NCBI GenBank assembly: GCA_018266355.1
Contig: JAFEAP010000005.1
Coordinates: 1-64,000, forward strand
Length of the DNA: 64,000 nucleotides
Direction: 5' to 3'
Source of the DNA: Bdellovibrionales bacterium
Lineage (GTDB): Bacteria; Bdellovibrionota; UBA1018
The stretch's first letter is position 1. The number at the start of each line of letters is the position of its first letter. The position numbers were made by a program, and so were the translations under genes. Below the pieces are notes generated by a model, which did not search any database, was not told where the DNA came from, and saw only the letters and a list, made by a program, of their open reading frames with translations. Positions 1-64,000 of the stretch are shown here, in pieces.

Positions 1-1
1 C

Positions 2-889
2 GATTACCGTTTCTACGACCGCGTCATTCTCGCGATCACCTCCCCGATCCAGACCGCGATTTCCTGGACCCTCGAGCAGACGGTCGACCTCTACCAAGGC
101 TATCTCTATCTCTGGAACGTGAAGACGCAGAACACCCGCCTCTTCGAGGAAAACCGGAAACTTCTCGGCCAGATCGCGAGCTTGAAGGAGGCCCAAAACG
201 AAAACTCCCGGCTGCGCGAACTCCTGAACTTCCAGGAAAAGATGAAACTCGAGACGATCGTCGCCCGTGTGATCGCGAAGGACGTCTCGACCGAGTTCCG
301 CGCGATCCGGCTGAATCGCGGCGAAGACGCGGGCATCAAGAAGGGCATGGCGGTCATCACCTACGAAGGCGTGGTCGGCCGGGTAATGCGCACGACGGCT
401 TCGACCGCCGACGTCGTCACGATCCTCGACCTCCTCTCCGCCGTCGATACGATCATCGAACGTTCGCGCGCCCGCGGCGTCGTCGAAGGACTCACCGACG
501 AACTCTGCCAGCTGAAGTTCACCCTGCGCGTGGACGACATCCAGGTGGGCGACCTTCTCCTCTCCTCCGGTCTCGGCGGCGTCTATCCGCGCGGCGTGGC
601 GGTCGGGACCGTTTCGCGCGTGAAGAAGAAGCCGTTCGGGATCACCCAGGACGTCGAAGTGAAGCCGACGGTCGACTTCACGAAACTCGAGGAAGTCATG
701 ATCGTCACCGATCAGCGCGTGGAGGTCCTCGAGCGGGAACGCGCGGCGGCCGAAGCGCGGAAAGCGCTCGAAAAGGAACGCGAAAAAGAGAAGGAGAAAG
801 CGGATAAAGCCGCCGCGGCCGCGGGAGCCGCGCCGGCCCCGGAACCCTCGAAGGCCCCGAAGAAGCGAAAGGCGAACCCTAACGCGTGA
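2..889 (+). CDS. mreC: MreC, rod-shape-determining protein (5' end outside window)
   Basis: This is the periplasmic scaffold of the elongasome, which links MreB and MreD to the PBP2/RodA cell-wall synthase. The reading frame is open from the first bases of the window, so the N-terminus with its membrane anchor is missing. What remains begins with a helical coiled-coil stretch (LFEENRKLLGQIASLKEAQ) followed by the two beta-barrel MreC core. The tail is rich in Lys, Glu and Ala, then Pro, and looks like a disordered extension. The stop overlaps the mreD start by 4 nt (GTGA), indicating translational coupling. Synteny with mreD, mrdA and rodA makes the call secure. Confidence 0.95.
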   Translation, partial: DYRFYDRVILAITSPIQTAISWTLEQTVDLYQGYLYLWNVKTQNTRLFEENRKLLGQIASLKEAQNENSRLRELLNFQEKMKLETIVARVIAKDVSTEFRAIRLNRGEDAGIKKGMAVITYEGVVGRVMRTTASTADVVTILDLLSAVDTIIERSRARGVVEGLTDELCQLKFTLRVDDIQVGDLLLSSGLGGVYPRGVAVGTVSRVKKKPFGITQDVEVKPTVDFTKLEEVMIVTDQRVEVLERERAAAEARKALEKEREKEKEKADKAAAAAGAAPAPEPSKAPKKRKANPNA

Positions 890-1449
890 GGAACCTTCTC
901 CTTCGCTTCTTGAACGCTCCCTTCTTCGTCTTACTCGTCGCCGCGGCGGTCGCCGTCCAAAGCACGCTCTTCAACGCCTATCCCCTCTGGTACTTCCAGC
1001 CCGATCTCGTCCTGATCGCGGTGATCTGGTGCGCGCTTCGCCGCACGCTCACCGAAGGGGGCATCCTCGTCTTGATCTTCGCGGGAGTCGTCGAGACGCA
1101 CTCGAGCGCGCCGGCGGGTTTCTTCGCCTGCGTCTACATGGCGATCTTTCTCGGGATCCGCGCCTTTTCGCGTTTCTTCGTCATCTCCCAGTTCGCATCG
1201 CTGCTCGTCGTGACGATCGCGTCCGCGATCGCGTTCAAGACGCTCGTCCTCGTCGTGCTTGCCACGCTCGGACTGGCCGGCGCCCAGGCCACCCACTTCC
1301 TGATCACCGTGCTGCCGTTCGCGGGAATGGAAGGACTGATGGGATACTGGGCGTACAAGGCGCTCGACGCCTTCGACCGGAAGACGACGAAATCGGAAAG
1401 CTCGCGCCAACTGATCGAAGACGAGCTCCTCGTCGAGGAGGGTCTATGA
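886..1449 (+). CDS. mreD: MreD, rod-shape-determining membrane protein
   Basis: This is a 187-aa integral membrane protein with about five hydrophobic helices, the usual size and topology of MreD. It is the inner-membrane partner of MreC in the elongasome. It starts at GTG overlapping the mreC stop by 4 nt. Its C-terminal end is acidic (DELLVEEGL). The last codons form the first arm of a triple GGAGGGTCT repeat that continues into the mrdA leader. Sequence conservation in this family is weak, so position and topology carry much of the call. Confidence 0.9.
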   Translation: MRNLLLRFLNAPFFVLLVAAAVAVQSTLFNAYPLWYFQPDLVLIAVIWCALRRTLTEGGILVLIFAGVVETHSSAPAGFFACVYMAIFLGIRAFSRFFVISQFASLLVVTIASAIAFKTLVLVVLATLGLAGAQATHFLITVLPFAGMEGLMGYWAYKALDAFDRKTTKSESSRQLIEDELLVEEGL

Positions 1450-1477
1450 GACCCTCCGTGAAACCAGAGGAGGGTCT
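1437..1477 (+). promoter_or_regulatory. Triple repeat with two exclusive hairpins over the mrdA ribosome binding site
   Basis: GGAGGGTCT occurs at 1437-1445 and again at 1469-1477, and its exact reverse complement AGACCCTCC lies between them at 1449-1457. The middle arm can pair with either flanking copy, giving a 9-bp hairpin with a 3-nt loop or a 9-bp hairpin with an 11-nt loop. The third copy holds the likely Shine-Dalgarno of mrdA (ATG at 1485), so the second hairpin would hide it. A ribosome finishing mreD at 1449 would cover the first and middle arms and free it. The repeats are seen directly; the switching is inference. Confidence 0.6.
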
Positions 1478-1481
1478 TTAA
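1446..1481 (+). CDS. Possible 11-aa leader peptide between mreD and mrdA
   Basis: ATG at 1446 overlaps the mreD stop (ATGA) and has GGAGGG 3-4 nt upstream. It opens a 12-codon frame encoding MRPSVKPEEGL, ending TAA three bases before the mrdA ATG. Its ending EEGL repeats the end of MreD, so it may have arisen by local duplication. Translating it would melt the hairpin covering the mrdA ribosome binding site. There is no protein-family support; it is listed because start, spacing and stop all fit a coupled leader. Confidence 0.3.
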   Translation: MRPSVKPEEGL

Positions 1482-1484
1482 GCC

Positions 1485-3551
1485 ATGTCCTTCCTCGGCC
1501 AAGAAGAGCAGATCCGAGAACTCCAAGACCGGTTCAAATACCTCTACATCGCGCTCACCGTCGGCGCGCTCCTCCTCTTCTCGCGCCTCGTTTACCTCCA
1601 GATCTTCAATGGCGATAAAATGCGCCAGTACTCGGAAGAGAATCGAATCAAGAAGGTGAAGATCGCCGCGCCCCGCGGAATGGTCTTCGACCGGAACCGC
1701 ACGCTCCTGCTCGATAACCGCCCGGCCTTCGACTTGGAGATCATTCCCCAGTACCTAAAGGAGTCGAAGCGCGGGAACGAGACGCTCGAGACGCTCGCCT
1801 CCCTCATCAAGATGAAGGCCTCCGACATCCGCGCTCAGCTCGAGAAGATGCGCGGGCAGCCTTCGTTCATCCCGGTGAAGATCAAGGAAGACCTCTCGCG
1901 CGAGGAAGTCGCGCTCGTCGAGGCGTGGAAGATCGACATGCCGGGCGTCCAGGTCCAACAAGAGATCAAACGCACGAACCTCTACGGCGACGTCGCCGCC
2001 CACCTCCTCGGTTTCATCGGCGAGGTCTCGCCGACCGAGCTCACTTCTCTGAACAAAGCCGGCGAAGTCTATAAGCTCGGCGACTCCGTCGGGAAGTTCG
2101 GCATCGAGCAGCGACTCGAGGAGGTCCTGCGCGGGGAAGACGGCGAGAAACTCGTCGAAGTCGACGCCCTCGGCCGGATCAAGCTCGACCGCTCGAAGGG
2201 CCGCGTGCTCGCGTCCGAACTCGAAAAACCGGCGACGCCCGGGAAGAACCTCATCCTCACGATCGACCAGGATCTCCAGATGGCGGCCGTAAAGGCGTTC
2301 GGCGACAAGGCGGGTGCCGTCGTCGCGATCAATCCGAAGAACGGCGAAATCCTCGCCATGGTCTCGCGGCCCGCTTTCGATCCGACCGCGTTTTCGCGCG
2401 GGATCCCGCCCGCGCTCTGGGCGAACCTGATCAATAACGAGAACCGCCCGCTCCGCGACAAGACGATCCAAGATCACTATCCGCCCGGCTCCGTGTTCAA
2501 GATCATCACCGCGATCGCCGGCCTCGAAGAAGGCGTGATCGACGAGCACACCGTCTTCAACTGCCCCGGCAAGCTCCAGGTCGGATCGAAGACCTTCCAC
2601 TGCTGGCAGAAGAACGGTCACGGCTCGATCAACGTCCGCGAAGCGATCACGAAATCCTGCGACGTCTTCTTCTACAAGGTCGCCCAACGACTGAAGTCCG
2701 TCGACGACCTCGCGAAGTGGGCGTTTTACCTCGGCCTCGGCCGCCGAACGGGAATCCCGCTCCCGCGCGAAGTCCCCGGACTGATCCCCACCGAAGAGTG
2801 GAAGATGAAACGGTACAATCAACCGTGGAATCCGGGGGAAACCCTCTCGGTCGCGATCGGCCAGGGCTACGTGCTGACGACGATCCTCCAGCTCGCGAAT
2901 ACCTACGCCTCGGTCGCAAACGGCGGGACCCAATATCGCCCGTTCTTCGTGAAGCGGATCGAATCGAACGACGGCCAGGTGATTTCCGAGTCGAAGCCCG
3001 AGCCGCTCGACACCCATCACCTGAAGCCCTCGACCGCGAGAGCGGTCCGCGACGGTCTCTATAACGTCGTGAACGACCGGAACGGCACCGCGTACTCGCA
3101 GCGCCTCCCGGGCATGGACTTCGTCGGCAAGACGGGCACCGCCCAAGTGATCAACCTCTCGAAGGACCGCGTCTACGCGAAGTGCGAGAACATGCGCTAC
3201 CGCGAGCGGCACCACGCGCTTTTCGCCGGCTTCGCGCCCGCGGACGATCCGCAGATCGCCGTCGCGGTGATCGCCGAACACGGGTGCCACGGCGGTACGG
3301 CGGCCGCGCCGGTGGCGAGGGCGATCATCGATACCTACCTGCGCAAGCTCGATCCGGTGAAGTACTCCGACGCCGCGATCGCCGCGCGCGTCGAGGAAGA
3401 CAAGGAAAAGGCGAAGCGCGAGTGGCTCGCGAAGGTGAAAAAGGCCCAAGCCGAAAAAGAGGCGGCCGCGGCGGCCGTCGACGAGGACGTACCCCAAACC
3501 GACAACGATACCTTACCCGCTGCCGTCCCCGGCGCGGCGGGAGGAGACTGA
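1485..3551 (+). CDS. mrdA: Penicillin-binding protein 2, elongasome transpeptidase
   Basis: This is the class B PBP that cross-links peptidoglycan during side-wall elongation, working with RodA. A single N-terminal membrane helix (about residues 17-38) is followed by the PBP dimerisation domain and the transpeptidase domain. Catalytic motifs are visible: S336-V-F-K339 in PPGSVFK, the SCD motif in TKSCDVFFY, and K549-T-G. At 688 aa it is somewhat longer than typical PBP2 because of a charged Lys/Glu/Ala-rich tail after about residue 635. ATG 1485 is preceded by GAGGAGGG. rodA follows 3 nt after the stop. Confidence 0.96.
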   Translation: MSFLGQEEQIRELQDRFKYLYIALTVGALLLFSRLVYLQIFNGDKMRQYSEENRIKKVKIAAPRGMVFDRNRTLLLDNRPAFDLEIIPQYLKESKRGNETLETLASLIKMKASDIRAQLEKMRGQPSFIPVKIKEDLSREEVALVEAWKIDMPGVQVQQEIKRTNLYGDVAAHLLGFIGEVSPTELTSLNKAGEVYKLGDSVGKFGIEQRLEEVLRGEDGEKLVEVDALGRIKLDRSKGRVLASELEKPATPGKNLILTIDQDLQMAAVKAFGDKAGAVVAINPKNGEILAMVSRPAFDPTAFSRGIPPALWANLINNENRPLRDKTIQDHYPPGSVFKIITAIAGLEEGVIDEHTVFNCPGKLQVGSKTFHCWQKNGHGSINVREAITKSCDVFFYKVAQRLKSVDDLAKWAFYLGLGRRTGIPLPREVPGLIPTEEWKMKRYNQPWNPGETLSVAIGQGYVLTTILQLANTYASVANGGTQYRPFFVKRIESNDGQVISESKPEPLDTHHLKPSTARAVRDGLYNVVNDRNGTAYSQRLPGMDFVGKTGTAQVINLSKDRVYAKCENMRYRERHHALFAGFAPADDPQIAVAVIAEHGCHGGTAAAPVARAIIDTYLRKLDPVKYSDAAIAARVEEDKEKAKREWLAKVKKAQAEKEAAAAAVDEDVPQTDNDTLPAAVPGAAGGD

Positions 3552-3554
3552 CCG

Positions 3555-4709
3555 ATGAGTTACACCTACTCCGAGAGCCCGGTCGTCCAAGACCCGAGCC
3601 AGAACCGCTACGGCTTCTACGACGAGGAATTGAAGAAGTTCAATTGGAACATGCTCATCCTCGAGTTCATTCTCTTCGGGATCGGGATTTGGAACCTGAT
3701 CTCGGCGACCGCCGTCGAGGACAAATCGCAGGGCCTCTTCCGGAACCAGCTCATCTGGTTCGGCGTCGGCATGGTGATCACCGCGGTCGTCCTCATGATC
3801 CACTACTCCTTCCTCTCGCGAGTCGCATACGTCGTCTATTTCGGGAACATCCTGCTCCTCGTCCTCGTGCTCATCATCGGGAAGGCGAGCCTCGGCGCCC
3901 GCCGCTGGATCGGCGTCGGCTCGTTCACCATCCAGCCGTCGGAATTCATGAAGATCTCGATGGTGCTTTGCCTCGCGAAGTATTTCGAGACGGACCGGAC
4001 CCAAGGCGGCTACGGCCTGAAAGATCTCGCGCTACCGACTCTCCTCGTCGCCGTCCCGTCGTTCTTGATCATGCTCCAACCCGACCTCGGCACCGCGATG
4101 ATCATCCTGCTCACCTTCGGCACGATGATGCTATTCATCCGGGTCAAACCGAAGACGCTTATCACTCTGGGCCTCTGCTTCGCGGTCGCCGCGCCGGCGG
4201 CCTACAAGTTCGCGCTCAAGCCCTACCAACGCCAACGCCTCGTCACCTTCATCGATCCGATGAGCGACCCGAAGGGCACCGGGTACAACTCGATCCAGTC
4301 CATGATCGCCGTCGGTTCCGGCCAGCTCTTCGGCAAAGGTTACAAGAAGGGCACCCAGTCCCAGCTGAACTTCCTGCCCGAGCACCATACCGACTTCATC
4401 TTCTCGGTTTTCAGCGAGGAGCACGGTTTCGCGGGGTGCGTGATCCTGCTCTTTCTCTACATGATCTTCCTCATGAACGGGCTCCAGGTCGCCTTCCAGT
4501 CCCACGACAAATTCGCGCTCCTGCTCGTCGTCGGACTCTTATCGATCTACTTCTGGCACATCTTCGTGAACATGGGCATGGTCATGGGCATCCTCCCGAT
4601 CGTCGGGGTCCCCCTCCCGTTCCTGAGCTACGGCGGATCGGCGCTCATCACCGCCACCCTCGGAGTCGCCGTCATCACGAACGTGGCGAACAAGAAGTTT
4701 ATGTTCTGA
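3555..4709 (+). CDS. rodA: RodA, SEDS peptidoglycan glycosyltransferase
   Basis: RodA polymerises lipid II into glycan strands for the elongasome. The 384-aa protein has about ten membrane helices and the SEDS signature [15 protein letters not shown]. Its Asp (D280) corresponds to the essential aspartate of E. coli RodA. Conserved PxSEF (QPSEFMK) and the C-terminal PFLSYGGS motif are present. The start has a clear GGAGGAG and lies 3 nt after mrdA, so the two are co-translated. It is the last gene of the mre/mrd operon. Confidence 0.97.
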
Positions 4710-4781
4710 TCGGCGGATTTTTCGCGGAGTTCGGGGGCACGGCCGCGGCCTCCCCGTCCCCGCCCCACCACCGACCCGCCG

Positions 4782-4904
4782 TAGCCATTTGTGCGCTTCG
4801 GATCGGTCCACTATTTCTTCGTACGGACCGAGAAACGCGAGGCGATCGGCGCCGGATTCACCGATTCTCGACCGAGGCCCCGATCCAAAGCGCACAAATG
4901 GCTA
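4782..4904. repeat. 123-bp element with 25-bp terminal inverted repeats
   Basis: The left arm 4782-4806 and right arm 4880-4904 are reverse complements with one mismatch in 25. Both outer ends read TAGCCATTTGTGCGCTT. The 73-nt centre contains no plausible gene. It lies in the 330-bp gap between rodA and a lipoprotein gene. The long, nearly perfect arms suggest either a miniature inverted-repeat element or a stable RNA hairpin. No poly-T follows, which argues against a simple terminator. The rest of the gap holds only the lipoprotein promoter and leader. Confidence 0.6.
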
Positions 4905-4935
4905 GGGAGAGACCGTCGACCGTCAAAATACCCGC

Positions 4936-4963
4936 TTGTCTTTCAATAACCGGGGCTTACACT
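4936..4963 (+). promoter_or_regulatory. Putative sigma-70 promoter of the coiled-coil lipoprotein gene
   Basis: TTGTCT (4936-4941) and TACACT (4958-4963) are separated by 16 nt, about 75 nt upstream of the ATG at 5040. A small hairpin (CATCCC/GGGATG near 5000-5017) lies in the leader just before the GGAG ribosome binding site. Confidence 0.4.
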
Positions 4964-5039
4964 AGAACCATCCACTTCGAGGCCGCAGTTTCGGGCCAGC
5001 ATCCCACGACGGGATGGCTTTTGAAGCATAGGAGCTTCC

Positions 5040-5378
5040 ATGAAATCGAACTCGCGCATCCTCGCATTCCTCGTCGCCGCATTCTTCACGATGGCTTTCA
5101 CGATCCCGGGTTGTCCCGATATGGATTCGCTGAACCAGCGCCTCGACGCACTCGAGAAGCAAGCGAACGCCAACAAGAAACAAACCCAGGAAATCGCCGA
5201 CCAGCTTCGGATCCTGAACGACGAGCACAACACGATGAAAACGCTCGTCTCGCAGGTCTCGCAGACGGTGCTCGAGCAGAAGGACGCGCTCGAGAAGGTG
5301 AACGCCGCGATGGCCGCCCGCCGCGCTCCTCCACCGGCGCCCGCTCCGTCGAAGTCGAAATCGAAGCGGCATCGTTAG
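5040..5378 (+). CDS. Small coiled-coil lipoprotein, hypothetical
   Basis: This is a 112-aa exported protein. It has a basic start, a hydrophobic segment (ILAFLVAAFFTMAF) and a possible lipobox TIPGC with Cys25, although Pro at -2 is unusual. A continuous heptad-rich helix follows (about residues 28-92), and the tail is Pro/Ala then Lys/Arg-rich. The layout resembles murein-lipoprotein-like spacers between outer membrane and peptidoglycan, and the basic C-terminus might contact the wall. I do not recognise a named family. GGAGC lies 4-5 nt before the ATG. Confidence 0.75.
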   Translation: MKSNSRILAFLVAAFFTMAFTIPGCPDMDSLNQRLDALEKQANANKKQTQEIADQLRILNDEHNTMKTLVSQVSQTVLEQKDALEKVNAAMAARRAPPPAPAPSKSKSKRHR

Positions 5379-5497
5379 AACAGCTCGCAGCGGTCGGGAA
5401 CCTCACCCTACGCTTGACGCTCGAAGCCCGCCCCGTCCGGGGACGAGACGACTCACGCGACTTGATTTCCGCTCGTCCGCCCGGGTAGTTTGAAGTC

Positions 5498-6772
5498 GTG
5501 CGTAAAATCCCGGCCTCCGGAATCAATCTCTTCCAGCTCATCTACGTCCTCATCCAGGAATACGAGTCCGCGCATCCCGGAGAGAAGGCGCTGAACCTTT
5601 CCCTCGGGAATCCCGACCTCATCCCGCCGAAGGAAGTACTCGACCTGAAGTCGCGCTTCGCGAATCGGCCGGACTACGACCTCCACACCTACGCCGAAGA
5701 CAAGAACCTGAACCGCTTCGCCGAGGGCATGATCGAATGTTTCTCCGGGCTGAAGCTGGAAAGCTACGCGCACCTTCGCGCGACGCCGATCGCCGGCATC
5801 AAGACCGCGACCGCGATCCTGCCGCTCGCCTGCGGACTCCACTTGAAAGGCCGCGAAAACTTCCGCGTGGCGACGAACCTCCCCGCCTACGACGTGATGG
5901 GAACGTGGGCCGCGAGTTATCTCGGCTCGAACCGGATCGTCTGGCCGCTCTCCGCGAAAGACGGGATGAAGATGCGGGTCGACGGGCTCCGCGCGGCGGT
6001 CAACGCGGCCGGCGCGAAACCCGACCTCGTCTTCGTGATCCGGCCGGGGAATCCTGCGAGCGCGGGCGCGACCCGCGAGGAGTGGACGGCGCTCATCGAG
6101 TATTGCGTGACGAACGGCATTCGACTCGTGAACGACGGCGCCTATGCGACGCTGACCGACGGAAAATCCCACGTGCCTCTCGCCGCGGTCGCGAAGGATC
6201 ATCCGAACCTCGAATGGGCCGAGCTCTACTCGATGTCGAAATCCTTCTCGGATCCCGGTCAGCGCCTTGGCGTCCTCGTCGGTTCGAAGGACTTCGTCGA
6301 GGATTTCGTCCTCATCAAGGGCAACACCGATTCCGGGCCGGTGCCCGACGGCATGGCCGCTTACGGCGAACTCTTCCGCGAGCCCGCGACGGCGAAACGG
6401 CTGCTCGACGAGACTTACGCGATTTACCGGAGACGCCTCGACGTCCTCGTGCCGAAGCTGAAAGGCATCGGACTTCGGCCCGCGTGCGAGACGACGTCGG
6501 GATTCTTCACTCTCTGGCTCACTCCCGACGAAGCGTTCGGGATCGACCTCGTGAAGGAGGCCGCCGCGCGCGGGATCCCGAAAGCCGAGCTCTACAATCG
6601 CCTGGTCATCGAGAGGACCGGGATCGTCGGCGTTCATTTTACGGGGCCTAAACTCGCCGACGGCTCAAGCGAATCGTTTATTCGGTATGCGGTTTGTACC
6701 GACGTTACGGAGCCCGGATTCGCGAAACGTTTCGACGCCGCGATCGCGACGATCAAGCCGGAATACCGTTGA
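5498..6772 (+). CDS. PLP-dependent aminotransferase, class I/II (LL-DAP aminotransferase-like)
   Basis: This is a fold-type I aminotransferase of 424 aa. Visible signatures: SLGNPD near the N-terminus, RPGNPASAG (N185-P186), NDGAYATL (D213, Y216) and SMSKSFSDPGQRLG with K248 as the likely Schiff-base lysine. The general pattern is closest to the DapL/AlaC-like branch, so amino-acid or diaminopimelate transamination is possible, but the substrate cannot be read from sequence. GTG 5498 is the first sensible start. It converges on the next gene with only 11 nt between the stops. Confidence 0.85.
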   Translation: MRKIPASGINLFQLIYVLIQEYESAHPGEKALNLSLGNPDLIPPKEVLDLKSRFANRPDYDLHTYAEDKNLNRFAEGMIECFSGLKLESYAHLRATPIAGIKTATAILPLACGLHLKGRENFRVATNLPAYDVMGTWAASYLGSNRIVWPLSAKDGMKMRVDGLRAAVNAAGAKPDLVFVIRPGNPASAGATREEWTALIEYCVTNGIRLVNDGAYATLTDGKSHVPLAAVAKDHPNLEWAELYSMSKSFSDPGQRLGVLVGSKDFVEDFVLIKGNTDSGPVPDGMAAYGELFREPATAKRLLDETYAIYRRRLDVLVPKLKGIGLRPACETTSGFFTLWLTPDEAFGIDLVKEAAARGIPKAELYNRLVIERTGIVGVHFTGPKLADGSSESFIRYAVCTDVTEPGFAKRFDAAIATIKPEYR

Positions 6773-6783
6773 TCCGCAGACGT

Positions 6784-7674
6784 CTATTCTTCGCAATTGC
6801 CCGCGAGACGTAAGTTTTCCGGCAGGGAATTCAGCGCCTTCCACTTGGTACCGGCCGGGGCATGCCGCGCGTAATGTTCCCAGCTCGTAAAGCCGCAAAC
6901 TTCTCCTAAGCCGTTAGAATAATAGATCGTACCGTTATGGAGCCGGTAGAAGCCTTGCCCGAGATCCCCGCCGTGACCCCAATGCCGCGGCATCGTAACG
7001 CCACGAGAACGGCACGCGCCGTCGTATCGCATCGCGAACGGCATCTGATAGACATTCTGAAATTGAAGGGCGCGAAACACCTCGGTGAATTTGAGATAGT
7101 CGCTATAATTCGCAAACGCGCAATAAGCGCCGGCTCCGTTCGAATAGTAGATCCGGCGATCCGGAGTCCGGTAAGTCCCTACGCTTCGATCGATGTTCAC
7201 ACGCGTCAGCAGCTCGAGCGCGATCGCGCTCGAATAGGGTGACTGGTCCCTTTCGACATTCAGAAACGAGAAATATTCGTGCAGAGCGATCGTGATTTTT
7301 TCCACCCAGTTTCCGCCGATCGCGTCCCAGCACTCCTGGCTGACCACGATTCGATTTTTCTTCGGAAAATTAATCGCGCACTTCGCCACTTTTTTCTTTA
7401 GCGCCGAATCGTAGAGGTAAAGCGATGGTTCGGAACTTAAGTCTACCGTCCGAATCAGCCGTTCGAGCGCCGAGCGGTCGATGTTCTTGAACTGGTCTGG
7501 ACCGAGATCGCGCAAGAGTCGAAGTCCCTGATACCCCGCGATTCGGAAATCAATCGTGTATCGATCGCCGCCGTGGCCCTCACTGCCGCCCTCACGGGCG
7601 GGAGCCGCGTCCGCGAAAAGGAACGTAGCGGCCAAAAGACCGAGAACGATCGATCGTGCTTTGAACTTAACCAT
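6784..7674 (-). CDS. Secreted protein with two C-terminal YYSNG cysteine modules
   Basis: This 296-aa protein has a cleavable signal peptide (residues 1-26, ending ADAAPA). An N-terminal region (30-160) contains a TIALHEYF segment and is followed by two similar modules at 166-221 and 241-294. Each module runs G-x-Y-R, then IYYSNG, a Cys, an aromatic stretch, an LP or MP turn, R-x-D/A-G, and a final Cys, suggesting a disulfide-closed unit. The same two-module arrangement makes up the gene at 9770. The ATG overlaps the end of the upstream TIGR02147 gene by 8 nt, so the two form an operon. Base composition is visibly less GC-biased than in neighbours. The family is not recognised. Confidence 0.8.
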   Translation of the reverse strand: MVKFKARSIVLGLLAATFLFADAAPAREGGSEGHGGDRYTIDFRIAGYQGLRLLRDLGPDQFKNIDRSALERLIRTVDLSSEPSLYLYDSALKKKVAKCAINFPKKNRIVVSQECWDAIGGNWVEKITIALHEYFSFLNVERDQSPYSSAIALELLTRVNIDRSVGTYRTPDRRIYYSNGAGAYCAFANYSDYLKFTEVFRALQFQNVYQMPFAMRYDGACRSRGVTMPRHWGHGGDLGQGFYRLHNGTIYYSNGLGEVCGFTSWEHYARHAPAGTKWKALNSLPENLRLAGNCEE

Positions 7675-8521
7675 CTTTCGAATCCCCTCGGTCGACCGGA
7701 AAAAGCGCGACGCTCATTTGGTAAACTCGCCGCTGCGGACCGCTTTCGAGCAAATCGCAGATATTCCGCGTGAATTCCTGGATCATCTGGCGAGCAGCCG
7801 CGAGACGTTCGGGATTGACCGCGACGGTCAGCGACGTCATCGATCGCTCGTCGATCGGCGTTCGATCGAGGCTTTCCGTCGCTTGCGCGAGAATCTGTTT
7901 CTGAAAACTCCGCAGGAAGGCCGAAGTTTTCGATTTGTCACGTATGGTGAGTTTTTCGCCGGTCTTTACGAGGCGTTCGCCGCCGGGGAGCGTGACCACG
8001 CGTAGCAGATTTAATCGGATCAGTCGGCGGATCGCGGTGGAGGCCTCGTCGGTCGCGATGCCGAGCCTTCGCGCAATCCAATGGGGATTGGGAGAAAATC
8101 CTTCGACGAACGTGAGCTCGAGAATCGCATAATGGTACCAATCCGAGATTACCGAGAACTCGTCGTTCTCGATGGCATCGACCTCCGGCGGGGTACACAG
8201 CGTGTCTATCTCGCGGCGATGTAGAGTTTCGATCGACGAGCGAATGAACGCCCGCCTTTCCGATTTCCCGAGTTGAATCCGATCGGCGAGCATTTCGACC
8301 GTCTTCAAAGACGGGACCCGTTTTTGTTCTAGAATTCGCGATACCGCAGCGGCGGAAAGGCCGAGGGAATTCGAAAACCCGCGCATCGAAAACCGTGGGT
8401 TTCTCCGCCGGCGGACCGCGAACTCCTCTCGAAGGCGTCGAAGATAGAAGGGAGCTTCGTCAAAGGTCGACGGTTCGGTCGCATCTGCGGACGTAAGAGG
8501 GGCTCTCGCGGTACCATTCAT
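7667..8521 (-). CDS. TIGR02147 family regulator (helix-turn-helix plus DUF4423)
   Basis: This is a 284-aa cytoplasmic protein. The N-terminal third holds a lambda-repressor-like HTH (RGFSNSLGLSAAAVSRIL). The middle matches the DUF4423/TIGR02147 pattern (SDWYHYAILELTF, then IARRLGIATDEASTAIRRL, a second winged-helix-like segment). This family is abundant in Bdellovibrionota and Fibrobacteres and is generally taken to be regulatory. The ATG at 8521 is chosen over an upstream in-frame start because it gives the normal family length and follows GAGAGA. It is co-transcribed with the YYSNG gene and divergent from the GH16 gene. Confidence 0.85.
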   Translation of the reverse strand: MNGTARAPLTSADATEPSTFDEAPFYLRRLREEFAVRRRRNPRFSMRGFSNSLGLSAAAVSRILEQKRVPSLKTVEMLADRIQLGKSERRAFIRSSIETLHRREIDTLCTPPEVDAIENDEFSVISDWYHYAILELTFVEGFSPNPHWIARRLGIATDEASTAIRRLIRLNLLRVVTLPGGERLVKTGEKLTIRDKSKTSAFLRSFQKQILAQATESLDRTPIDERSMTSLTVAVNPERLAAARQMIQEFTRNICDLLESGPQRRVYQMSVALFPVDRGDSKDG

Positions 8522-8780
8522 TTTAAAAATCTCTCGCTGCTTGGGAGCAACGAGCATACCACCCGCTCCCCCAGTGATTTCGAGGACATCGCCTGCTTCC
8601 GACCATCGGCGCACCAGGTGCCTAAGAGTTCTACAGTCCGCCTTCCCGCTCGGACACGTCGGGCGTTACCGCCGCTGGCAACGCTTTGCGAACGAGGTTC
8701 GCTTTAGATCGAGCAATGAATGACGCGTCGAGTTATTTAGGGCGCCGACGACTTAACCCCTTATGCCTGGAGATTTCCCC
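8522..8780. other. Intergenic region between divergent regulator and GH16 genes
   Basis: These 259 bases carry the divergent starts of the TIGR02147 gene and the GH16 gene. I see no RNA gene or strong terminator. GGAG at 8769-8772 is the ribosome binding site of the GH16 gene. Promoters must lie here, but none stands out clearly. Confidence 0.4.
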
Positions 8781-9662
8781 ATGTTTATTGCTCGCTCCCC
8801 CCTCCTCCTCTCGGCGATCGCCGCATTGAGTATCGGAAATGCGCACGCGCTAGGAAAGCCCCCGTATCCCCTTCGCGACACGGCCTCGGCGAATCGGCCG
8901 ACGACGCCAGCGGTATCCCGGAACCCAGTCCAGGACGAACTCCGCCCTTCGATCCCGGTCACGGGCTACAACCTCGTCTGGGAAGACGAATTCAAGGGAC
9001 GCAGCCTCGACAGCCGAAACTGGACTGCCTGGAACAAGGCCGTCGAAAATGCCTACGACGATCCGGATTCCGTTCACGTCGACGACGGCGAGCTCACGAT
9101 CCAAACCCATACTGAACGCGACGGTCTCCATCATTCCGGATTCTTGAGCGGGAAGGGCCATTTCGAAACGACGTACGGATATTTCGAAGCGCGAATCAAT
9201 TTCCACGACTCTCCGGGCTCCTGGTGTGCGTTTTGGCTCGAGTCGAGCTCGATCGTGCCCGCAGTTCCGAACGTGACCGGAGTCGAGGTCGACGTCGTCG
9301 AACACCTCCCTGGCAATCCGAACTCCTATCCCGTGCACGTCCACAATTGGTCCTCGAACGGTTTTCGGCAAGATCACACCGCGGTCGGCGGCTCTGCCTA
9401 CACGAATGGACCCTCGCTGGAAGACAACTACCATACGTATGGCGTCCTATGGACGCCGCAAGGATATACGTTTTTCCTCGACGGCGTAAAACAGTGGCAA
9501 ACCTCCGCCTACGCTTCGCACGACAAGAAGTACATGCTCCTTACCTGCGAAGTGCTCGACAATTCGTGGGCCGGATCGATCCCCCGCGGCGGATACGGTA
9601 ACGCGTCTCAAAGCAAAACCCGCATGAAAGTCGACTGGGTTCGCGTTTGGCAAAAGAATTGA
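8781..9662 (+). CDS. Secreted glycoside hydrolase family 16 (beta-glucanase-like)
   Basis: This is a predicted exported endo-beta-glycosidase. A signal peptide (FIARSPLLLSAIAALSIG..AHA) precedes a GH16 jelly-roll domain. NLVWEDEFKG and NWTAWN mark the first strands, GYFEARI and WCAFWLE the core. The catalytic motif ExDxxE is intact as EVDVVE (E169, D171, E174 from this start), and the C-terminus has the typical MKVDWVRVWQ. The ATG at 8781 is preferred over the one at 8763 because GGAG sits 8 nt upstream and the signal peptide follows directly. Laminarin or a bacterial or prey polysaccharide are possible substrates; specificity is not readable. Confidence 0.92.
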   Translation: MFIARSPLLLSAIAALSIGNAHALGKPPYPLRDTASANRPTTPAVSRNPVQDELRPSIPVTGYNLVWEDEFKGRSLDSRNWTAWNKAVENAYDDPDSVHVDDGELTIQTHTERDGLHHSGFLSGKGHFETTYGYFEARINFHDSPGSWCAFWLESSSIVPAVPNVTGVEVDVVEHLPGNPNSYPVHVHNWSSNGFRQDHTAVGGSAYTNGPSLEDNYHTYGVLWTPQGYTFFLDGVKQWQTSAYASHDKKYMLLTCEVLDNSWAGSIPRGGYGNASQSKTRMKVDWVRVWQKN

Positions 9663-9769
9663 GATCCATTTCGATCTCGAACGCGACGCCCGGACGAGTC
9701 TCTTCCGGAACGCCGCGTGTCCTCCTGAAAAACGAGACTCAATCCACAAACGAAATGAAAAGGTGACCC

Positions 9770-10249
9770 ATGAAAATGAAAGCGATGCTTAGCTTTGTCT
9801 TCGGTCTTGTCTGCGTCCAATCCGCCTTGGCTTATCCGCTTCCGCAAGGAACCTATCGGGAGCCGTCCGGGGCGATCTATTATTCGAACGGCGTCGGAGC
9901 CTACTGCTCGTACGCGAACTACAGCGATTACGTGAAATTCGCCCGCGCTCATCCGGACATGCCGCTCCAACCGATCGAGCGCATGCCGCGAAGCATGCGC
10001 TACGACGGCGCCTGCCAAATCGGCGATGTAACGTCGAACCCGAATCCGTATCCGGTCCCGCCGACCTACCTTGCTCAAGGATTTTACCGGCTCCCGGGCG
10101 GCGGAATCATCTACTCGAACGGCGTCGGAGCCGCCTGCGGCTTCTATAGCTGGGGCCACTTTCTCCGCCACGGAGGAAGCTCCGGGAACTGGATCGACAT
10201 CGCCGGCCTCCCTTACGGAATCCGTTACGACGGCTATTGCGCGAACTAA
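9770..10249 (+). CDS. Secreted protein made of two YYSNG cysteine modules
   Basis: This is a 159-aa exported protein with a signal peptide (about 1-21, ending ALA). The mature part is two modules at 27-82 and 104-157, joined by a Pro/Asn-rich linker. Each has GxYR, I(Y/I)YSNG, a central Cys, an aromatic segment (YANYSDY or FYSWGHF) and an RYDGxC end. The modules are clearly homologous to those in the product of the gene at 6784-7674. It follows the GH16 gene by 107 nt in the same direction and has AGGTGA before the ATG. Function unknown; carbohydrate or surface binding is a guess from context only. Confidence 0.85.
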   Translation: MKMKAMLSFVFGLVCVQSALAYPLPQGTYREPSGAIYYSNGVGAYCSYANYSDYVKFARAHPDMPLQPIERMPRSMRYDGACQIGDVTSNPNPYPVPPTYLAQGFYRLPGGGIIYSNGVGAACGFYSWGHFLRHGGSSGNWIDIAGLPYGIRYDGYCAN

Positions 10250-10276
10250 ACGGGTGATCTAGAAATCCCGAAATGG

Positions 10277-10327
10277 AAAACCCCGGAGGACGGCGAATTC
10301 GCCGCTCTTCCGGGGTTTCGTCATTTT
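10277..10327 (+). terminator. Rho-independent terminator after the YYSNG gene
   Basis: AAAACCCCGG (10277-10286) pairs with CCGGGGTTT (10310-10318). The centre holds the palindrome CGGCGAATTCGCCG (10291-10304), and a T-rich run follows to 10327. It separates this transcript from the convergent gene at 10350 and may work in both directions. Confidence 0.75.
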
Positions 10328-10349
10328 TACCGGGTGACGGAGCGCGAAT

Positions 10350-10754
10350 TCAGCGGAGTTCGCAGACGAGCGTGCGATCGAGTTCGGCTTCGTCGATGTC
10401 GTTGTAGACGAAGTGGTAACGGACCTTGAACCGGGTCTTGTGCGCGGCGCGGCCGGCGACGACGGCGTTCGGGAGGTCGAGGGTGAATCCCCAGTTTCCG
10501 TCCCAGAGGTCGTACGTCTTCATTCCCGGAAGCTTCGACTTCGTGAGCTCGAGGTTCGCGGCTTCGTCCTTGGTCGCGATCGAGAGATAACCGGCGCAGA
10601 GGTCCTTCGTCGCGCGAGTGATCGTGAGCGAACGCGGCGATTCCATCACGAACTGAAGGCGCTCGCGGGTATTCTCGCCGATGCAGTTCACGACTTGGGC
10701 GGCGGAAGCGGAGAAGGACGAAAGGGCGATGGCCAGCATCAGGAACGTTTTCAT
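10350..10754 (-). CDS. Small secreted protein, hypothetical
   Basis: This is a 134-aa exported protein. The signal peptide MKTFLMLAIALSSFSASA is followed by a mature part with three cysteines (VNCIGE, DLCAG, LVCEL) and mostly beta-prone sequence. The ATG at 10754 is chosen over 10778 because GAGGAG lies just upstream and the signal peptide then begins correctly. No family recognised. The same size and Cys pattern recur in other secreted unknowns in the window. Confidence 0.7.
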   Translation of the reverse strand: MKTFLMLAIALSSFSASAAQVVNCIGENTRERLQFVMESPRSLTITRATKDLCAGYLSIATKDEAANLELTKSKLPGMKTYDLWDGNWGFTLDLPNAVVAGRAAHKTRFKVRYHFVYNDIDEAELDRTLVCELR

Positions 10755-10876
10755 GGGGACTCCTCGGAGCGAAACCACGGGCTGCGCTCGGAAATCGGTT
10801 TCGCCGAATCGGCGGTGAACGAGGAGATAGTCGAACCGTTCGATGCGTTCACCTTAATAATGCGGATCGTCGTTAT

Positions 10877-11857
10877 CTAATTCAAAGATAGGACTTCGGC
10901 CGGCATCCGGCGGGGGAATCCGAGCGCCTTCCCTTGGTAGCTCCCCCGCTCGCGCATGATCGCGAGGATCCGATTATACGGTTCCCAGTGGGTCATCGAC
11001 CAGGCCGGCGCGACGAGTTCCTTCGCGTGGGAGGCCTTCGCTTGGAGCCGTTCGACGTAGATCGACGGATCGAGGTGCTCGAGAAACTCGATCACCCGCT
11101 CGGCGTATTCGTCGACGGTGAGCATCGGGATCGGCGCGGCCGCGTGCATCTCGGCGAGCTTCGTGTATTTCAGCACCATCATCTGATGGAGTTTCACTCC
11201 CCGCACCCCGGAGCGGTTCATCTCGAGGGCCGCATCCCGAGGCGCGGTCGGGGAATCCGTCGGCGCGCCGAAGATGAAGTGGGCGCAGGTGTGGACCGAA
11301 GGCGCGCGTTCGCGCATCTTCCGCAGCGCCTCGCGCGAACAATCGCCGTCGTGGCCGCGGATGAACCATTCGAGGGTCGGATTCTCGAAGCTCTGCACTC
11401 CGAGTTCGAGCGAAACGTAGTGCTCGCGCGCGAGCTCCTCGAGCAAATCGATCACGGAATCGGGAAGGCAATCCGGCCGGGTGCCGATCGCGAGGCCCGC
11501 GATCTCCGGATGCGAGAGCGCTTCGAGATAGATCCCGCGGAGGTACTCGGCGTCCGAGTAGGTGTTCGTGTAGCTCTGGAAATACGCGATGTGCTTTTCG
11601 GACTTGAATCGCTCGCGGGTTCCCGGGAGGCGGCGGTCGATCTGGTCGACGATTTCGCCTCCCCGCCCCTGTTTGCCGAAGAAGCTCGAGCTTCCCCGCA
11701 CGTCGCAGAAAGTGCAGCCGCCCTTCGTGATCGTCCCGTCGCGGGTCGGGCACGTGAGCCCCGAGTTCACGACGACCTTATAGGTCTTCCCGCCGAAGGT
11801 TTCGCGGAGGTAGCGCGAGTAATGGTAATAGAGGGAGTGGTCCTCAGCCGGTTGCAC
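10877..11857 (-). CDS. TIGR01212 family radical SAM protein (YhcC-like)
   Basis: This is a radical SAM enzyme of the YhcC/TIGR01212 group. The [4Fe-4S]-binding cysteines are C36, C48 and C51 in CPTRDGTITKGGCTFC, the extended spacing typical of this family. It is 326 aa, the usual length, with family blocks YFQSYTNTY and LELGVQS. The reaction is not established for the family; a role in RNA modification or redox chemistry is only conjecture. Its start overlaps the end of rlmN by 14 nt, so it is the second gene of an rlmN operon. Confidence 0.9.
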   Translation of the reverse strand: MQPAEDHSLYYHYSRYLRETFGGKTYKVVVNSGLTCPTRDGTITKGGCTFCDVRGSSSFFGKQGRGGEIVDQIDRRLPGTRERFKSEKHIAYFQSYTNTYSDAEYLRGIYLEALSHPEIAGLAIGTRPDCLPDSVIDLLEELAREHYVSLELGVQSFENPTLEWFIRGHDGDCSREALRKMRERAPSVHTCAHFIFGAPTDSPTAPRDAALEMNRSGVRGVKLHQMMVLKYTKLAEMHAAAPIPMLTVDEYAERVIEFLEHLDPSIYVERLQAKASHAKELVAPAWSMTHWEPYNRILAIMRERGSYQGKALGFPRRMPAEVLSLN

Positions 11858-13205
11858 TCGGTTCCTCCGGGCGGACCCAGTCCTTATGCTTGTCCGTCCC
11901 GCGCGCGGTTCCGAAGATCGAGCGGAGCTGGCCGCACGCCGCGAGGATGTCTCGGCCGCGGGAAATCCGCACCGTCGCGGTGACGCCGCGGTCGAGGAGG
12001 TAGCGCTGGAAGGCTTTCACCTTCACGTCGTCCGGGCGTTTGAACTCGGCGCCGGAGTGCTCGTTGAACGGGATGAGGTTCAGTTTCGACGGGATCCCGC
12101 GGGTGAGCTTCACCACGCGCGCGGCGTCCTCGAGCGTGTCGTTGAAGTCGCGGAGCATGACGTATTCGAAAGTGATCCGGCGATGCGGCCCGAGCGGGAA
12201 GTTCCGGCAGGCCTCCATCAGCGCGGCGATGTTCCACCGCTTATTCACCGGCATGATCGCCGAGCGCTGCTCGTCGTTCGAGGCGTTCAGCGAGATCGCG
12301 AGCGAAACGTCGACGCGCTTTCCGAGTTCCTCGATCGCGGGCACGAGGCCCGACGTCGAGACGGTGACTTTCCGTTTCGAGAACCCGAGGCCGTCCTGGT
12401 CGAGCAGGATTTGGCAGGCTTTCGCGACGTTGTCGAGGTTGTGGAGCGGCTCGCCCATCCCCATGAAGACGATATTCGTGATCGGAGCGCGCCGGCGGAG
12501 TTCGTGGACCTGGGTCACGATCTCGTGGGTCTGGAGGTGGCGATCGAGGCCCTGGACGCCAGTGAGGCAGAACTTGCAAGCCATCGCGCAGCCGACCTGC
12601 GACGAGATACAAGCCGTGAGCCGGCGCCACTGACCGGAGTCGACGGTCGCGTCCGACTGCCGACCGGAGAAACGCACGCCCTTCGCCATTTGCGCGGCTT
12701 CGGATTCGGGCCGCTTCGGATTCAGCGCGCCCTTCGCGCCCACGCGGACGTTCGACCATCCGGTCGCGCTCGGCGAAAGCGCGGGAGTCGCAGCGAGGTC
12801 TTCGGCGTCTTCCTTTTCGGAGAGGCGATCGATCGCCTCGACGCCGGATTTTTCCTGGAGCGCGGCGGGAATGATCACCGACTCGATCGTCTTTTGATCG
12901 TGAAGCGTCCAGAGGAACTTGTGGGTGCCGTCGAGCGCCTGGTTCGAAACCCGCTCCGTGAGGCGGAAGACTTCGACGTTCTCCTTCAGCCACCCGCGGA
13001 GTTCCTTCGAGATGTCGGTCATCTCGTCGTAGTCGGTGACGAAGCGCTGGTAAACCCAGTGGAAGAGCTGCTGCGCACGGTAGGCGGCTTGTTTCTTCGC
13101 TTTCCGCTCGCGTTCTTCTTCCCCGATCTCGCGGCCCCGCACGCGGGCGAACGGAAGGATGAGTTCCGCGAGCTCGGCTTTCGTGAGGGATTGGAAATAG
13201 ATCAT
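11844..13205 (-). CDS. rlmN: Dual-specificity 23S rRNA/tRNA adenine-C2 methyltransferase RlmN with insertion
   Basis: RlmN methylates A2503 of 23S rRNA and A37 of some tRNAs by radical SAM chemistry. The cluster motif CAMACKFC (C206, C210, C213) is intact, as is the C-terminal methyl-carrying Cys in ILAACGQL. At 453 aa it is about 70-80 residues longer than usual. The extra sequence lies mainly at residues 116-194, just before the radical SAM domain, is Ser/Ala/Asp-rich and looks disordered. It heads the operon with the YhcC-like gene. No good Shine-Dalgarno is visible before the ATG. Confidence 0.94.
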   Translation of the reverse strand: MIYFQSLTKAELAELILPFARVRGREIGEEERERKAKKQAAYRAQQLFHWVYQRFVTDYDEMTDISKELRGWLKENVEVFRLTERVSNQALDGTHKFLWTLHDQKTIESVIIPAALQEKSGVEAIDRLSEKEDAEDLAATPALSPSATGWSNVRVGAKGALNPKRPESEAAQMAKGVRFSGRQSDATVDSGQWRRLTACISSQVGCAMACKFCLTGVQGLDRHLQTHEIVTQVHELRRRAPITNIVFMGMGEPLHNLDNVAKACQILLDQDGLGFSKRKVTVSTSGLVPAIEELGKRVDVSLAISLNASNDEQRSAIMPVNKRWNIAALMEACRNFPLGPHRRITFEYVMLRDFNDTLEDAARVVKLTRGIPSKLNLIPFNEHSGAEFKRPDDVKVKAFQRYLLDRGVTATVRISRGRDILAACGQLRSIFGTARGTDKHKDWVRPEEPSATG

Positions 13206-13361
13206 GGGGGCTTAGACGTAACACGCCGCACGAGGCACCTCAATAGAGGCGCGTGGTTTCCGCGGGACCTCCTCGGCGCATCCCAACTACTCGTAATGAA
13301 TGACTTTTTAGACTCTACACCGGCTCCGAAACGAGATTTCCCGAATTCGCCCCGTCCGGGT

Positions 13362-13388
13362 GTAACTTCGGGGGCGTCCCCGCGAATC
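13362..13388 (+). promoter_or_regulatory. ECF-type promoter upstream of the sigma factor gene
   Basis: GTAACTT (13362-13368), 14 nt, CGAATC (13383-13388). The identical pair with identical 14-nt spacing occurs before the spondin gene (14641-14667). The expected transcript start would fall at about 13394-13396, right at the ribosome binding site. A shared motif in front of an ECF gene and its neighbour fits autoregulation. Confidence 0.6.
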
Positions 13389-13408
13389 TCTAGAAGGAGA
13401 GTGAAGCC

Positions 13409-13972
13409 ATTCGCTCAAGCCGAACCTCCCCGACGCCCGATCCTTTCGACGAGCTGGTCCGCCGTGCGGTCACCGGCGAGGCGGAGGTCTATCGTGCGCT
13501 CCTCGAGGAAACTCGGCGCTGGGCGGAGCGCTTTATCGGCCACCGGATCCAACCCCCGGAACGCCGCGAGGAGGTCCTTCAAGACGTGTTGCTCTCGGTG
13601 CATCGCTCATTCGCGACCTACGACCCGCGCTATCCGTTTCGGGCGTGGCTGAAAGCCGTCGTCACTTCCCGCGTGCGCGACGCCCTTCGCGTCCAGTACG
13701 CGACGGTCGAACGCCTCACCGACGAGGGCGAGCTTCCGGACCAAGCCGCACCCGACGCGACCTCGGCGGACTCCGTCCACGAGCTCCTCGAATCCGCGCT
13801 GCAGGGATTGAACGAAATCCAGCGCCGAATTTTCACCGCGCTGAAACTCGAGGGCCGCACCGTGCGCGAAACCGCGGCCGAACTCGGGATGAGCGAAGGT
13901 GCGACGAAGGTCGCCGCCCACCGGGCCTACCAGAAAATCCGCACCGAACTCACGAAGGAGGACGCCGAATGA
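13409..13972 (+). CDS. ECF-type RNA polymerase sigma factor, apparent ATT start
   Basis: This is a 187-aa extracytoplasmic-function sigma factor. Region 2 runs from PFDELVRRAV through RREEVLQDVLLSVHRSF and PFRAWLKAVV, and region 4 is in LNEIQRRIF through ETAAELGMSEGATKVAAHRAYQKI. No ATG, GTG or TTG lies in frame before region 2. The frame opens at 13394 after a TAG, and ATT 13409 stands 9 nt after a strong AAGGAGA. The first standard start (GTG 13586) would remove most of region 2. A frameshift joining GTG 13401 to this frame is the alternative. Its stop overlaps the anti-sigma ATG (ATGA). Confidence 0.85.
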   Translation: MRSSRTSPTPDPFDELVRRAVTGEAEVYRALLEETRRWAERFIGHRIQPPERREEVLQDVLLSVHRSFATYDPRYPFRAWLKAVVTSRVRDALRVQYATVERLTDEGELPDQAAPDATSADSVHELLESALQGLNEIQRRIFTALKLEGRTVRETAAELGMSEGATKVAAHRAYQKIRTELTKEDAE

Positions 13973-14628
13973 AACCGACCGATACGTCCACCTCCTCCCT
14001 GATCGACCGCCTCGTCGCCGAGCGCCCCGAACGGCGGCCGTTCCGCCTCACCCTCGCGCGCGGCCTCGGCGTCGCCGCCTTCGCCGGAGCGGCCGCGATC
14101 GCGATCGCCCGGGCGACGAAGTTCCGCGCGCCGCTCGCGGACCTCGTGAGCGGTCCGCACGAAGCGATCGAGCTCGGCTTGCTCCTGATCTTCCTCGTTC
14201 TCGCCGTCGTTTTCGCGATCGGTACGGCGATTCCGGGTTGGACCGAACGCCGTCCGCGCCTCACGCGCGTGACGCTCGCGGCTTTCGGATTGGCCGCCGC
14301 GACGATCCTCGTCCGCGCGAGCGAGGGTGCGACCCATTCGCCGTTCTTCGGTTCGTGGGGGATTTCCTGCGCGCTTCTGCTCGCGGCGGTCGGCCTCGGA
14401 AGCGCGCTCCTCCTCTCTTTCATCGTCCGACGCGGAACCGTGACGCGCCCGGCGCTCACGGCGTGGGGCACGACGTTCTTCGGTTGCGCGATGGGCATGC
14501 TCGTCCTCGAACTACACTGCGGCGACGAATCGGCGTCGCACCTCCTCGTCGGACATTTCGGCGGACTTCTGACGTTCGCCCTCTTTTTCGCTCCGTTCGC
14601 CTATCGCCGCCTCGCGAAACGAAAATAA
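13969..14628 (+). CDS. NrsF/DUF1109-type membrane anti-sigma factor
   Basis: This is a 219-aa inner-membrane protein with six predicted helices after a cytoplasmic N-terminus of about 40 residues. The C-terminal half has the NrsF pattern (RRGTVTRPALTAWGTTFFG followed by LHCGDESASHLL), including the conserved Cys/His region. NrsF-type proteins hold their cognate ECF sigma at the membrane. The 4-nt overlap with the sigma gene supports stoichiometric co-production. The inducing signal is unknown. Confidence 0.85.
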   Translation: MKPTDTSTSSLIDRLVAERPERRPFRLTLARGLGVAAFAGAAAIAIARATKFRAPLADLVSGPHEAIELGLLLIFLVLAVVFAIGTAIPGWTERRPRLTRVTLAAFGLAAATILVRASEGATHSPFFGSWGISCALLLAAVGLGSALLLSFIVRRGTVTRPALTAWGTTFFGCAMGMLVLELHCGDESASHLLVGHFGGLLTFALFFAPFAYRRLAKRK

Positions 14629-14640
14629 AATCGGGCCGAA

Positions 14641-14667
14641 GTAACTTCGTCCCCGCGCGCGCGAATC
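14641..14667 (+). promoter_or_regulatory. ECF-type promoter upstream of the spondin-N gene
   Basis: GTAACTT (14641-14647), 14 nt, CGAATC (14662-14667). It matches the element before the ECF sigma gene exactly in both hexamer-like blocks and spacing. The expected start is near 14673, five bases before AAGGAG and 20 before the ATG at 14693. Confidence 0.6.
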
Positions 14668-14692
14668 CTTCTTCAAGAAGGAGCATCTCACC

Positions 14693-15358
14693 ATGCTGAA
14701 AACCCATTCGTCCGTTCTCTCCCTCGTCCTTTTCGCTTCCGCACTTCCGTTCGCCTCCGCACACGCCGGATTTCCCGGCGCGCGCTTCCGCGTCACGGTC
14801 CAAAACGTCACCCCCGGGAACGGCGTCTCGCCGTTCCTCGTCGGAGTATTGAAGGCCGGCCATCCCGTCTTCGAAGTCGGAAAGCCCGCGAGCGTCGGCC
14901 TCGCGACGATCGCCGAGACCGGAAACGCGGCGCCGCTCGCCGACGAGCTTCGCGCGAATCCCGAAACCCTCGTCGTCACCCAGGCCGCCGGCGGTCCGAT
15001 CGGCCCGAGCGAATCGCGTTCCGTCGAATTCGACGTCTCGCCCTTCGAACTCCGTTCGGCGCGCCTGAACGTCGTCGGGATGATCGGCCGGAGCAATGAC
15101 TCGTTCGTCGCGATCCGGGACTTCCCGCTCGCCACCGTCATGCGGATGGGCGAGGTGAATCTCCGGGCGACGAATTACGACGCCGGTTCCGAGGAAAATA
15201 CGGGTAGCTTAGCCGACTTCGGACCGGGCGGCCATCCGACGGCGCACGCCGAGGGATTCGTCACTTTCGACCGCGGATTGAATCCGCGCGGCGACGCGGG
15301 CGATCTCGTCGCTTGGGGCTCGGTCGCGGCGACCGTGAAGATCGAGCGAATCCGCTGA
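14693..15358 (+). CDS. Secreted spondin-N domain protein
   Basis: This is a 221-aa exported protein. The signal peptide ends PFASAHA. The mature part matches the spondin-N domain: VTVQNVTPGNGVSPFLVG, an AS-x-GLA-x-IAETGN block, NDSFVAIRD and YDAGSEEN with its acidic metal-site-like residues. Spondin-N domains are extracellular beta-sandwiches used in adhesion in animals; bacterial copies are poorly studied. Its own ECF-like promoter and position behind the sigma/anti-sigma pair indicate it is a direct target of that system. Confidence 0.88.
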   Translation: MLKTHSSVLSLVLFASALPFASAHAGFPGARFRVTVQNVTPGNGVSPFLVGVLKAGHPVFEVGKPASVGLATIAETGNAAPLADELRANPETLVVTQAAGGPIGPSESRSVEFDVSPFELRSARLNVVGMIGRSNDSFVAIRDFPLATVMRMGEVNLRATNYDAGSEENTGSLADFGPGGHPTAHAEGFVTFDRGLNPRGDAGDLVAWGSVAATVKIERIR

Positions 15359-15371
15359 GTCTTTCGTCCGA

Positions 15372-15410
15372 AAGCGAGGAGGACGCCCCGGTCGAGCGCC
15401 CTCCTCGCTT
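15372..15410. terminator. Bidirectional terminator between spondin and convergent gene
   Basis: AAGCGAGGAGG (15372-15382) and CCTCCTCGCTT (15400-15410) form a perfect 11-bp stem with a 17-nt loop. Short T runs lie on both sides (CGTTTC after, CTTTCG before), fitting two converging transcripts. Confidence 0.75.
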
Positions 15411-15414
15411 CGTT

Positions 15415-15939
15415 TCAGTCCGCCTCGAAACGGGCGAGCCCTTCACAACGGGTCACTTCGACCGTCCCGTACTTCCCGAGCTCGAACCAATCCCGGTCTC
15501 CCCCGAACAGGTCTCCGATTCGCATCGTGCCGCCGGATCCCGATCGCTCCGTGCCGTCCGAGTTCGTCGCCCGCAGGAAATCGAGCTCGAGCAGGCGGAT
15601 AAACCGTCCGGAGCGACCGATCGCCTGTACGGCGAATCCGTTCTTCGGCTCTCGGCGCGCGTGAAGCACGACGTAAACCGTGTTCGGCGTTCCGGAGGGC
15701 GCTCCCGGCGGTGGGGCGATCGAAATGAGATTGCGACGAAGGTCCGCCCGGAAGGCGTCCCGCACGACCCGCCCGTTCGCGTTTCCGTCGGGAGCCGGAT
15801 AGCGAACGTCGCAGAGGACTCCTCGCGGAGGAGACACCGACCTTTCTCCTCCGAGCGCCGTCCAACCCGCTCCGAGAAGCAGCGCCGCCGCCCATCCCGC
15901 GAATACCTTCGTTTGATTCCGAAAAAATAGCTGTGCCAT
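15415..15939 (-). CDS. Exported or membrane-anchored hypothetical protein
   Basis: This is a 174-aa protein with an N-terminal hydrophobic segment (VFAGWAAALLLGAGWTAL) that may be a signal anchor. The periplasmic part has two cysteines (GVLCDV and VTRCEG near the end), a beta-rich centre and a Gly/Ser/Thr-rich loop. It is not a recognised family. It is divergent from the LysR-type gene, and the operator-like palindrome at 16004-16030 lies between them, so the regulator may control it. Confidence 0.7.
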   Translation of the reverse strand: MAQLFFRNQTKVFAGWAAALLLGAGWTALGGERSVSPPRGVLCDVRYPAPDGNANGRVVRDAFRADLRRNLISIAPPPGAPSGTPNTVYVVLHARREPKNGFAVQAIGRSGRFIRLLELDFLRATNSDGTERSGSGGTMRIGDLFGGDRDWFELGKYGTVEVTRCEGLARFEAD

Positions 15940-16003
15940 GAATGTGCCTTTCTGCCGTCGAGGCGGCCGACGCCGGAATAGAACGGAACGCCTTCGCCGT
16001 TAA

Positions 16004-16030
16004 TTGCAAGATTTCCAATCAATCTTGCAA
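16004..16030. promoter_or_regulatory. Operator palindrome between divergent genes
   Basis: TTGCAAGATT (16004-16013), 7-nt spacer, AATCTTGCAA (16021-16030): a perfect 10-bp inverted repeat, 30 nt before the LysR-type start. Another TGCAA follows at 16036. This fits the T-N11-A class of LysR sites and suggests autoregulation. Confidence 0.6.
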
Positions 16031-16059
16031 ATGGGTGCAACTCGGAATAGGTTCCGCCG

Positions 16060-16914
16060 ATGGTCTCCGTTTCCGCCATTTCGTCGAGCGAGGCCGAACT
16101 CCTCGCCGCGCTCGAATTTTCCCCTGCTCTAGAAGCCCTCGGGAGAGCGCTCGGCCGCGATCCGACGGTCGTCTCGAAGCAGCTGAAGCGCATCGCGGAG
16201 CGCACGGATTTCGTTCGAAAGACCCGGGGCCGATGGGCCCTGAGCGACGCTGGAAAGGCTTTCAACCGCATCCACGCCGATTACCTTTTCGCCCAAGGCG
16301 CCCTCCGCCGTCAGAAGCGGAACCTGCGAATCGGGACGAATCGCGAATTCGCCAGTCGAGTGGTCGCGCCCCATTTCGCCGAACTCCGGCGGCTCTTCCC
16401 CGAAACCGCGCTGGCGCTGTACGCTCGCGACGGCGCGATCGAAGAATCCTTGCTCGCCGGCGAGATCGACCTCGCCCTCGAGTGCGGGAAACCGTGGTCT
16501 CCGGAAGTGAATTTCCGCCAAGCCGTGGACGAACCGATCGTCGCCGTGGCCGCGCCGGCGATCGCCCGCGATTTCATCGCGAAGAAGTTCGCCCATTCCG
16601 CGGAACGGACGCCGTACGTCGCCTGCGATCGCCTTTCCTTCGAACGCCTTTCGGGGGGCGCCCTCGCCGCCGGAGTGATCGCCGCCCGCACCGACGACGT
16701 CGCCACCGCCCGGGCGCTTTGCGTGGCGGGCGTAGGCTGGGCGCTCCTTCCTCGATACGCGGTTCGAGCGGAATTGAAGCGAGGAGCCCTCCTCGAACTC
16801 GGGGCCCCGAAATACCGTGAACGGTACGGAGTCTGGGCGCTCCGGAGCCGGGTCGCCTTGCGCGAGTCGCGCGATCGGCTCCAAACCTGGCTGGTTTCCC
16901 GAAAATTGAACTGA
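16060..16914 (+). CDS. LysR-type transcriptional regulator
   Basis: This is a 284-aa regulator. An N-terminal winged HTH (residues about 10-65) includes ALGRALGRDPTVVSKQLKRI; it is followed by a linker helix and a periplasmic-binding-protein-like effector domain (LRIGTNREFASRVVAPHFAEL and GVGWALLPRYAV are typical landmarks). The HTH is slightly divergent from the classical LysR pattern. It is divergent from the exported protein gene at 15415. The effector cannot be inferred. Confidence 0.85.
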   Translation: MVSVSAISSSEAELLAALEFSPALEALGRALGRDPTVVSKQLKRIAERTDFVRKTRGRWALSDAGKAFNRIHADYLFAQGALRRQKRNLRIGTNREFASRVVAPHFAELRRLFPETALALYARDGAIEESLLAGEIDLALECGKPWSPEVNFRQAVDEPIVAVAAPAIARDFIAKKFAHSAERTPYVACDRLSFERLSGGALAAGVIAARTDDVATARALCVAGVGWALLPRYAVRAELKRGALLELGAPKYRERYGVWALRSRVALRESRDRLQTWLVSRKLN

Positions 16915-16941
16915 GCGTCGCTTTCGTGGTACCGAGCGGTC

Positions 16942-17270
16942 ATGTCCGACCCCCACCCGCTCGGAGTTCTTTACCGGTCTCGCGCCGAAATCGAAGCCGC
17001 CGATCCGCGCTTCCTCGTCGAGGGTCTCCGCGTCGCGCGCGAGAAGACTCTCGCCGTTTTCGGGGAAATCCGCGGCGCGCTCGCGAGAGCGGATATGTCC
17101 TCGTGGAAAAGGTCGACGGCCACCGGATGGCGGATTTTCCTCATCACCGTTACGCGAAAGAGCGCCTGGCCGAGGTCCCGTTCGTCCCGAGCCCGGATCT
17201 CTGGGTGCTCGAATTGCAGCTGAACGACCCGGCAAATCGTTTCGGGGCTTTTTTCGAAGACCTGCTTTGA
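16942..17270 (+). pseudogene. Frameshifted small gene, unrecognised
   Basis: An ATG at 16942 opens a natural-looking frame (HPLGVLYRSRAEIEAADPRF). It stops looking coding near 17095, where the overlapping frame continues naturally with GYVLVEKVDGHRMADF and ends FGAFFEDLL at 17270. Joining them needs one extra base (a -1 shift) around GAGAGCGGATATG. No slippery heptamer is visible, so a mutation or sequence error is more likely than programmed frameshifting. The joined product would be about 109 aa; I do not recognise it. Confidence 0.5.
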
Positions 17271-17370
17271 TCCGGAACGAGTCTCTCGCCGGGCGGAGCG
17301 AACCCCAACCGGAGGAGAAGATCCTCGAGAGAGTCCCGCTTCGGGTCCGGCGAACGCCCCGCTCTTTTTT

Positions 17371-18114
17371 TCAGATCAGTCCGCGAGCGCCGACAAGCGC
17401 GGCGATACCGAAGCGGAAGGGATGCATCGTCACGCGATGGCTTCGGACCGCGCGCGCGAGGTTCTTCCACGTTGACGAAACGTTTCCCGCTTCCGACCAC
17501 GCGTCGAAATCCGCGCGGTCCATCGCAAAACCCTGGACCGGGACGCGGTGGCGTTCGCGGAGGATCTTCACGACCTCGTCGAGGTCCGACTGGCGCTCCC
17601 GGGAGACCGCGGAAAGGTCCGGCTCATCGAACTCCTGGAGCTCGCCTTTCCGGAAAACGAGGAGAATCGAGCGCGTCTCGACGTTCTCGCGACCTTCGAG
17701 GTGGAGGTAGACGCCGAAACTCGACGGCAGGAATTTCCCCCACCACGAGCGCACGCCCGCGAAAAGGAAATGCTCGACCCACTCGGGAAGCTTCCCGCGC
17801 GAAGGCTTCAGCTCCTCCCGAAGACGCAGCACCTGCTCGTAGATCGCACCGTCGGTCTTCAGCGCCTCGGCGATCGCGCGGTCCATCTCCGCGATGTCGA
17901 TCGCCACCGCCTTGCGGGAATTTCCGATCGCGTTCAGGGTTTCGGCGATCGGGGTGCCGGTCGAGAAAAGGAGATCGTCTCGGTCCCCGACGACGCGCAG
18001 GACGCGGTCCGCGTGATGCGCGACGAAGACGGTATCGGACTCCGAAGAGCCTTTCGCCTTTTTGCGCGGGTAGAGGGTGCGGTTCAGCGCGTCCCAGTCC
18101 TGGCCGAGATCCAT
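17371..18114 (-). CDS. Hypothetical cytoplasmic protein
   Basis: This is a 247-aa soluble protein without signal or membrane segment. It opens MDLGQDWDALNRTLYPRKKA, has an acidic/helical middle and a Trp-rich block (WVEHFLFAGVRSWWGKFLPSS), and ends in a hydrophobic Gly/Ala stretch. The start at 18114 (after AAGGG) is preferred over 18165, which would overlap the upstream gene by 29 nt. It lies directly downstream of the glycosidase-like gene and is probably co-transcribed. No family recognised. Confidence 0.65.
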   Translation of the reverse strand: MDLGQDWDALNRTLYPRKKAKGSSESDTVFVAHHADRVLRVVGDRDDLLFSTGTPIAETLNAIGNSRKAVAIDIAEMDRAIAEALKTDGAIYEQVLRLREELKPSRGKLPEWVEHFLFAGVRSWWGKFLPSSFGVYLHLEGRENVETRSILLVFRKGELQEFDEPDLSAVSRERQSDLDEVVKILRERHRVPVQGFAMDRADFDAWSEAGNVSSTWKNLARAVRSHRVTMHPFRFGIAALVGARGLI

Positions 18115-18136
18115 CAGCGTTTCCCTTTCGCGCCGT

Positions 18137-20167
18137 TCATTTGAAAATCCCCGAAAAATCGTCACCGGTCGAAAAACCGGCGAGCTCCGAGCTCGCGGCT
18201 TCCTCGGCGTGCTTCGACGTCAGGCCCGCGAGGTTACCCGCGATGCGCTTTTCGCGCCCGGCTTCGCCGAGCCCGTTCACCGCGATCGGGAGCACCCCGC
18301 ACGGCGGCGTCTCGAGCTCGAATCGGTTCGATTCCGCGGCGTCGCTCGCTTCCGGGTCGCCGTTTCCTCCGAGTCGCGAAAGGACGGTCGAAAGATCGGA
18401 GATCGCGACTTCGTTCTCGAAGCGGATTTCTGTCGAAACCGGGGAACGCGACCCGTTGAAGACGAAGACTCCGGCGCGGCCGCTGCCTTGGGCGAGGCCC
18501 CGTCGGAGACAAACCAGGTCGATGCGCGGATCGTTCGCCCCCATCTCCGGCGTCGCGTGCGCGAGCGAGAGCATCGAGGCGACGAAACGTTTCCACTCGG
18601 AAGGGCGCGAAGACGGGATCGGCTCGAAAAGGACGAGCTTCCCTTCCCCCGCGCCGTAGACGAAGTATCGCGTGCCGATGTTCAAATCGAGTTTCGTCCG
18701 CGTCCGCACCGCCGCTTCGAAATCGGCGCGGACGGCGCCCGACATCGGCTGCTGCTTCGAGATCACGAGTACCCGGCCGGCCTCCGCCCAGGCGACGAGC
18801 TTCCGCCACTTCTCGACGGTGAGGATCACGTTCGACTCGACGAAGACGATCTTCGACTCCTCTTCCCACGCGAGCGCCTCGGGCGAAGCGATCAGTCGAG
18901 CCTGGGTATCGAGAGTCAGCCGGAGCTCCGGCCAGAAAAGCGACGCGGAGTCTTTTCCTCCCGCGGCCGAACCCCCGGGTTGGGCGACCGCCTTTCCGTC
19001 CGACCAGAGGTGACCGGTCAGGCAAAACGCCTTCGTCTCGAGCTCGAGTTCGCGCGCGAGCAGCGTCTCGGCGAAAAGTTCGACGCGTTTACGGAACGCG
19101 TTCGAAAGCGAGAACCATTCTTCCTCGTCGAGCAGGAGCCCGCCGCCTCGGGAACCGAGGAGCAGGAGGGATTTCAAGATCAGGTACTGCTTCTCGGAAT
19201 CCGTCAGCCGGGTGAACGGTCCGAAACCGGTCCAGTGAAGCACGGGCGCGGCGCGCGCTTCGCCGACCATCGCCTGACGGGTCGCCGCTTCGGCGATCAT
19301 GCGGTCGAACGCCGGGAAGTCGGGCATTCCACGAGCGGTGAGCTGGAAAAGGTTCGAATACGCGAGGCTCGGATCGGCCTCCGGCGTGAAGAGTTCGGCC
19401 TGGGCGACGTCGACGCCGACCGATCGCTTCCGGACCTGGCGGGATTGGGCGATCCGGAAATGCTCCTCGGCGTTCGTCTGGAACTGGGCCCGGAAGAACG
19501 GCTCGTTTTCCTTCGCCTTCGGCACGATCCCCTGGCCCGCCATGAACTCGCGGAGGTTCGCGCACTGATCGAGTTCGGCGCGGAACGCGAGCTCGGCCGC
19601 GTTCGAACGATCGCCGTTCGCGCCGCGGAAAGCGGCCAGCTGAGAGCCCGAGGCGGGACGGTAGTACTTGAAGAACGATCCGGTCAGCACGAGCTGGAGC
19701 GACTCGAGAAGCTCGGGCTGGGTGCGGCCGAGGTCGCCGATCATCCCGTCGAGTTTCGTGAGGAAGCCGTGGTAGCGGGTCGTGAATTCCTTTGCGTGGA
19801 GGGAGGGAAACGCGAAAATTCGGGGCGGCAAGACGGAGACCGCGGGCTGCTCGTCGCGGTTCCGCGCTTGAATCTCCGAGTTCTTCGCCAGGTCTTTCGG
19901 AAGTCCGCCGTAAAGTGCGTGCACGCCGACTTCGGGAGAGAGGATCAACGTCGCGCTCATCTTCCGATCGGCGAGCATTTGCAGGAATTTCGTGAGGCTA
20001 TGCGAGATGTCGTTCTCGGCGACCTGCCACGGTACGAAGCTCGCGATGTGAGTGATGCCTTGGCGCATCAGCTGGTTCAACTTCGTCGCGAGACGCTGGG
20101 GCTTCAATTCCCAGTAGTTGACCAGAATCTGCAGGGGGTAAATCGCTGTTTTCCCTGGCGCCGCCAT
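18137..20167 (-). CDS. Large cytoplasmic protein, glycosidase (GH42/GH35-like TIM barrel) candidate
   Basis: This is a 676-aa protein with no signal peptide. The N-terminal third reads like the first strands of a beta-galactosidase-type TIM barrel (YWELKPQRLATKLNQLMRQG, then ITHIASFVPWQ and ILSPEVG). A central helical domain and a C-terminal region with RVLVISK and GVFVFNGSR follow, resembling the trimerisation and beta-sandwich parts of GH42 proteins. I could not place two catalytic glutamates with confidence, so activity is uncertain. It is divergent from the acyl-CoA dehydrogenase at 20223. Confidence 0.6.
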   Translation of the reverse strand: MAAPGKTAIYPLQILVNYWELKPQRLATKLNQLMRQGITHIASFVPWQVAENDISHSLTKFLQMLADRKMSATLILSPEVGVHALYGGLPKDLAKNSEIQARNRDEQPAVSVLPPRIFAFPSLHAKEFTTRYHGFLTKLDGMIGDLGRTQPELLESLQLVLTGSFFKYYRPASGSQLAAFRGANGDRSNAAELAFRAELDQCANLREFMAGQGIVPKAKENEPFFRAQFQTNAEEHFRIAQSRQVRKRSVGVDVAQAELFTPEADPSLAYSNLFQLTARGMPDFPAFDRMIAEAATRQAMVGEARAAPVLHWTGFGPFTRLTDSEKQYLILKSLLLLGSRGGGLLLDEEEWFSLSNAFRKRVELFAETLLARELELETKAFCLTGHLWSDGKAVAQPGGSAAGGKDSASLFWPELRLTLDTQARLIASPEALAWEEESKIVFVESNVILTVEKWRKLVAWAEAGRVLVISKQQPMSGAVRADFEAAVRTRTKLDLNIGTRYFVYGAGEGKLVLFEPIPSSRPSEWKRFVASMLSLAHATPEMGANDPRIDLVCLRRGLAQGSGRAGVFVFNGSRSPVSTEIRFENEVAISDLSTVLSRLGGNGDPEASDAAESNRFELETPPCGVLPIAVNGLGEAGREKRIAGNLAGLTSKHAEEAASSELAGFSTGDDFSGIFK

Positions 20168-20222
20168 GATGTTAGAGATGATTTCATACCGGAACGAGGA
20201 AAGTAAAGGAGTCGTCTATTCT

Positions 20223-21380
20223 ATGTGGTTCTTTTCTGACGAACAAAACATGCTTCTTGAAACCGTGCGTCAGTTCGCGAAAGACGAACTCGGCCCGAAG
20301 ATCGAACACCTCGACGCCGAAGAAGGATTCAATCGCGAAGCGTTCACGAAGATGGGCGACCTCGGACTCCTCGGCATCACCGTGAAGGAGGAAGACGGCG
20401 GCGCGGGAATGGGCGCGATCGAAGCGACGATCGCGATGGAAGAAATGGGCGCGATCGACGCCTCGACCACCCTTTCGTATCTCGCGCACGCGATCCTCTG
20501 CGTGAACCAGATCGGCGCGAACGGTTCGGCCGAACAGAAGAAGAAATACCTGCCCGACCTTATCTCCGGGAAAAAACTCGGCGGCATGGGCATGTCGGAA
20601 CCCGGCGCGGGCTCGGACATGCTCTCGATGACGACGAAGGCCGTAAAAAACGCGGACGGCTACGCGATCACCGGAGGAAAAACCTGGATCACGAACGGCC
20701 CGAACGGCGACGTGTTCTACGTCTACGCGAAGACCGGCGAAACGAAGCGCGACATCTCGACGTTCATCCTCGAACGCGGCATGAAGGGTTTTTCGACGGG
20801 AAAAAAATTCACGAAAATGGGCATGCGCGCGAGCCCGACCGGCGAACTCGTGTTCGAGAACATCCAAGTTCCGGCCTCCGCTCGCGTCGGCGAAGAGGGC
20901 GGATCCGTGAAGATGATGATGCGGAACCTCGACCTCGAGCGCGTGACGATCGCGGGAATCTCGCTCGGCATCGCGAAGGGCTGCATCGATTCCGCGACCC
21001 AGTACGCGAAGGAACGGAAGCAATTCGGCAAGCCGATCGGCGCGTTCCAGATGATCCAAGAGCGCCTCGCGGAGGCCGCGGCCTGGTACGACGCCTGCCG
21101 CACGCAGACCTATACGGTCGCGAAACTTTTCGACGACGGAAAGCTCGGCGGGAAAGAGTCGGCCTCGCTCTCGGCGAAGGCGAAGCTCACCGCCGCCCAG
21201 ATGGCGACGAAAGTCGCCCTCGACGCGATCCAGATCCTCGGCGGCTACGGCTATACGCGCGAGTTCCCGGTCGAGCGCGCGATGCGGGACGCGAAGCTGA
21301 TCGAGATCGGCGCGGGTACGAACGAAGTCATGCGGCTCATCATCGCCCGGCAGATGCTCGGTGAAGTCGCGAACCTCTAG
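20223..21380 (+). CDS. Acyl-CoA dehydrogenase, isovaleryl-CoA dehydrogenase-like
   Basis: This is a 385-aa FAD-dependent acyl-CoA dehydrogenase. GGMGMSEPGAGSD and KTWITNG are family landmarks. The usual C-terminal catalytic Glu position reads IGAGTNE, so that site is not Glu. Instead the helix-G glutamate is present (NLDLERVTIAG, E239), the arrangement of isovaleryl-CoA dehydrogenases in leucine catabolism. ATG 20223 is chosen because it begins MWFFSDEQ at the normal family start and has AAGGAG 11 nt upstream. A second dehydrogenase follows after 14 nt. Confidence 0.9.
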   Translation: MWFFSDEQNMLLETVRQFAKDELGPKIEHLDAEEGFNREAFTKMGDLGLLGITVKEEDGGAGMGAIEATIAMEEMGAIDASTTLSYLAHAILCVNQIGANGSAEQKKKYLPDLISGKKLGGMGMSEPGAGSDMLSMTTKAVKNADGYAITGGKTWITNGPNGDVFYVYAKTGETKRDISTFILERGMKGFSTGKKFTKMGMRASPTGELVFENIQVPASARVGEEGGSVKMMMRNLDLERVTIAGISLGIAKGCIDSATQYAKERKQFGKPIGAFQMIQERLAEAAAWYDACRTQTYTVAKLFDDGKLGGKESASLSAKAKLTAAQMATKVALDAIQILGGYGYTREFPVERAMRDAKLIEIGAGTNEVMRLIIARQMLGEVANL

Positions 21381-21394
21381 TCCGGAGATAGCCC

Positions 21395-22570
21395 ATGACC
21401 ACGGATTTCGCTTCGCTCGGATTCACGGATAACGAAGTTCAAACCGAACTCCGCGCCCTCGCGCGTAAGTTCGCCGAGAACGAAATCCGTCCGATCGTCG
21501 ACCGGGACGAGGAAACCGAGACGTTTCGCCCGGAGATCATCCGGAAATTGGGCCAAGTCGGCCTGACCGGCGTGCCGGTCCCGGAAGCGTACGGAGGCGC
21601 GGGGCTCGGGTATGCGGAATACCTCGTCGTGATCGAGGAGCTCGCGCGCGTGTCGGCGTCCTACGCGGTCTCGGTCTCGGTGACGGGACTCGCGCAGATG
21701 ATCCTCGCTTCGGGCGGGACCGAGGACCAGAAAGCGAAGTACCTGCCGAAACTCGCTTCCGGCGAGATGATCGGCGGGTTTGCGCTCTCCGAAGCGTCGT
21801 CCGGATCGGACGCGGCTTCGCTTCGCCTGACCGCTCGCTTCGTCGCCGGCTCCGCCGGACAAGACGGCGATCACTACGTTCTGAACGGGACGAAGCTCTG
21901 GATCACCCAAGCCGATTCCGCGGGCGTCCTGATCGTCATGGCCCGCACCGGCGGACCAGGCGCCTCGGGCGTGACGGCTTTCGCGGTCGAGACGAACTCG
22001 CCGGGCTTCCGCTGCTCGAAGCGCGAAAAGAAAATGGGCCTTTCGATTTCGCACACGATGGAGATCGTGCTCGAAAACGTCCGCGTGCCCGCGGAAAACC
22101 GCATCGGGCCGGAAGGCGAAGGCTTCAAGGTCGCGATGAACGCGCTGAACGGGGGACGGCTCACGATCTCGGCGGTCGCCGTCGGCGTCGGCCGGGGCGC
22201 CCTCGAGGTCGCCGTCGCGCACGCGAAGGAGCGCGAACAGTTCGGAAAGAAGATCGCCGAATTCCAGGGCGTCTCGTTCCTGCTCGCCGACATGCGCGCG
22301 ACGCTCGACGCCTCCGAACTCCTCCTCCGCCGCGCGGCCGCGCTCCGCGACGCAGGGTTGCCGTTCGCGACGGAAGCGTCGATCTCGAAGCTCTTCACGA
22401 CCGACGCGACGATGAAGGTCACGACCGACGCGGTCCAGATCCTCGGCGGGTCGGGTTACACGAAGGAATTCCCGGCCGAGCGCTACATGCGCGAGGCGAA
22501 GATCCTGCAGATCTTCGAAGGGACGAACCAGATCCAACGCATGATCATTGGCCGCGCACTCACGAAGTGA
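21395..22570 (+). CDS. Acyl-CoA dehydrogenase, short-chain/butyryl-type
   Basis: This is a 391-aa FAD-dependent acyl-CoA dehydrogenase with the classical C-terminal catalytic base in QIFEGTNQIQ (E375). Other landmarks are FALSEASSGSD, KLWITQADSAG and the FGKKIAEFQ helix. It probably oxidises short straight-chain acyl-CoA and passes electrons to ETF. It sits 14 nt after the isovaleryl-type gene in one operon. No other beta-oxidation genes are nearby, so the pathway must be completed elsewhere. Confidence 0.92.
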   Translation: MTTDFASLGFTDNEVQTELRALARKFAENEIRPIVDRDEETETFRPEIIRKLGQVGLTGVPVPEAYGGAGLGYAEYLVVIEELARVSASYAVSVSVTGLAQMILASGGTEDQKAKYLPKLASGEMIGGFALSEASSGSDAASLRLTARFVAGSAGQDGDHYVLNGTKLWITQADSAGVLIVMARTGGPGASGVTAFAVETNSPGFRCSKREKKMGLSISHTMEIVLENVRVPAENRIGPEGEGFKVAMNALNGGRLTISAVAVGVGRGALEVAVAHAKEREQFGKKIAEFQGVSFLLADMRATLDASELLLRRAAALRDAGLPFATEASISKLFTTDATMKVTTDAVQILGGSGYTKEFPAERYMREAKILQIFEGTNQIQRMIIGRALTK

Positions 22571-22580
22571 GCCGCGCGGA

Positions 22581-23330
22581 TCACTCGAGCGCGAGCTTGA
22601 GCTCGCACGGGATCGAGAGCAGAACCTTCTCTTCCGGCGACGGGCGAAAATCCGGGCTCGTGAGTTTCGCGTAGGCTTCGGGGTTTTGCGTGCGGATCCG
22701 CTCGGCGAAGTCATAGAGGGTCGGCGGAAACTTCCCGTTCGCGACGATGAAGTGGATTTCGTCCTTCGTGAGGGTACGCCCGAATAGCGGCGTATCGAAG
22801 CCGAGGTCGAGAAGCAGGTTCGCGAGCGCTTCGTTCACGATGTGCGAGGCGATCTTCAGCGAGCGGATCTCGGGTTCCTTCGTCGCGATCCGTTCGGCGC
22901 CGAGGAAAACGCCGGTCATGAGCTTCACGAAGTGGGCGCTGAGACCCGCCGAACGGGTGTTGTAATCCTGGAATCCCTTTTCGGAATCGTCGGCGAGTTT
23001 CGCGACCGGGACGTTGATCTCGATCTCGGCGCCCGCGCGCCGGACGTAGACGTCGCCCACGATCGCGGGATAGACGGTTTGGATGTCGAACTTCTCGCCG
23101 GCGGCGATCTTCTCCGCGATCGCCTGGACGGCCGGGTCGTGCGCGTAACGGTTCGCGGTCGCCGAACGGAACCGATCGAGCCGGGGTTTGCCCGCTTTCG
23201 CGAGCGCGCGCTCGAGCCGCGACGGACCGGTCGCGGCGACGATGCATTCGGGACTCGCGGCGTTCGCGGCCCCGGCGACGGATCCGAGCAGAAGGGCGAT
23301 CGCGAGGCGCTTACCGGAAAAGACCCGCAC
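22581..23330 (-). CDS. Secreted hypothetical protein
   Basis: This is a 249-aa exported protein with signal peptide LAIALLLGSVAGAANA. The mature region is helix-rich, with two cysteines (SPECIVAA near the start, IPCELKL near the end) that may form a disulfide joining the termini. It starts inside the 3' end of the cyanophycinase-like gene (20-nt overlap), so the two are co-transcribed and probably coupled. No family recognised. Confidence 0.7.
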   Translation of the reverse strand: MRVFSGKRLAIALLLGSVAGAANAASPECIVAATGPSRLERALAKAGKPRLDRFRSATANRYAHDPAVQAIAEKIAAGEKFDIQTVYPAIVGDVYVRRAGAEIEINVPVAKLADDSEKGFQDYNTRSAGLSAHFVKLMTGVFLGAERIATKEPEIRSLKIASHIVNEALANLLLDLGFDTPLFGRTLTKDEIHFIVANGKFPPTLYDFAERIRTQNPEAYAKLTSPDFRPSPEEKVLLSIPCELKLALE

Positions 23331-24162
23331 AGTGGCGCTCGACTTTCCCGGTTTGGATATTCCCGCGATCGAGGTTGTGGAGTTCCTCCTCGTGGACTTT
23401 CCGCGCCTCGTCCATCGTGTAGACCTTCACCCAGGTCGGACCGTAGTCGGTGAACTCCTTCCCGTCGACGACCGCGAGCGAATTGTTCTCGTCGATGAGG
23501 AACGCTTTCCCGAGGTCGTCGGCCTGCATCGCCTCGAGCACGCGCTCTTCCCTACCGGCGCGACGGCCGTGCTGATCGACGAGGACGCCCTCGGGAAGAA
23601 GACCGAGGCCTTTCGCCGTCTCCGAGGGTTTCGTCTTGCTGCCCGTGAGCATGCGTTTGCTCATGATCGCGCACCCGGCGCTCGTGCCCGCGAACGGAAT
23701 CCCGAGGGCGAACTTCGCCTCGAGCGCCGCGCGGATGCCCGGGAGGTCGATCACCGCCATGTGTTTCAGCTGGTCGCCGCCCGCGAAAAAGACGGCGGTC
23801 GCCTGGTCGAGCTTCGCGAGGAAATCTTTCGTGAAGGAGGCCCGCTCCGCTTTCGAAGCCGGTCCGCGAAGCGAGGCGAAGGTGTCCGTCACGCCGCCTT
23901 TCGCGAGGTCGTCCGTGATCGTCTTGAAATACGTCTCCGGGATTTCGGAGCTCCATCCGATGATGAGCACCTTCGCCTGCTCGCCGCCGGCCCAACCGCC
24001 GAAGACCTTCATCGCCTCTTCCGGACGATCGCCCCCGCCGACGAGCAGAAGCTTCGTCTCGACCGGCGCTATTTCCGTCGGCGCCCCCGCCCACCCGGAC
24101 GCGGACGAAAATCCGAGAACGACTCCGAAAATGAGGGAGAGCGAAAATCGACGCATGTCCAT
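23311..24162 (-). CDS. Secreted cyanophycinase-like serine peptidase (S51)
   Basis: This is a 283-aa protein with a signal peptide (ending SGWAGA). The S51 fold is marked by LLLVGGGDRPEEAM, VFFAGGDQ and the nucleophile elbow GTSAGCAIMS (S161). The downstream VDQHGRRAGREERVL resembles the cyanophycinase VDQH-R-R motif. Cyanophycinases cut multi-L-arginyl-poly-aspartate; exported members are known and could act on external polymer or isoaspartyl peptides. The substrate is uncertain. The ATG at 24162 gives the signal peptide directly. Confidence 0.85.
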   Translation of the reverse strand: MDMRRFSLSLIFGVVLGFSSASGWAGAPTEIAPVETKLLLVGGGDRPEEAMKVFGGWAGGEQAKVLIIGWSSEIPETYFKTITDDLAKGGVTDTFASLRGPASKAERASFTKDFLAKLDQATAVFFAGGDQLKHMAVIDLPGIRAALEAKFALGIPFAGTSAGCAIMSKRMLTGSKTKPSETAKGLGLLPEGVLVDQHGRRAGREERVLEAMQADDLGKAFLIDENNSLAVVDGKEFTDYGPTWVKVYTMDEARKVHEEELHNLDRGNIQTGKVERHCAGLFR

Positions 24163-24230
24163 TCTCGATTGTGAGAGATTTTTCCGCACCTCGCACCCGG
24201 CAAGAAGTACCCGAGCGAAAGGCTCCACCC

Positions 24231-24259
24231 TTGAATTCCGCACCTCGATCCGCTTAAAT
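24231..24259 (+). promoter_or_regulatory. Putative promoter of a leaderless pgi mRNA
   Basis: TTGAAT (24231-24236), 17 nt, TTAAAT (24254-24259). The predicted transcription start is at or next to the A of the pgi ATG (24266). There is no Shine-Dalgarno in between, consistent with leaderless translation. Confidence 0.45.
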
Positions 24260-24265
24260 CGCCGG

Positions 24266-25687
24266 ATGTCCATCACCGCCGCCCGCCTCGGATCTTCTCC
24301 TCTCCTTTTCGATTGGTCGAACCTCCCCCGCCCCGCGAAGTCCGCGGCCGGAAACGGAGGCGCGTTCCTCGACGCCTGGGGAAAACTGAAGGCGCGTTTC
24401 GCGTCCGGAGAAGTCGGTTTCTACGATTCCGTGATCGACCCGAAGATTTCCGACGTCGAGGCGTCCGAGAAACTCGCGAAGGAGATCCTCGCCTCGGGCC
24501 GTTTCACCGACGCGATCTTCCTCGGCATCGGCGGTTCGAGTCTCGGCCCGATTTCGATGCTCGACGCGCTCAAGCACCGCGCGAAAGGATTGAGCCTGCA
24601 TTTCCTCGAAAACCCGGATCCGACCGAGTGGCGCGAACGGCTCGCGAAACTCGATCCCGCGAAAACGCTCGTCACCTGCGTGACGAAGTCGGGCACGACG
24701 TTCGAAACGCTAGCGCAGTACCTGCTCGCGCTCGAGTGGTTAGGCAGCGCGCGCTGGACGACCCACACCGTCGCCATCACGGACCCCGCGAAAGGAGACC
24801 TTCGGAAATTCGCGACCGAGAACGGAATCCCGACGCTCGCGATCCATCCCTCGATCGGCGGGCGGTTCTCGATCTTCTCGCCGGTCGGCACCTTTCCGGG
24901 CTTCCTCGCCGGGCTCGACATGCACGCGTTCCTGAAGGGCGCGTCCCAGGTTCGCGATTATTTCGAGAAACACTCGGCGGACGCGAAATTAGCCGAGAAA
25001 AACCCGATTTTTCAGATTTCCGCCGACCTCATCGCCCACTACGACGCCCGACCGATCCACGTGATCATGCCTTACGTCTCGGGACTGAAGCAGTACGGCG
25101 CCTGGTTCGTCCAGCTCTGGGCCGAGTCGCTCGGGAAGGACAAGAAAGGCTTCACGCCGCTCTCCGCGCTCGGGGCGGTCGACCAACACTCGATCCTCCA
25201 GCTTCTGCGCGACGGACCGGACGACAAGGTCACGTTCTTCATGACCGTCGACAAGGTCGACGACGAAGTGAAGATCCCCCACTTGAACCGGCTACGCGAT
25301 AAGTGGACGAGTTCGACCTCGCCCGCTTTCCAGATCCTCGAGGGTCACACGCTCCACTCGCTCCTCCGCGTCGAGTACCAAGCGATCGCCCTCACCCTCG
25401 CGAAGAACGGACGCCCGAACCTCTCGATCCACCTCGAAACGATGGACGAACGGAACATCGGCGCGCTCTACTTCGCCGCCTGCTGCATGACGGCCTTCAC
25501 GGGCACCCTCTGGGGCGTCAATCCTTTCGATCAACCCGGGGTCGAAGAAGGAAAGGTTTACATCCGCGAATCCTTGACCCGACTGGCTTCGGAGCGCCAT
25601 GCCAACGACGATCAAGACGCGAATTCGCCGGTCGCTCGGCTCCGGACGTACGCGAATCGTTCGGGTGACGACGACGGAAACGCCTGA
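24266..25687 (+). CDS. pgi: Glucose-6-phosphate isomerase
   Basis: This enzyme interconverts glucose-6-phosphate and fructose-6-phosphate in glycolysis/gluconeogenesis. The 473-aa protein shows GIGGSSLGP, the TKSGTTFET sugar-phosphate site, the family signature GGRFSIFSPVG and the C-terminal FDQPGVEEGK with its catalytic Lys. The length fits the shorter bacterial type. ATG 24266 is chosen by alignment to the family start; no ribosome binding site is visible. The C-terminal 35 residues are polar and probably disordered. It is divergent from the cyanophycinase-like gene. Confidence 0.95.
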   Translation: MSITAARLGSSPLLFDWSNLPRPAKSAAGNGGAFLDAWGKLKARFASGEVGFYDSVIDPKISDVEASEKLAKEILASGRFTDAIFLGIGGSSLGPISMLDALKHRAKGLSLHFLENPDPTEWRERLAKLDPAKTLVTCVTKSGTTFETLAQYLLALEWLGSARWTTHTVAITDPAKGDLRKFATENGIPTLAIHPSIGGRFSIFSPVGTFPGFLAGLDMHAFLKGASQVRDYFEKHSADAKLAEKNPIFQISADLIAHYDARPIHVIMPYVSGLKQYGAWFVQLWAESLGKDKKGFTPLSALGAVDQHSILQLLRDGPDDKVTFFMTVDKVDDEVKIPHLNRLRDKWTSSTSPAFQILEGHTLHSLLRVEYQAIALTLAKNGRPNLSIHLETMDERNIGALYFAACCMTAFTGTLWGVNPFDQPGVEEGKVYIRESLTRLASERHANDDQDANSPVARLRTYANRSGDDDGNA

Positions 25688-25701
25688 TCACGATTGAAAC
25701 A

Positions 25702-25730
25702 TTGACCCGCGGGGAGTCGAACCTTTAAAC
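25702..25730 (+). promoter_or_regulatory. Putative promoter of the FHA-GGDEF gene
   Basis: TTGACC (25702-25707), 17 nt, TTAAAC (25725-25730). The expected transcript start is about 25737, four bases before the GTG at 25741, with no Shine-Dalgarno, so the mRNA may be nearly leaderless. The pattern is close to the pgi promoter. Confidence 0.45.
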
Positions 25731-25740
25731 TTTCGAAATC

Positions 25741-26700
25741 GTGGCTATTTTTGAAGACATGAACGACTTCCCCCCCGGTGACGACACCACCGATTCGACG
25801 GACTCGACGAAAGTCCTGACCTCCGACCAAGCCACCCTGAACCAGGAGATGGCGAAGGCGAAAGAACAGGAAGCCTGTCTCATCATCATCCGGGGCACGC
25901 CCCAGGGTCACCGCTTCTTCATCACCCAGAACGAGATGGTCCTCGGCCGCGATCCGTCGGCCGACATCGCGATCCTCGACCAGTCGATCTCGCGCAAGCA
26001 CGCGAAGGTGACGAAGTCGGGCGGAAAGATCCTCATCACCGATCTCGGCTCGCAGAACGGGACGCTGATCAACGACAAGAAGCTCGCGCCGAACGAGTCC
26101 CGCGGACTCGCGAAGGAAGACATGATCAAGCTCGGCTCGACGATCATGAAATACCTCCCGCAGGGCGAGCTCGAGACGCTCTTCCTCGGTAATCTCGGTT
26201 CGGCCGCCCACACCGACGCGCTCACGAAGATCTACAATAAGCGCTACCTCATGGAAGTCCTCGAGGTCGAATTCAAGCGCGCGAAAGCGCTGCACACCGA
26301 CTTCTCGATCCTCTTCTTCGATCTCGATCACTTCAAGAAAGTGAACGATACCTACGGCCACGATGCCGGCGACATGGTCCTACGGGAATTTTCCGCCCTC
26401 GTGCGCACGAACCACATTCGCCCGAAGGACGTCTTCGCCCGCTACGGCGGCGAGGAATTCGTCGTCCTTCTCGGGAATACGGGTGCGAAGGACGCCGCCG
26501 ACATCGGCGAGCGGATCCGCGCGGCGGTCGAAACGCACGCCTTCGTCTACGAAGGAAAGCGCCTCGCCGTCACGACCTCGATGGGGATCGCCGAACTCAA
26601 GACCGGAATCGAATCCGCGGCCACGCTCCTGAAGCACGCCGACCAAGCGCTTTACGCCGCGAAGTCCGGCGGTCGGAACCGCGTCGTCGTCGCCGAATAA
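25741..26700 (+). CDS. dgcB: FHA-GGDEF diguanylate cyclase, DgcB-like
   Basis: This 319-aa cytoplasmic enzyme makes cyclic di-GMP. A Thr/Ser/Asp-rich N-terminal tail (about 1-45) precedes an FHA phosphothreonine-binding domain (LGRDPSADIAILDQSISRKH and the SQNGTLIND block). A GGDEF domain follows with an intact catalytic loop GGEEF (G236-F240) and an inhibitory I-site RPKD (R227-D230) five residues before it. This architecture matches Bdellovibrio DgcB, which is required for prey invasion and whose FHA domain binds its own phosphorylated N-terminus. Orthology is inferred from architecture. GTG 25741 is the first start; the start at 25759 would trim the tail only slightly. Confidence 0.88.
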   Translation: MAIFEDMNDFPPGDDTTDSTDSTKVLTSDQATLNQEMAKAKEQEACLIIIRGTPQGHRFFITQNEMVLGRDPSADIAILDQSISRKHAKVTKSGGKILITDLGSQNGTLINDKKLAPNESRGLAKEDMIKLGSTIMKYLPQGELETLFLGNLGSAAHTDALTKIYNKRYLMEVLEVEFKRAKALHTDFSILFFDLDHFKKVNDTYGHDAGDMVLREFSALVRTNHIRPKDVFARYGGEEFVVLLGNTGAKDAADIGERIRAAVETHAFVYEGKRLAVTTSMGIAELKTGIESAATLLKHADQALYAAKSGGRNRVVVAE

Positions 26701-26793
26701 GCGTTCGCCGCCGTTGCGCGGCGCACAGACGGGCTATTTCTTGACCCTCCGCACCCCTTGCCGTGCAGGCGGGCGCGTGATTGAACCAGGTCC

Positions 26794-28815
26794 GTGAATC
26801 GGATCTCCGTATTGCCACCGCTGGTCGCCGAGCGCATCGCCGCCGGAGAAGTCGTCGAGCGCCCCTCGAGCGTCGTGAAAGAGCTCGTCGAGAACGCCCT
26901 CGACGCCGGCGCGACCGAGATCTCCGTCCGACTCGAAGACGGCGGAAAGGCGCTGATCGAGATCCTCGATAACGGCCACGGCATGGGGCCGGACGACCTC
27001 CGCCTCGCCGTCCTCCGTCACGCGACCTCGAAGATCCGCGAAGTCTCGGATCTCGAAAGGCTCGCAACGCTCGGATTCCGCGGGGAGGCCCTGCCCTCGA
27101 TCGCGGCTTGTGCCGATCTCTCGATCCTCTCCCGCGAAAAGGACTCGAAAGACGCCTACGAGTGGCACGACGGCGAAGTCGAAAAGACGACTTTCGGGAA
27201 TTTCCACGCCGCTAAGCACGGCACGCGCATCCAAGTCCGCGCGCTCTTTTCGCAAATTCCCGCCCGGCTGAAATTCCTGAAGTCCACGACCGGCGAGGTC
27301 GCCGCCGTCCGCGAGTGGATCGAGCGGCTCGCGCTCGTGAATCCGTCGATCAGTTTCAAATTAGAAACGGTCAAGCTCGAAACCGAGTCTCGCACTCTCC
27401 TCCACTACCGCCCCGAGGACGAAGCCTCGCGCGTCGCGCGCGTGCTCGGCGACGAGGGCGATTTCCCGGTGGTCACCGAGGAACTCGTCGAGGCCGGCGC
27501 GATCCGCGTACGGATCCACTGGCTCCAGGGCGCGACTTCGCCCCAGATGCGCAAGATGGTCCAAGCCGTGAACGGTCGCGCCGTGCGCGATCGACTGCTG
27601 AACCAGGCTCTCTTGAAACCGTTCCGCCAAGCGCTTCTCCCGGGCCAGTTCCCGTGGCTCGCGCTCTTCGTCGACTTGCCTCCCGCTCTCGTCGACGTGA
27701 ACGTCCATCCGACGAAAACGGAACTCCGGTTCTTGAACTCGTCCCAGATCTTCCGCGCGGTCGAGAAGCTCGGCGACGCGATGATCGCGAAGCACGGCTC
27801 TATTGGTTTCGCTTCCTCCGGCAGCGGCGGCTTCGCCAGTTCCGCCCAACCGTTCACGCCGATCTCCTCCGAAGCGGTCGGCTTCGCGCCGGCCGAGTTC
27901 GGAGTCGGCCTCACGACCACGCTCGAAGAACCCGCGCCCGCCGTCTCGCTCGCGGCCGAAGGCGTTCCGCCGATCGGTTTCGCGCCCGGTCCCACGAATT
28001 ACCTCGGCCGTTCGACCTCGACCGGCGGGAACTCGCTCTACCACGCCTCGACGCCTTCTTTTTTCCCGACGCCGACGGAGACGCTCGATTCCCTCGGCGC
28101 TCGGGAGACCGCGGCTCCGTCCGGCGCCCAAGGCCGCGCCTTCGTGCCGACGATCGGCCACCCGTTCACGCCGGAGCGTTACGTCGGCGCGATCTTCTCG
28201 ACCTATCTCCTCTACGATCTCGGTTCGGAAATGGCGCTCGTCGACCAGCACGCGGCCCACGAGCGCATCCGCTTCGAGCGCCTCCGCGCCCGCGCGCTCC
28301 GAAAGGCGACGGACGCCGAATCTCAATCCCTGCTCGTCCCCGAAGTCGCGCGTTTCCCCGCGGAAAACCGGGCGCGCATCGAGGCGCGGATCCCGCTCCT
28401 GACGAGCCTCGGCTTCGAAGCCGAGATCTTCGGCGGCGGCGACTCGCACGAGCAGCTCCTCTTCCGGGCGATCCCCGCCGAGTGGGGGGCGGCGAATCTG
28501 CGGACGCGCCTCCTCACGCTCGTCGAGAAACTCGGCTCCCTCGAGGACGACGAGATTCCGCGCGACGACTCCGGCGCCGCCGCCGGCGAGACCCATCGAG
28601 TGCTGAAGCTCGACGAAAAACTCTTCGAGAAACTCGCGAGCGAGGCTTGTCACTCCGCGGTCCGCGCCGGCGACCGCATCGACGACGCCACCGCCCACCG
28701 GATCGTCGAGGAACTCTTCGCCTGCGAACACCCGTGGAACTGCCCGCACGGACGGCCGACGGTCGCCCGCGTCCCGCGCGCGAGATTCGAAGAATGGTTC
28801 CAGCGTCGCGTCTGA
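26794..28815 (+). CDS. mutL: DNA mismatch repair protein MutL (endonuclease type)
   Basis: MutL couples mismatch recognition to strand incision. The 673-aa protein has the N-terminal GHKL ATPase (ERIAAGEVVERPSSVVKEL, ELVENALDAG, LGFRGEALPSI) and a long Ser/Pro/Phe-rich linker (about 335-460). The C-terminal domain carries the endonuclease motif DQHAAHERIRFE (from D484) and CPHGRP near the end. The metal-binding motif indicates a self-nicking MutL, as in organisms without MutH. It starts at GTG 26794. miaA begins inside its 3' end. Confidence 0.96.
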   Translation: MNRISVLPPLVAERIAAGEVVERPSSVVKELVENALDAGATEISVRLEDGGKALIEILDNGHGMGPDDLRLAVLRHATSKIREVSDLERLATLGFRGEALPSIAACADLSILSREKDSKDAYEWHDGEVEKTTFGNFHAAKHGTRIQVRALFSQIPARLKFLKSTTGEVAAVREWIERLALVNPSISFKLETVKLETESRTLLHYRPEDEASRVARVLGDEGDFPVVTEELVEAGAIRVRIHWLQGATSPQMRKMVQAVNGRAVRDRLLNQALLKPFRQALLPGQFPWLALFVDLPPALVDVNVHPTKTELRFLNSSQIFRAVEKLGDAMIAKHGSIGFASSGSGGFASSAQPFTPISSEAVGFAPAEFGVGLTTTLEEPAPAVSLAAEGVPPIGFAPGPTNYLGRSTSTGGNSLYHASTPSFFPTPTETLDSLGARETAAPSGAQGRAFVPTIGHPFTPERYVGAIFSTYLLYDLGSEMALVDQHAAHERIRFERLRARALRKATDAESQSLLVPEVARFPAENRARIEARIPLLTSLGFEAEIFGGGDSHEQLLFRAIPAEWGAANLRTRLLTLVEKLGSLEDDEIPRDDSGAAAGETHRVLKLDEKLFEKLASEACHSAVRAGDRIDDATAHRIVEELFACEHPWNCPHGRPTVARVPRARFEEWFQRRV

Positions 28816-29795
28816 ACCCGCCCGCGAAACGGGTCGCGATCCTGACCGGAACCACGGCCTCGGGTAAGACCGCGGCCGCGCTCGAGTTCTGCCGTCGTCA
28901 TCGCGAGATCGAGATCGTGAACGCGGACTCGCTCCTCGTCTTCCGCGGCTTCGACATCGGCACCGCGAAACCGTCCGTCGAAGAACTCGCCGAGATCCCT
29001 CACCACCTGATCGACATCCGCGACCCCGACGAACTCTATACGGCGGGCGACTTCGTCCGTGACTGCGAGGCGGCACTCGCCGACGTCCACTCCCGCGGGA
29101 AACGCGCGCTCATCGTCGGCGGCACCGGGTTCTATCTGAAAGCGATGCTCTACGGGCTTTGGGACGCGCCGAAAGCGCCGCCGGAACTCCGGAAAAAACT
29201 CGAATCGCGCTCGAACCAGGAGCTTTACGACGAACTGTTCGCGGTCGACGAAGAGGCCGCGCTCCGGATCACGCGGAACGACCGGTACCGGCTGATCCGC
29301 GCGGCGGAGACGATGGCGACGACCGGAAAGACCCCGACCGCGCTCGAAGCGGAAGCCTCCGCGCGCCCCGCGATCAAGGGCCTTTCGCTCTTCGTGACCG
29401 ACCGGGAGCCCGAAGCGCTGAAGGCGCGCATCGCCGCCCGCACCGACGCGATGATCGCGGCCGGATTCCTCGACGAGGTCTCGCGCCTTCTGAAGGAATT
29501 TCCCGGCGTTCGGCCGTTCGATTCCGTGGGTTACGCCGAAGCGGTCGCCTACCTCGAAGGCCGCCCCCCCGAGGGACGCCGCGTCGCCGAAGGCATCGCG
29601 GGACTCAAGGACGAGATCCGACTCGCGACCCACCAGCTCGCGAAACGCCAGCGCACGTTCTTCAAGGGCCAGTTCAAATCCCGTCCGGGCAGTCCGGCGG
29701 GATGCGGAGGCGAACGCTCGCCCGATTTAAAGTTCTTCCGTCTGGACGAAGATCGAGGGAAATTGGTCGACGCACTCGAGGAGATCTATGGCTAA
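28794..29795 (+). CDS. miaA: tRNA dimethylallyltransferase
   Basis: MiaA transfers a dimethylallyl group to A37 of tRNAs reading UNN codons. The 333-aa protein has the P-loop GTTASGKT, the VNADSLLVFRGFDIGTAKP block, and ITRNDRYRLIRAAE. The ATG at 28794 lies within the mutL end (22-nt overlap), and the protein begins normally a few residues before the P-loop. The mutL-miaA order is common in bacteria. The downstream gene starts 21 nt after the stop. Confidence 0.95.
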   Translation: MVPASRLNPPAKRVAILTGTTASGKTAAALEFCRRHREIEIVNADSLLVFRGFDIGTAKPSVEELAEIPHHLIDIRDPDELYTAGDFVRDCEAALADVHSRGKRALIVGGTGFYLKAMLYGLWDAPKAPPELRKKLESRSNQELYDELFAVDEEAALRITRNDRYRLIRAAETMATTGKTPTALEAEASARPAIKGLSLFVTDREPEALKARIAARTDAMIAAGFLDEVSRLLKEFPGVRPFDSVGYAEAVAYLEGRPPEGRRVAEGIAGLKDEIRLATHQLAKRQRTFFKGQFKSRPGSPAGCGGERSPDLKFFRLDEDRGKLVDALEEIYG

Positions 29796-29816
29796 CGCGC
29801 CCCGGAGGGTCGACCA

Positions 29817-30689
29817 GTGAAGAAAGTCTACATCGTATCCGACGGAACCGGGGAAACCGCCGCCCAGATGGTGAAGGCGGCGATGATCCAGTTCCAAAAG
29901 GACAAGGGCGAGGAACTCGACGTCTATTTCACCCGCCACAAGAACGTGCGCGAGACCGCCCAGATCGAGGGCATCTGCGAGGAAGCCGCCGACGCGAAGG
30001 CCCTCATCATCTATACGATCGTCTCGCCGGAAGTCCGCACCGCACTCGCCGACTGCGCGAAGTCGAAGGGCATCGAGTGCGTGGACCTGATCGGTCCGCT
30101 GCTCGCCGGTCTCGCCGGCCATTTCGGATACGAACCGAAGTCGATCGCCGGTCTCCTCCATAACGTGAACGAGGCCTACTTCCGCCGGATCGACGCGATG
30201 GAGTACACCGTCAGCCACGACGATGGCCGCGACCTCTCGCGGCTCGGCGAGGCGGACCTCGTGATCCTCGGGATCTCGCGGACGTCGAAGACGCCGCTTT
30301 CGATGTACCTTTCCCAGCAGGGATGGAAAGTCGTGAACATCCCGATCATCCACGGCTTCCAAATCCCGGACGAACTTTTCCAGATCGACCAGCGGAAAAT
30401 CATCTGCCTCACGATCGACCCCGAAAACCTCACGACGATCCGGAGAAATCGCCTGTCGCGTCTTGGACAGAATCGTGGAGGGGAATACGCCGACCCCGAC
30501 AAGGTGAACGACGAAATCGTCTACGCGGACGAAATCTTTAAGAAAAACCGGAAATGGGCGGTCTTCAACGTGACCGGAAAAGCGCTCGAAGAAACGGCCG
30601 CCGAGATCATTCGACTCATGGCGTCTCGGCGCTTGACACCCATGGCGAGTTTAGAAAATACTCCATCCGATTTGAACCCACGGAGTTAG
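29817..30689 (+). CDS. ppsR: Pyruvate, water dikinase (PEP synthase) regulatory protein, DUF299
   Basis: This bifunctional kinase/pyrophosphorylase switches PEP synthetase or pyruvate phosphate dikinase on and off. The 290-aa protein opens with VYIVSDGTGETAAQM and carries the nucleotide-binding loop GISRTSKTP (G152-P160), the hallmark of the family. It starts at GTG 29817 after GGAGGG. The target enzyme is not in this window, so whether it acts on PpsA or PPDK is open. It is probably in the mutL-miaA transcription unit. Confidence 0.93.
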   Translation: MKKVYIVSDGTGETAAQMVKAAMIQFQKDKGEELDVYFTRHKNVRETAQIEGICEEAADAKALIIYTIVSPEVRTALADCAKSKGIECVDLIGPLLAGLAGHFGYEPKSIAGLLHNVNEAYFRRIDAMEYTVSHDDGRDLSRLGEADLVILGISRTSKTPLSMYLSQQGWKVVNIPIIHGFQIPDELFQIDQRKIICLTIDPENLTTIRRNRLSRLGQNRGGEYADPDKVNDEIVYADEIFKKNRKWAVFNVTGKALEETAAEIIRLMASRRLTPMASLENTPSDLNPRS

Positions 30690-30754
30690 CTCTCAGTCGG
30701 AGGATGCGAAGGCGTCCGGACGGCCTCGACTCCGAAAAACGGAAGGACTCCCGC

Positions 30755-31678
30755 ATGGCTAGAGGCAACAAGGTTTGGTTCAACGGTAAGCTCACCACCG
30801 CCGACGAAGCGCGCATCTCGCTCTTCACCCACGGCCTGCATTACGGGTCGGGCGCCTTCGAAGGAATCCGCGCATACAAGCAAGCGGCGGGCGGCGGCGC
30901 GATCTTCCGCCTCGAAGACCACGTCGAACGCCTCTTCGATTCCGTGAAAATCATGGGATTCAAGCTCCCGTTCTCGAAAGACCAACTCATCCAAGCTTGC
31001 CGCGAAACGTGCTCCGCGAACGGCTTCGAAGAATGTTACCTCCGCCCGATCGTCTTCGTCGGCGACGAAGCGCTCGGGGTCTACCCGGGCGACGAGCCGA
31101 AGCTGAACGTCGCCGTCCTCACCTGGGAGTGGGGTTCCTACCTCGGCGACCGCGGCATCAACGAAGGCGCGCGCCTGAAAGTCTCGACCTACATCCGCCC
31201 TCATCCGAACTCCGTGATGACGAAGGGGAAGATCACCGGCCAGTACCTGACCGGCGTGCTCGCGAAGCAGGAGGCGAAGAAGCAAGGCTTCGACGAAGCG
31301 CTGCTCCTCGATCCGGAGGGATTCCTCGCCGAAGGTTCCGGCGAAAACCTCTTCATGGTGAAGAACGGCGTCGTGAAGACGACTCCCCTCACCTCCGTCC
31401 TGAACGGAATCACCCGCCAGACGGTGATCGAATATTTCCGGAACCAGAAGATCGAGATGGTCGGCGAGCGTTTCACGCGCGACGAGCTCTACTGCGCGGA
31501 CGAAGTCTTCATGACCGGCACCGCGGCCGAGATCACGCCGATCCAAAGCGTGGACAACCGCACGATCGGCGCCGGCAAGCCGGGCGAACTCACCCGTAAA
31601 CTCCAGCAAGACTACCAGAAAATCGTGCGCGGCGAGCTCAAGCTCCCGTACATGAAGAACTGGTGGACAAAGATTTAA
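30755..31678 (+). CDS. ilvE: Branched-chain amino acid aminotransferase
   Basis: This fold-type IV PLP enzyme performs the last step of Leu, Ile and Val synthesis and the first step of their breakdown. The 307-aa protein has the early HGLHYGSGAFEGIRAY block, the PLP lysine at K159 in KGKITGQY, and AEGSGENLFMVKNG. ATG 30755 has GGAAGGA upstream. It could feed the isovaleryl-type dehydrogenase in leucine catabolism, though the genes are 10 kb apart. Confidence 0.95.
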   Translation: MARGNKVWFNGKLTTADEARISLFTHGLHYGSGAFEGIRAYKQAAGGGAIFRLEDHVERLFDSVKIMGFKLPFSKDQLIQACRETCSANGFEECYLRPIVFVGDEALGVYPGDEPKLNVAVLTWEWGSYLGDRGINEGARLKVSTYIRPHPNSVMTKGKITGQYLTGVLAKQEAKKQGFDEALLLDPEGFLAEGSGENLFMVKNGVVKTTPLTSVLNGITRQTVIEYFRNQKIEMVGERFTRDELYCADEVFMTGTAAEITPIQSVDNRTIGAGKPGELTRKLQQDYQKIVRGELKLPYMKNWWTKI

Positions 31679-31690
31679 ACCACTGCACGG

Positions 31691-31740
31691 AGGCTCGGTC
31701 GCGGATGGGCGGGCTTTGCCCGACCGTAGCGAACGAGCTG
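31691..31740 (+). repeat. 50-nt structured repeat, copy A
   Basis: The left half 31691-31716 (AGGCTCGGTC... ending GGGCGGGCTT) and the right half 31717-31740 (TGCCCGACCGTAG... ending CGAGCTG) match copy B at 40998-41071 at 45 of 50 positions. GCTCG/CGAGC, CGGTC/GACCG and GGGC/GCCC can pair, giving one bulged hairpin. It forms the leader of the DUF503 gene, ending 13 nt before its ATG. Confidence 0.65.
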
Positions 31741-31752
31741 GACGGAGGATCC

Positions 31753-32076
31753 ATGTTCGTCGGGACGGGACGCATCGTCCTCGAGTTCTTCAACAACACC
31801 GACGTCCCTAAGAAAACGCGGATGCTCGAAGGGCTCTGCGTGGACCTGCGGAAGAAGTTCAACGTCTCCGCGCTCGAAGTCGCGGATTTCGACGACGTCG
31901 AGCGCTGCGTGATCGGGTTCGCCGCCGTGATCCCGGAGAACTGGAAGATTCCTTCCGCGGAGAGCTTCGTCGAGAAGATCGCGAAGGAAATCGATTCGAC
32001 CGCGTTCGCGCGCGTGACCGTCGAGGATCTCGAACTCCTCGAGCACGGCGCGAGCGCGGGCTACGCCCAGGACTAG
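31753..32076 (+). CDS. DUF503 family protein (YlxP-like)
   Basis: This is a 107-aa cytoplasmic protein. It matches DUF503 throughout: GTGRIVLEFFNNTDVPKK, LRKKFNVSALEVADFDD and the C-terminal VEDLELLEHG. The family includes YlxP, often found beside rbfA/nusA-type genes; the function is not firmly established. ATG 31753 is preceded by GGAGG and by a structured repeat in the leader. The next gene starts 2 nt after the stop. Confidence 0.88.
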   Translation: MFVGTGRIVLEFFNNTDVPKKTRMLEGLCVDLRKKFNVSALEVADFDDVERCVIGFAAVIPENWKIPSAESFVEKIAKEIDSTAFARVTVEDLELLEHGASAGYAQD

Positions 32077-32078
32077 CG

Positions 32079-32378
32079 GTGAGCAAAGTCGATCGGTACA
32101 TCTCCGGCCGAAGGGGCCGCCTCGCCGCGGTCGGGCTCGGACTCGCTTGCTTCATCGTCACCGTGATGAACGGCGATTTCATGCTCGGACACTCGGCGAC
32201 GTTCGTCCTCGCGGCGATTCCTCAGCTCGCGAATCTTTCGGTCTGCGGAAAACACTGCGCAGGCGCGCGGGAGTACTTCGCCGGTTTCGCTTCGGCGCTC
32301 CTCTATATCTTCGAGTGGATGTTCCTCTTCGCTCTCGCGCGAACCGTCCGGCGGATCATTCGCCGACGGAATTCCTGA
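32079..32378 (+). CDS. Small membrane protein, hypothetical
   Basis: This is a 99-aa protein. A basic N-terminus (RYISGRRGR) is followed by two or three hydrophobic segments (LAAVGLGLACFIVTVM, SATFVLAAIPQL, FASALLYIFEWMFLFALA) and a very basic C-terminus (RTVRRIIRRRNS). A Cys pair (CGKHC) sits between the membrane segments. It starts at GTG two bases after the DUF503 stop and is therefore coupled to it. No family recognised. Confidence 0.65.
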   Translation: MSKVDRYISGRRGRLAAVGLGLACFIVTVMNGDFMLGHSATFVLAAIPQLANLSVCGKHCAGAREYFAGFASALLYIFEWMFLFALARTVRRIIRRRNS

Positions 32379-32385
32379 AGCCGGA

Positions 32386-32790
32386 TCAATCGCAGGCAGT
32401 GGAGTTCTTGCACGCGACGGCGATCTTCTTTTCCGGAAGCGCCATCGAGGCGTCGCATCCGGAGGCGGAGTGGATCGTCATCATGCCGCGGAAAGAGTAA
32501 CTCTCTTCCGTGATTCCGCCGTTTTTCTTGATCTTCGGCGTGCGGCTCGCGCGATTCTCGACGATCGCGATCGCGACCTGGGCGCTCCCGCGTACCGGCG
32601 TGAGGGTGTAAATCGAAGCGTTCGGAACTTCGGAAATCTCGGTCCAAACGAAGTCGCCGGCGACGGTGTCGTCCTTTTCGTCGACGTATTGGGTTCCCGA
32701 GAGTTTCGCGACTTTCCCGTCGATCGTGAGGGTCGAATCGTCGGAGTAAGGATAAAGAGGCGCACTAACTATCAGGCTTAATGCGTAGCG
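32386..32790 (-). pseudogene. Secreted-type gene without a usable start codon
   Basis: A well-formed reading frame runs from an in-frame stop at 32791 to TGA at 32386. It encodes a polar beta-rich sequence (STLTIDGKVAKLSGTQYVDE, VENRASRTPKIKKNGG) ending ACKNSTACD, like other secreted Cys-containing unknowns here. No ATG, GTG or TTG occurs before the conserved-looking part; the upstream residues ALSLIVSAPLYPY look like a degraded signal peptide. A sigma-70-like promoter, TTGACG/17/TAGTTA (32794-32766 on this strand), would start transcription inside the frame. It is probably a 5'-damaged gene. Confidence 0.45.
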
Positions 32791-33002
32791 TCAACTCAAA
32801 TACCGCCGCCTGCCCATGTCCGGAGCGCATCTCCGGTTTTTCACGCGCCACGCCATATTTGACGATCTTTCCGGGAAACAGCGTGTTAGAACCCGCTCAC
32901 TTCGATCGAATCGAATTCACGGAAGTCGGCTCGTTCCCCTTCGGGAAATCAGGGAGCAAGACTTCGCATCGCGGGAAAATCCCGTCGAAACCGAGGCCAC
33001 CC

Positions 33003-34799
33003 TTGTCCGAATCCACGACTCCGAACTCCACGCCGTCTCCGATCACGCTCTCCTCGAAAATCACGATCACCCCGCGTAAACCCGAAGTTCCCTACGTCTC
33101 GCCGTATCCGGCGATCGAGAATTTCGCGGAATTGAAACTCACGCCGAACGTGCAGAAAGCGATCGACGAGCTCGGCTTCACGACGCCGAGCCCGGTCCAG
33201 GCCCAGGCGCTCCCGATCCTCCTCGGCGAACCGACCGACTTCATCGGCCTCGCCGCGACCGGTACCGGCAAGACCGCCGCGTTCTCGATCCCGTTGCTCG
33301 AGAAGATCGATACCCAGTCGCGCGCCGTCCAGGCGATCATCCTCTGCCCGACCCGCGAACTCGCGATCCAGGTCTCCGGCCAAGTCGAGCTCCTCGGGAA
33401 ATACGTGGGCGTGAAAACGGCCACGATCTACGGCGGCGCCGGCTACGGCGACCAACTTTCCGCGCTTCGCCGGGGCGCCCAGGTCGTCGTCGGCACCCCG
33501 GGCCGCGTGATCGACCACCTCGAGCGCGGCACGCTCGATCTGTCCGAAGTCTCGATCGTCATCCTCGACGAAGCCGACGAGATGATCTCGATGGGGTTCA
33601 AGGAAGAGATGGAGTCGATCTTGGCCACGATCCCGGGCCTGAACGAAGAAATCGACGTCGGTGAAGACGATGACCGCCATGCGAACATCTGGCTCTTCTC
33701 GGCGACGATGAGCCGCGAAGTCCGCGGCGTTTCCGACCAGTACCTCGTCGAACCGGCCCGCGTGGAAGTGAACCGCACGGAAATGCTGCCCGAGAACCTC
33801 GAGCAGAGCTATTTCGCCACCTCCGAATCGAACAAGCCGGAAGTTCTCTGTAAGATCATCGACGCCGCCGAGGAATTTTACGGCATTATTTTCTGCCAAA
33901 CGAAGTCCCTCGTCGTCGACCTGACCGGCTACCTCTCCGGCCGCGGCTACGCCGTGGACTGCCTCCACGGCGACATGGACCAGAAGGCGCGCGAGCGGAC
34001 GATGAAGAACTATCGCGAGCGCAGGGTCACGATGCTCGTTTGTACCGACGTCGCCGCCCGCGGCATCGACGTGAAGGACATCACCCACGTCATCAACTAC
34101 TCGATCCCTCGCGAGCTCGATAACTACGTTCACCGCATCGGCCGCACGGCGCGCGGCGGGAAAAAAGGCTACGCGATGAGCCTCGTCACTCCGTCCCATC
34201 GCGGCCTCCTCGGCCGGATCGAGCGGATGACGAAGGTGAAAGTCGTCGAAGGAAAGATCCCGACCCGCAAGGAAGTCGGCGCGAAGAAGGTCGGCGCGGT
34301 CCTGACCCGTCTCGAAAGCGTGACGAACCCCGCGCGCGCGATGGAACTCGTGACGCCCGAACTGCGCGCGAAATTCGCGGGCATGACGACGGAAGAACTC
34401 GTCGGCCGGTTCCTTACCCTCATGATCCCCGAAGCGTTCGGTGACCGCGCGGATATGACCGCGCCAGGCGCGAATGCCGGAACCGTCGCCGGGACTCCGG
34501 CGGGCGTCGAGCGTGGGAAAGTCCTCGTTCGCGCGGGCGCGGCGGCGAACGACGCCGAACGCGGTTATGCCCGCCGAAACGGCGGAGGAGACCGGTCCCG
34601 CGAACGCGAGCGCAAACCCTACGGCGAGCGCTTCGCGAAGGGCCGCGACGACGACCGCGGAGAGCGCCGCGGGTACGGCGATCGCGACGATCGCCGAGGC
34701 GGTTATGCCGACCGTTCCGCGACCAAAGTCCGGCGCTGGGGTCAGCCCCCGGCCGAAGGGGCGGGTCCGAAGCCCCACGCCCGTCGCCCGGCTTACTGA
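33003..34799 (+). CDS. DEAD-box RNA helicase
   Basis: This is an ATP-dependent RNA helicase of the DeaD/CsdA type. The conserved motifs appear in order: Q-motif region FTTPSPVQAQALP, AATGTGKTAA (I), PTRELA (Ia), DEAD (II), SAT (III) and HRIGRTARGG (VI). An Arg/Gly/Asp-rich tail (about the last 70 residues) follows, typical for RNA binding. The frame is open much further upstream, but the first 70 codons there look non-coding. TTG 33003, six nt after GAGG, is the best start I can see; this choice is uncertain. Expected roles are ribosome assembly or RNA decay. Confidence 0.9.
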   Translation: MSESTTPNSTPSPITLSSKITITPRKPEVPYVSPYPAIENFAELKLTPNVQKAIDELGFTTPSPVQAQALPILLGEPTDFIGLAATGTGKTAAFSIPLLEKIDTQSRAVQAIILCPTRELAIQVSGQVELLGKYVGVKTATIYGGAGYGDQLSALRRGAQVVVGTPGRVIDHLERGTLDLSEVSIVILDEADEMISMGFKEEMESILATIPGLNEEIDVGEDDDRHANIWLFSATMSREVRGVSDQYLVEPARVEVNRTEMLPENLEQSYFATSESNKPEVLCKIIDAAEEFYGIIFCQTKSLVVDLTGYLSGRGYAVDCLHGDMDQKARERTMKNYRERRVTMLVCTDVAARGIDVKDITHVINYSIPRELDNYVHRIGRTARGGKKGYAMSLVTPSHRGLLGRIERMTKVKVVEGKIPTRKEVGAKKVGAVLTRLESVTNPARAMELVTPELRAKFAGMTTEELVGRFLTLMIPEAFGDRADMTAPGANAGTVAGTPAGVERGKVLVRAGAAANDAERGYARRNGGGDRSRERERKPYGERFAKGRDDDRGERRGYGDRDDRRGGYADRSATKVRRWGQPPAEGAGPKPHARRPAY

Positions 34800-34846
34800 A
34801 GAATACCGAAGAGTTAGACGTCTCCGGGCCGAAGCGTATTCCCGAA

Positions 34847-34875
34847 TTGACCCATTGCGTTAATTACGTTAAGAA
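34847..34875 (+). promoter_or_regulatory. Putative sigma-70 promoter of the lipoprotein gene at 34903
   Basis: TTGACC (34847-34852), 17 nt, TAAGAA (34870-34875). The expected transcript start is about 20 nt before the ATG at 34903. The local sequence is noticeably AT-richer than its surroundings. Confidence 0.5.
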
Positions 34876-34902
34876 ACCCGCTCTTACCACCGAGGATCCC
34901 GC

Positions 34903-35595
34903 ATGAACCCCCGTTTCGTCTCCTGCTCGCTCGTCGTCTTTTCCGCGCTCGCCGCGCTTTCCGGCTGCGGCGGCTCGAACGCGAAGTCGACCGCCTCGAC
35001 CGCGAACGGCGATCCGGCAAGCCTCGGCTGCGCGAATCCGGTCGAAGTTAACGCCGTTCCTTCGGACTGGAAGGCCGTGGAAGGCCGCGAGTTGATCTCG
35101 GGCACGTCCGGGACCTGGCGACTCACGAAGGTCATCCTCCACTCCGCGATGCCCGCGAAAGACGGGCGCTTCATCTCGGCTTCGACGACGACGATCGTCG
35201 GAAACGATCCGATCCAGACGGTCGACTGCAAGGACCTCCTCGGGTCGGGCGCGATGTCGATCACGATCCAACCCTGGGAAACGATTTCGGACGCGGACGG
35301 CTCGATCGATACGCGCCGGAACATCCGGTTCGGAATTACCGCGGACGAGACCGGGTACAAGTCCGCCACGACCGAGCGCGTGAGCACCACGGCGAAGTTC
35401 GGCGTCGAGACGCTCGATTCGCGCCGCCAGGAAGCGGACGCGAAAGCCGTGGGCGTCGTCTATCAGACGAAGACCTACCGGATCTCGCCGAGCGAGATGG
35501 AAATCCGGATGCACGCCGAAGTCCCGAACCAGAACGGAAACGGCGGCACGCTCTACTTCAACTCCGCGATGCGCTACGAACTCCGCAACCCCTAA
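34903..35595 (+). CDS. Lipoprotein, hypothetical
   Basis: This is a 230-aa lipoprotein with a clear lipobox (ALSGC, Cys22). The mature protein begins Ser/Thr/Ala-rich and then becomes beta-rich, with a two-Cys pair (LGCANP and TVDCKD). It resembles no family I know. It is the first of three consecutive genes for exported proteins (34903, 35620, 36255) with short gaps, probably one operon. Confidence 0.8.
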   Translation: MNPRFVSCSLVVFSALAALSGCGGSNAKSTASTANGDPASLGCANPVEVNAVPSDWKAVEGRELISGTSGTWRLTKVILHSAMPAKDGRFISASTTTIVGNDPIQTVDCKDLLGSGAMSITIQPWETISDADGSIDTRRNIRFGITADETGYKSATTERVSTTAKFGVETLDSRRQEADAKAVGVVYQTKTYRISPSEMEIRMHAEVPNQNGNGGTLYFNSAMRYELRNP

Positions 35596-35619
35596 ATCAC
35601 GTCCCTGAACGAGGTTCCG

Positions 35620-36234
35620 ATGAACTCCCTCCGCGTCTCGAAAATCCTGGCCGTCCTCGCTCTCGGCGCCGCGCTCGCCGGCTGTAACCACCAACGCAAG
35701 GGCACGACGCTCGCCCAAAAGCAGCTCGATCCGCGCGACGCGAAGAACTTCGACGTCGCCGCGCCGTGGTTCTGTTCGATGAACGATATCGAGTACTCGG
35801 AGACGAAAGACGGCGCCGAAACCGACGGGAAGACGAGCGTGCTCGCGACCGCCGCGACGAAAGCCGACATGCTGAAAGCGCTCGACGCCGCTTGCGCCGC
35901 GCTCTCGAGCTCGGCCGCGAAATCGGTCTGCCAGACGAAGGCGAAAGCGGAAGATTACCGCTGCGTCGGCGCCTCGCTCTTCGACAGGGAACCGGCGAAA
36001 ACCGGGCTTTGGGGCTGCAAGATGGCTTACGTGGTCGCCAAAAAAGCTCAGACCCTCGAAACCTCCGGCAAAGACACGACCTCGGCCGCGGCGATCCAAT
36101 CCGCGTTCGACCAGTGCGCCGCCCTCAAGGACGACGCCCGGTCGGCCTGCGCCGAGGGCATCATGAACGAGCAGCTCGTCTGCCTCGACGACAACCAAGT
36201 GAAAGCCCACAAGATTCGTCGGCTCTACAAATAG
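35620..36234 (+). CDS. Cysteine-rich lipoprotein, hypothetical
   Basis: This is a 204-aa lipoprotein with lipobox LAGC (Cys22). The mature part has eight further cysteines spaced through a helical Ala/Lys-rich sequence (WFCSMND, DAACAAL, SVCQTK, YRCVGA, GCKMAY, QCAALK, SACAEG, VCLDDN), suggesting several disulfides in the periplasm. It follows the previous lipoprotein gene by 24 nt. Family and function unknown. Confidence 0.8.
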   Translation: MNSLRVSKILAVLALGAALAGCNHQRKGTTLAQKQLDPRDAKNFDVAAPWFCSMNDIEYSETKDGAETDGKTSVLATAATKADMLKALDAACAALSSSAAKSVCQTKAKAEDYRCVGASLFDREPAKTGLWGCKMAYVVAKKAQTLETSGKDTTSAAAIQSAFDQCAALKDDARSACAEGIMNEQLVCLDDNQVKAHKIRRLYK

Positions 36235-36254
36235 GAAACAGAGGAAACCCCACC

Positions 36255-36722
36255 GTGAAAAACACCGTGATCCGCGCTGCTCTCTTCGCCCTCCCCCTGC
36301 TCGCGACCGCCGCCCAAGCGGGCGAAACGCCGAAAATCGTCGCCCGCCTCCAAGGCGCGGTCATCGATGACTGGAACTACGTCGAACCGAAACTCGGCGA
36401 AGTCGTACTCGAAAGATTCGCGAAGCCGACCGACGACGTCGAGGGTTGGATCGGAATGCGCCTGCCCGGCGATCCCGCCCAAGTCGGAGCCGCGACGCTA
36501 AAGGAATGGGGCGCCGGCAAGTCGACGATCGCGAAGCTCCCGATCATCCGGTGGACGAAGAACCAGATCGAATTTTACTACTCGACGAACGGGAAATTCA
36601 CCTGGACCCAGTCCACGCTTTTCTTCACGAAGCAAGCCGACGGCTCCTACCGCTTCAGCTGCCTCTCCGACTGGCATCGTCCGGACGACTGCGGCGGCGC
36701 ACGCCACGCCGAGCTGAAGTAA
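36255..36722 (+). CDS. Secreted hypothetical protein
   Basis: This is a 155-aa exported protein with signal peptide TVIRAALFALPLLATAAQA. The mature part is beta-rich, with a Trp/Tyr cluster (IIRWTKNQIEFYYSTNGKF) and one Cys pair near the end (FSCLSDWHRPDDC). The start is GTG 36255 after AGAGGA. It is the last gene of the three-gene exported-protein cluster and converges on the heptose kinase gene. Confidence 0.75.
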   Translation: MKNTVIRAALFALPLLATAAQAGETPKIVARLQGAVIDDWNYVEPKLGEVVLERFAKPTDDVEGWIGMRLPGDPAQVGAATLKEWGAGKSTIAKLPIIRWTKNQIEFYYSTNGKFTWTQSTLFFTKQADGSYRFSCLSDWHRPDDCGGARHAELK

Positions 36723-36738
36723 GGCGCGGGGAAAGGGA

Positions 36739-37758
36739 TTATCCGAGGATTCCGGCGGCCGCGGCCTTCCGAAGCGCGCCTTCGAGTTCCGCCGGCGAAA
36801 CGGTGGCCGTGCCGCGCTTTCCGACGACGACTCCGCCGCCGAGGTTCCCAAGGATCGCCGCTTCTTCGATCGAAGCACCGGCCGCGAAGGCGAGCGCCAT
36901 CACCGAGATGACCGTGTCTCCGGCGCCGGACACGTCGTAGACCTCGCGCGCGAACGTCGGAATGAGCTTCGGTTTCCGCGAACCCTTCGTGAAGACGGCC
37001 ATGCCGTCCTTCCCGAGCGTGATCACCATGTACGGCGAACCCGTGGCGCGCAGGAGTTTCGCCCCCGCCGCCTCGAGCGAAGCGGCGTCCGCGATCGCCA
37101 GGCCGGTGAGTTTCTCCGCTTCGCGTTTGTTCGGGGTCATGAAGGTCGCCCCTGCGTAGAAGTCGAGCGGCGACTTCGCGTTCGGGTCCATGAAAACCGG
37201 TTTCCGCGCCTTCCGCGCGGCCGCGACGATCGCGCGCACGGTGGGCTTCGAGAGCATCCCTTTCGCGTAATCCTGGACGATGACCGCGTCGACGGCGCGC
37301 TTCCCGCGCAGCGCTGATTTCACCCGCGAGAGGATCGCATTCTCGACGGCCTTCGCGACCGGCGTCGGCGTCTCGTAATCGATTCGGAGGAGCTGCTGAC
37401 GCTCGCTCACGATGCGTTCCTTCACGATCGTACGGCGGGAACGGTCGACGATGAGCGAACGATCGCCGATTTTCTCCCGCCGGAGCAGGGCGCGGATCTC
37501 GGAGGCGAACCGGTCCTTCCCGATCACGCCGACGAGTTCCGAACCGCCGCCGAGGGCGTGGATATTGTCCGAAACGTTCGCGGCGAGACCGAGCTTATGG
37601 ACCTCGCTCGTGACGAAAACGATCGGCACCGGAGCCTCCGGGCTGATGCGCTCGACGTCTCCGGTGACGTACCGGTCGATTCCGACGTCCCCGACGACGA
37701 GCACTCGGCGTTTCGAAAAATCTTTCACCAGGACTTTCAATCGTTCGGGCTTAATCAT
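36739..37758 (-). CDS. hldA: D-glycero-beta-D-manno-heptose-7-phosphate kinase
   Basis: This PfkB/ribokinase-type kinase makes heptose-1,7-bisphosphate for LPS inner core. The 339-aa protein has the family start VLVVGDVGIDRYVTGDVERISPEAP and the C-terminal DVSGAGDT anion hole with catalytic Asp. It corresponds to the kinase half of HldE only; there is no cytidylyltransferase domain, so a separate HldC/RfaE2-type protein should exist elsewhere. The ATG at 37758 follows GAGG and lies 11 nt after the heptosyltransferase stop. Confidence 0.93.
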   Translation of the reverse strand: MIKPERLKVLVKDFSKRRVLVVGDVGIDRYVTGDVERISPEAPVPIVFVTSEVHKLGLAANVSDNIHALGGGSELVGVIGKDRFASEIRALLRREKIGDRSLIVDRSRRTIVKERIVSERQQLLRIDYETPTPVAKAVENAILSRVKSALRGKRAVDAVIVQDYAKGMLSKPTVRAIVAAARKARKPVFMDPNAKSPLDFYAGATFMTPNKREAEKLTGLAIADAASLEAAGAKLLRATGSPYMVITLGKDGMAVFTKGSRKPKLIPTFAREVYDVSGAGDTVISVMALAFAAGASIEEAAILGNLGGGVVVGKRGTATVSPAELEGALRKAAAAGILG

Positions 37759-37769
37759 GGACCTCGACC

Positions 37770-38972
37770 TCAAACGGCGGCGTTTCCGCCGGGAACCGTT
37801 CCCTCGGAGCTTGCCGCCTTTTCCCGGCTCGCGCGCTCGGCGTCTCGACGACCGAGAAGCCGGGACACTTCCCGGAGCGCTTCGCGCGGACCGATCATCT
37901 TCATGCAGGGATAATAGTTACACTTTGGACCGCGGCATTTGAAGTCCTCGCCGCAGTACACTTCCGGAACGAGGACGCCCGCATCTTCGGGATCGTTCAG
38001 GTAGGGCCCCCACCGGATCGCGCTCTGCACGCGGATCGGCGGGTAAAACGTCACGACCGGCAGTCCGAGGGCGACCGCGACGTGAAGCGGCCCCGTCGAG
38101 GGAGCGACGACGAGGTCGCACTCCGCGAAAAGCGCCCCGAGGGTGTCGACCGAGGCCGGCCCCGCGTCCTCCGCGAGCTTACCCGCGTAGACGATCGCCG
38201 TGTCGTCGGTCTTCGCCAGCTCGAGCACGATCCGCTCGAGGAGGAACCCCTCGGCCGGCCCTCCGGAAAGGAGGATCTCGTTCCCTTCCTTGCGAAGCGA
38301 GCGGATGAGGTCGACGTAATAGTTCTCGGGCCAATTCAAGGCCGATCCGCCCATGCCGGGATGGACGGCGATCAGCCGCTTCCGGTTCTCGTCCCGCGCG
38401 TCCCACCCCTTGTCCGCGAGCCAATCGCGCGCGGCTTTCCGCTTTTCCTCGGAAATCGCTACGCGCGACGGGATCTGGTGGCTGCCGACGCGGATCCCGA
38501 GTTTGCGCAGGAGCTGGAGGTTGTAGTCCGCCTCGTGCATCTCGACGAGCGAACGGCGCTGGCGGGATCCGCGATTATAGAAAAGGTAGGAATGGATCTT
38601 CGAAAGCGGCCCGATCCGGTTCGGCACGCCGACGCCGAAGAGTGCGGCCGCGAGTTTCCGCGTCGACTGGAGCACGATCGAGATCTGGAAACGCTGGGCC
38701 TTCAGCTCCTCCATCAGCCGGAAGAAGCCGGTGACGCCGGAATGGCGCCCGTCGGGATCGTAGACGAAGACTCGGTCGACGCCCGGGATCTCGCGAACGA
38801 GCGGAGCGACGAAATCGCGGACGAGGAACGTGATCGACGCGTTCGGGTACTGCTCGCGAAGCGCCGCGATCACCGGGGTAGAAAGGATCACGTCGCCGAT
38901 CCGGTCGGGGCGAGCGACCAGGATGCGCGGTTCGGGCGTCGTGGGTTCGGGGGTGGCGCGGGAAGGCTTCAT
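37770..38972 (-). CDS. ADP-heptose:LPS heptosyltransferase (GT9)
   Basis: This glycosyltransferase family 9 enzyme adds heptose to the LPS inner core at the cytoplasmic face. Landmarks: RPDRIGDVILSTPVIAALR at the start, a HPGMGGSALNWP block, and the nucleotide-sugar site VAPSTGPLHVAVALGLPVV. A short Cys-rich segment (YCGEDFKCRGPKCNYYPC) near the C-terminus is typical of several GT9 proteins. At 400 aa it is slightly long because of Pro/Thr-rich and charged ends. It lies between cmk and the heptose kinase gene in one operon. Confidence 0.92.
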   Translation of the reverse strand: MKPSRATPEPTTPEPRILVARPDRIGDVILSTPVIAALREQYPNASITFLVRDFVAPLVREIPGVDRVFVYDPDGRHSGVTGFFRLMEELKAQRFQISIVLQSTRKLAAALFGVGVPNRIGPLSKIHSYLFYNRGSRQRRSLVEMHEADYNLQLLRKLGIRVGSHQIPSRVAISEEKRKAARDWLADKGWDARDENRKRLIAVHPGMGGSALNWPENYYVDLIRSLRKEGNEILLSGGPAEGFLLERIVLELAKTDDTAIVYAGKLAEDAGPASVDTLGALFAECDLVVAPSTGPLHVAVALGLPVVTFYPPIRVQSAIRWGPYLNDPEDAGVLVPEVYCGEDFKCRGPKCNYYPCMKMIGPREALREVSRLLGRRDAERASREKAASSEGTVPGGNAAV

Positions 38973-39013
38973 CGGAGGTTCGCTTCTATTCTGAACCTAT
39001 TTACGCAGCCCGT

Positions 39014-39784
39014 CTACTTAACGAGACCGAGTTTCTCCCGAACCTTTTTTTCCATCCAGTCGACCACCTCGTCGAGGGTGAAGGTCGAGGTATCGAGCTC
39101 GAGGGCGTCTTCGGCCTTACGGAGCGGAGCCACCGCCCGGGTCATGTCGCCCCGGTCGCGATCGGCGATCTGGCGTTTCACCTCTTCGTAGGAGGGGGCA
39201 TCCGCGCCCGCGCCTTCGAGCTCGTAAAGGCGGCGTTTCGCCCGTTCTTCGATCGAGGCCGTCAAAAAAAACTTCACGTCGGCGTCCGGGAAGATCACGG
39301 TGCCGATATCGCGTCCCTCGAGGATCGTGCGGCCCTGGCCGCCCATCGTGCGCTGAAGCGCGAGCAGCGCCTGGCGCACCGAGGGAATCGCGGAAACGCG
39401 GCTCGAACAAATCGAGACTTCGGGGGTGCGGATGTAGGGCGTGATGTCCTTGCCGTTCGCCCAGATCCGGTTCGCCGGGTTCTTTTTCGGCTCGCGGCGG
39501 AACTCTAGCTCGACCGTCTCGGCGATTTCCTTCGCCCGCGCCTGCACGAGCGGCATGTCCGCCTCCGCGAACGCCTCCCACCCCGTGCCGAGCGCTCCCC
39601 GCTCCTTCAAAAGCAGGTAGGCGACCGAACGATAGAGCGCGCCCGTATCGACGTGCGTGAAGCCGAGCCGCTCGCAAAGGCGCTTCGTCGCCGAACTCTT
39701 TCCGGTTCCGGCCGGGCCGTCGATGGCGACGACCGGACCTTTTTTCGGGATCGAAAGCAGCTGCGAAGGATCGAGGACGGTCAC
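39014..39784 (-). CDS. cmk: Cytidylate kinase
   Basis: This enzyme phosphorylates CMP/dCMP for nucleotide synthesis. The 256-aa protein has the P-loop DGPAGTGKSS, HVDTGALYRSVAYL, the CMP-binding SICSSRVSAIPSVRQALL segment and EGRDIGTVIFPDA. It starts at GTG 39784, overlapping the hisC stop by 4 nt (GTGA). The hisC-cmk order recalls the aroA/tyrA-cmk-rpsA arrangement, but rpsA does not follow here; LPS genes do. Confidence 0.95.
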   Translation of the reverse strand: MTVLDPSQLLSIPKKGPVVAIDGPAGTGKSSATKRLCERLGFTHVDTGALYRSVAYLLLKERGALGTGWEAFAEADMPLVQARAKEIAETVELEFRREPKKNPANRIWANGKDITPYIRTPEVSICSSRVSAIPSVRQALLALQRTMGGQGRTILEGRDIGTVIFPDADVKFFLTASIEERAKRRLYELEGAGADAPSYEEVKRQIADRDRGDMTRAVAPLRKAEDALELDTSTFTLDEVVDWMEKKVREKLGLVK

Positions 39785-40986
39785 CGCCTGCCCGCCTTGG
39801 AAGCGGTCGCTCTTTTCATCGGCTTCTTCCCGGACTTCCGGAAGTAGGCCGCGCGGCGATCTTCGGGAAGCTCGGCGGCCAGTGCCCGGATCGCGATTTC
39901 GTTCTCGGCCTTCGTGCCGATCGAGATCCGAAGCGCGTGCATGAGGCCGTAGTTCGAGACCGGGCGGAAGATCACGCCGCGGCGGAGGCAATTCTCGTAG
40001 ACGTCTCCCCCCCGCTTGCCGAGCCCTTTCGAGCAGTCGATCAGGATGAAGTTCCCCTGGCTCGGCCAGTACGGAATGCCCATCCGGTCGAGTTCCTTCG
40101 TCCAAAACTTCATCCCGGCGTCGTTCACTTTCTTCGAACGCTTCTGATGCGCGACGTCCTTCAGCGACTCGACCGCGGCGGCGAGCGCCGGGGAATTTAA
40201 ATTGAAAGGCTGGCGGACTTTCTCGAGGTTCTGGACGATCTCTCTTGGCGCGACTCCGTATCCGACGCGCAACCCGGCGAGGCCGTGGATTTTCGAGAAA
40301 GTGCGAAGCACGGTCATGTTCGGATATTCGCGCATGAGCTGATTCGGATCGGGTAGGTCCGGCGCGTTCACGTATTCCCAGTAAGCGTAGTCGAAAACGA
40401 CCATCACCGACCCGTCGCGGATCTTCTTCATCTCCTTCAGGAACGCCTTCAGCTCGGACGAGGTGTTGTAGGTCCCCGTCGGATTGTTCGGATTCGCGAT
40501 AAAGACCATCTTCACACGATCGTTCGCGCGGACGGCCTCGGCCATGTCCCTCAAGTCCGTGCGAAGGTCCGGGGTCAGCGCGGTTTCGAGCGTCGCGACG
40601 CCTTGGATCTGGGCGCAGATCCGGTACGCGAGGAAGGCGGCCTTCGACGTTACGATCGAGTCGCCCGGTACGCAGTACGCGCGGATGAGCATGTCGATCA
40701 CTTCGTTCGAACCGTTGCCGATGATGATCTCGTTCACGGGGAGCTTAAGCGTCTCGGCGAGAGCGAGCTTCAGATGGTACGCGGAAGCGTCCGGATAGCG
40801 GTGAAGATCGAGGATCTTTTTCCGGAGCAGCGCGAGCGCCTTCGGGCTCGGACCGAGGGGATTCTCGTTCGAGGCGAGTTTCACGACGTGCTTGATCTTG
40901 AACTCGCGCTGAGTCTCTTCGATCGGTTTGCCGGGCACGTAGGGCGCGAGGTTTCGGATGTATTCGGGGGCGTTGGTAAAGGTCAT
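39781..40986 (-). CDS. hisC: Histidinol-phosphate aminotransferase
   Basis: This class II PLP aminotransferase acts in histidine synthesis and often also on aromatic amino acids. The 401-aa protein shows LASNENPLGPSP, ANPNNPTGT, FDYAYWEY and the PLP lysine K232 in TFSKIHGLAGLR. It is longer than E. coli HisC because of a basic C-terminal tail (about 20 residues). ATG 40986 is the family-consistent start. Its leader contains the structured repeat copy B. Adjacent cmk suggests it may serve the aromatic branch as well; this is inference. Confidence 0.9.
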   Translation of the reverse strand: MTFTNAPEYIRNLAPYVPGKPIEETQREFKIKHVVKLASNENPLGPSPKALALLRKKILDLHRYPDASAYHLKLALAETLKLPVNEIIIGNGSNEVIDMLIRAYCVPGDSIVTSKAAFLAYRICAQIQGVATLETALTPDLRTDLRDMAEAVRANDRVKMVFIANPNNPTGTYNTSSELKAFLKEMKKIRDGSVMVVFDYAYWEYVNAPDLPDPNQLMREYPNMTVLRTFSKIHGLAGLRVGYGVAPREIVQNLEKVRQPFNLNSPALAAAVESLKDVAHQKRSKKVNDAGMKFWTKELDRMGIPYWPSQGNFILIDCSKGLGKRGGDVYENCLRRGVIFRPVSNYGLMHALRISIGTKAENEIAIRALAAELPEDRRAAYFRKSGKKPMKRATASKAGRR

Positions 40987-40997
40987 AGGCGGCAAGT

Positions 40998-41071
40998 AGG
41001 CTCGGTCCCGGAGGGGCGGGCTTCGAACGTCCAGCTTATGCTGGACGTGCCCGACCGTAGGGGTCGAGCTG
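40998..41071 (-). repeat. Structured repeat, copy B, with an inserted hairpin
   Basis: 40998-41023 and 41048-41071 match the two halves of copy A (31691-31740) with 5 differences in 50. Between them a 24-nt insert (41024-41047) contains a perfect 8-bp hairpin, CGTCCAGC TTAT GCTGGACG, placed exactly at the apical loop of copy A. It lies upstream of hisC on the minus strand, ending 11 nt before its ATG. The strand given is that of hisC; the element itself is near-palindromic. Confidence 0.65.
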
Positions 41072-41100
41072 CTCCGGGAAACGGCCACATTCTCGTCGGT

Positions 41101-41694
41101 TTACACCACGGGGCGCACCTTGGCGCAAGCCCACTCGATCCCTTCGACTTCTTCCCGAAAAACGCTGAGAATCCGCTCGACTAAGGCCTTCACGGGACCG
41201 AGATCTTGCGGCGTTCCAACGCCGAGGTCGAAAAGACCGGCGGCCTTCACCGGCGCGCCCGAAGCGTCGAGGTTGATCCCGGCGTGAAGCAGACGTGAAA
41301 CCGGCGACGCGGTCACGATCGAAACGGAGAGTTTCCGCTCGTCCTTCCCGTCGTTCCAAAACAAATCGTCCCCGTCGCGTCGGATGGTTTTACCCGAGAT
41401 CCGCGCGATTTCCTGGCCGGCGATCGCCATGAAAAGGCGCTGGTAGAGGACGCCTTCGGCGAGCGAAATCCCGAAGAACTCCCCGAGGAAATGGACCATG
41501 AGCTTCGCGCGGATGAAGTCGTTCGCGAGGCGATCCTCCCAGTCCACGAGGTGCTCCATCTTCACCTCGCAAGGACCGACGAACGCGGCGACCGCGCTCC
41601 CCTTCACTCGGAATTTCTCGAGCAAGAAATGCGGCCGGAGTTCCGGGCCGGTGTAAGTCATCCGTTCTTCGATCCACTTCGTCTCGACTCGCAT
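41101..41694 (-). CDS. DUF366 family protein
   Basis: This is a 197-aa cytoplasmic protein matching DUF366: ERMTYTGPELRPHFLLEKF, the FVGPCEV segment, VDWEDRLANDFIRAKLMVHFLGE and HAGINLDASGAPV. The family is known from archaea and scattered bacteria and has no established activity. Here it lies two genes downstream of queC on the same strand, which leaves open a role in deazaguanine metabolism. Gap to the upstream serine hydrolase gene is 13 nt. Confidence 0.8.
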   Translation of the reverse strand: MRVETKWIEERMTYTGPELRPHFLLEKFRVKGSAVAAFVGPCEVKMEHLVDWEDRLANDFIRAKLMVHFLGEFFGISLAEGVLYQRLFMAIAGQEIARISGKTIRRDGDDLFWNDGKDERKLSVSIVTASPVSRLLHAGINLDASGAPVKAAGLFDLGVGTPQDLGPVKALVERILSVFREEVEGIEWACAKVRPVV

Positions 41695-41707
41695 CGCACG
41701 CCCCGTC

Positions 41708-43246
41708 CTATTCCATCGCCGGATACTTTTCCGGCTCGCTCGAGGTTTTCTTGAGTTCGATCGTCGTCGTGCGCCCGTCCCAGACGAGCCCGGTCGAGCG
41801 CAACCCTTCGGGGGTCGCCGTGATCCGGTCGGCGGTTTCCATCCCGTCGTACGCCGTCCAAACGTCGGGACGGTCCTCGGCGATCAGCAGCGCTCCGATC
41901 CGGTACTTTCCGAAGTCGTAGCGCGCGACCAAATGTCCGAAGGTTTCCATCACGTCGATCGACCGGAGCGGAGGTCCGTCGCTCGAAACGGGAGAAGAGG
42001 TCGAAGTGCCGCCGGACGCCGCGCGGAAACTCCCGCGCACCCGCGCGAGCTCCTCGGGAGTCGGGACGCGTTTCGGTTGGATCCGGTCGAGGAGCGTATC
42101 CTTCGTCGCGGCCCCGACGGAAAAAGTCCCGAGCTCGTCCGGACTCACCATCGTGTTCGAGCCGATGAAGATCGCCTTCTTCGCCGTGCGGTCGAAGACG
42201 AGGACCGCGGTATGCGCGGTCGTCGCGCCGTTCTTCCAGTACGGGTTCGCTCCGGGCGCCGAGTCCCACCCGATCCCCGACTCCTGCTCCGCGCGCATCG
42301 CGTCTCCGAGCTTGCCCGCGGGCGGATTTTCGAGCGCGGAGAGGAACTTCGCCATGTCGAGCGCGTTCGACTCGATCCCGCCGGTCGCCGCCGCGAAACC
42401 GTCGTAATCGCGGAGCGGGAGAGGATCTGCGTCGAGCGCGAATCCCATCGCGGCGCGAGGAATCGATCTGCGGCCGCGCTTGAGTTTCCGATCGACTCCG
42501 CTCTCGCGCATCCCGAGCGGCGCGAGCACGCGTTTCTCGACGAGCTCCGGAAACGACTTCCGGTAGACGGATTCGAGCACGATCCCGAGGGTCATATACC
42601 CCCAGTTCGAATAGACGCGTTTCCGAACGCTCCCGCCTTCGGGAATCCCGGCTCGCTTCGCGCGTGCGAGGGCCGCGAGGACCTCGTCTTTCTTCAATCC
42701 GCGGCGCGGATTCTCGAGGTCCGGCACCAAGATTCCTTCCGGCTCGCGGGCGAGGCCCGAACGGTGGACGCCGAGTTCGCGGAGCGTGATCTCTCCCGCT
42801 TCGGTCCCCCGGAGCGTCGGGAGATACGTCGAGAGTTTTTCGTCGATCTTCAGCTTACCTTCGATTTCGGCGAGGTGAAGGAGGATCCCCGTGAACGTCT
42901 TCGTCACCGAACCGATCTCGAGGAGGTCGCGCTCCGTCATCCGAGTCACCGGTTCGAGCGTGCGGTTCCCGGCGACGGCGGTGCTCGATTCCTCGCGCTC
43001 CCGGACGGCGGCGAAATAACCGAAACCGAGACCGGACTTCAGCCGCGCCTCGGCACCCGCCAGGAACCGTTCGCGAACGGAAACCATCGCGGCCGCCCGC
43101 GCGACGAAGGCGTCGTGTTCGGCGGTCGGTGCCCGGACGATCGGGGCGCTCGAGGAGCAAGCCGCGAACGCGAGCAGGATTCCCGCCGCGAGCGGTCCCG
43201 CCCAGGAACGAACGCCTCGGCGGCCGAAAGCATTCCGCGCGTTCAT
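41708..43246 (-). CDS. Beta-lactamase-fold serine hydrolase lipoprotein
   Basis: This is a 512-aa exported protein of the class C beta-lactamase/DD-peptidase family (PF00144). The lipobox is AFAAC (Cys30), so it is membrane-anchored. The catalytic tetrad SVTK (S113, K116) and YSN are intact. The C-terminal 130 residues form an extra beta domain. Likely substrates are D-amino-acid peptides or esters; it may trim peptidoglycan, given the neighbouring lytic transglycosylase. The ATG at 43246 overlaps the queC stop by 4 nt. Confidence 0.88.
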   Translation of the reverse strand: MNARNAFGRRGVRSWAGPLAAGILLAFAACSSSAPIVRAPTAEHDAFVARAAAMVSVRERFLAGAEARLKSGLGFGYFAAVREREESSTAVAGNRTLEPVTRMTERDLLEIGSVTKTFTGILLHLAEIEGKLKIDEKLSTYLPTLRGTEAGEITLRELGVHRSGLAREPEGILVPDLENPRRGLKKDEVLAALARAKRAGIPEGGSVRKRVYSNWGYMTLGIVLESVYRKSFPELVEKRVLAPLGMRESGVDRKLKRGRRSIPRAAMGFALDADPLPLRDYDGFAAATGGIESNALDMAKFLSALENPPAGKLGDAMRAEQESGIGWDSAPGANPYWKNGATTAHTAVLVFDRTAKKAIFIGSNTMVSPDELGTFSVGAATKDTLLDRIQPKRVPTPEELARVRGSFRAASGGTSTSSPVSSDGPPLRSIDVMETFGHLVARYDFGKYRIGALLIAEDRPDVWTAYDGMETADRITATPEGLRSTGLVWDGRTTTIELKKTSSEPEKYPAME

Positions 43247-43968
43247 CCGGTCACCTCGATCCCGGCCGCCCGAAGCGCCCGGTCGTGCCGGCCGCAGGAT
43301 TCGCAGCGGCCGCAGGGCTCGGAACCGGCATGGTAACAACTCCAAACGAGGTGATGCGGAAACGGTCGCTCGAGCTTCTTCAGCGATTCGCAGATCTCCG
43401 TCTTGTCCATCGCGGTCGTGTAGCAGAACACCTCGACGGAATTCGCCGTCGAGAACGTGAAGGCGCGGGTCGCTTGGTCGAGATAGGCCTGGGAATTATC
43501 CGGAAAGGTCGTCGCTTCCTCGCGGTTGAATCCGACGATCACGCGCTTCGCGCGGAAGCGTTCGGCGAACGCGGCGGCGACGTTTAGGAGGACCCCGTTC
43601 CGGTTCGGGACCCAGACCGCCCGCGCGGTATCCTGGATCTTCGGGAGCATGTCGAGCTCGGCCGCGCGGAGTTCGGGTACGTCGCGGGACCGGTCGGTCA
43701 GGCTCGATCCGCCGAGGGCGCCGAGCCACGGCAGCGCGAGGCGCTCGACCTTTGCGCCGTAATAATCGGCCAGCGCCTGGGAGGCGCGCCACTCGGGAGC
43801 GGCCGCGCGCTGACCGTAATCGACGTGGAGCGCGAGCACGACGGTGTCGCGCTCGGCCGCGAACGCGAGGTTCGCTGCCGAGTCGAGTCCGCCGGAAAGG
43901 AGGACGACGCTCAGGGTTTTACCGCCGAAGGAGGCGTTAAGCGGGGTCGACGGGCTTCGATTGGACAT
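43243..43968 (-). CDS. queC: 7-cyano-7-deazaguanine synthase
   Basis: QueC converts 7-carboxy-7-deazaguanine to preQ0 in queuosine synthesis. The 241-aa protein has the PP-loop SGGLDSAANLAFA and the C-terminal zinc-binding cysteines CYHAGSEPCGRCESC. Its start lies 32 nt inside the 3' end of the lytic transglycosylase gene. No queD, queE or queF is in the window. It is translationally coupled to the serine hydrolase gene downstream, an unusual partner. Confidence 0.94.
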   Translation of the reverse strand: MSNRSPSTPLNASFGGKTLSVVLLSGGLDSAANLAFAAERDTVVLALHVDYGQRAAAPEWRASQALADYYGAKVERLALPWLGALGGSSLTDRSRDVPELRAAELDMLPKIQDTARAVWVPNRNGVLLNVAAAFAERFRAKRVIVGFNREEATTFPDNSQAYLDQATRAFTFSTANSVEVFCYTTAMDKTEICESLKKLERPFPHHLVWSCYHAGSEPCGRCESCGRHDRALRAAGIEVTG

Positions 43969-44707
43969 CCGGCTTCGCTTTTAGCGCGGACCGGCGCGCG
44001 GGCATAGTCGATAGTTCGCGCTCGAACCGGGCTTGGGCCTGGGATCCGTAGCGCCGCCAATCCCCCACTCCCCGCATGATTTCCTCGTAATACCGGAGGG
44101 TTTTCTCGGGTTTGAAGGTCGGTTTCGCGCGGAGGGTATCGAGGCGATGCGGGCCGAGGTTATACGCCGCGAGCGGATAGTACGCGGAAAGACCGGCGTA
44201 GCGGACGCGGAGGTTCCGAAGGTAGGTCACGCCGAGTTCGAGGTTCAGGAACGGGTCCTGGAGCGCTTTCACGGTGACGTGACGGGCGCCCAGTCGCCGG
44301 GCGGTGCCCGGCATCAGCTGCATGAGGCCTACGGCTCCGGCCGAACTCACGGCGTCGGCCCGAAAACTCGATTCGACCTGGATGACGGACAGCACGAAAG
44401 CGGGGTCCATCCGGTGACGCACGCAAAGTTCGTAAAGGTGGTGAGCCAAACGCTTCGATAGCCCCCGGCCGAGGGAGACTCCTCGGAGGCGGTCCTCGAA
44501 GACGTGGGAGAGCGTCGACTCGGTGATCGAGGCGTATGCCCCTCCCCGGTAAAAGCGGAAGGTCGGGAACACGCCGACCCGGTCGGTGACGAACGCGTCG
44601 GTCGAGTAACCGAGAAACGGGGCGACGGCCGAGGCCCCAAAACTGAGACCGAGACTCGCGCCGAAGAAAATTGCGCCCCAAAGGCACGTCAAACGGAGGT
44701 ACTTCAT
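43937..44707 (-). CDS. Lytic murein transglycosylase, SLT family
   Basis: This is a 256-aa exported or membrane-anchored protein with N-terminal hydrophobic segment CLWGAIFFGASLGLSFGASA. The SLT domain shows catalytic E112 in IQVESSFRADAVSSAGAVG, then LMQLMPGTARRLG and LAAYNLGP. It cleaves the glycan strand to 1,6-anhydro-muropeptides. The C-terminal tail is basic and disordered. It heads a probable four-gene operon with queC, the serine hydrolase and DUF366. Confidence 0.9.
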   Translation of the reverse strand: MKYLRLTCLWGAIFFGASLGLSFGASAVAPFLGYSTDAFVTDRVGVFPTFRFYRGGAYASITESTLSHVFEDRLRGVSLGRGLSKRLAHHLYELCVRHRMDPAFVLSVIQVESSFRADAVSSAGAVGLMQLMPGTARRLGARHVTVKALQDPFLNLELGVTYLRNLRVRYAGLSAYYPLAAYNLGPHRLDTLRAKPTFKPEKTLRYYEEIMRGVGDWRRYGSQAQARFERELSTMPARRSALKAKPDVQSKPVDPA

Positions 44708-44796
44708 GCGGAAAGATGGGCGTTAGCGAGTCGGCCTGGAGGGTGTCAAACCGAAAACGCGCCGCTTCCGGAGCGGGTCACTCGGCTTTAGGTCGA

Positions 44797-45291
44797 CTAA
44801 AAATCGAGAAGCGCGCCCTCGAGTTCGAGCGCCATGTGATAGGCGTCCTCGCCGTTCGAGTAAAAAGCCTTTCGGTACTGCGTGATGACGAAGCCGGCGC
44901 GCTGATAGAGTCCCGCCGCGGGGAGATTCGATTTCCGGACGTCTAGAATCAGGCGTTTTGCGCCTTTTTTGAGGGCCTCTCGAATGATTTGCTGCAGCAA
45001 TAATTTTGCAATTCCCAAACCTCGATGCGGAAGATCGACGGCGATGTTTAAGATTTCCACCGAATCGTCCATCGCCCAGAACGTCGCGTAGCCGAAAACC
45101 TCGGCATCGGTTTCATCGTCCGTCACGACCCAAGTCGTCGAGTACGGCTTCATCCACTCGCCTTCGAAGTTCGCCTTCGTCCACGGCGCGAGGTGCACGC
45201 GGCCCTCGATCGCGAGGATCGGATCGAGATCGTCGGGGGTCGCCGGGCGGATCGAAACCGGCGGCAAAGCGGGCGCGGAGGAGTCGGACAT
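44797..45291 (-). CDS. rimI: Ribosomal protein alanine N-acetyltransferase RimI-like (GNAT)
   Basis: This is a 164-aa GNAT acetyltransferase. Motif A appears as NIAVDLPHRGLGIAKLLL, followed by NLPAAGLYQRAGF, the pattern of RimI, which acetylates the N-terminus of ribosomal protein S18. Other protein N-acetyltransferases share this pattern. It lies alone between the transglycosylase and a lipoprotein gene, with 31 nt to the latter. Confidence 0.88.
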   Translation of the reverse strand: MSDSSAPALPPVSIRPATPDDLDPILAIEGRVHLAPWTKANFEGEWMKPYSTTWVVTDDETDAEVFGYATFWAMDDSVEILNIAVDLPHRGLGIAKLLLQQIIREALKKGAKRLILDVRKSNLPAAGLYQRAGFVITQYRKAFYSNGEDAYHMALELEGALLDF

Positions 45292-45322
45292 CGGTGCCCG
45301 ACTCCTCTCATACTTTCGTCCC

Positions 45323-46195
45323 TTATTCGAGAACCGGAAGCCCCGAAATCCGGCGGGCCACCTTTTCGGTCGCGATCTTTCCGTCGTAGACGGTGAACGA
45401 CTCGACCGGCTTTCCGAAATAAAGCGGATTCAGTTCATCGGTCGCCTTGTTCCGCGCCAAGAGCGTCAAATCGACCCGCGCCTCCGCGGAGAGGGAAACG
45501 AGTTGTTCGACGCTGTTCGGAAGGAAAATCGGCGCACGTTTCAGCCCTTTCGGGAAATACGCCATCCCCCCACCGTTCGCCATACCGGTTCCGACGAGCG
45601 ACTCGCTCGGAATGAGCGGAGAATCGGCGCGCATGGCGAACTTCAATCGCAGAGTTCCCGACTCCCCCGCCCGGACGGCGAGTGGGTGGGCTTTCTCCGG
45701 AACCGAAGCGATCTCGACCGCTTCGGTCCCCCCGCTCTCGAAGCGGACCTCGGCGCCCACGAGATCGAAACTCGCGACGTACTCCGAGAGCAAATCCTCC
45801 GGCCGGTAGAGACTCCGTCCGAGGTCGACCCAGCATTCCGTGACCGTCCGCGGACAGAAACCGAGCAAGACCTCCCTGACCTTGAGCGCCGGTTCCGCGC
45901 CGGTGGCCAGGATCGGATAGAGTTCGACCGTTTCCGAAGAGGCATTCGAGATCCGGTAAACGTCGAGATTCAATGTCCCGTTATCCCGGTAAAACCGACC
46001 GAGGTTATTCGGCTCCGCCGAAAGCGATCCTTCCCGACCGAAACTCGGACTCGCCCCGACCTTCATCCCAAGCTGTTCGGGATCGCGCTGACCGCTCCGA
46101 ACGAACTTCGTCCCCTCGGCTTGACACCCCGCCAAGGCGCCCAAAACCACTCCCATCACGGACACGAACCGCAGACCCTTCGTTTGAACCTTCAT
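45323..46195 (-). CDS. Lipoprotein, hypothetical
   Basis: This is a 290-aa lipoprotein with lipobox LAGC (Cys24). The mature part is beta-rich with Gly/Pro/Asn turns, a Cys pair (GFCPRTVTECW) and the segment NGGGMAYFPKGLKRAP. The ATG at 46195 has an excellent AGGAGG. A frame extends far upstream on this strand but is only the shadow of thrS. No family recognised. Confidence 0.78.
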   Translation of the reverse strand: MKVQTKGLRFVSVMGVVLGALAGCQAEGTKFVRSGQRDPEQLGMKVGASPSFGREGSLSAEPNNLGRFYRDNGTLNLDVYRISNASSETVELYPILATGAEPALKVREVLLGFCPRTVTECWVDLGRSLYRPEDLLSEYVASFDLVGAEVRFESGGTEAVEIASVPEKAHPLAVRAGESGTLRLKFAMRADSPLIPSESLVGTGMANGGGMAYFPKGLKRAPIFLPNSVEQLVSLSAEARVDLTLLARNKATDELNPLYFGKPVESFTVYDGKIATEKVARRISGLPVLE

Positions 46196-46291
46196 CACCG
46201 GCCTCCTGTTTTGGGTCGGAAGGAGCAATTCCACGGCCAAGCGGGGTCCCGACTGGAAAACGGCCCCGATATTCAGTAACTTTGGCGGGTT

Positions 46292-48130
46292 ATGAGCCAA
46301 TCCCCCGGTGTCGCCGATTTCCAAGAACCCGAAATCTCCACGAAGGTCGATCGCATGCGCCATAGCGCCGCGCACGTGATGGCCCACGCGGTGAAAAACC
46401 TCTATCCCCACGCGAAGTTCGGCATCGGCCCGACCATCGAAAACGGATTCTATTACGACATGGATCTCGGCGACGTGAAACTCGTCCCGGAGGACCTCGA
46501 GAAGATCGAGGCCGAGATGAAGAAGATCACGAAAGCGAACTCCGTATTCACGAAAGTCGCCCACCCGATCGACGAAGCGATTTCGATGTTCAAGTCCGCG
46601 GGTCAGACCTACAAGGTCGAGATCATCCAGGCGCTTGCCGCCGCGGGCGAGACGCAGGTCACGACGTTCCAAGAAGGCGACTTCATCGACCTTTGCAAGG
46701 GTCCGCACATCATGCGCGCCTCCGACATCGGCAACGGCTATAAACTGATGTCGATCGCCGGCGCCTACTGGCGCGGTAAAGAGACGAACCCGATGCTCAC
46801 GCGCATCTACGGCGTCCTCTTTGAGAAGAAAGCCGAACTCGAGGAGTACCTCCACACGCTCGAGGAGGCGAAGAAGCGCGACCACCGGAAGCTCGGGAAA
46901 GAGCTCGACCTCTTCTCCTTCCATGCGGAAGCCCCGGCCTCGCCGTTCTTCCATGCGAAGGGCGCGCTCGTATACAATCGCCTGATCCAGTTCATGCGCG
47001 ACCTTTACGTGCCCTACGGCTACGAGGAAGTGATTACGCCGCAGATCCTCGACGTCTCGCTTTGGAAGACGTCCGGTCACTACGACAACTACGTCGAGAA
47101 CATGTACTTCACGCAAATCGACGAGCGCGAGTTCGCGGTGAAGCCGATGAACTGTCCGATGCACACGATGATCTACTCGACGGGCAAGCGCTCGTATCGC
47201 GATCTCCCGATCCGGATGGCGGACTTCGGTCGCCTTCACCGCTACGAGAAGTCGGGCGTCACCGCCGGCCTCACGCGCGTCCGCACGTTCTGCCAGGACG
47301 ACGCGCACATCTTCTGCACGCCCGACCAGATCGGACCCGAGATCAAACAAACGATCGAGATGGTCCTCCGCACCTACGAGTTCTTCGGATTCACGGACGT
47401 CGAGGTGAACCTCTCCACGCGTCCGTCGAAAATGGCCGACGGAAGCAACTGGGATAAAGCCGAAGACACGCTCAAGAAACTCCTCGAGGAATTGAAACTC
47501 AATTTCCGCGTGAACGCCGGCGACGGCGCCTTCTACGGCCCGAAGATCGACTTCCGCGTTTCGGACGCGCTCAAGCGCCGGCACCAACTCGGGACGATCC
47601 AGCTCGACTTCATCCTCCCGGAACGGTTCAAACTCGAATTCATCGGCCCGGCGAACGACCCGATCCGTCCGGTTATGGTTCACCGCGCGATCTTCGGCTC
47701 GCTCGAGCGTTTCTTCGGGATCCTGCTCGAACACGTCGCGGGCGCTTTCCCGTTCTGGCTCGCCCCGGTCCAGGTCCGCCTCATGCCGGTCGCCGACCAG
47801 AACAAAGACTACGTCCGCGAGTTCGCGAAAGAACTCCGCTCGCGTGGCCTCCGCGTCGACATCGACGATCGGAACGAATCGCTCGGACTGAAAACGCGTG
47901 AAGTCCAGATCCAGAAGATCCCGTTCTCGCTCGTCGCCGGAGACCGCGACATCGCGGCCGGCGGTTTCGCCGTCCGGAAATACGGCGAGACGACGATGAA
48001 GACGATGACGAAGGACGAGATCGTGAATCTCTTCCGCACGCTCAACGACGCTCCGAAGGACGTCGTGCGCGCGGCCACCGAAGCGCTCGAATCTCGTTCG
48101 GCAACGCCCGGTACGGGCAATACGGCTTAA
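46292..48130 (+). CDS. thrS: Threonyl-tRNA synthetase lacking the TGS domain
   Basis: This class II synthetase charges tRNA-Thr. The 612-aa protein begins almost directly with the editing domain (RHSAAHVMAHAV, H24 and H28, then DLCKGPH). The catalytic core has zinc ligands in MNCPMH and HRYE and a third in VMVHRA; the anticodon-binding domain follows. The usual N-terminal TGS domain of about 60 residues is absent. The tail is short and Thr/Ser/Gly-rich. The HD-domain gene starts 2 nt after the stop. Confidence 0.95.
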   Translation: MSQSPGVADFQEPEISTKVDRMRHSAAHVMAHAVKNLYPHAKFGIGPTIENGFYYDMDLGDVKLVPEDLEKIEAEMKKITKANSVFTKVAHPIDEAISMFKSAGQTYKVEIIQALAAAGETQVTTFQEGDFIDLCKGPHIMRASDIGNGYKLMSIAGAYWRGKETNPMLTRIYGVLFEKKAELEEYLHTLEEAKKRDHRKLGKELDLFSFHAEAPASPFFHAKGALVYNRLIQFMRDLYVPYGYEEVITPQILDVSLWKTSGHYDNYVENMYFTQIDEREFAVKPMNCPMHTMIYSTGKRSYRDLPIRMADFGRLHRYEKSGVTAGLTRVRTFCQDDAHIFCTPDQIGPEIKQTIEMVLRTYEFFGFTDVEVNLSTRPSKMADGSNWDKAEDTLKKLLEELKLNFRVNAGDGAFYGPKIDFRVSDALKRRHQLGTIQLDFILPERFKLEFIGPANDPIRPVMVHRAIFGSLERFFGILLEHVAGAFPFWLAPVQVRLMPVADQNKDYVREFAKELRSRGLRVDIDDRNESLGLKTREVQIQKIPFSLVAGDRDIAAGGFAVRKYGETTMKTMTKDEIVNLFRTLNDAPKDVVRAATEALESRSATPGTGNTA

Positions 48131-48132
48131 GC

Positions 48133-49590
48133 GTGGCGAACAAGACCCACTCCCATAAGCAGGCGGTGATCTTCGACGTGATGTACGGGTTCATCCCGGT
48201 CACGGAATGGGAAGAGAAGATCATCAACTCGCCCTTCTTCCAGCGCCTCCGCTGGATCAAGCAGCTCGGCTTCGCGAACTACATCTTCCCGGGCGCCGAG
48301 CACAATCGCTTCGCGCACGTAATCGGCGTGATGCACTCGATGGACCAGATGATCCGGTCCCTCGGCATCGGCGTGACCGACGACGAACTCTTCAATCCCC
48401 GCTCCCGCTCCGAAGCGGCGATGCTGCACAAGTCGCTCCGAATCGCGGCGATGCTCCACGACCTCGGCACTTTCCCGTTTTCCCACGCCGTCGAGAACGC
48501 GTATATGAAGCACGGAAACGCGCGCGCCGAGCGGAAGGCGAAGGGCGGAAAGACGAAAGCCGCGAAGGAACTCGTGAACAACCACGAGCACCTCGGCGCC
48601 TTCATCATCAAGAATACGTCCTACAAAGGCGGCCTGACGGCGATTCTCGAGGAGTACGGCTTCGACGTCCAGATGATCTCGAAGATCATCAAGGGCGAGT
48701 CGCCGTACCTGATCGCGAACCAGCTCATGCACTCCGACCTCGACGCCGACCGGATGGACTACCTTCTCCGCGACGGTCATTACACGGGCATGAAGTACGG
48801 CCAGTTCGACCGCGATTACATCATGGCGAACCTCACGCTCTTCGACGCCGCCGGCGGACAGAAAGCCTTCGGCGTGCGCGACAACGCCCAGCATGCGGTC
48901 GAGGACTTCCTCATCGCGCGCTTCTCCTGGTATTCCCAGGTGATCAAGAACCAGGCCTCCGCGAAGTTCGACATCATGTCGACTTACGTGACGAAGACGC
49001 TGCTCGAGTACGACCTCATGTACCAGTTCCACGACCTGCTCACGATGGTCGAGGAAAAGGACGAGCGCTTCTTCTGGTGGAACGACATGTACTTCATGCA
49101 GCGGCTCCAGGACGTGCGCTTCAAGCGCCTCGTCCGCGACGCGCGCACCGAGGAACTCATCGAGGGCCTCATGTACCGGAAAGCGCCGAAGACGATCCGC
49201 CACCCGGCGTTCGAGCATCGGATCATCCACGATTCTCCCGAAGAAAAGGACCGCTACGTTCGCCAGATGAGTTCGAAGGTTCGGGAGATCGAAAACATCC
49301 TCTCGAAACACGGAACGGGCCGGGAGTGGATCCTCGTCGATCTTCCTCACAAAGACGTGACCTTCACGAAGTCGAAAAAATCCCTCACTCGTGGAAAGCA
49401 CACCTCCGCGAAGAGCCTCATCAACGACAGCGAGTCCGTGAAGATCGTCGATCACTCGGGCCGGCCGTCGCTCCTCGTCGATCGCGAAAACACGCTGATG
49501 AAGCACCTGTCGGGCTTCATCAATTTCGTCCCGTCGGTATACGCGTCCCAGGCCGCGATCGATCTGCTGCGAAAAAAAGGGGCGATCTAA
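48133..49590 (+). CDS. HD-domain phosphohydrolase (SAMHD1/dGTPase-like)
   Basis: This is a 485-aa soluble metal-dependent phosphohydrolase. The HD metal site is complete: HNRFAH (H62), the HD pair in AMLHDLGTFPFSH (H109-D110) and the distal Asp in DLDADRMDYLLRD. The overall layout is that of the YpbG/SAMHD1-type group, so a dNTP triphosphohydrolase or a related nucleotide is the likely substrate. Possible roles are dNTP balance or phage defence; neither is shown. It starts at GTG two bases after thrS, so it is probably co-translated with it. Confidence 0.88.
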   Translation: MANKTHSHKQAVIFDVMYGFIPVTEWEEKIINSPFFQRLRWIKQLGFANYIFPGAEHNRFAHVIGVMHSMDQMIRSLGIGVTDDELFNPRSRSEAAMLHKSLRIAAMLHDLGTFPFSHAVENAYMKHGNARAERKAKGGKTKAAKELVNNHEHLGAFIIKNTSYKGGLTAILEEYGFDVQMISKIIKGESPYLIANQLMHSDLDADRMDYLLRDGHYTGMKYGQFDRDYIMANLTLFDAAGGQKAFGVRDNAQHAVEDFLIARFSWYSQVIKNQASAKFDIMSTYVTKTLLEYDLMYQFHDLLTMVEEKDERFFWWNDMYFMQRLQDVRFKRLVRDARTEELIEGLMYRKAPKTIRHPAFEHRIIHDSPEEKDRYVRQMSSKVREIENILSKHGTGREWILVDLPHKDVTFTKSKKSLTRGKHTSAKSLINDSESVKIVDHSGRPSLLVDRENTLMKHLSGFINFVPSVYASQAAIDLLRKKGAI

Positions 49591-50387
49591 AGAGCGTTGT
49601 TGCCGTAGAGGCAATTCGCGCGGCCCTGATCGTTCGACTGGAGCGAGCGGCGTTGCTTGCCGGACCCGTCCGTATTGAAATTCACGACGGGGTACATGAC
49701 GGCGTCGAAGTAATCCTGGCTCAGGTTCGAGTTCGAACAGAGCGGCGGATGGGTCTTCGACGTCGAATCGTAAGTCTGCGCGCAGCTGTGATCGAGGCCG
49801 AGCAGGTGCCCGAGTTCGTGCACGGCGATCGACATCAGATCCGGCACCGGTTTCCCGGAGACGAAGAAGTATTGGTAATTCAACTCCATGATCCCGATGT
49901 ACATCTTATCGACCGGCGCCGCGGTCGACGCGCAAGTGCTCGTGATCGCGATCGCGCCCGCGGCGTAGGTCGCCGGCCAAGCGGTATCCTTGTAGATCGT
50001 CACCGAGCCCGTGAATTGTCCGGTCGCGTTCACGAGGGAGTTCGAACAAAGGCTGATCGGTTTGTCCCGGGTCACGATCCGCGGATAGGCGCGCGAACCG
50101 TAATCGATGATCGAGTAACCGGCGGTCGATTGATAGAAGTCGTTCCACACGTCGGCCGCCGACATGATCAAGCCCATCTCGTAGGCGTTGAACTGACCGT
50201 CACGGAAAGAAATATAGACCGGGTTCGAACTCCAGCGTCCGGTGAGGGTTTGTTTCTGGTCGGCCGGAAGGGAGCATTCGGAGGTGTACCCGCTGTCGTC
50301 GGGCGGCGCGCACGCGACTCCGCCGACGCCCGTGACGAGCGCGAACGCCGCGACCATGAGATGGGTAGTGATCTGAGACCCCCGCAA
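49587..50387 (-). CDS. Matrixin-like zinc metalloprotease lipoprotein
   Basis: This is a 266-aa exported protease. The lipobox GVAC (Cys26 from the TTG start) suggests lipid anchoring. The zinc motif HELGHLLGLDH and a downstream Met-turn (DAVMYPV) define a metzincin of the matrixin type. Several Cys pairs are present. TTG 50387 is preferred because AGGTAGGGGG lies upstream; ATG 50357 is the alternative. Its stop codon shares two bases with that of the converging HD gene. Confidence 0.88.
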   Translation of the reverse strand: MRGSQITTHLMVAAFALVTGVGGVACAPPDDSGYTSECSLPADQKQTLTGRWSSNPVYISFRDGQFNAYEMGLIMSAADVWNDFYQSTAGYSIIDYGSRAYPRIVTRDKPISLCSNSLVNATGQFTGSVTIYKDTAWPATYAAGAIAITSTCASTAAPVDKMYIGIMELNYQYFFVSGKPVPDLMSIAVHELGHLLGLDHSCAQTYDSTSKTHPPLCSNSNLSQDYFDAVMYPVVNFNTDGSGKQRRSLQSNDQGRANCLYGNNAL

Positions 50388-50406
50388 ACGAACCCCCTAC
50401 CTGACT

Positions 50407-50436
50407 ATTTTACTCGGTTTTAGGCTAGAAGCGCAA
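50407..50436 (-). promoter_or_regulatory. Putative promoter of the matrixin-like gene
   Basis: On the minus strand TTGCGC (50436-50431) and TAAAAT (50412-50407) are 18 nt apart, about 20 nt before the start codon. It lies at the edge of an unusually AT-rich patch (50400-50482). Confidence 0.45.
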
Positions 50437-50482
50437 ATCGGAATAAGTCCTCTTTTGAATTGAATTAAATATATGATTTTAT

Positions 50483-51520
50483 TCAATTTTCAATCGGAGA
50501 GCGCGTAATGAGCACCCCCACCCCCGCTAAAACGAATAGGACAGCGAGAACCGTCCCCCACTCTTCGGATAACTCCCGGACTTCCCCGAGGGTAAAAAGG
50601 CCGCTCACCGTCCAGCCCACCCCCCGGTTTAGGAGCGCGATGGCCCACTGGAGAGCGGTCGGCGAGCCTCCCAAACCCGCCCAAATCGCCGCCCCGAAGA
50701 GCGCCGGATAGAACCCGAGCGCGAACGCCTCGACGGTCAGGAGGCTCAGCCCCGGAGTCGCCGGCGCGAATCGTCCGGCCGAAAAATCGAGAGGGAGAAC
50801 CGCGAGCCATGACCCGAGACTGAGCCACGCGTGCGCGGCCAGCCTCCCGGATCCCCGCCCTCGCGCGTAACCGTAGGCGAGGATCCCTCCGGCCCAAGCG
50901 GCCGCATAGTGCAGCTCTCCCGGCGCCCACTCCGCGAAAGTCCGTGAGGAGCCGAAACTCAGGAAAAAACCGAGGGCGGCGTCGAAGGCGAGCGCGACCG
51001 CGATCGGCGCGAACGGGCGAAGCCGATACCCGTAGCGACTCGCGAGCGCGCGCACGGCGACGAGCACGAGCGGACGGACGAGTCCGGGCCGAAAACCGGT
51101 GAGCGCGAAAACGAATGCCCAGAGGGCGAGCGGCGCTCCGGCGCGGACCGCGGCTCCGGCCCGCGGATAGACCGCGCGAAGGCCCCGGTCGACGAGAGCG
51201 GCGAGCAAGACGAGGTGGATTCCCGACGCCGATTCGAGGTGCACGAATCCGGCTTCGCGGACGGCCTCGCGCGAGAGGCTCGCCGTGCTTTCGTGGATCA
51301 GGAGTTTTCGGCCGAGACCGAGCGGATCGACGCCCTCGACGGCGAGCGCCTCGGAAATCCGGAGCCGCGCCGATTCGACCCCCGCGCGGAACGCGGGCAA
51401 CCCCGCGCGGGCCCGCTCCCATTCGAGCGCCGAGTAACACCCGTGGTCCGGCGTCCAGGCCCGGCATGCGGCCGTGGGTTGGAGTCGAATTTCCGCGAAG
51501 GCGCCGGGAACTTCCGTCAT
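50483..51520 (-). CDS. ComEC/Rec2-type competence membrane protein, short form
   Basis: This is a 345-aa polytopic membrane protein. After a soluble N-terminal part (about 1-85) it has the channel-domain landmark FVHLESASGIHLVLLAALV, which resembles the H-x-x-x-SG-x-H segment of ComEC, and about eight further helices. It lacks the N-terminal OB-fold region in recognisable form and the C-terminal metallo-beta-lactamase domain of full-length ComEC (about 700-800 aa). Presumed role: passage of single-stranded DNA across the inner membrane. It is divergent from the J-domain gene. Confidence 0.7.
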   Translation of the reverse strand: MTEVPGAFAEIRLQPTAACRAWTPDHGCYSALEWERARAGLPAFRAGVESARLRISEALAVEGVDPLGLGRKLLIHESTASLSREAVREAGFVHLESASGIHLVLLAALVDRGLRAVYPRAGAAVRAGAPLALWAFVFALTGFRPGLVRPLVLVAVRALASRYGYRLRPFAPIAVALAFDAALGFFLSFGSSRTFAEWAPGELHYAAAWAGGILAYGYARGRGSGRLAAHAWLSLGSWLAVLPLDFSAGRFAPATPGLSLLTVEAFALGFYPALFGAAIWAGLGGSPTALQWAIALLNRGVGWTVSGLFTLGEVRELSEEWGTVLAVLFVLAGVGVLITRSPIEN

Positions 51521-51572
51521 GAAATGCGCCTAGCGAAGTCCGCGCCGATCGCCGTAGAATGGGATCGACGCT

Positions 51573-52031
51573 ATGGATGAAACCGCCTCTACCCGCGAAA
51601 CGCTCGTGAACTGGCTTTCCGGTCATTTCGGCGTCCTGCAGATCGCGATCAGCGTGATCTTCATCCTCTTCTGGTTGAACGCGCGGAATCGCGCGGAGTC
51701 GAAAAGCGCATTCAAGCTCCGCGAGGCGGATCGCGGGCTGAAATTCAAACGCGGCGCGAACGAGACGGCCGCGGCGAACGCGCCGACGAAGAAAGAACCG
51801 CTCCGGCTGGACGGCATCGTGAAGGACGGCGCGCCCCACGAAGTCCTCGGCGTTTCGGCTCTGGCTTCCGAAGCGGAGATCCAGAAAGCGTACAAGGAAA
51901 AGATGAAGCGCTATCACCCCGACCGCCTCGGTCGGCCCGGTTCGCGGGAATGGGAGGAAGGCACCGCGATCGCGGAATCGATCAATCGGGCGCGCCTCGC
52001 GATGCTCGAAAGGGCGAAAAACCGTAAGTAA
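51573..52031 (+). CDS. Membrane-anchored J-domain protein
   Basis: This is a 152-aa protein. A single N-terminal membrane helix (FGVLQIAISVIFILFWLNA, about 19-37) is followed by a charged linker and a C-terminal J domain (about 88-150). The J domain has the HPD motif (KRYHPDRLG) needed to stimulate a DnaK-type Hsp70. It would recruit Hsp70 to the inner membrane. It lies 52 nt after the divergent ComEC-like start and 33 nt before comM. Confidence 0.85.
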   Translation: MDETASTRETLVNWLSGHFGVLQIAISVIFILFWLNARNRAESKSAFKLREADRGLKFKRGANETAAANAPTKKEPLRLDGIVKDGAPHEVLGVSALASEAEIQKAYKEKMKRYHPDRLGRPGSREWEEGTAIAESINRARLAMLERAKNRK

Positions 52032-52064
52032 CCGAATCGGCACGGCCTTCGCTCCGTCCGGGGC

Positions 52065-53621
52065 ATGAACCCCGAAGTCTTCACCCTCCTGAACGGACGC
52101 GTCCTCCCGCGCTGCCAAGAAATCGAAATCGCGTCGAGCCTCCAGATCCCCGTCTTCCAGATCATCGGCTTGCCCGGGCCGGAGGTCGCCGAGGCGAAAG
52201 ACCGGATCCGTGCGGCGATCGAGGCGAGCGGCTTCGAATTCCCGCGTCGAAAGATCATCGTGAACCTCTCGCCCGCGTCGGTGAGGAAGGAGGGCACCGG
52301 ACTCGACCTCGCGATGGCGATCGCGCTCTATCTCGAGGGCGAACGGATCGCGGGACGATCGCCCCCTTCGGTTTCGAACCGGATCTTCGCGTGGGGCGAG
52401 CTCGGACTCGACGGTCGCGTGAAACCGGTTCGTTCTCCCGCCCGCGCCCTTGCGGCCGCCGTCACGGGCCGGGCCGAGCTCATCCTCGTCGCGAAGAGCG
52501 ACGAAGCCCGTTTCCTCGAAACCGCGCGTACCCTCTTTCCTGAGGTGAAGTTCCCGCCCCTCGTCGGTCTCGATCATTTTCGGGAACTCCCGCAGGCCCT
52601 CGCCGAATCCCGGTCCGCCGAACACGATCCCCCTCGTCCCGAAACGACTACCGATTCAGATTCCGATACCGATTCCGTTTCAGAGTCTCTATCCTCCCCC
52701 CGATCCCACCTCCTCCCGATCGCTCGCACGACGGCCGAGCTCCTCCAGATCGCGGCCGCGGGCGCGCACCATTTCCTCCTCCTCGGCCCGAAGGGGGTCG
52801 GAAAATCGCTCGCGCTCGAGTGGTTTCTCGCGCTCCAACCCGCGCCGGATCCGGAAACGATCCGCACGCGCCGTTACCTCGCGGAGATTTCCGGACGGGA
52901 TGAAGAGGCGCCCGTGCGCCGGATCGGTACGCAGGTCAAGGCCGCCGCCCTGCAGGGTTCGTTCGCCGGCGGAGCCCTCCGTCCGGGCGAATTCTCGCTC
53001 GCGCACGGCGGAGTACTGCTCGCCGACGAGTTTCCCGAATGGTCTCGCGACGCCCGCGAAGCGCTTCGCGAGCCCCTCGAACGTCGGCGCGTGAGCCTTA
53101 CGCGAGTCGACGGCGTACTCGAACTTCCCGCCGATTTCGTCTTCGCCGGAAACGGAAACTTATGCCCTTGCGGCGGGCAGTCGACCGCGCCCGATAGCCC
53201 GACGACGACTCCGTGCCGCTGCCTCCCCACCGAACGGGCGCGCTACCTCGCGCGCCTCTCCGGACCGATCCTCGATCGCCTCGACCTCGTCGTGGAGCTG
53301 CGCTCGGGCATCGCGAACGATCCCGCCCGTCGAGCGACTTACTCCGACATCGCTCCTCCGGTGGCCCGCGCTCGCCGGAGACTCGTTCTTCGCTACGGCT
53401 TGCCCCCGGGAAAACTCCCTCCCGAGCGCCTCGAAGAAATCCTCGACGGAGCACCCGGCCTTCGCGAGCGACTCGACGCGATCCCCTTTCGAAGTTTCCG
53501 GGATCGCCACAAAACGCTTCGGATCGCGCTCACTCTCGCCGCACTGCGAGATCGCGAGGAGCCCGATCTCGACATCCTGCGGGAGGCGCGGGCACTGCGA
53601 ATCGAGGCCGGCCGGGCTTGA
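52065..53621 (+). CDS. comM: ComM/YifB family AAA+ ATPase
   Basis: This is a 518-aa Mg-chelatase-like ATPase. ComM drives branch migration during natural transformation. The N-terminal Lon-type domain (FQIIGLPGPEVAEAKDRI, NLSPASVRKEGTGLDLAMA) is followed by a low-complexity Asp/Ser linker (about 190-212). The AAA+ domain has Walker A GPKGVGKS, a LLADEFPEW Walker B-like block and a Cys cluster (CPCGGQ..TPCRC). Position beside a ComEC-like gene supports a DNA-uptake role. Confidence 0.92.
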   Translation: MNPEVFTLLNGRVLPRCQEIEIASSLQIPVFQIIGLPGPEVAEAKDRIRAAIEASGFEFPRRKIIVNLSPASVRKEGTGLDLAMAIALYLEGERIAGRSPPSVSNRIFAWGELGLDGRVKPVRSPARALAAAVTGRAELILVAKSDEARFLETARTLFPEVKFPPLVGLDHFRELPQALAESRSAEHDPPRPETTTDSDSDTDSVSESLSSPRSHLLPIARTTAELLQIAAAGAHHFLLLGPKGVGKSLALEWFLALQPAPDPETIRTRRYLAEISGRDEEAPVRRIGTQVKAAALQGSFAGGALRPGEFSLAHGGVLLADEFPEWSRDAREALREPLERRRVSLTRVDGVLELPADFVFAGNGNLCPCGGQSTAPDSPTTTPCRCLPTERARYLARLSGPILDRLDLVVELRSGIANDPARRATYSDIAPPVARARRRLVLRYGLPPGKLPPERLEEILDGAPGLRERLDAIPFRSFRDRHKTLRIALTLAALRDREEPDLDILREARALRIEAGRA

Positions 53622-53636
53622 ACTCCCGAGCGGAAC

Positions 53637-53653
53637 GGGGGAAGACATCCCCC
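53637..53653 (+). promoter_or_regulatory. Hairpin covering the ribosome binding site of the gene at 53654
   Basis: GGGGG (53637-53641), 7-nt loop AAGACAT, CCCCC (53649-53653), ending exactly one base before the ATG. The left arm holds the only Shine-Dalgarno-like sequence (GGGGGA). Folding would block initiation, as in RNA thermometers or protein-controlled leaders; the function is inferred. Confidence 0.45.
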
Positions 53654-54148
53654 ATGAAAATCTTGCGCCGGATCGTCACGAAAGCGTTCGTCCTCGCCTC
53701 GCTCGCCGCCCTCGCGGCCTCCCTCATGGGGACCGCTCCCGCCGGAAAGCCGCGCCGACCGGTCGCCGGAAGCACGATGCGCTTCGTGTTCCGCGACTTC
53801 GAAGGCCCGCGCGACATCGTTTGTCCGCACCGCCTCTTGAGCCCGGACTCCCCTTACGACTGGAAAGTCGAATGCTCGGACGGTTCACGGAAATTCGCCG
53901 AATACACCGCGCACGTCGCCCTGACCCTCTACGATCACACGACCGAGCCGAAACTCTCGGTCGAGATGCTCTACTGGCTTAACGGCTCCCGTCTCCCGAG
54001 CGAAGTCGGCTCGACGACGTGGTTCCATTTCGCCGAGAAATCGAACCTCCAGGGCGTGAGCATGTCCCAAACCGTGGAAAACGGGACCGCCGGCCTCTAC
54101 CTCGAAATCGGAAGCGCGGCGATCCGACTTTCGAAGTGGGCACGCTAA
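53654..54148 (+). CDS. Secreted hypothetical protein
   Basis: This is a 164-aa exported protein with signal peptide AFVLASLAALAASLMGTAPA. The mature part is a compact beta-rich sequence (MRFVFRDFEGPRDIVCP, VALTLYDHTTEPKLSVEM, TTWFHFAEKS) with one Cys pair (IVCPH and VECSD). A 5-bp GC hairpin covers its ribosome binding site. No family recognised. psd follows after 25 nt. Confidence 0.75.
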   Translation: MKILRRIVTKAFVLASLAALAASLMGTAPAGKPRRPVAGSTMRFVFRDFEGPRDIVCPHRLLSPDSPYDWKVECSDGSRKFAEYTAHVALTLYDHTTEPKLSVEMLYWLNGSRLPSEVGSTTWFHFAEKSNLQGVSMSQTVENGTAGLYLEIGSAAIRLSKWAR

Positions 54149-54173
54149 GCCGATCGGGTTAAACTAGAGGAGG

Positions 54174-55136
54174 ATGACCTCCTCCAGCTCGGCCGCCCCC
54201 TCCCACGGGCTGCCCATTTACGATCGCCGGCACCGACTGATGGTGACCGAGAAGATCTTCGGCGAGAGCGGCGTACGTCTGCTCTACGAAAATCCGATCG
54301 GATCGCTCGTCGAATCGACGCTCCTTTGCCGCCCGTGGTTTTCGAAACTCTACGGCGCTTACCAAAGCTCGCCCCTCAGCCGGAACGCGATCGAGGATTT
54401 CGTCGAGGCGTTCGAGATTCCGATGGCCGACTACGAAGCCGGCCCCTTCTCGACCTTCAACGCGTTTTTCATCCGTAAATTCAAACCCGGGCTCCGACCG
54501 TTCGAGGCGGAAGCCTCCCGCTTTTCGGCGCCCGCCGAAGGCCGTTACCTCGTCTTCCCGTCGGTGGACGAGGCGACCTCGCTTCCCGTGAAGGGTGCCC
54601 GACTGAACGGGCCCGCGCTGATCGGAGCCGACCTCGCGGAACGCGATCGACCGGAAGGACTCCGCGGCGTCGACTTGAGCGCCTTCCGCGGCGGACCGGG
54701 CTTCATCGCCCGCCTCTGCCCCGTCGATTACCACCGCTTCCACTACCCGGACGCCGGAAAGGTCGTCGCCCACGCGAGATTGCGCGGTCCGCTCCACTCG
54801 GTGAATCCGATCGCCCTCGCCCGACGAGGCGACCTCCTCTTCCGGAACGAGCGCGAAGTCACGATCCTCGAAACCCGGAACTTCGGACGCCTCGCCTACG
54901 TCGAAGTCGGTGCGATCTGCGTCGGCCGCATCGTCCAGAGCGGAAAAGGTGTCTCCGTCGGGACCGAATTCAAACGCGGGGACGAGAAGGGCTACTTCCT
55001 CTTCGGCGGCTCGACGGTCATCGTGCTCGGCGAACCCGGACGCTTTCGTTTCGACGCCGACCTCGTCGAAAAATCCGCGGCCGGTCAGGAATCCCTCGTC
55101 CGCCTCGGCGAGGGCCTCGCGAGCGCGAACGGCTGA
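54174..55136 (+). CDS. psd: Phosphatidylserine decarboxylase
   Basis: This inner-membrane enzyme makes phosphatidylethanolamine from phosphatidylserine. The 320-aa proenzyme has AFFIRKFKPGLRP, the Asp/His site DYHRFHYP, LHSVNPIAL and the self-cleavage motif GGST (S280 becomes the pyruvoyl group) in FLFGGSTVIV. The usual LGST reads GGST here, as in several bacterial members. It has the normal length for full-sized Psd. The phosphatidylserine synthase gene is not in the window. Confidence 0.93.
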   Translation: MTSSSSAAPSHGLPIYDRRHRLMVTEKIFGESGVRLLYENPIGSLVESTLLCRPWFSKLYGAYQSSPLSRNAIEDFVEAFEIPMADYEAGPFSTFNAFFIRKFKPGLRPFEAEASRFSAPAEGRYLVFPSVDEATSLPVKGARLNGPALIGADLAERDRPEGLRGVDLSAFRGGPGFIARLCPVDYHRFHYPDAGKVVAHARLRGPLHSVNPIALARRGDLLFRNEREVTILETRNFGRLAYVEVGAICVGRIVQSGKGVSVGTEFKRGDEKGYFLFGGSTVIVLGEPGRFRFDADLVEKSAAGQESLVRLGEGLASANG

Positions 55137-55480
55137 TTTTCGGCGCCGAAACGGGCCGCGACCGGCGCGAAACGACTCCGACCGTTCCGCTCGGCGCGGA
55201 ATCGCTCCTCCGAAACGCGCTAAAAACCGCCAGAATCACGGTCTTTCCTTCGAAGGCGCGAACGGGGACTGGCATACCCTTCGCAAATACGCCCCGCGGG
55301 GGGATCGTAAAAGTGGCCGGGAAAATCATGCTCCTTTTCGTCTTGTTCGCGCTCGTGCTGGGGGTAAGCGCCCTTTGCTCCGGTTTACCGGCGCCGGCCT
55401 AAAAGCCGCGTTCGGTTTTCGCCCGCCGGAACCTCAGTCCGGTGCGTGGCGATTGCGGGCGACCTAGGTCTCCACTCGGC
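55137..55480. other. Intergenic region after psd
   Basis: This 344-base gap between psd and the convergent membrane-protein gene holds one candidate small gene (55313-55402) and the strong terminator stem starting at 55457. I see nothing recognisable in 55140-55300. Confidence 0.4.
55313..55402 (+). CDS. Possible 29-aa small membrane peptide
   Basis: GTG 55313, about eight bases after GGGGGG, opens a frame encoding a short basic start (AGK), one strongly hydrophobic helix (IMLLFVLFALVLGVSALC) and a Pro/Ala end, stopping at TAA 55400-55402. It is typical in size and character of bacterial small membrane proteins or entericidin-like peptides. There is no homology support. Confidence 0.35.
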   Translation: MAGKIMLLFVLFALVLGVSALCSGLPAPA

Positions 55481-55491
55481 CTAGGTCGCCC
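55457..55491. terminator. Strong bidirectional terminator
   Basis: GGGCGACCTAGG (55457-55468) and CCTAGGTCGCCC (55480-55491) form a perfect 12-bp stem with an 11-nt loop. TTT follows on the plus strand. The stop codon of the minus-strand gene (55481-55483) lies inside the right arm, so transcripts from both sides end here. Confidence 0.75.
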
Positions 55492-56002
55492 TTTCATAAC
55501 GAAGCCGCCAGACGCCTTCGAGGAGGAGTCCGCCCGCCGCGAGCGCACCGAGGAGCCACGCGAGCGAGAATTCGAGGAAAAACTCGCCGTCCATGATCCG
55601 GAAAAAACCGAGCGAAAGGAGGACGATCGCGGTCAAGGTGAGCGACCGGTGCGAGCGGATCGTCCGCCACTCGGGACGCGTGAGCACCGTGGCGGCGAGC
55701 GCGAGACTCGTTCCGACGTAAAAGATCCCGCAAGCGGCGGGGCAGCCGAAGGCGCCGAGCCGCATGAACGCCTCCATGATGCCCATGCCCTCGCCGAAGA
55801 GCCGGAACCCGAACTGGGGACAAACCGAAAGCGTCCCGATCGAAACGACGGCGTGGATGATCCCGAGTTTCGCGAGCACGCGCGCGTAGCTCGGCTCGAG
55901 TTCCGCGCGCACGGCGCCGACGATCGCCTCTCCGAGCCGCGCGGGCGCGCGGTCGGTGGGATTGCGGGCTTCGTTTCCGAACTCGTGCCAGTCGTGCTTC
56001 AT
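55481..56002 (-). CDS. Cysteine-containing membrane protein paired with a sigma factor (putative anti-sigma)
   Basis: This is a 173-aa protein. A cytoplasmic N-terminal segment of about 40 residues (with RLGEAIVGAVRAELEPSYARV) is followed by four or five membrane helices. Conserved-looking Cys/His motifs sit at the membrane: SVCPQFGFRLFGEG and GCPAACGIFYVG. It overlaps the sigma-factor gene by 4 nt and is co-translated with it, as expected for an anti-sigma. It is not clearly NrsF; the paired cysteines suggest a redox or metal sensor. This assignment is inference. Confidence 0.65.
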   Translation of the reverse strand: MKHDWHEFGNEARNPTDRAPARLGEAIVGAVRAELEPSYARVLAKLGIIHAVVSIGTLSVCPQFGFRLFGEGMGIMEAFMRLGAFGCPAACGIFYVGTSLALAATVLTRPEWRTIRSHRSLTLTAIVLLSLGFFRIMDGEFFLEFSLAWLLGALAAGGLLLEGVWRLRYERAT

Positions 56003-56565
56003 CGTTTATCCCCCGTCGCGCGCGCGAGCCGAAGCTTCTCGATCGCGCGGCTGAATACTTTCCGCACCGAAACCGGCGTTTTTCCGAGCCGGACGGCGAT
56101 CTCCGCGTAGTCCTCCTCGTCGAAAACCCGGCTTCGCACCACCTCGACTTGCTCCGCGGAAAGTCCCTCCGCCCGCATCCGTTCGGTTTCCGCCGCGACT
56201 TCGCGCGCCGAATCGACGAGCGTCGGCTCCGCGCTCGCCACCCGCGCGAGGGCCTTTTCCGAATCCTCGGCGAGCGCTCCGAACGGAGACCGCGACCGTG
56301 CGCGACGCCCGTCGAGGACCTCCGACCGAGCGATCACGAAAAGCCACTGGAGGAGCGGATACTCCGGCGACCACTGGTCGCGCGCGCGATGGAACTTCAA
56401 CCAGATCCGCTGGAAGAGGTCCGCCCGGTCCGCTTCGTCGCGGACCCGCTTCACGAGGTATCCGTAAACGGCGTCCGAGTACGCGGCGTAGATCCGCGCG
56501 AACGCTTCGGCGTCGTCGCGCCGATAGGCCCGCATCCAGAGCTGGTCTTGGTCCGTCGCGCTCAT
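55999..56565 (-). CDS. ECF-type sigma factor, second in the window
   Basis: This is a 188-aa sigma factor. Region 2 is seen in DAEAFARIYAAYSDAVYGYL, ADRADLFQRIWLKFHRARDQW and PLLQWLFVIARSEVLDGRR. Region 4 is in GLSAEQVEVVRSRVFDEEDYAEIAVRLGKTPVSVRKVFSRAIEKL. The motif pair before the other ECF gene (GTAACTT-14-CGAATC) is not present upstream; GTAACCC occurs there instead, so the two systems probably read different promoters. Confidence 0.9.
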   Translation of the reverse strand: MSATDQDQLWMRAYRRDDAEAFARIYAAYSDAVYGYLVKRVRDEADRADLFQRIWLKFHRARDQWSPEYPLLQWLFVIARSEVLDGRRARSRSPFGALAEDSEKALARVASAEPTLVDSAREVAAETERMRAEGLSAEQVEVVRSRVFDEEDYAEIAVRLGKTPVSVRKVFSRAIEKLRLARATGDKR

Positions 56566-56672
56566 CGCTCCGCAGGTTCTCCGGTTTCGTCCGGTCCGGC
56601 AAGTCCCCGTCCATTCCCGGGTTACGCCGGAAGGGCACCGGGTGTGACCGGAAAAATACCGTTTGATATCGC

Positions 56673-57374
56673 CTAGATCGAAACCCGCTCCCAGCGGATC
56701 TCGCCGCGGCCGAGTTTACGGAGGATTTCGTTCGTGCGCGCGAAGTGCCCGTTTCCGAGGAACCCGCGATGCGCGCTGAGCGGCGACGGGTGCGCGGATT
56801 CGAGGATGAAGTGGCGCGGATCGCGGATGAGGAGTTTTTTCTTCTGCGCCGCCGATCCCCAAAGCAGGAATACGATCGGATTTTCGGAGGCGTCGAGGTG
56901 GCGGATGATCTCGTCGGTGAACGTCTCCCAGCCCTGCTCCCGGTGGGAGAACGCCTCGTTCGCGCGCACGGTGAGCACGGCGTTCAGGAGGAGCACGCCT
57001 TGGGCGACCCATCCGGACAAATCGGACTGCCCTTCGGGAATCGCGACGCCGAGCTCCTCGCGGATTTCCTTGAAGATGTTCTGGAGGCTCGGAGGCTTAG
57101 GCCGGAGCGTATTCGGCACCGCGAACGAGAGCCCGATCGCCTGTCCTTCGCCGTGGTACGGGTCCTGGCCGAGGATCACGACCTTCACGTCGGGTAGATC
57201 GAGCGACTGGATCGCGCGCAGGACGTTCTCCTTCGCCGGAAAGACGCGCGCGCCTGAACGGTGCTCGCCGACGAGGAAGCGTGTGAGCGATTTGAAATAA
57301 TCCTTCTCCGCCTCCGGCGCGAGCCGCTCCCGCCAGGCGGGAGGAAGATTTTCGGGAAAACCCTTCGGGCTCAA
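56673..57374 (-). CDS. ung: Uracil-DNA glycosylase
   Basis: UNG removes uracil from DNA. The protein has the catalytic GQDPYHGEGQAIGLSFAV (D71 from this start), LLLNAVLTVR and the HPSPLSAHRGF minor-groove loop. TTG 57374 is chosen: it overlaps the upstream stop by 4 nt (TTGA) and gives 233 aa, the normal family length. An ATG at 57422 would add 16 residues and overlap the upstream gene by 52 nt. Confidence 0.93.
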   Translation of the reverse strand: MSPKGFPENLPPAWRERLAPEAEKDYFKSLTRFLVGEHRSGARVFPAKENVLRAIQSLDLPDVKVVILGQDPYHGEGQAIGLSFAVPNTLRPKPPSLQNIFKEIREELGVAIPEGQSDLSGWVAQGVLLLNAVLTVRANEAFSHREQGWETFTDEIIRHLDASENPIVFLLWGSAAQKKKLLIRDPRHFILESAHPSPLSAHRGFLGNGHFARTNEILRKLGRGEIRWERVSI

Positions 57375-58180
57375 AACTTGAGCCCGAGTTTCGCGCTTCC
57401 GGTCGTCTCGCCGAACGCCCACTCGACCTGCGCCGAAGCGGCGAGGACGAGGAGGCGGAATTCGAACCCGAGGTTGAAGAGGAAGCTCGATTTCGAATAG
57501 TCGTAGGAGTTCGCCGTCGTGAAATTATAGATCGAGGCCGTGGCGGTGTTTTTTAACGTGCTCGACGTCGAGATCAAACCGAATCCGAGGTAAGGCTCGA
57601 TGAGGGGGAGTCGCGGGCTGAGCGCGAGCTCCGTGCGGAAGGCCTTCGAATCGAACTCGACGGTGTCGGCTACGCCGCTCGTGGTTTGGCCGTACTTGAA
57701 TTCGTTCTTCCCGTAACCCATCCGGAGGGCGGCGTTGAACGGGAGCCGGTCGTGGAAGAAAACGTCGGTGAAAGTCCACTTCGCGTTGAATCCGGTACGG
57801 ACCGCGGAGAAGCCCTTGATCGAAACGCGAGGGAGGAAACCGATTTCGGCGGCGATGCCGAGCGGGAGCTGGACCGTGCCGACGATGTCTCCCGCGGGGA
57901 GCGCCGAAATGTCCTGGCTATTCCCGTGCGCGCGCAGAACCTCGTTCACGTGCCCCGCGCTCGTCGCGTCGAAGACGAGGCCGAGGCCGAAGCCCCAGAT
58001 CTTCCCGTTCGCCGACGGCGGTTCGAGGCTGCGGAAGACGATCGCGTTCCCGAAGTTCTTCGCGATCGTGTCCGCCTCCGACTGGGTCAGATTCGTCAGC
58101 GTCGGCGTGTTGTCCGCGCGAGCGAAAGAAGGAACGAGGCCGAGGAGAAGGATACCGACGGACCAAAGGCGTAAGCGCAT
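57371..58180 (-). CDS. Outer-membrane beta-barrel protein, hypothetical
   Basis: This is a 269-aa exported protein with signal peptide VGILLLGLVPSFARA. The mature part has alternating amphipathic strands (IWGFGLGLVFDA, FRTELALSPRLPLIEPYLGFG, SSFLFNLGFEFRLLVLAASA). It ends GSAKLGLKF with a terminal Phe, the usual outer-membrane assembly signal. Probably 10-12 strands. It could be a porin-like or lipid-transport-type barrel; no closer family is recognised. It is coupled to ung by a 4-nt overlap, which seems accidental functionally. Confidence 0.8.
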   Translation of the reverse strand: MRLRLWSVGILLLGLVPSFARADNTPTLTNLTQSEADTIAKNFGNAIVFRSLEPPSANGKIWGFGLGLVFDATSAGHVNEVLRAHGNSQDISALPAGDIVGTVQLPLGIAAEIGFLPRVSIKGFSAVRTGFNAKWTFTDVFFHDRLPFNAALRMGYGKNEFKYGQTTSGVADTVEFDSKAFRTELALSPRLPLIEPYLGFGLISTSSTLKNTATASIYNFTTANSYDYSKSSFLFNLGFEFRLLVLAASAQVEWAFGETTGSAKLGLKF

Positions 58181-58219
58181 GTCCGCATGCTAAGCGGAAG
58201 GCGGGCTTTTCGTCTAGAA

Positions 58220-58234
58220 CCCCGAGAGCCGGGG
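58220..58234 (-). terminator. Short GC hairpin after the secreted protein gene
   Basis: CCCCG (58220-58224) pairs with CGGGG (58230-58234). On the minus strand it follows the stop at 58246 and is followed by TTCTAGACGAAAA, a weak T-tract. It may be an intrinsic terminator; the stem is short. Confidence 0.4.
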
Positions 58235-58245
58235 ACGCGCCGGGC

Positions 58246-58620
58246 TTAGAGCGACTCTTCGCAGCTCACGGAAAGCGTCGAGCCGCTGCACTCGTCCTGG
58301 ATCCGGATCGCGTAATTTCCGCGGCCGTAACGCACCAGCGTGCGAGTATAGCCGTTCCAAGCCGTGAGTTCCGGGAACTCGCTCTTCTCGATTTCGGCGA
58401 AGCCGAAGACGTTCGAGAGGCGCGAGACGTTCGCTTTGTTCGCGGAATCGCGGAGGGTTTCGACGATTTGATATTGGCCCCGGAGATCGGTCTCGCGAAT
58501 CTCGATTTTCACGAGGTCCGAGAAATGCGTCTCGCTGCAAACGACGACGACGCGGTCGGCGGCTTGGGCGAAGGAAGCGAGGAAAAGTCCGGTTACGAGG
58601 GCGAGCAGGGTGTTGCGCAT
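58246..58620 (-). CDS. Small secreted protein, hypothetical
   Basis: This is a 124-aa exported protein with signal peptide TLLALVTGLFLASFAQA. The mature part starts DRVVVVCSET and ends with a second Cys pair (DECSGSTLSVSCEESL), with beta-prone sequence between. In size, signal and Cys placement it resembles the gene product at 10350. AAGGAGA precedes the ATG. No family recognised. Confidence 0.72.
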   Translation of the reverse strand: MRNTLLALVTGLFLASFAQAADRVVVVCSETHFSDLVKIEIRETDLRGQYQIVETLRDSANKANVSRLSNVFGFAEIEKSEFPELTAWNGYTRTLVRYGRGNYAIRIQDECSGSTLSVSCEESL

Positions 58621-58657
58621 GATGAGCGTCTCCTTAAAAAGTGCCCCATCCGTAACA

Positions 58658-58672
58658 CGACGCTAAGCGTCG
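58658..58672. other. Small palindrome upstream of the secreted protein gene
   Basis: CGACGCT A AGCGTCG is a perfect 7-bp inverted repeat about 38 nt upstream of the start at 58620. It could be an operator or part of a terminator for the oxygenase gene that ends at 58726. Both readings are inference. Confidence 0.3.
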
Positions 58673-58725
58673 AACAAGCCCGTTCAGGCCCTAACCCAAT
58701 CCTAAAAATCGGCTGCGGAGCCCCG

Positions 58726-59349
58726 CTAGCCGGACGTCCAATCGTAATTGAAGCTCACGCTGATGCGTTCCTGGGCCGAGCGGTTCGCGACGACTTCGTG
58801 TTTCAGCCAGCTCTCGAAAAGGACGAGGTGCCCCGGTGCCGGGACGAGATCGAAAAATCGCCGGTTCTCCTGCCGGGCGGAAGGCTTCCGCGGCGGCGAG
58901 GCCATGAACGCAGGCAGCCTCGGATCCTCGATCTTGAAGACGCCGGACCCTTTCGGAACCTGGAGATAGAACGTGCCGCTCACCGCGGAGAGAGGGTGCA
59001 GGTGGAAGGAGTGATGGCATCCCTTGCCCATGATGTTCAGCCAAAACGCGCTCATTTCGAGGCGCCCCCGACCGAGATCGAACTCGAGCGCGCGGGCGTA
59101 CTTGGCGACCTCGCCATCGATCCATTGCTTTAGCCGCGCGAACCCCGAGGAGCGGAACGCGAGGTCGGTGATCGAGGAATAAGAGGTGTATCCTCCGAAA
59201 TAATTCTCGCGGCTCCACCGCGCTCCGACGGCGTCGATCTCGCGGAAGAGCTTCGCCTCGCGGACGAGGGCCGGGACCTGGCGTTTCGCGGCCGCGCCGC
59301 TCATTTTCGCGCGCCAAACCAAGGTCGGAAAGAGGTTCACGGTGCTCAC
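58726..59349 (-). CDS. Putative 2OG-Fe(II) oxygenase, TIGR02466 type
   Basis: This is a 207-aa protein of the TIGR02466-like group, a predicted iron/2-oxoglutarate dioxygenase. It begins [11 protein letters not shown], has the iron-site block [21 protein letters not shown], and ends with [17 protein letters not shown] followed by the 2OG-binding Arg region [11 protein letters not shown]. Members hydroxylate unknown substrates. The start is GTG 59349, overlapping the msrB stop by 4 nt, so the two enzymes are co-produced. Confidence 0.85.
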
Positions 59350-59759
59350 GTCGGTTCCTTTCCGGCGGGCACGAATCGGAGGCTCACCGAGTTGATGCAG
59401 TAGCGGTTGCCGGTCGGCTTCGGGCCGTCGGGAAAAACGTGACCGAGGTGTCCGCCGCAGTTCGCGCACGTGACTTCGATCCGGCGCATGCCGTGGCTCG
59501 TGTCGAGGATCTCGCGGATCCGGGATTTGTCGATCGAATCGTAGAAGCTCGGCCACCCGCAGTGGGACTCGTATTTCGTGTCGGCCCGGAACAGCTCCGC
59601 GTGACAGGCTCGGCACTGGTAGACTCCCGGTTCGAAGGCGTCCCAGTATTCGCCCGTGAACGGGCGCTCGGTCCCTTTTTCCCGGAGCACGCGGTACTCC
59701 TCGGGGGTCAGGCGCGCGCGCCATTCTTCGTCGGAAAGCTTCATTTTCTCGTCGGCCAC
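59346..59759 (-). CDS. msrB: Peptide methionine-R-sulfoxide reductase
   Basis: MsrB reduces methionine-R-sulfoxide in proteins. The 137-aa protein has both zinc CxxC pairs ([19 protein letters not shown]), [13 protein letters not shown] and the catalytic Cys in [11 protein letters not shown]. It is cytoplasmic, without a signal peptide. Coupled to the oxygenase gene; divergent from the metallopeptidase gene. Confidence 0.96.
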
Positions 59760-59795
59760 GTTCCCATCCTAACCCATTCGTCCTATGCTGTGTCC

Positions 59796-60818
59796 ATGGC
59801 TTCCGATTGGACCCACCTGAAGGATGAGGAGCTGCTCAAGCTCCGCATCTGCGATATTCCGCTCGATCTCGAGAAGTCCGAGCTTTCCGACCGGGTGATC
59901 CAGCTCTACGACGAACTCGACGCGAAGAAGCTCGTTTTTCGTCCCCAAATCTACCTCGGAGACGAGTGGTTCAGCCCGGAGGGCATGCTCGCGATCTCGA
60001 TCCCGTTCTACCTCGCCCATCCCCGGCTGAAGGAACTCGAGCAGCGGATGATGTTCGAAGTCGAAGGCGGCACGCCGGTCTGGTGCCAGCGCCTCCTTCG
60101 GCACGAGGCCGGACACTGCTTCGATCACGCCTACCGGTTCTCGAAGCGCCGGAAGTGGCGCGAGGTCTTCGGTTCGCCGGACCAGGAATACGCGCCGGAG
60201 ACCTACCACCCGAAACCGTATTCGAAGTCGTACGTGAGCCACCTCGATAACTGGTACGCGCAGGCGCACCCCGACGAGGACTTCGCCGAGACCTTCGCCG
60301 AATGGCTCGCGCCGGAACGCGACTGGAAGAAACGCTATAAAGGATGGGCCGGCGCGCTCAAGAAGCTCTCATACGTCGAAGAGCTCGCGACCGAGGTCCA
60401 CGAAAAGGAACCCATCCGCGAGAAGGGAACGCTCCCCTTCCAGGCCTCGCGCATGAAGACGACGCTCGCGAAGTACTACGCGAAGCGAAAGAAAGAACAC
60501 GAGACCGATTACCCGGACTTCTACGACGGCGACCTGAAGCGGATCTTCAACGGAGACCCCTCGCTTTCGAAGCGCGACTATTCGGCGGCGGCGTTCATGG
60601 CGAAGAAACGCAAGGAACTCATCGACTCGGTCGCGTATTGGACGGGCGAAAGGAAGTTTCCGATCGAAGGGCTCGTGCACAAGCTCGAGAAACGCGCGGA
60701 GAACCTCGAACTCCGCGTCGGCCGAACCCACGCCGACACCCATCTCCAGCTCTCGGCCTACCTCGCGACGCTCGTCACGCACTACCTTTTTACCGGAAAG
60801 TTCAAGCGGAGGGTCTAG
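59796..60818 (+). CDS. Putative zinc metallopeptidase
   Basis: This is a 340-aa soluble protein with the zinc motif HEAGH (H103, E104, H107) in LLRHEAGHCFDHAY and a likely third ligand in DEDFAETFAEWLAP. The rest is helical and charged, with KRRKWREVFGSPDQEYAP after the motif. No signal peptide, so it should act in the cytoplasm. ATG 59796 is the first in-frame start past the divergent msrB gene. Two bases separate it from the ATP-grasp gene, so the operon is tightly coupled. Substrate unknown. Confidence 0.85.
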   Translation: MASDWTHLKDEELLKLRICDIPLDLEKSELSDRVIQLYDELDAKKLVFRPQIYLGDEWFSPEGMLAISIPFYLAHPRLKELEQRMMFEVEGGTPVWCQRLLRHEAGHCFDHAYRFSKRRKWREVFGSPDQEYAPETYHPKPYSKSYVSHLDNWYAQAHPDEDFAETFAEWLAPERDWKKRYKGWAGALKKLSYVEELATEVHEKEPIREKGTLPFQASRMKTTLAKYYAKRKKEHETDYPDFYDGDLKRIFNGDPSLSKRDYSAAAFMAKKRKELIDSVAYWTGERKFPIEGLVHKLEKRAENLELRVGRTHADTHLQLSAYLATLVTHYLFTGKFKRRV

Positions 60819-60820
60819 AC

Positions 60821-61858
60821 GTGAAAATCCTGCTGCTTTTCGACCTTTCGATTCCCCTGAAGCCCGAGCAGTACGCGGACTACATGAAGACCGAAGACTG
60901 GGCGAGCGAAGCGCACATCCTCGCGACCGTGAAGAAGCTCGGCTACGAGGTCACTCCGCTCGGGATCCACGACGACCTCGATCCCCTCTTGAACGAAGTG
61001 AAGGCGAATCGTCCCGATCTCGTGTTCAACCTCTCGGAAGCGTTCCGCGGCGACCGCCACTACGAGCCGCACATCGCCTCGCTCCTCGAACTCCTCGACC
61101 TCCCCTACACGGGCGCGTCGGCCCAGGCGCTCAAGATCTGCAAGGACAAGGGACTCGCGAAGAAGATCCTCACCTATCACCGCGTGAAGGTGCCGCACTT
61201 CCTCATCTCCCGGAAGGCGTCGCCGCTGCGTTCGATCAGCGAACTCGAACTCCCCGTCTTCATCAAACCGCTGAACCTCGAAGCCTCGGAAGGGATTTCG
61301 CAGCTTTCCTTCGCCGAGACGACGAAGGACGCGCTCGATCGCGTGCGCTACCTCCACGACCGTTTCGAGACGGACGTGATCGTCGAGGAGTACATCGCCG
61401 GCCGCGAACTCTACGTCGGCGTCGTCGGGAACGAGCGTCTCTCGACCTTCCCGCCGCGCGAGCTTTTCTTCCGCGAAGTCCCGGAGGGAGAACCGAAATT
61501 CGCGAGCTTCAAGGCGAAATGGGACGACGATTACCGGAAGAAGTGGGGCATCAAGACGGGCACCGCGAACCTCTCGGACGACGTAAAGCATCGGCTCGAC
61601 GAGACCTGCAAGAAGATCTACCGGGTTCTCGGGCTCGGCGGTTACGGCCGAATCGATTTGCGCCTCACGGATAGCGGCGAACTCTTCTGCATCGAAGCGA
61701 ACCCGAACCCTTCGATCGAACGCGAGGGGGACTTCGCGCTTTCGGCGATGAAGTCCGGGATGAGCTACGACGACCTCATCCAGAAAATCATCAACCTCGC
61801 CTTCGCGCCGGAGCCGGGCGACTCCCCGCGCACGGGCACGCGCCGGAAGAAGAAGTGA
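60821..61858 (+). CDS. ATP-grasp ligase of the D-Ala-D-Ala ligase type
   Basis: This is a 345-aa ATP-grasp enzyme. DLVFNLSEAFRGDRHYEPHI and LDLPYTGASAQALKICKDKGLAKKIL match the D-alanine-D-alanine ligase family, and GYGRIDLRLTDSGELFCIEANPNPS carries the metal-binding residues. It differs from canonical Ddl in its N-terminus and in a longer C-terminal half, so it probably joins another pair of carboxyl and amino substrates. It starts at GTG 60821. One base separates its stop from the methyltransferase ATG. Confidence 0.88.
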   Translation: MKILLLFDLSIPLKPEQYADYMKTEDWASEAHILATVKKLGYEVTPLGIHDDLDPLLNEVKANRPDLVFNLSEAFRGDRHYEPHIASLLELLDLPYTGASAQALKICKDKGLAKKILTYHRVKVPHFLISRKASPLRSISELELPVFIKPLNLEASEGISQLSFAETTKDALDRVRYLHDRFETDVIVEEYIAGRELYVGVVGNERLSTFPPRELFFREVPEGEPKFASFKAKWDDDYRKKWGIKTGTANLSDDVKHRLDETCKKIYRVLGLGGYGRIDLRLTDSGELFCIEANPNPSIEREGDFALSAMKSGMSYDDLIQKIINLAFAPEPGDSPRTGTRRKKK

Positions 61859-61859
61859 A

Positions 61860-62744
61860 ATGGCCGACGCCGGGAAATCCGTTTCTCCCTCCGAACGGGC
61901 GAAGCACCTCCTCCACGCCGAACTCGAGACGCTCTGGCCGACCCAAAGTCCGGAGCTCCTGAAGGCGCTCCACCTCCTCACGCGCGAGGGGCACCTGAAC
62001 CAGGACGCGCGGCGGAAACTCAAGCAGGTCTACCACTTCGTGCGTCTGCTCCTGCCCGTGCTCGAGAAGATCCACGCCGAAGTCGAATCGCCGACGATCG
62101 TCGACGTCGGATCGGGGAAGAGTTACCTCGGATTCCTTCTCTACGACCTTTGGAACGGGCCGCTCGGTCGCGGGGAAATCGCGAACATCGAATCGCGTCC
62201 CGAACTCGTCGCGAACGCGCGAGCGCTCGCCGAGAAAGTCGGCTTCGACCGCATGCGCTTCGTCGATCGCCCGATCCGCGAGGCGGATCCGGGCCCGACC
62301 GACCTCCTCGTCGCGCTCCACGCGTGCGACACCGCGACGGACGACGCGATCTTGCTCGCGCTCGAGAAGGACGCGCGCGCGATCGCGCTCGTGCCGTGCT
62401 GCCAAGCCGAGGTCTCCCGTCTCCTCTCCGGAATCCCGAAGGAGCCGAAGCACCCGCTTTGGCGGCTCTGGCGTTACCCGCTCCACTCGCGCGAATTCGG
62501 CAGCCATTTCACGAACGCGCTCCGGGCGCTCGTGCTCGAAGCGATGGGTTACAAGGTCACCGTGACCGAACTCTCCGGATGGGAACACTCGCTCAAGAAC
62601 GAGCTCATCCTCGCGGTAAAGAAACCCGAGGAAAAGGGCGCCCCGACGACTTCGCCCGCGCGCGAATGGCTCGCGGATTTACTGCGCACGATCCCCGCCG
62701 AGCCGATGCTCGTGCGCGAACTCCGGGCACGCGGAAAACTCTAA
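61860..62744 (+). CDS. SAM-dependent methyltransferase
   Basis: This is a 294-aa methyltransferase. After a helical N-terminal region, the SAM site reads IVDVGSGKSYLGFLLYD, followed by ALHACDTATDDAIL and the VPCCQAE segment. This is the pattern of the methyltransferase domain family found in GSTCD-like and some RNA-modifying enzymes. Third gene of a tight operon with the metallopeptidase and the ATP-grasp ligase. Substrate unknown. Confidence 0.85.
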   Translation: MADAGKSVSPSERAKHLLHAELETLWPTQSPELLKALHLLTREGHLNQDARRKLKQVYHFVRLLLPVLEKIHAEVESPTIVDVGSGKSYLGFLLYDLWNGPLGRGEIANIESRPELVANARALAEKVGFDRMRFVDRPIREADPGPTDLLVALHACDTATDDAILLALEKDARAIALVPCCQAEVSRLLSGIPKEPKHPLWRLWRYPLHSREFGSHFTNALRALVLEAMGYKVTVTELSGWEHSLKNELILAVKKPEEKGAPTTSPAREWLADLLRTIPAEPMLVRELRARGKL

Positions 62745-62750
62745 AAATTC

Positions 62751-63002
62751 TTATTCGCAGAGGGTGCGCGCAAAATGCGCGATTGCGAGGCGGCGCTGCA
62801 CGACCCACCGGCTTCGCTCCGAGTCTTTTACCCGAGCCGTCCTCGCGAGCAACTCGCTCCATTCGGGGCGTGCGCGCGACGGCCAGTGATGAACGAGAGC
62901 GCTGAGCACGGCGTGCGCGACCACCTGGGCGCGGTCCGGCGCCCCCTCCGCTTCGCGAAAGGCTTCGAGCACTTGAACTGCGGACTCGATTTGAACGTCC
63001 AT
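62751..63002 (-). CDS. Small hypothetical protein
   Basis: This is an 83-aa helical soluble protein (AVQVLEAFREAEGAPDRAQV, ending RRLAIAHFARTLCE). It is divergent from the nucleotidyltransferase-like gene at 63032 with a 29-nt gap holding CCGGT/ACCGG arms. The ribosome binding site GGAG touches the ATG, so the true start may differ. The R-x4-H near the end is compatible with a HEPN-type motif, but that alone is weak. Confidence 0.45.
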   Translation of the reverse strand: MDVQIESAVQVLEAFREAEGAPDRAQVVAHAVLSALVHHWPSRARPEWSELLARTARVKDSERSRWVVQRRLAIAHFARTLCE

Positions 63003-63031
63003 CTCCGGTTAAGATTTTACCGGAGGCCCGC

Positions 63032-63529
63032 GTGGAACCGCAAACGATCGAAGAAATTCTCGCGCATCTCATCGAAGAAATCGGCGGGGACTGGCTTTTA
63101 GCCGGCGGCGCGCTCGTTCGACTGAATTTTGACGCCGACCGCGGGACCGAGGACATCGATCTGGCGCGGATGGGGCATCCGACTCTTTCGGCGCAAGCGG
63201 CACTGAACGAATTCTATCGATGGCTAATAGCCCGCGGCGACGGACCCGAACGCGTAAACACCGCCGTCGAACCGTTCCTAGAAGAAGTTCCGCATTGGAA
63301 CAAAGAAGTCGTCGAACTCCGAAAAGGCTCACGCGGTCGGATCTACCGCCCGAACCTCACCCTATTCGTATACTTGAAACTTCGCCGAGGAACCGAGATC
63401 GACCTCGAGGACGTCCGCAAGGCGGCGCCGAATTGCCAGGAAGGCTTCGACGAAGCGAAGTTCCTCAGTTGGGGGAATGAAGCGACGAGCGCAAAGTTCC
63501 GGCGGGCGCGGAAATCCCTGGGGCTCTAA
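63032..63529 (+). CDS. Nucleotidyltransferase-fold protein (DUF6036-like)
   Basis: This is a 165-aa soluble protein. LLAGGALVRLNFDADRGTED followed by IDLA resembles the start of nucleotidyltransferase-fold proteins of the DUF6036/AbiEii-like type: a helix, GG-x-A, then Asp pairs for metal binding. The middle (YLKLRRGTEIDLEDV) also fits. Such proteins are often antitoxin or toxin partners or orphan nucleotidyltransferases. GTG 63032 has GGAGG six bases upstream. Confidence 0.6.
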   Translation: MEPQTIEEILAHLIEEIGGDWLLAGGALVRLNFDADRGTEDIDLARMGHPTLSAQAALNEFYRWLIARGDGPERVNTAVEPFLEEVPHWNKEVVELRKGSRGRIYRPNLTLFVYLKLRRGTEIDLEDVRKAAPNCQEGFDEAKFLSWGNEATSAKFRRARKSLGL

Positions 63530-63538
63530 GACCCGCGT

Positions 63539-64000
63539 TTATTCGGCGGACTTCTCCGCGGGCGCCTCGACTTTTTTCTCCGACTTCTTCTCGGTCGGTT
63601 TTTCCGCCGAAGCCGTCTTCTCGCTCTCTTCGTCGCAGCCGATGCGGTCGACGTTCGTCGTTCCGAGCACGGTCACTCCGGTATCGTGGTCGTTTCCGCC
63701 GAGGACGGTGACGCTATCGCGGCTCGAAACGAGCTTCGCCTTGCAATGGAGGTGAATCACGGCTTTCCCGAGGACGGCGACTTGGCCCTTCAGGCAGTAC
63801 CAGCCGTTCGGATTGTTCAACACGAGATCGTTCTTCGAAAGGACCGAGACGTTCGGCTTCACGAGCACGAGTTCCGGCTTCGCCGTCGGCTTGTCGTCGA
63901 AGGTCTTCCCGCCGATCCCGAGCACGCGAACCTTCGCGGCCATCACGCGGAAGTGCGGCTTCTCGGCGTCGAACGGGTGCTTGCCGAAGTTTTTCAGGCA
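63539..64000 (-). CDS. Beta-repeat protein, N-terminus outside window
   Basis: The frame is open through the window edge, so the start is missing. The visible 153 residues contain short beta repeats (KVRVLGIGG, NVSVLSKNDLVLNNPNG, QVAVLGKAVIHLHCKA, SVTVLGGND, GVTVLGTTN), like a right-handed beta-helix of the DUF3060 or polymer-forming kind. A Lys/Glu/Ala-rich tail follows. Two Cys pairs may form disulfides, suggesting export. It ends 10 nt from the converging nucleotidyltransferase-like gene. Confidence 0.7.
   Translation of the reverse strand, partial: CLKNFGKHPFDAEKPHFRVMAAKVRVLGIGGKTFDDKPTAKPELVLVKPNVSVLSKNDLVLNNPNGWYCLKGQVAVLGKAVIHLHCKAKLVSSRDSVTVLGGNDHDTGVTVLGTTNVDRIGCDEESEKTASAEKPTEKKSEKKVEAPAEKSAE

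Follow-up and report, generated by a model that had tools for sequence, protein, structure and literature searches.

The window, i.e. the whole stretch of 64,000 nucleotides that was analysed, carries on its forward strand a gene for an ECF sigma factor, a gene for an NrsF-family membrane anti-sigma factor and a gene for a secreted spondin-domain protein, and the same promoter-type element lies in front of the first and the last of them. Table 1 gives the positions of these features together with the corresponding sites of a second NrsF/sigma pair.

Table 1. Features of the sigma-nrsF-spondin locus and promoter-type sites of the second NrsF/sigma pair.
Feature	Position	Strand	Description
SigF/ECF16-type promoter of the sigma-nrsF operon	13362..13388	+	-35 GTAAC(TT), -10 CGAA(TC), 16 nt between GTAAC and CGAA; exact match
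Shine-Dalgarno, sigma gene	13394..13399	+	AAGGAG, read from sequence
ECF sigma factor	13409..13972	+	187 aa, apparent ATT start; Sigma70_r4_2 4.6e-12, Sigma70_r2 8.3e-8, sigma70-ECF 2.1e-21
NrsF-family membrane anti-sigma factor	13969..14628	+	219 aa; PF06532 5.6e-16; C134, C184 conserved
Second SigF/ECF16-type promoter	14641..14667	+	Ahead of the spondin gene; exact match; same element before spondin in six other genomes
Shine-Dalgarno, spondin gene	14678..14683	+	AAGGAG, read from sequence
Secreted spondin-domain protein	14693..15358	+	221 aa, F-spondin fold (C2 variant); NF038123 1.4e-28
Sites of the second pair (L011, G000:C5)	725-750, 2088-2113		GTAAC-N17-CGTA
Sites of its same-genus orthologue (L010)	758-783, 2097-2122		GTAAC-N17-CGTA

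The start of the sigma gene is unusual. Its frame is closed by a TAG at 13391-13393 and contains no ATG, GTG or TTG until 13586, where a start would remove part of sigma region 2. The best start is apparently the ATT at 13409, nine bases 3' of the AAGGAG, and it is either an erroneous base or a rare start codon by which sigma synthesis is limited. The encoded ECF sigma factor has just regions 2 and 4, as in the ECF16 and SigF-NrsF systems, and its gene overlaps through ATGA with the adjacent gene for NrsF (DUF1109). An alignment of 13 NrsF proteins of the phylum showed two invariant cysteines. In the window protein they are 50 residues apart, the same spacing as for C131/C181 of Caulobacter and C129/C179 of Brucella. 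A simple hydropathy scan gave four clear segments, where the systems of this kind have six transmembrane helices. The window NrsF did not match the NCBIfam equivalog NF042994 (anti-sigma-F factor NrsF), which the Sulfuricella NrsF matched far below the cut-off, and hence we refer to the system as SigF/NrsF-type and not as a member of ECF16. In a sigma tree built without reference ECF16 members the window sigma formed a long and weakly placed branch; this placement and the missing NF042994 match speak against the explanation that we favour below.

The sequence-only reading had reported an exact motif pair, GTAACTT-N14-CGAATC, shortly before the sigma and spondin starts, and both coordinates were right. 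These are the only two matches in the 64 kb (0 expected; no match in 100 dinucleotide-preserving shuffles of the window), they lie 20 nt before the sigma start and 25 nt before the spondin ATG, and each is followed by an AAGGAG. The scan proposed there also showed that the motif is not frequent at random positions: there is no other N14 match in the genome (3.91 Mb, 30 contigs, 93% complete), and the one additional match, at N12, is within a coding ORF. Looser forms gave 5 matches for GTAACT-N14/16-CGAAT, 12 for GTAACNT-N13/15-CGAA and 38 for the core GTAAC-N16/17-CGAA. All relaxed matches examined beyond the window pair were inside predicted genes or had no correctly oriented gene within 300 nt. 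When further regulon members were sought among the 38 core sites, the two window sites were the only ones that lay between genes and immediately ahead of a gene in the right orientation, as judged by a simple codon-usage gene caller trained on the window genes, which could miss a short gene. The functional core of the window sites is GTAAC-N16-CGAA, and the extended -10 CGAATC is common to both of them and to the distant loci of Sulfuricella T08 (L102) and bin SKS3.83 (L106). No sigma-70-type promoter was found in the region, and no convincing terminator in the gap between nrsF and the spondin gene.

The motif had been put forward as a new prediction, but promoters of this kind have been published. 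In Caulobacter GTAACC-N16-CGAA precedes sigF itself and its targets (PMC3511200), and the ECF16 consensus is [T/C]GTAAC-N17-CGAA (PMC8315932). By sequence the window motif is a member of this SigF/ECF16 class, and this makes it much safer to assign the motif to the NrsF-linked sigma next to it. The leader of the sigma mRNA from the predicted promoter would be short, about 13-16 nt, and we counted this against our explanation. In several relatives (L005:2705-2737, L008:2753-2785 and L004:2706-2734) the -10 CGAA is only 3-7 nt ahead of the annotated sigma start, so that the sigma mRNA may have no leader or almost none.

The spondin protein starts with a Sec-type signal peptide (by inspection). 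It matches NF038123 over the cut-off, and its score for Pfam PF06468, 23.9 bits, is just below the cut-off of 24. An AlphaFold model based on 50 aligned relatives had a mean pLDDT of 88.5. When this model was compared with the PDB by Foldseek, the FS domains of F-spondin and mindin were at the top with E-values of 3.7e-12 (3q13) and 1.3e-11 and a TM-score of 0.65, and nothing else was found below 1e-3. The title of 3q13 describes a Ca2+-binding C2-domain variant. The invariant residues N135-D136 and D163-A-G-x-E167 align with SPD and YDAGTD of mindin, so the spondin likely has a metal site, for which the aligned acidic positions make calcium a candidate. The animal FS domains (PDB 3q13, 3d34) share fold and acidic metal-site positions with the window protein, whereas the latter is a single-domain bacterial secreted protein with 18-21% identity to them and no thrombospondin repeats. 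We also considered the spondin as a methionine-rich sacrificial oxidant sink and rejected this by its composition (4 Met and no Cys), which we also counted against our explanation.

In order to see how widely promoter and spondin go together, about 85,000 species genomes were scanned with a spondin alignment, yielding 80 loci, or 102 in all with further loci of the phylum. GTAAC-N16/17-CGAA, searched between -150 and +100 relative to the annotated start of the spondin gene, was present on the sense strand at 6 of the 102 other loci and on the antisense strand at none, and 1000 shuffles gave 0.15 on average and never more than 3. Among spacings of 8 to 25, sense-strand occurrences were seen only at 16 and 17. 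The six motif-bearing genomes represent at least four lineages: G025 of the window's family (L068), Pseudobacteriovorax (L069), two closely related Bdellovibrionia (L070, L071), Sulfuricella T08 and the proteobacterium of bin SKS3.83. All six encode an NrsF above the Pfam cut-off. Three spondin genomes have NrsF and lack the motif: an Oligoflexus (L113) with a spondin fragment beside nrsF-sigma, an acidobacteriotum (L116) with the spondin divergent from sigma-nrsF and a near-match GTAACC-N16-CAAA, and L094, in which the spondin adjoins a sigma-like frame and NrsF is on a separate contig. The remaining 69 spondin genomes (two double-counted ones removed) showed neither NrsF over the cut-off nor the motif. 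Fisher's test of motif against NrsF (table 6/3/0/70) gave about 3e-7, or 2.7e-6 with the two Bdellovibrionia taken as one; using 69 for 70 hardly matters.

Physical linkage of spondin to sigma/NrsF was observed in G025, the Oligoflexus, the acidobacteriotum and G300. In G300 the spondin and DUF1223 genes each have the variant GTCAC-N16-CGAA, 3 kb from NrsF. The spondin-linked sigmas did not group in the sigma tree, whose deep branches have weak support and are in part long, and the link was thus probably formed, or kept, in more than one sigma lineage. Vertical inheritance of a single sigma-spondin pair was rejected on the same tree. Most spondin genomes are without NrsF, so spondin is not tied to this regulator in general, and we counted this against our explanation as well. 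Two tandem spondin genes without an upstream motif are found in many gamma- and betaproteobacteria (Alteromonas, Rugamonas, Cellvibrio, Bowmanella; L084, L089, L096, L098, L108, L110, L111, L114, L115 and others); the checked genomes had no NrsF over the cut-off and another spondin regulator must act there.

The other genes behind these promoters give an idea of the regulon. The genome of Sulfuricella has just three GTAACCT-N14/15-CGAA sites: one before the gene of a Met-rich MXKDX peptide, adjoining sigF-nrsF, one before an MsrB-DsbD operon and one before the spondin gene. In bin SKS3.83 the two sites of this form lie before the spondin gene and before a secreted MsrB, while DsbD, which adjoins sigF-nrsF there, is preceded by a third site of the class. 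The spondin-sigma-nrsF genes of G025 are divergent from a bufA2-DUF692-DUF2063-DoxX copper-bufferin operon with GTAAC-N16-CGAA on each side. The cluster of G300 consists of nrsF-sigma followed by divergent DUF1223-MsrAB-spondin. Other members of the phylum have the motif ahead of YceI, DsbD and DUF1223 genes that neighbour sigma/NrsF. As read from these gene neighbourhoods, the common theme is periplasmic repair of oxidised methionine and thiols together with metal buffering. This agrees with the NrsF systems that have been measured, which respond to chromate and cadmium in Caulobacter (PMC3511200) and to HOCl in Brucella (PMC8315932). The G025 locus (L068:3250-7942) has its BufA2 bufferin operon next to sigma/NrsF genes, which a survey reported in Buf1 and not in Buf2 clusters (PMC12452194), and is therefore an exception.

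The genome encodes a second NrsF/sigma pair on contig C5. Its GTAACC-N17-CGTA sites, located before the sigma gene and just after nrsF, have the same -35 as the window circuit and a different -10, and this form is kept in the same-genus genome G002. Genome-wide we found 16 sites of the type GTAAC-N16/17-CGTA, including the two of the C5 pair and one (N16) in front of a bufferin-type operon (L212:1016-2331, G000:C19:77259 onward) with a Cys-rich BufA-like peptide, DUF692 and a DUF2063-like protein. Others precede frames resembling glutathione peroxidase (L231), CinA (L232) and an SRPBCC protein (L233), names that were read from the translated downstream DNA and not from a family search. The -10 elements CGAA and CGTA may thus discriminate between two NrsF regulons in one cell. 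That the genome's own bufferin operon has CGTA and not CGAA was likewise counted against our explanation.

Three known kinds of system are close to the locus. In Caulobacter crescentus SigF-NrsF (PMC3511200), sigma and NrsF form one operon, the NrsF cysteines show the same 50-residue spacing, the regulon is small and GTAACC-N16-CGAA stands before sigF and the targets. Those targets are DUF2282-DUF692-DUF2063-DoxX operons and YedY (MsrP), with spondin not reported, whereas neither an Msr nor a bufferin gene is present at the window locus. The ECF16 system BcrS-AbcS of Brucella melitensis (PMC8315932) likewise has an NrsF-family anti-sigma factor with two cysteines 50 residues apart, a promoter TGTAAC...GCGAAA and a small local target operon, but this HOCl-responsive operon encodes an MXKDX peptide and MsrQP and no spondin. 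In the NrsF-linked bufferin clusters (PMC12452194) sigma/NrsF genes are found beside an envelope effector operon, and an operon of this kind adjoins spondin-sigma-nrsF in G025. The window effector differs in being a spondin and not a modified copper-binding peptide, and the survey makes no mention of spondin.

We consider it probable that 13362-15358 is a compact SigF/NrsF-type circuit for oxidant or metal stress of the envelope with the secreted spondin as its target. The sequences show a pair of promoters unique in the genome, the families of the three genes, the fold of the spondin, the conservation of the promoter before distant spondin genes and its co-occurrence with NrsF. In the unstressed cell the membrane NrsF would hold the ECF sigma at the inner membrane. 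By analogy with Caulobacter, a periplasmic oxidant or thiol-reactive metal would change the C134/C184 pair and the sigma would be released. Free sigma would then direct RNA polymerase to GTAAC-N16-CGAA and increase expression of its own operon and of the adjacent spondin gene. The secreted spondin, an F-spondin-fold, presumably calcium-binding C2 variant, may protect the envelope or bind metal, either in the periplasm or on the cell surface. The two proposals of the sequence-only reading that concern regulation gained support from distant genomes, in which the promoter is conserved and occurs together with NrsF: the motif is the predicted recognition sequence of the sigma, and spondin, apparently the only other local target, is its main local output.

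The nature of the signal is where we depart from that reading, which had proposed an adhesin and a contact-sensing circuit. Sigma, NrsF and promoters would be the same, the signal would be surface contact or general envelope damage and the spondin an adhesin or matrix protein. It is true that animal spondin domains are extracellular-matrix domains and that the window protein is a secreted one with an F-spondin fold. However, the same promoters in relatives drive Msr enzymes, DsbD, the MXKDX peptide and bufferin operons, the NrsF systems that have been examined respond to chromate/cadmium or HOCl (PMC3511200, PMC8315932) and no adhesion partner was seen. The MsrB, MsrAB, DsbD, MXKDX peptide, DUF1223 and bufferin partners point, together with the NrsF cysteines, to oxidant or metal stress of the envelope, and we regard the adhesin proposal as very unlikely.

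The two window sites might also be used, in full or in part, by the paralogous NrsF-linked sigma of contig C5, the window sigma then being just one of two factors at these promoters. We think this unlikely: the C5 pair shares the -35 GTAAC and the range of spacings, but 4/4 C5-type sites of this genome and of G002 have CGTA and not CGAA as their -10, and the gene of the window sigma itself is preceded by a CGAA site, as is the case for SigF systems with autoregulation. The match before the spondin gene might be a coincidence or relic, with spondin transcribed by read-through from sigma-nrsF, given the lack of a convincing terminator between them, or from another promoter, and the absence of NrsF from most spondin genomes fits this too. 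Against it stand the identity of 13/13 bases at a fixed spacing, unique in the genome, and the presence of the conserved promoter before spondin genes of other genomes that are not linked, which make such a coincidence highly improbable.

A wider reading, which goes beyond the locus, is offered tentatively, as one that falls a little short of an even chance. Bacterial spondins may be dedicated periplasmic or surface effectors of an NrsF-gated oxidant/metal response, recruited repeatedly by several NrsF-type sigma lineages, with spondin here the sole target of one sigma and the paralogous CGTA pair running a separate regulon. Sigma, NrsF and promoter are of a known kind and the new part appears to be the conserved spondin output. 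A search for literature linking spondin to sigma factors, NrsF or the periplasm found nothing relevant; most subscription papers were outside this search and an earlier mention is possible. Spondin-domain proteins are widespread in bacteria, and the literature searched gave no role for them. The conserved promoter and the NrsF co-occurrence provide a regulator and a testable physiological setting, namely HOCl, chromate, cadmium and copper, and the oxidation of periplasmic methionine and thiols. In the window the arrangement is reduced to a minimum of two promoters, and its sigma, anti-sigma and single effector could be transferred to a laboratory host as a 2 kb unit. Elsewhere in the window, positions 8763-9662 encode a secreted glycosyl hydrolase family 16 protein (PF00722, 3.3e-18).
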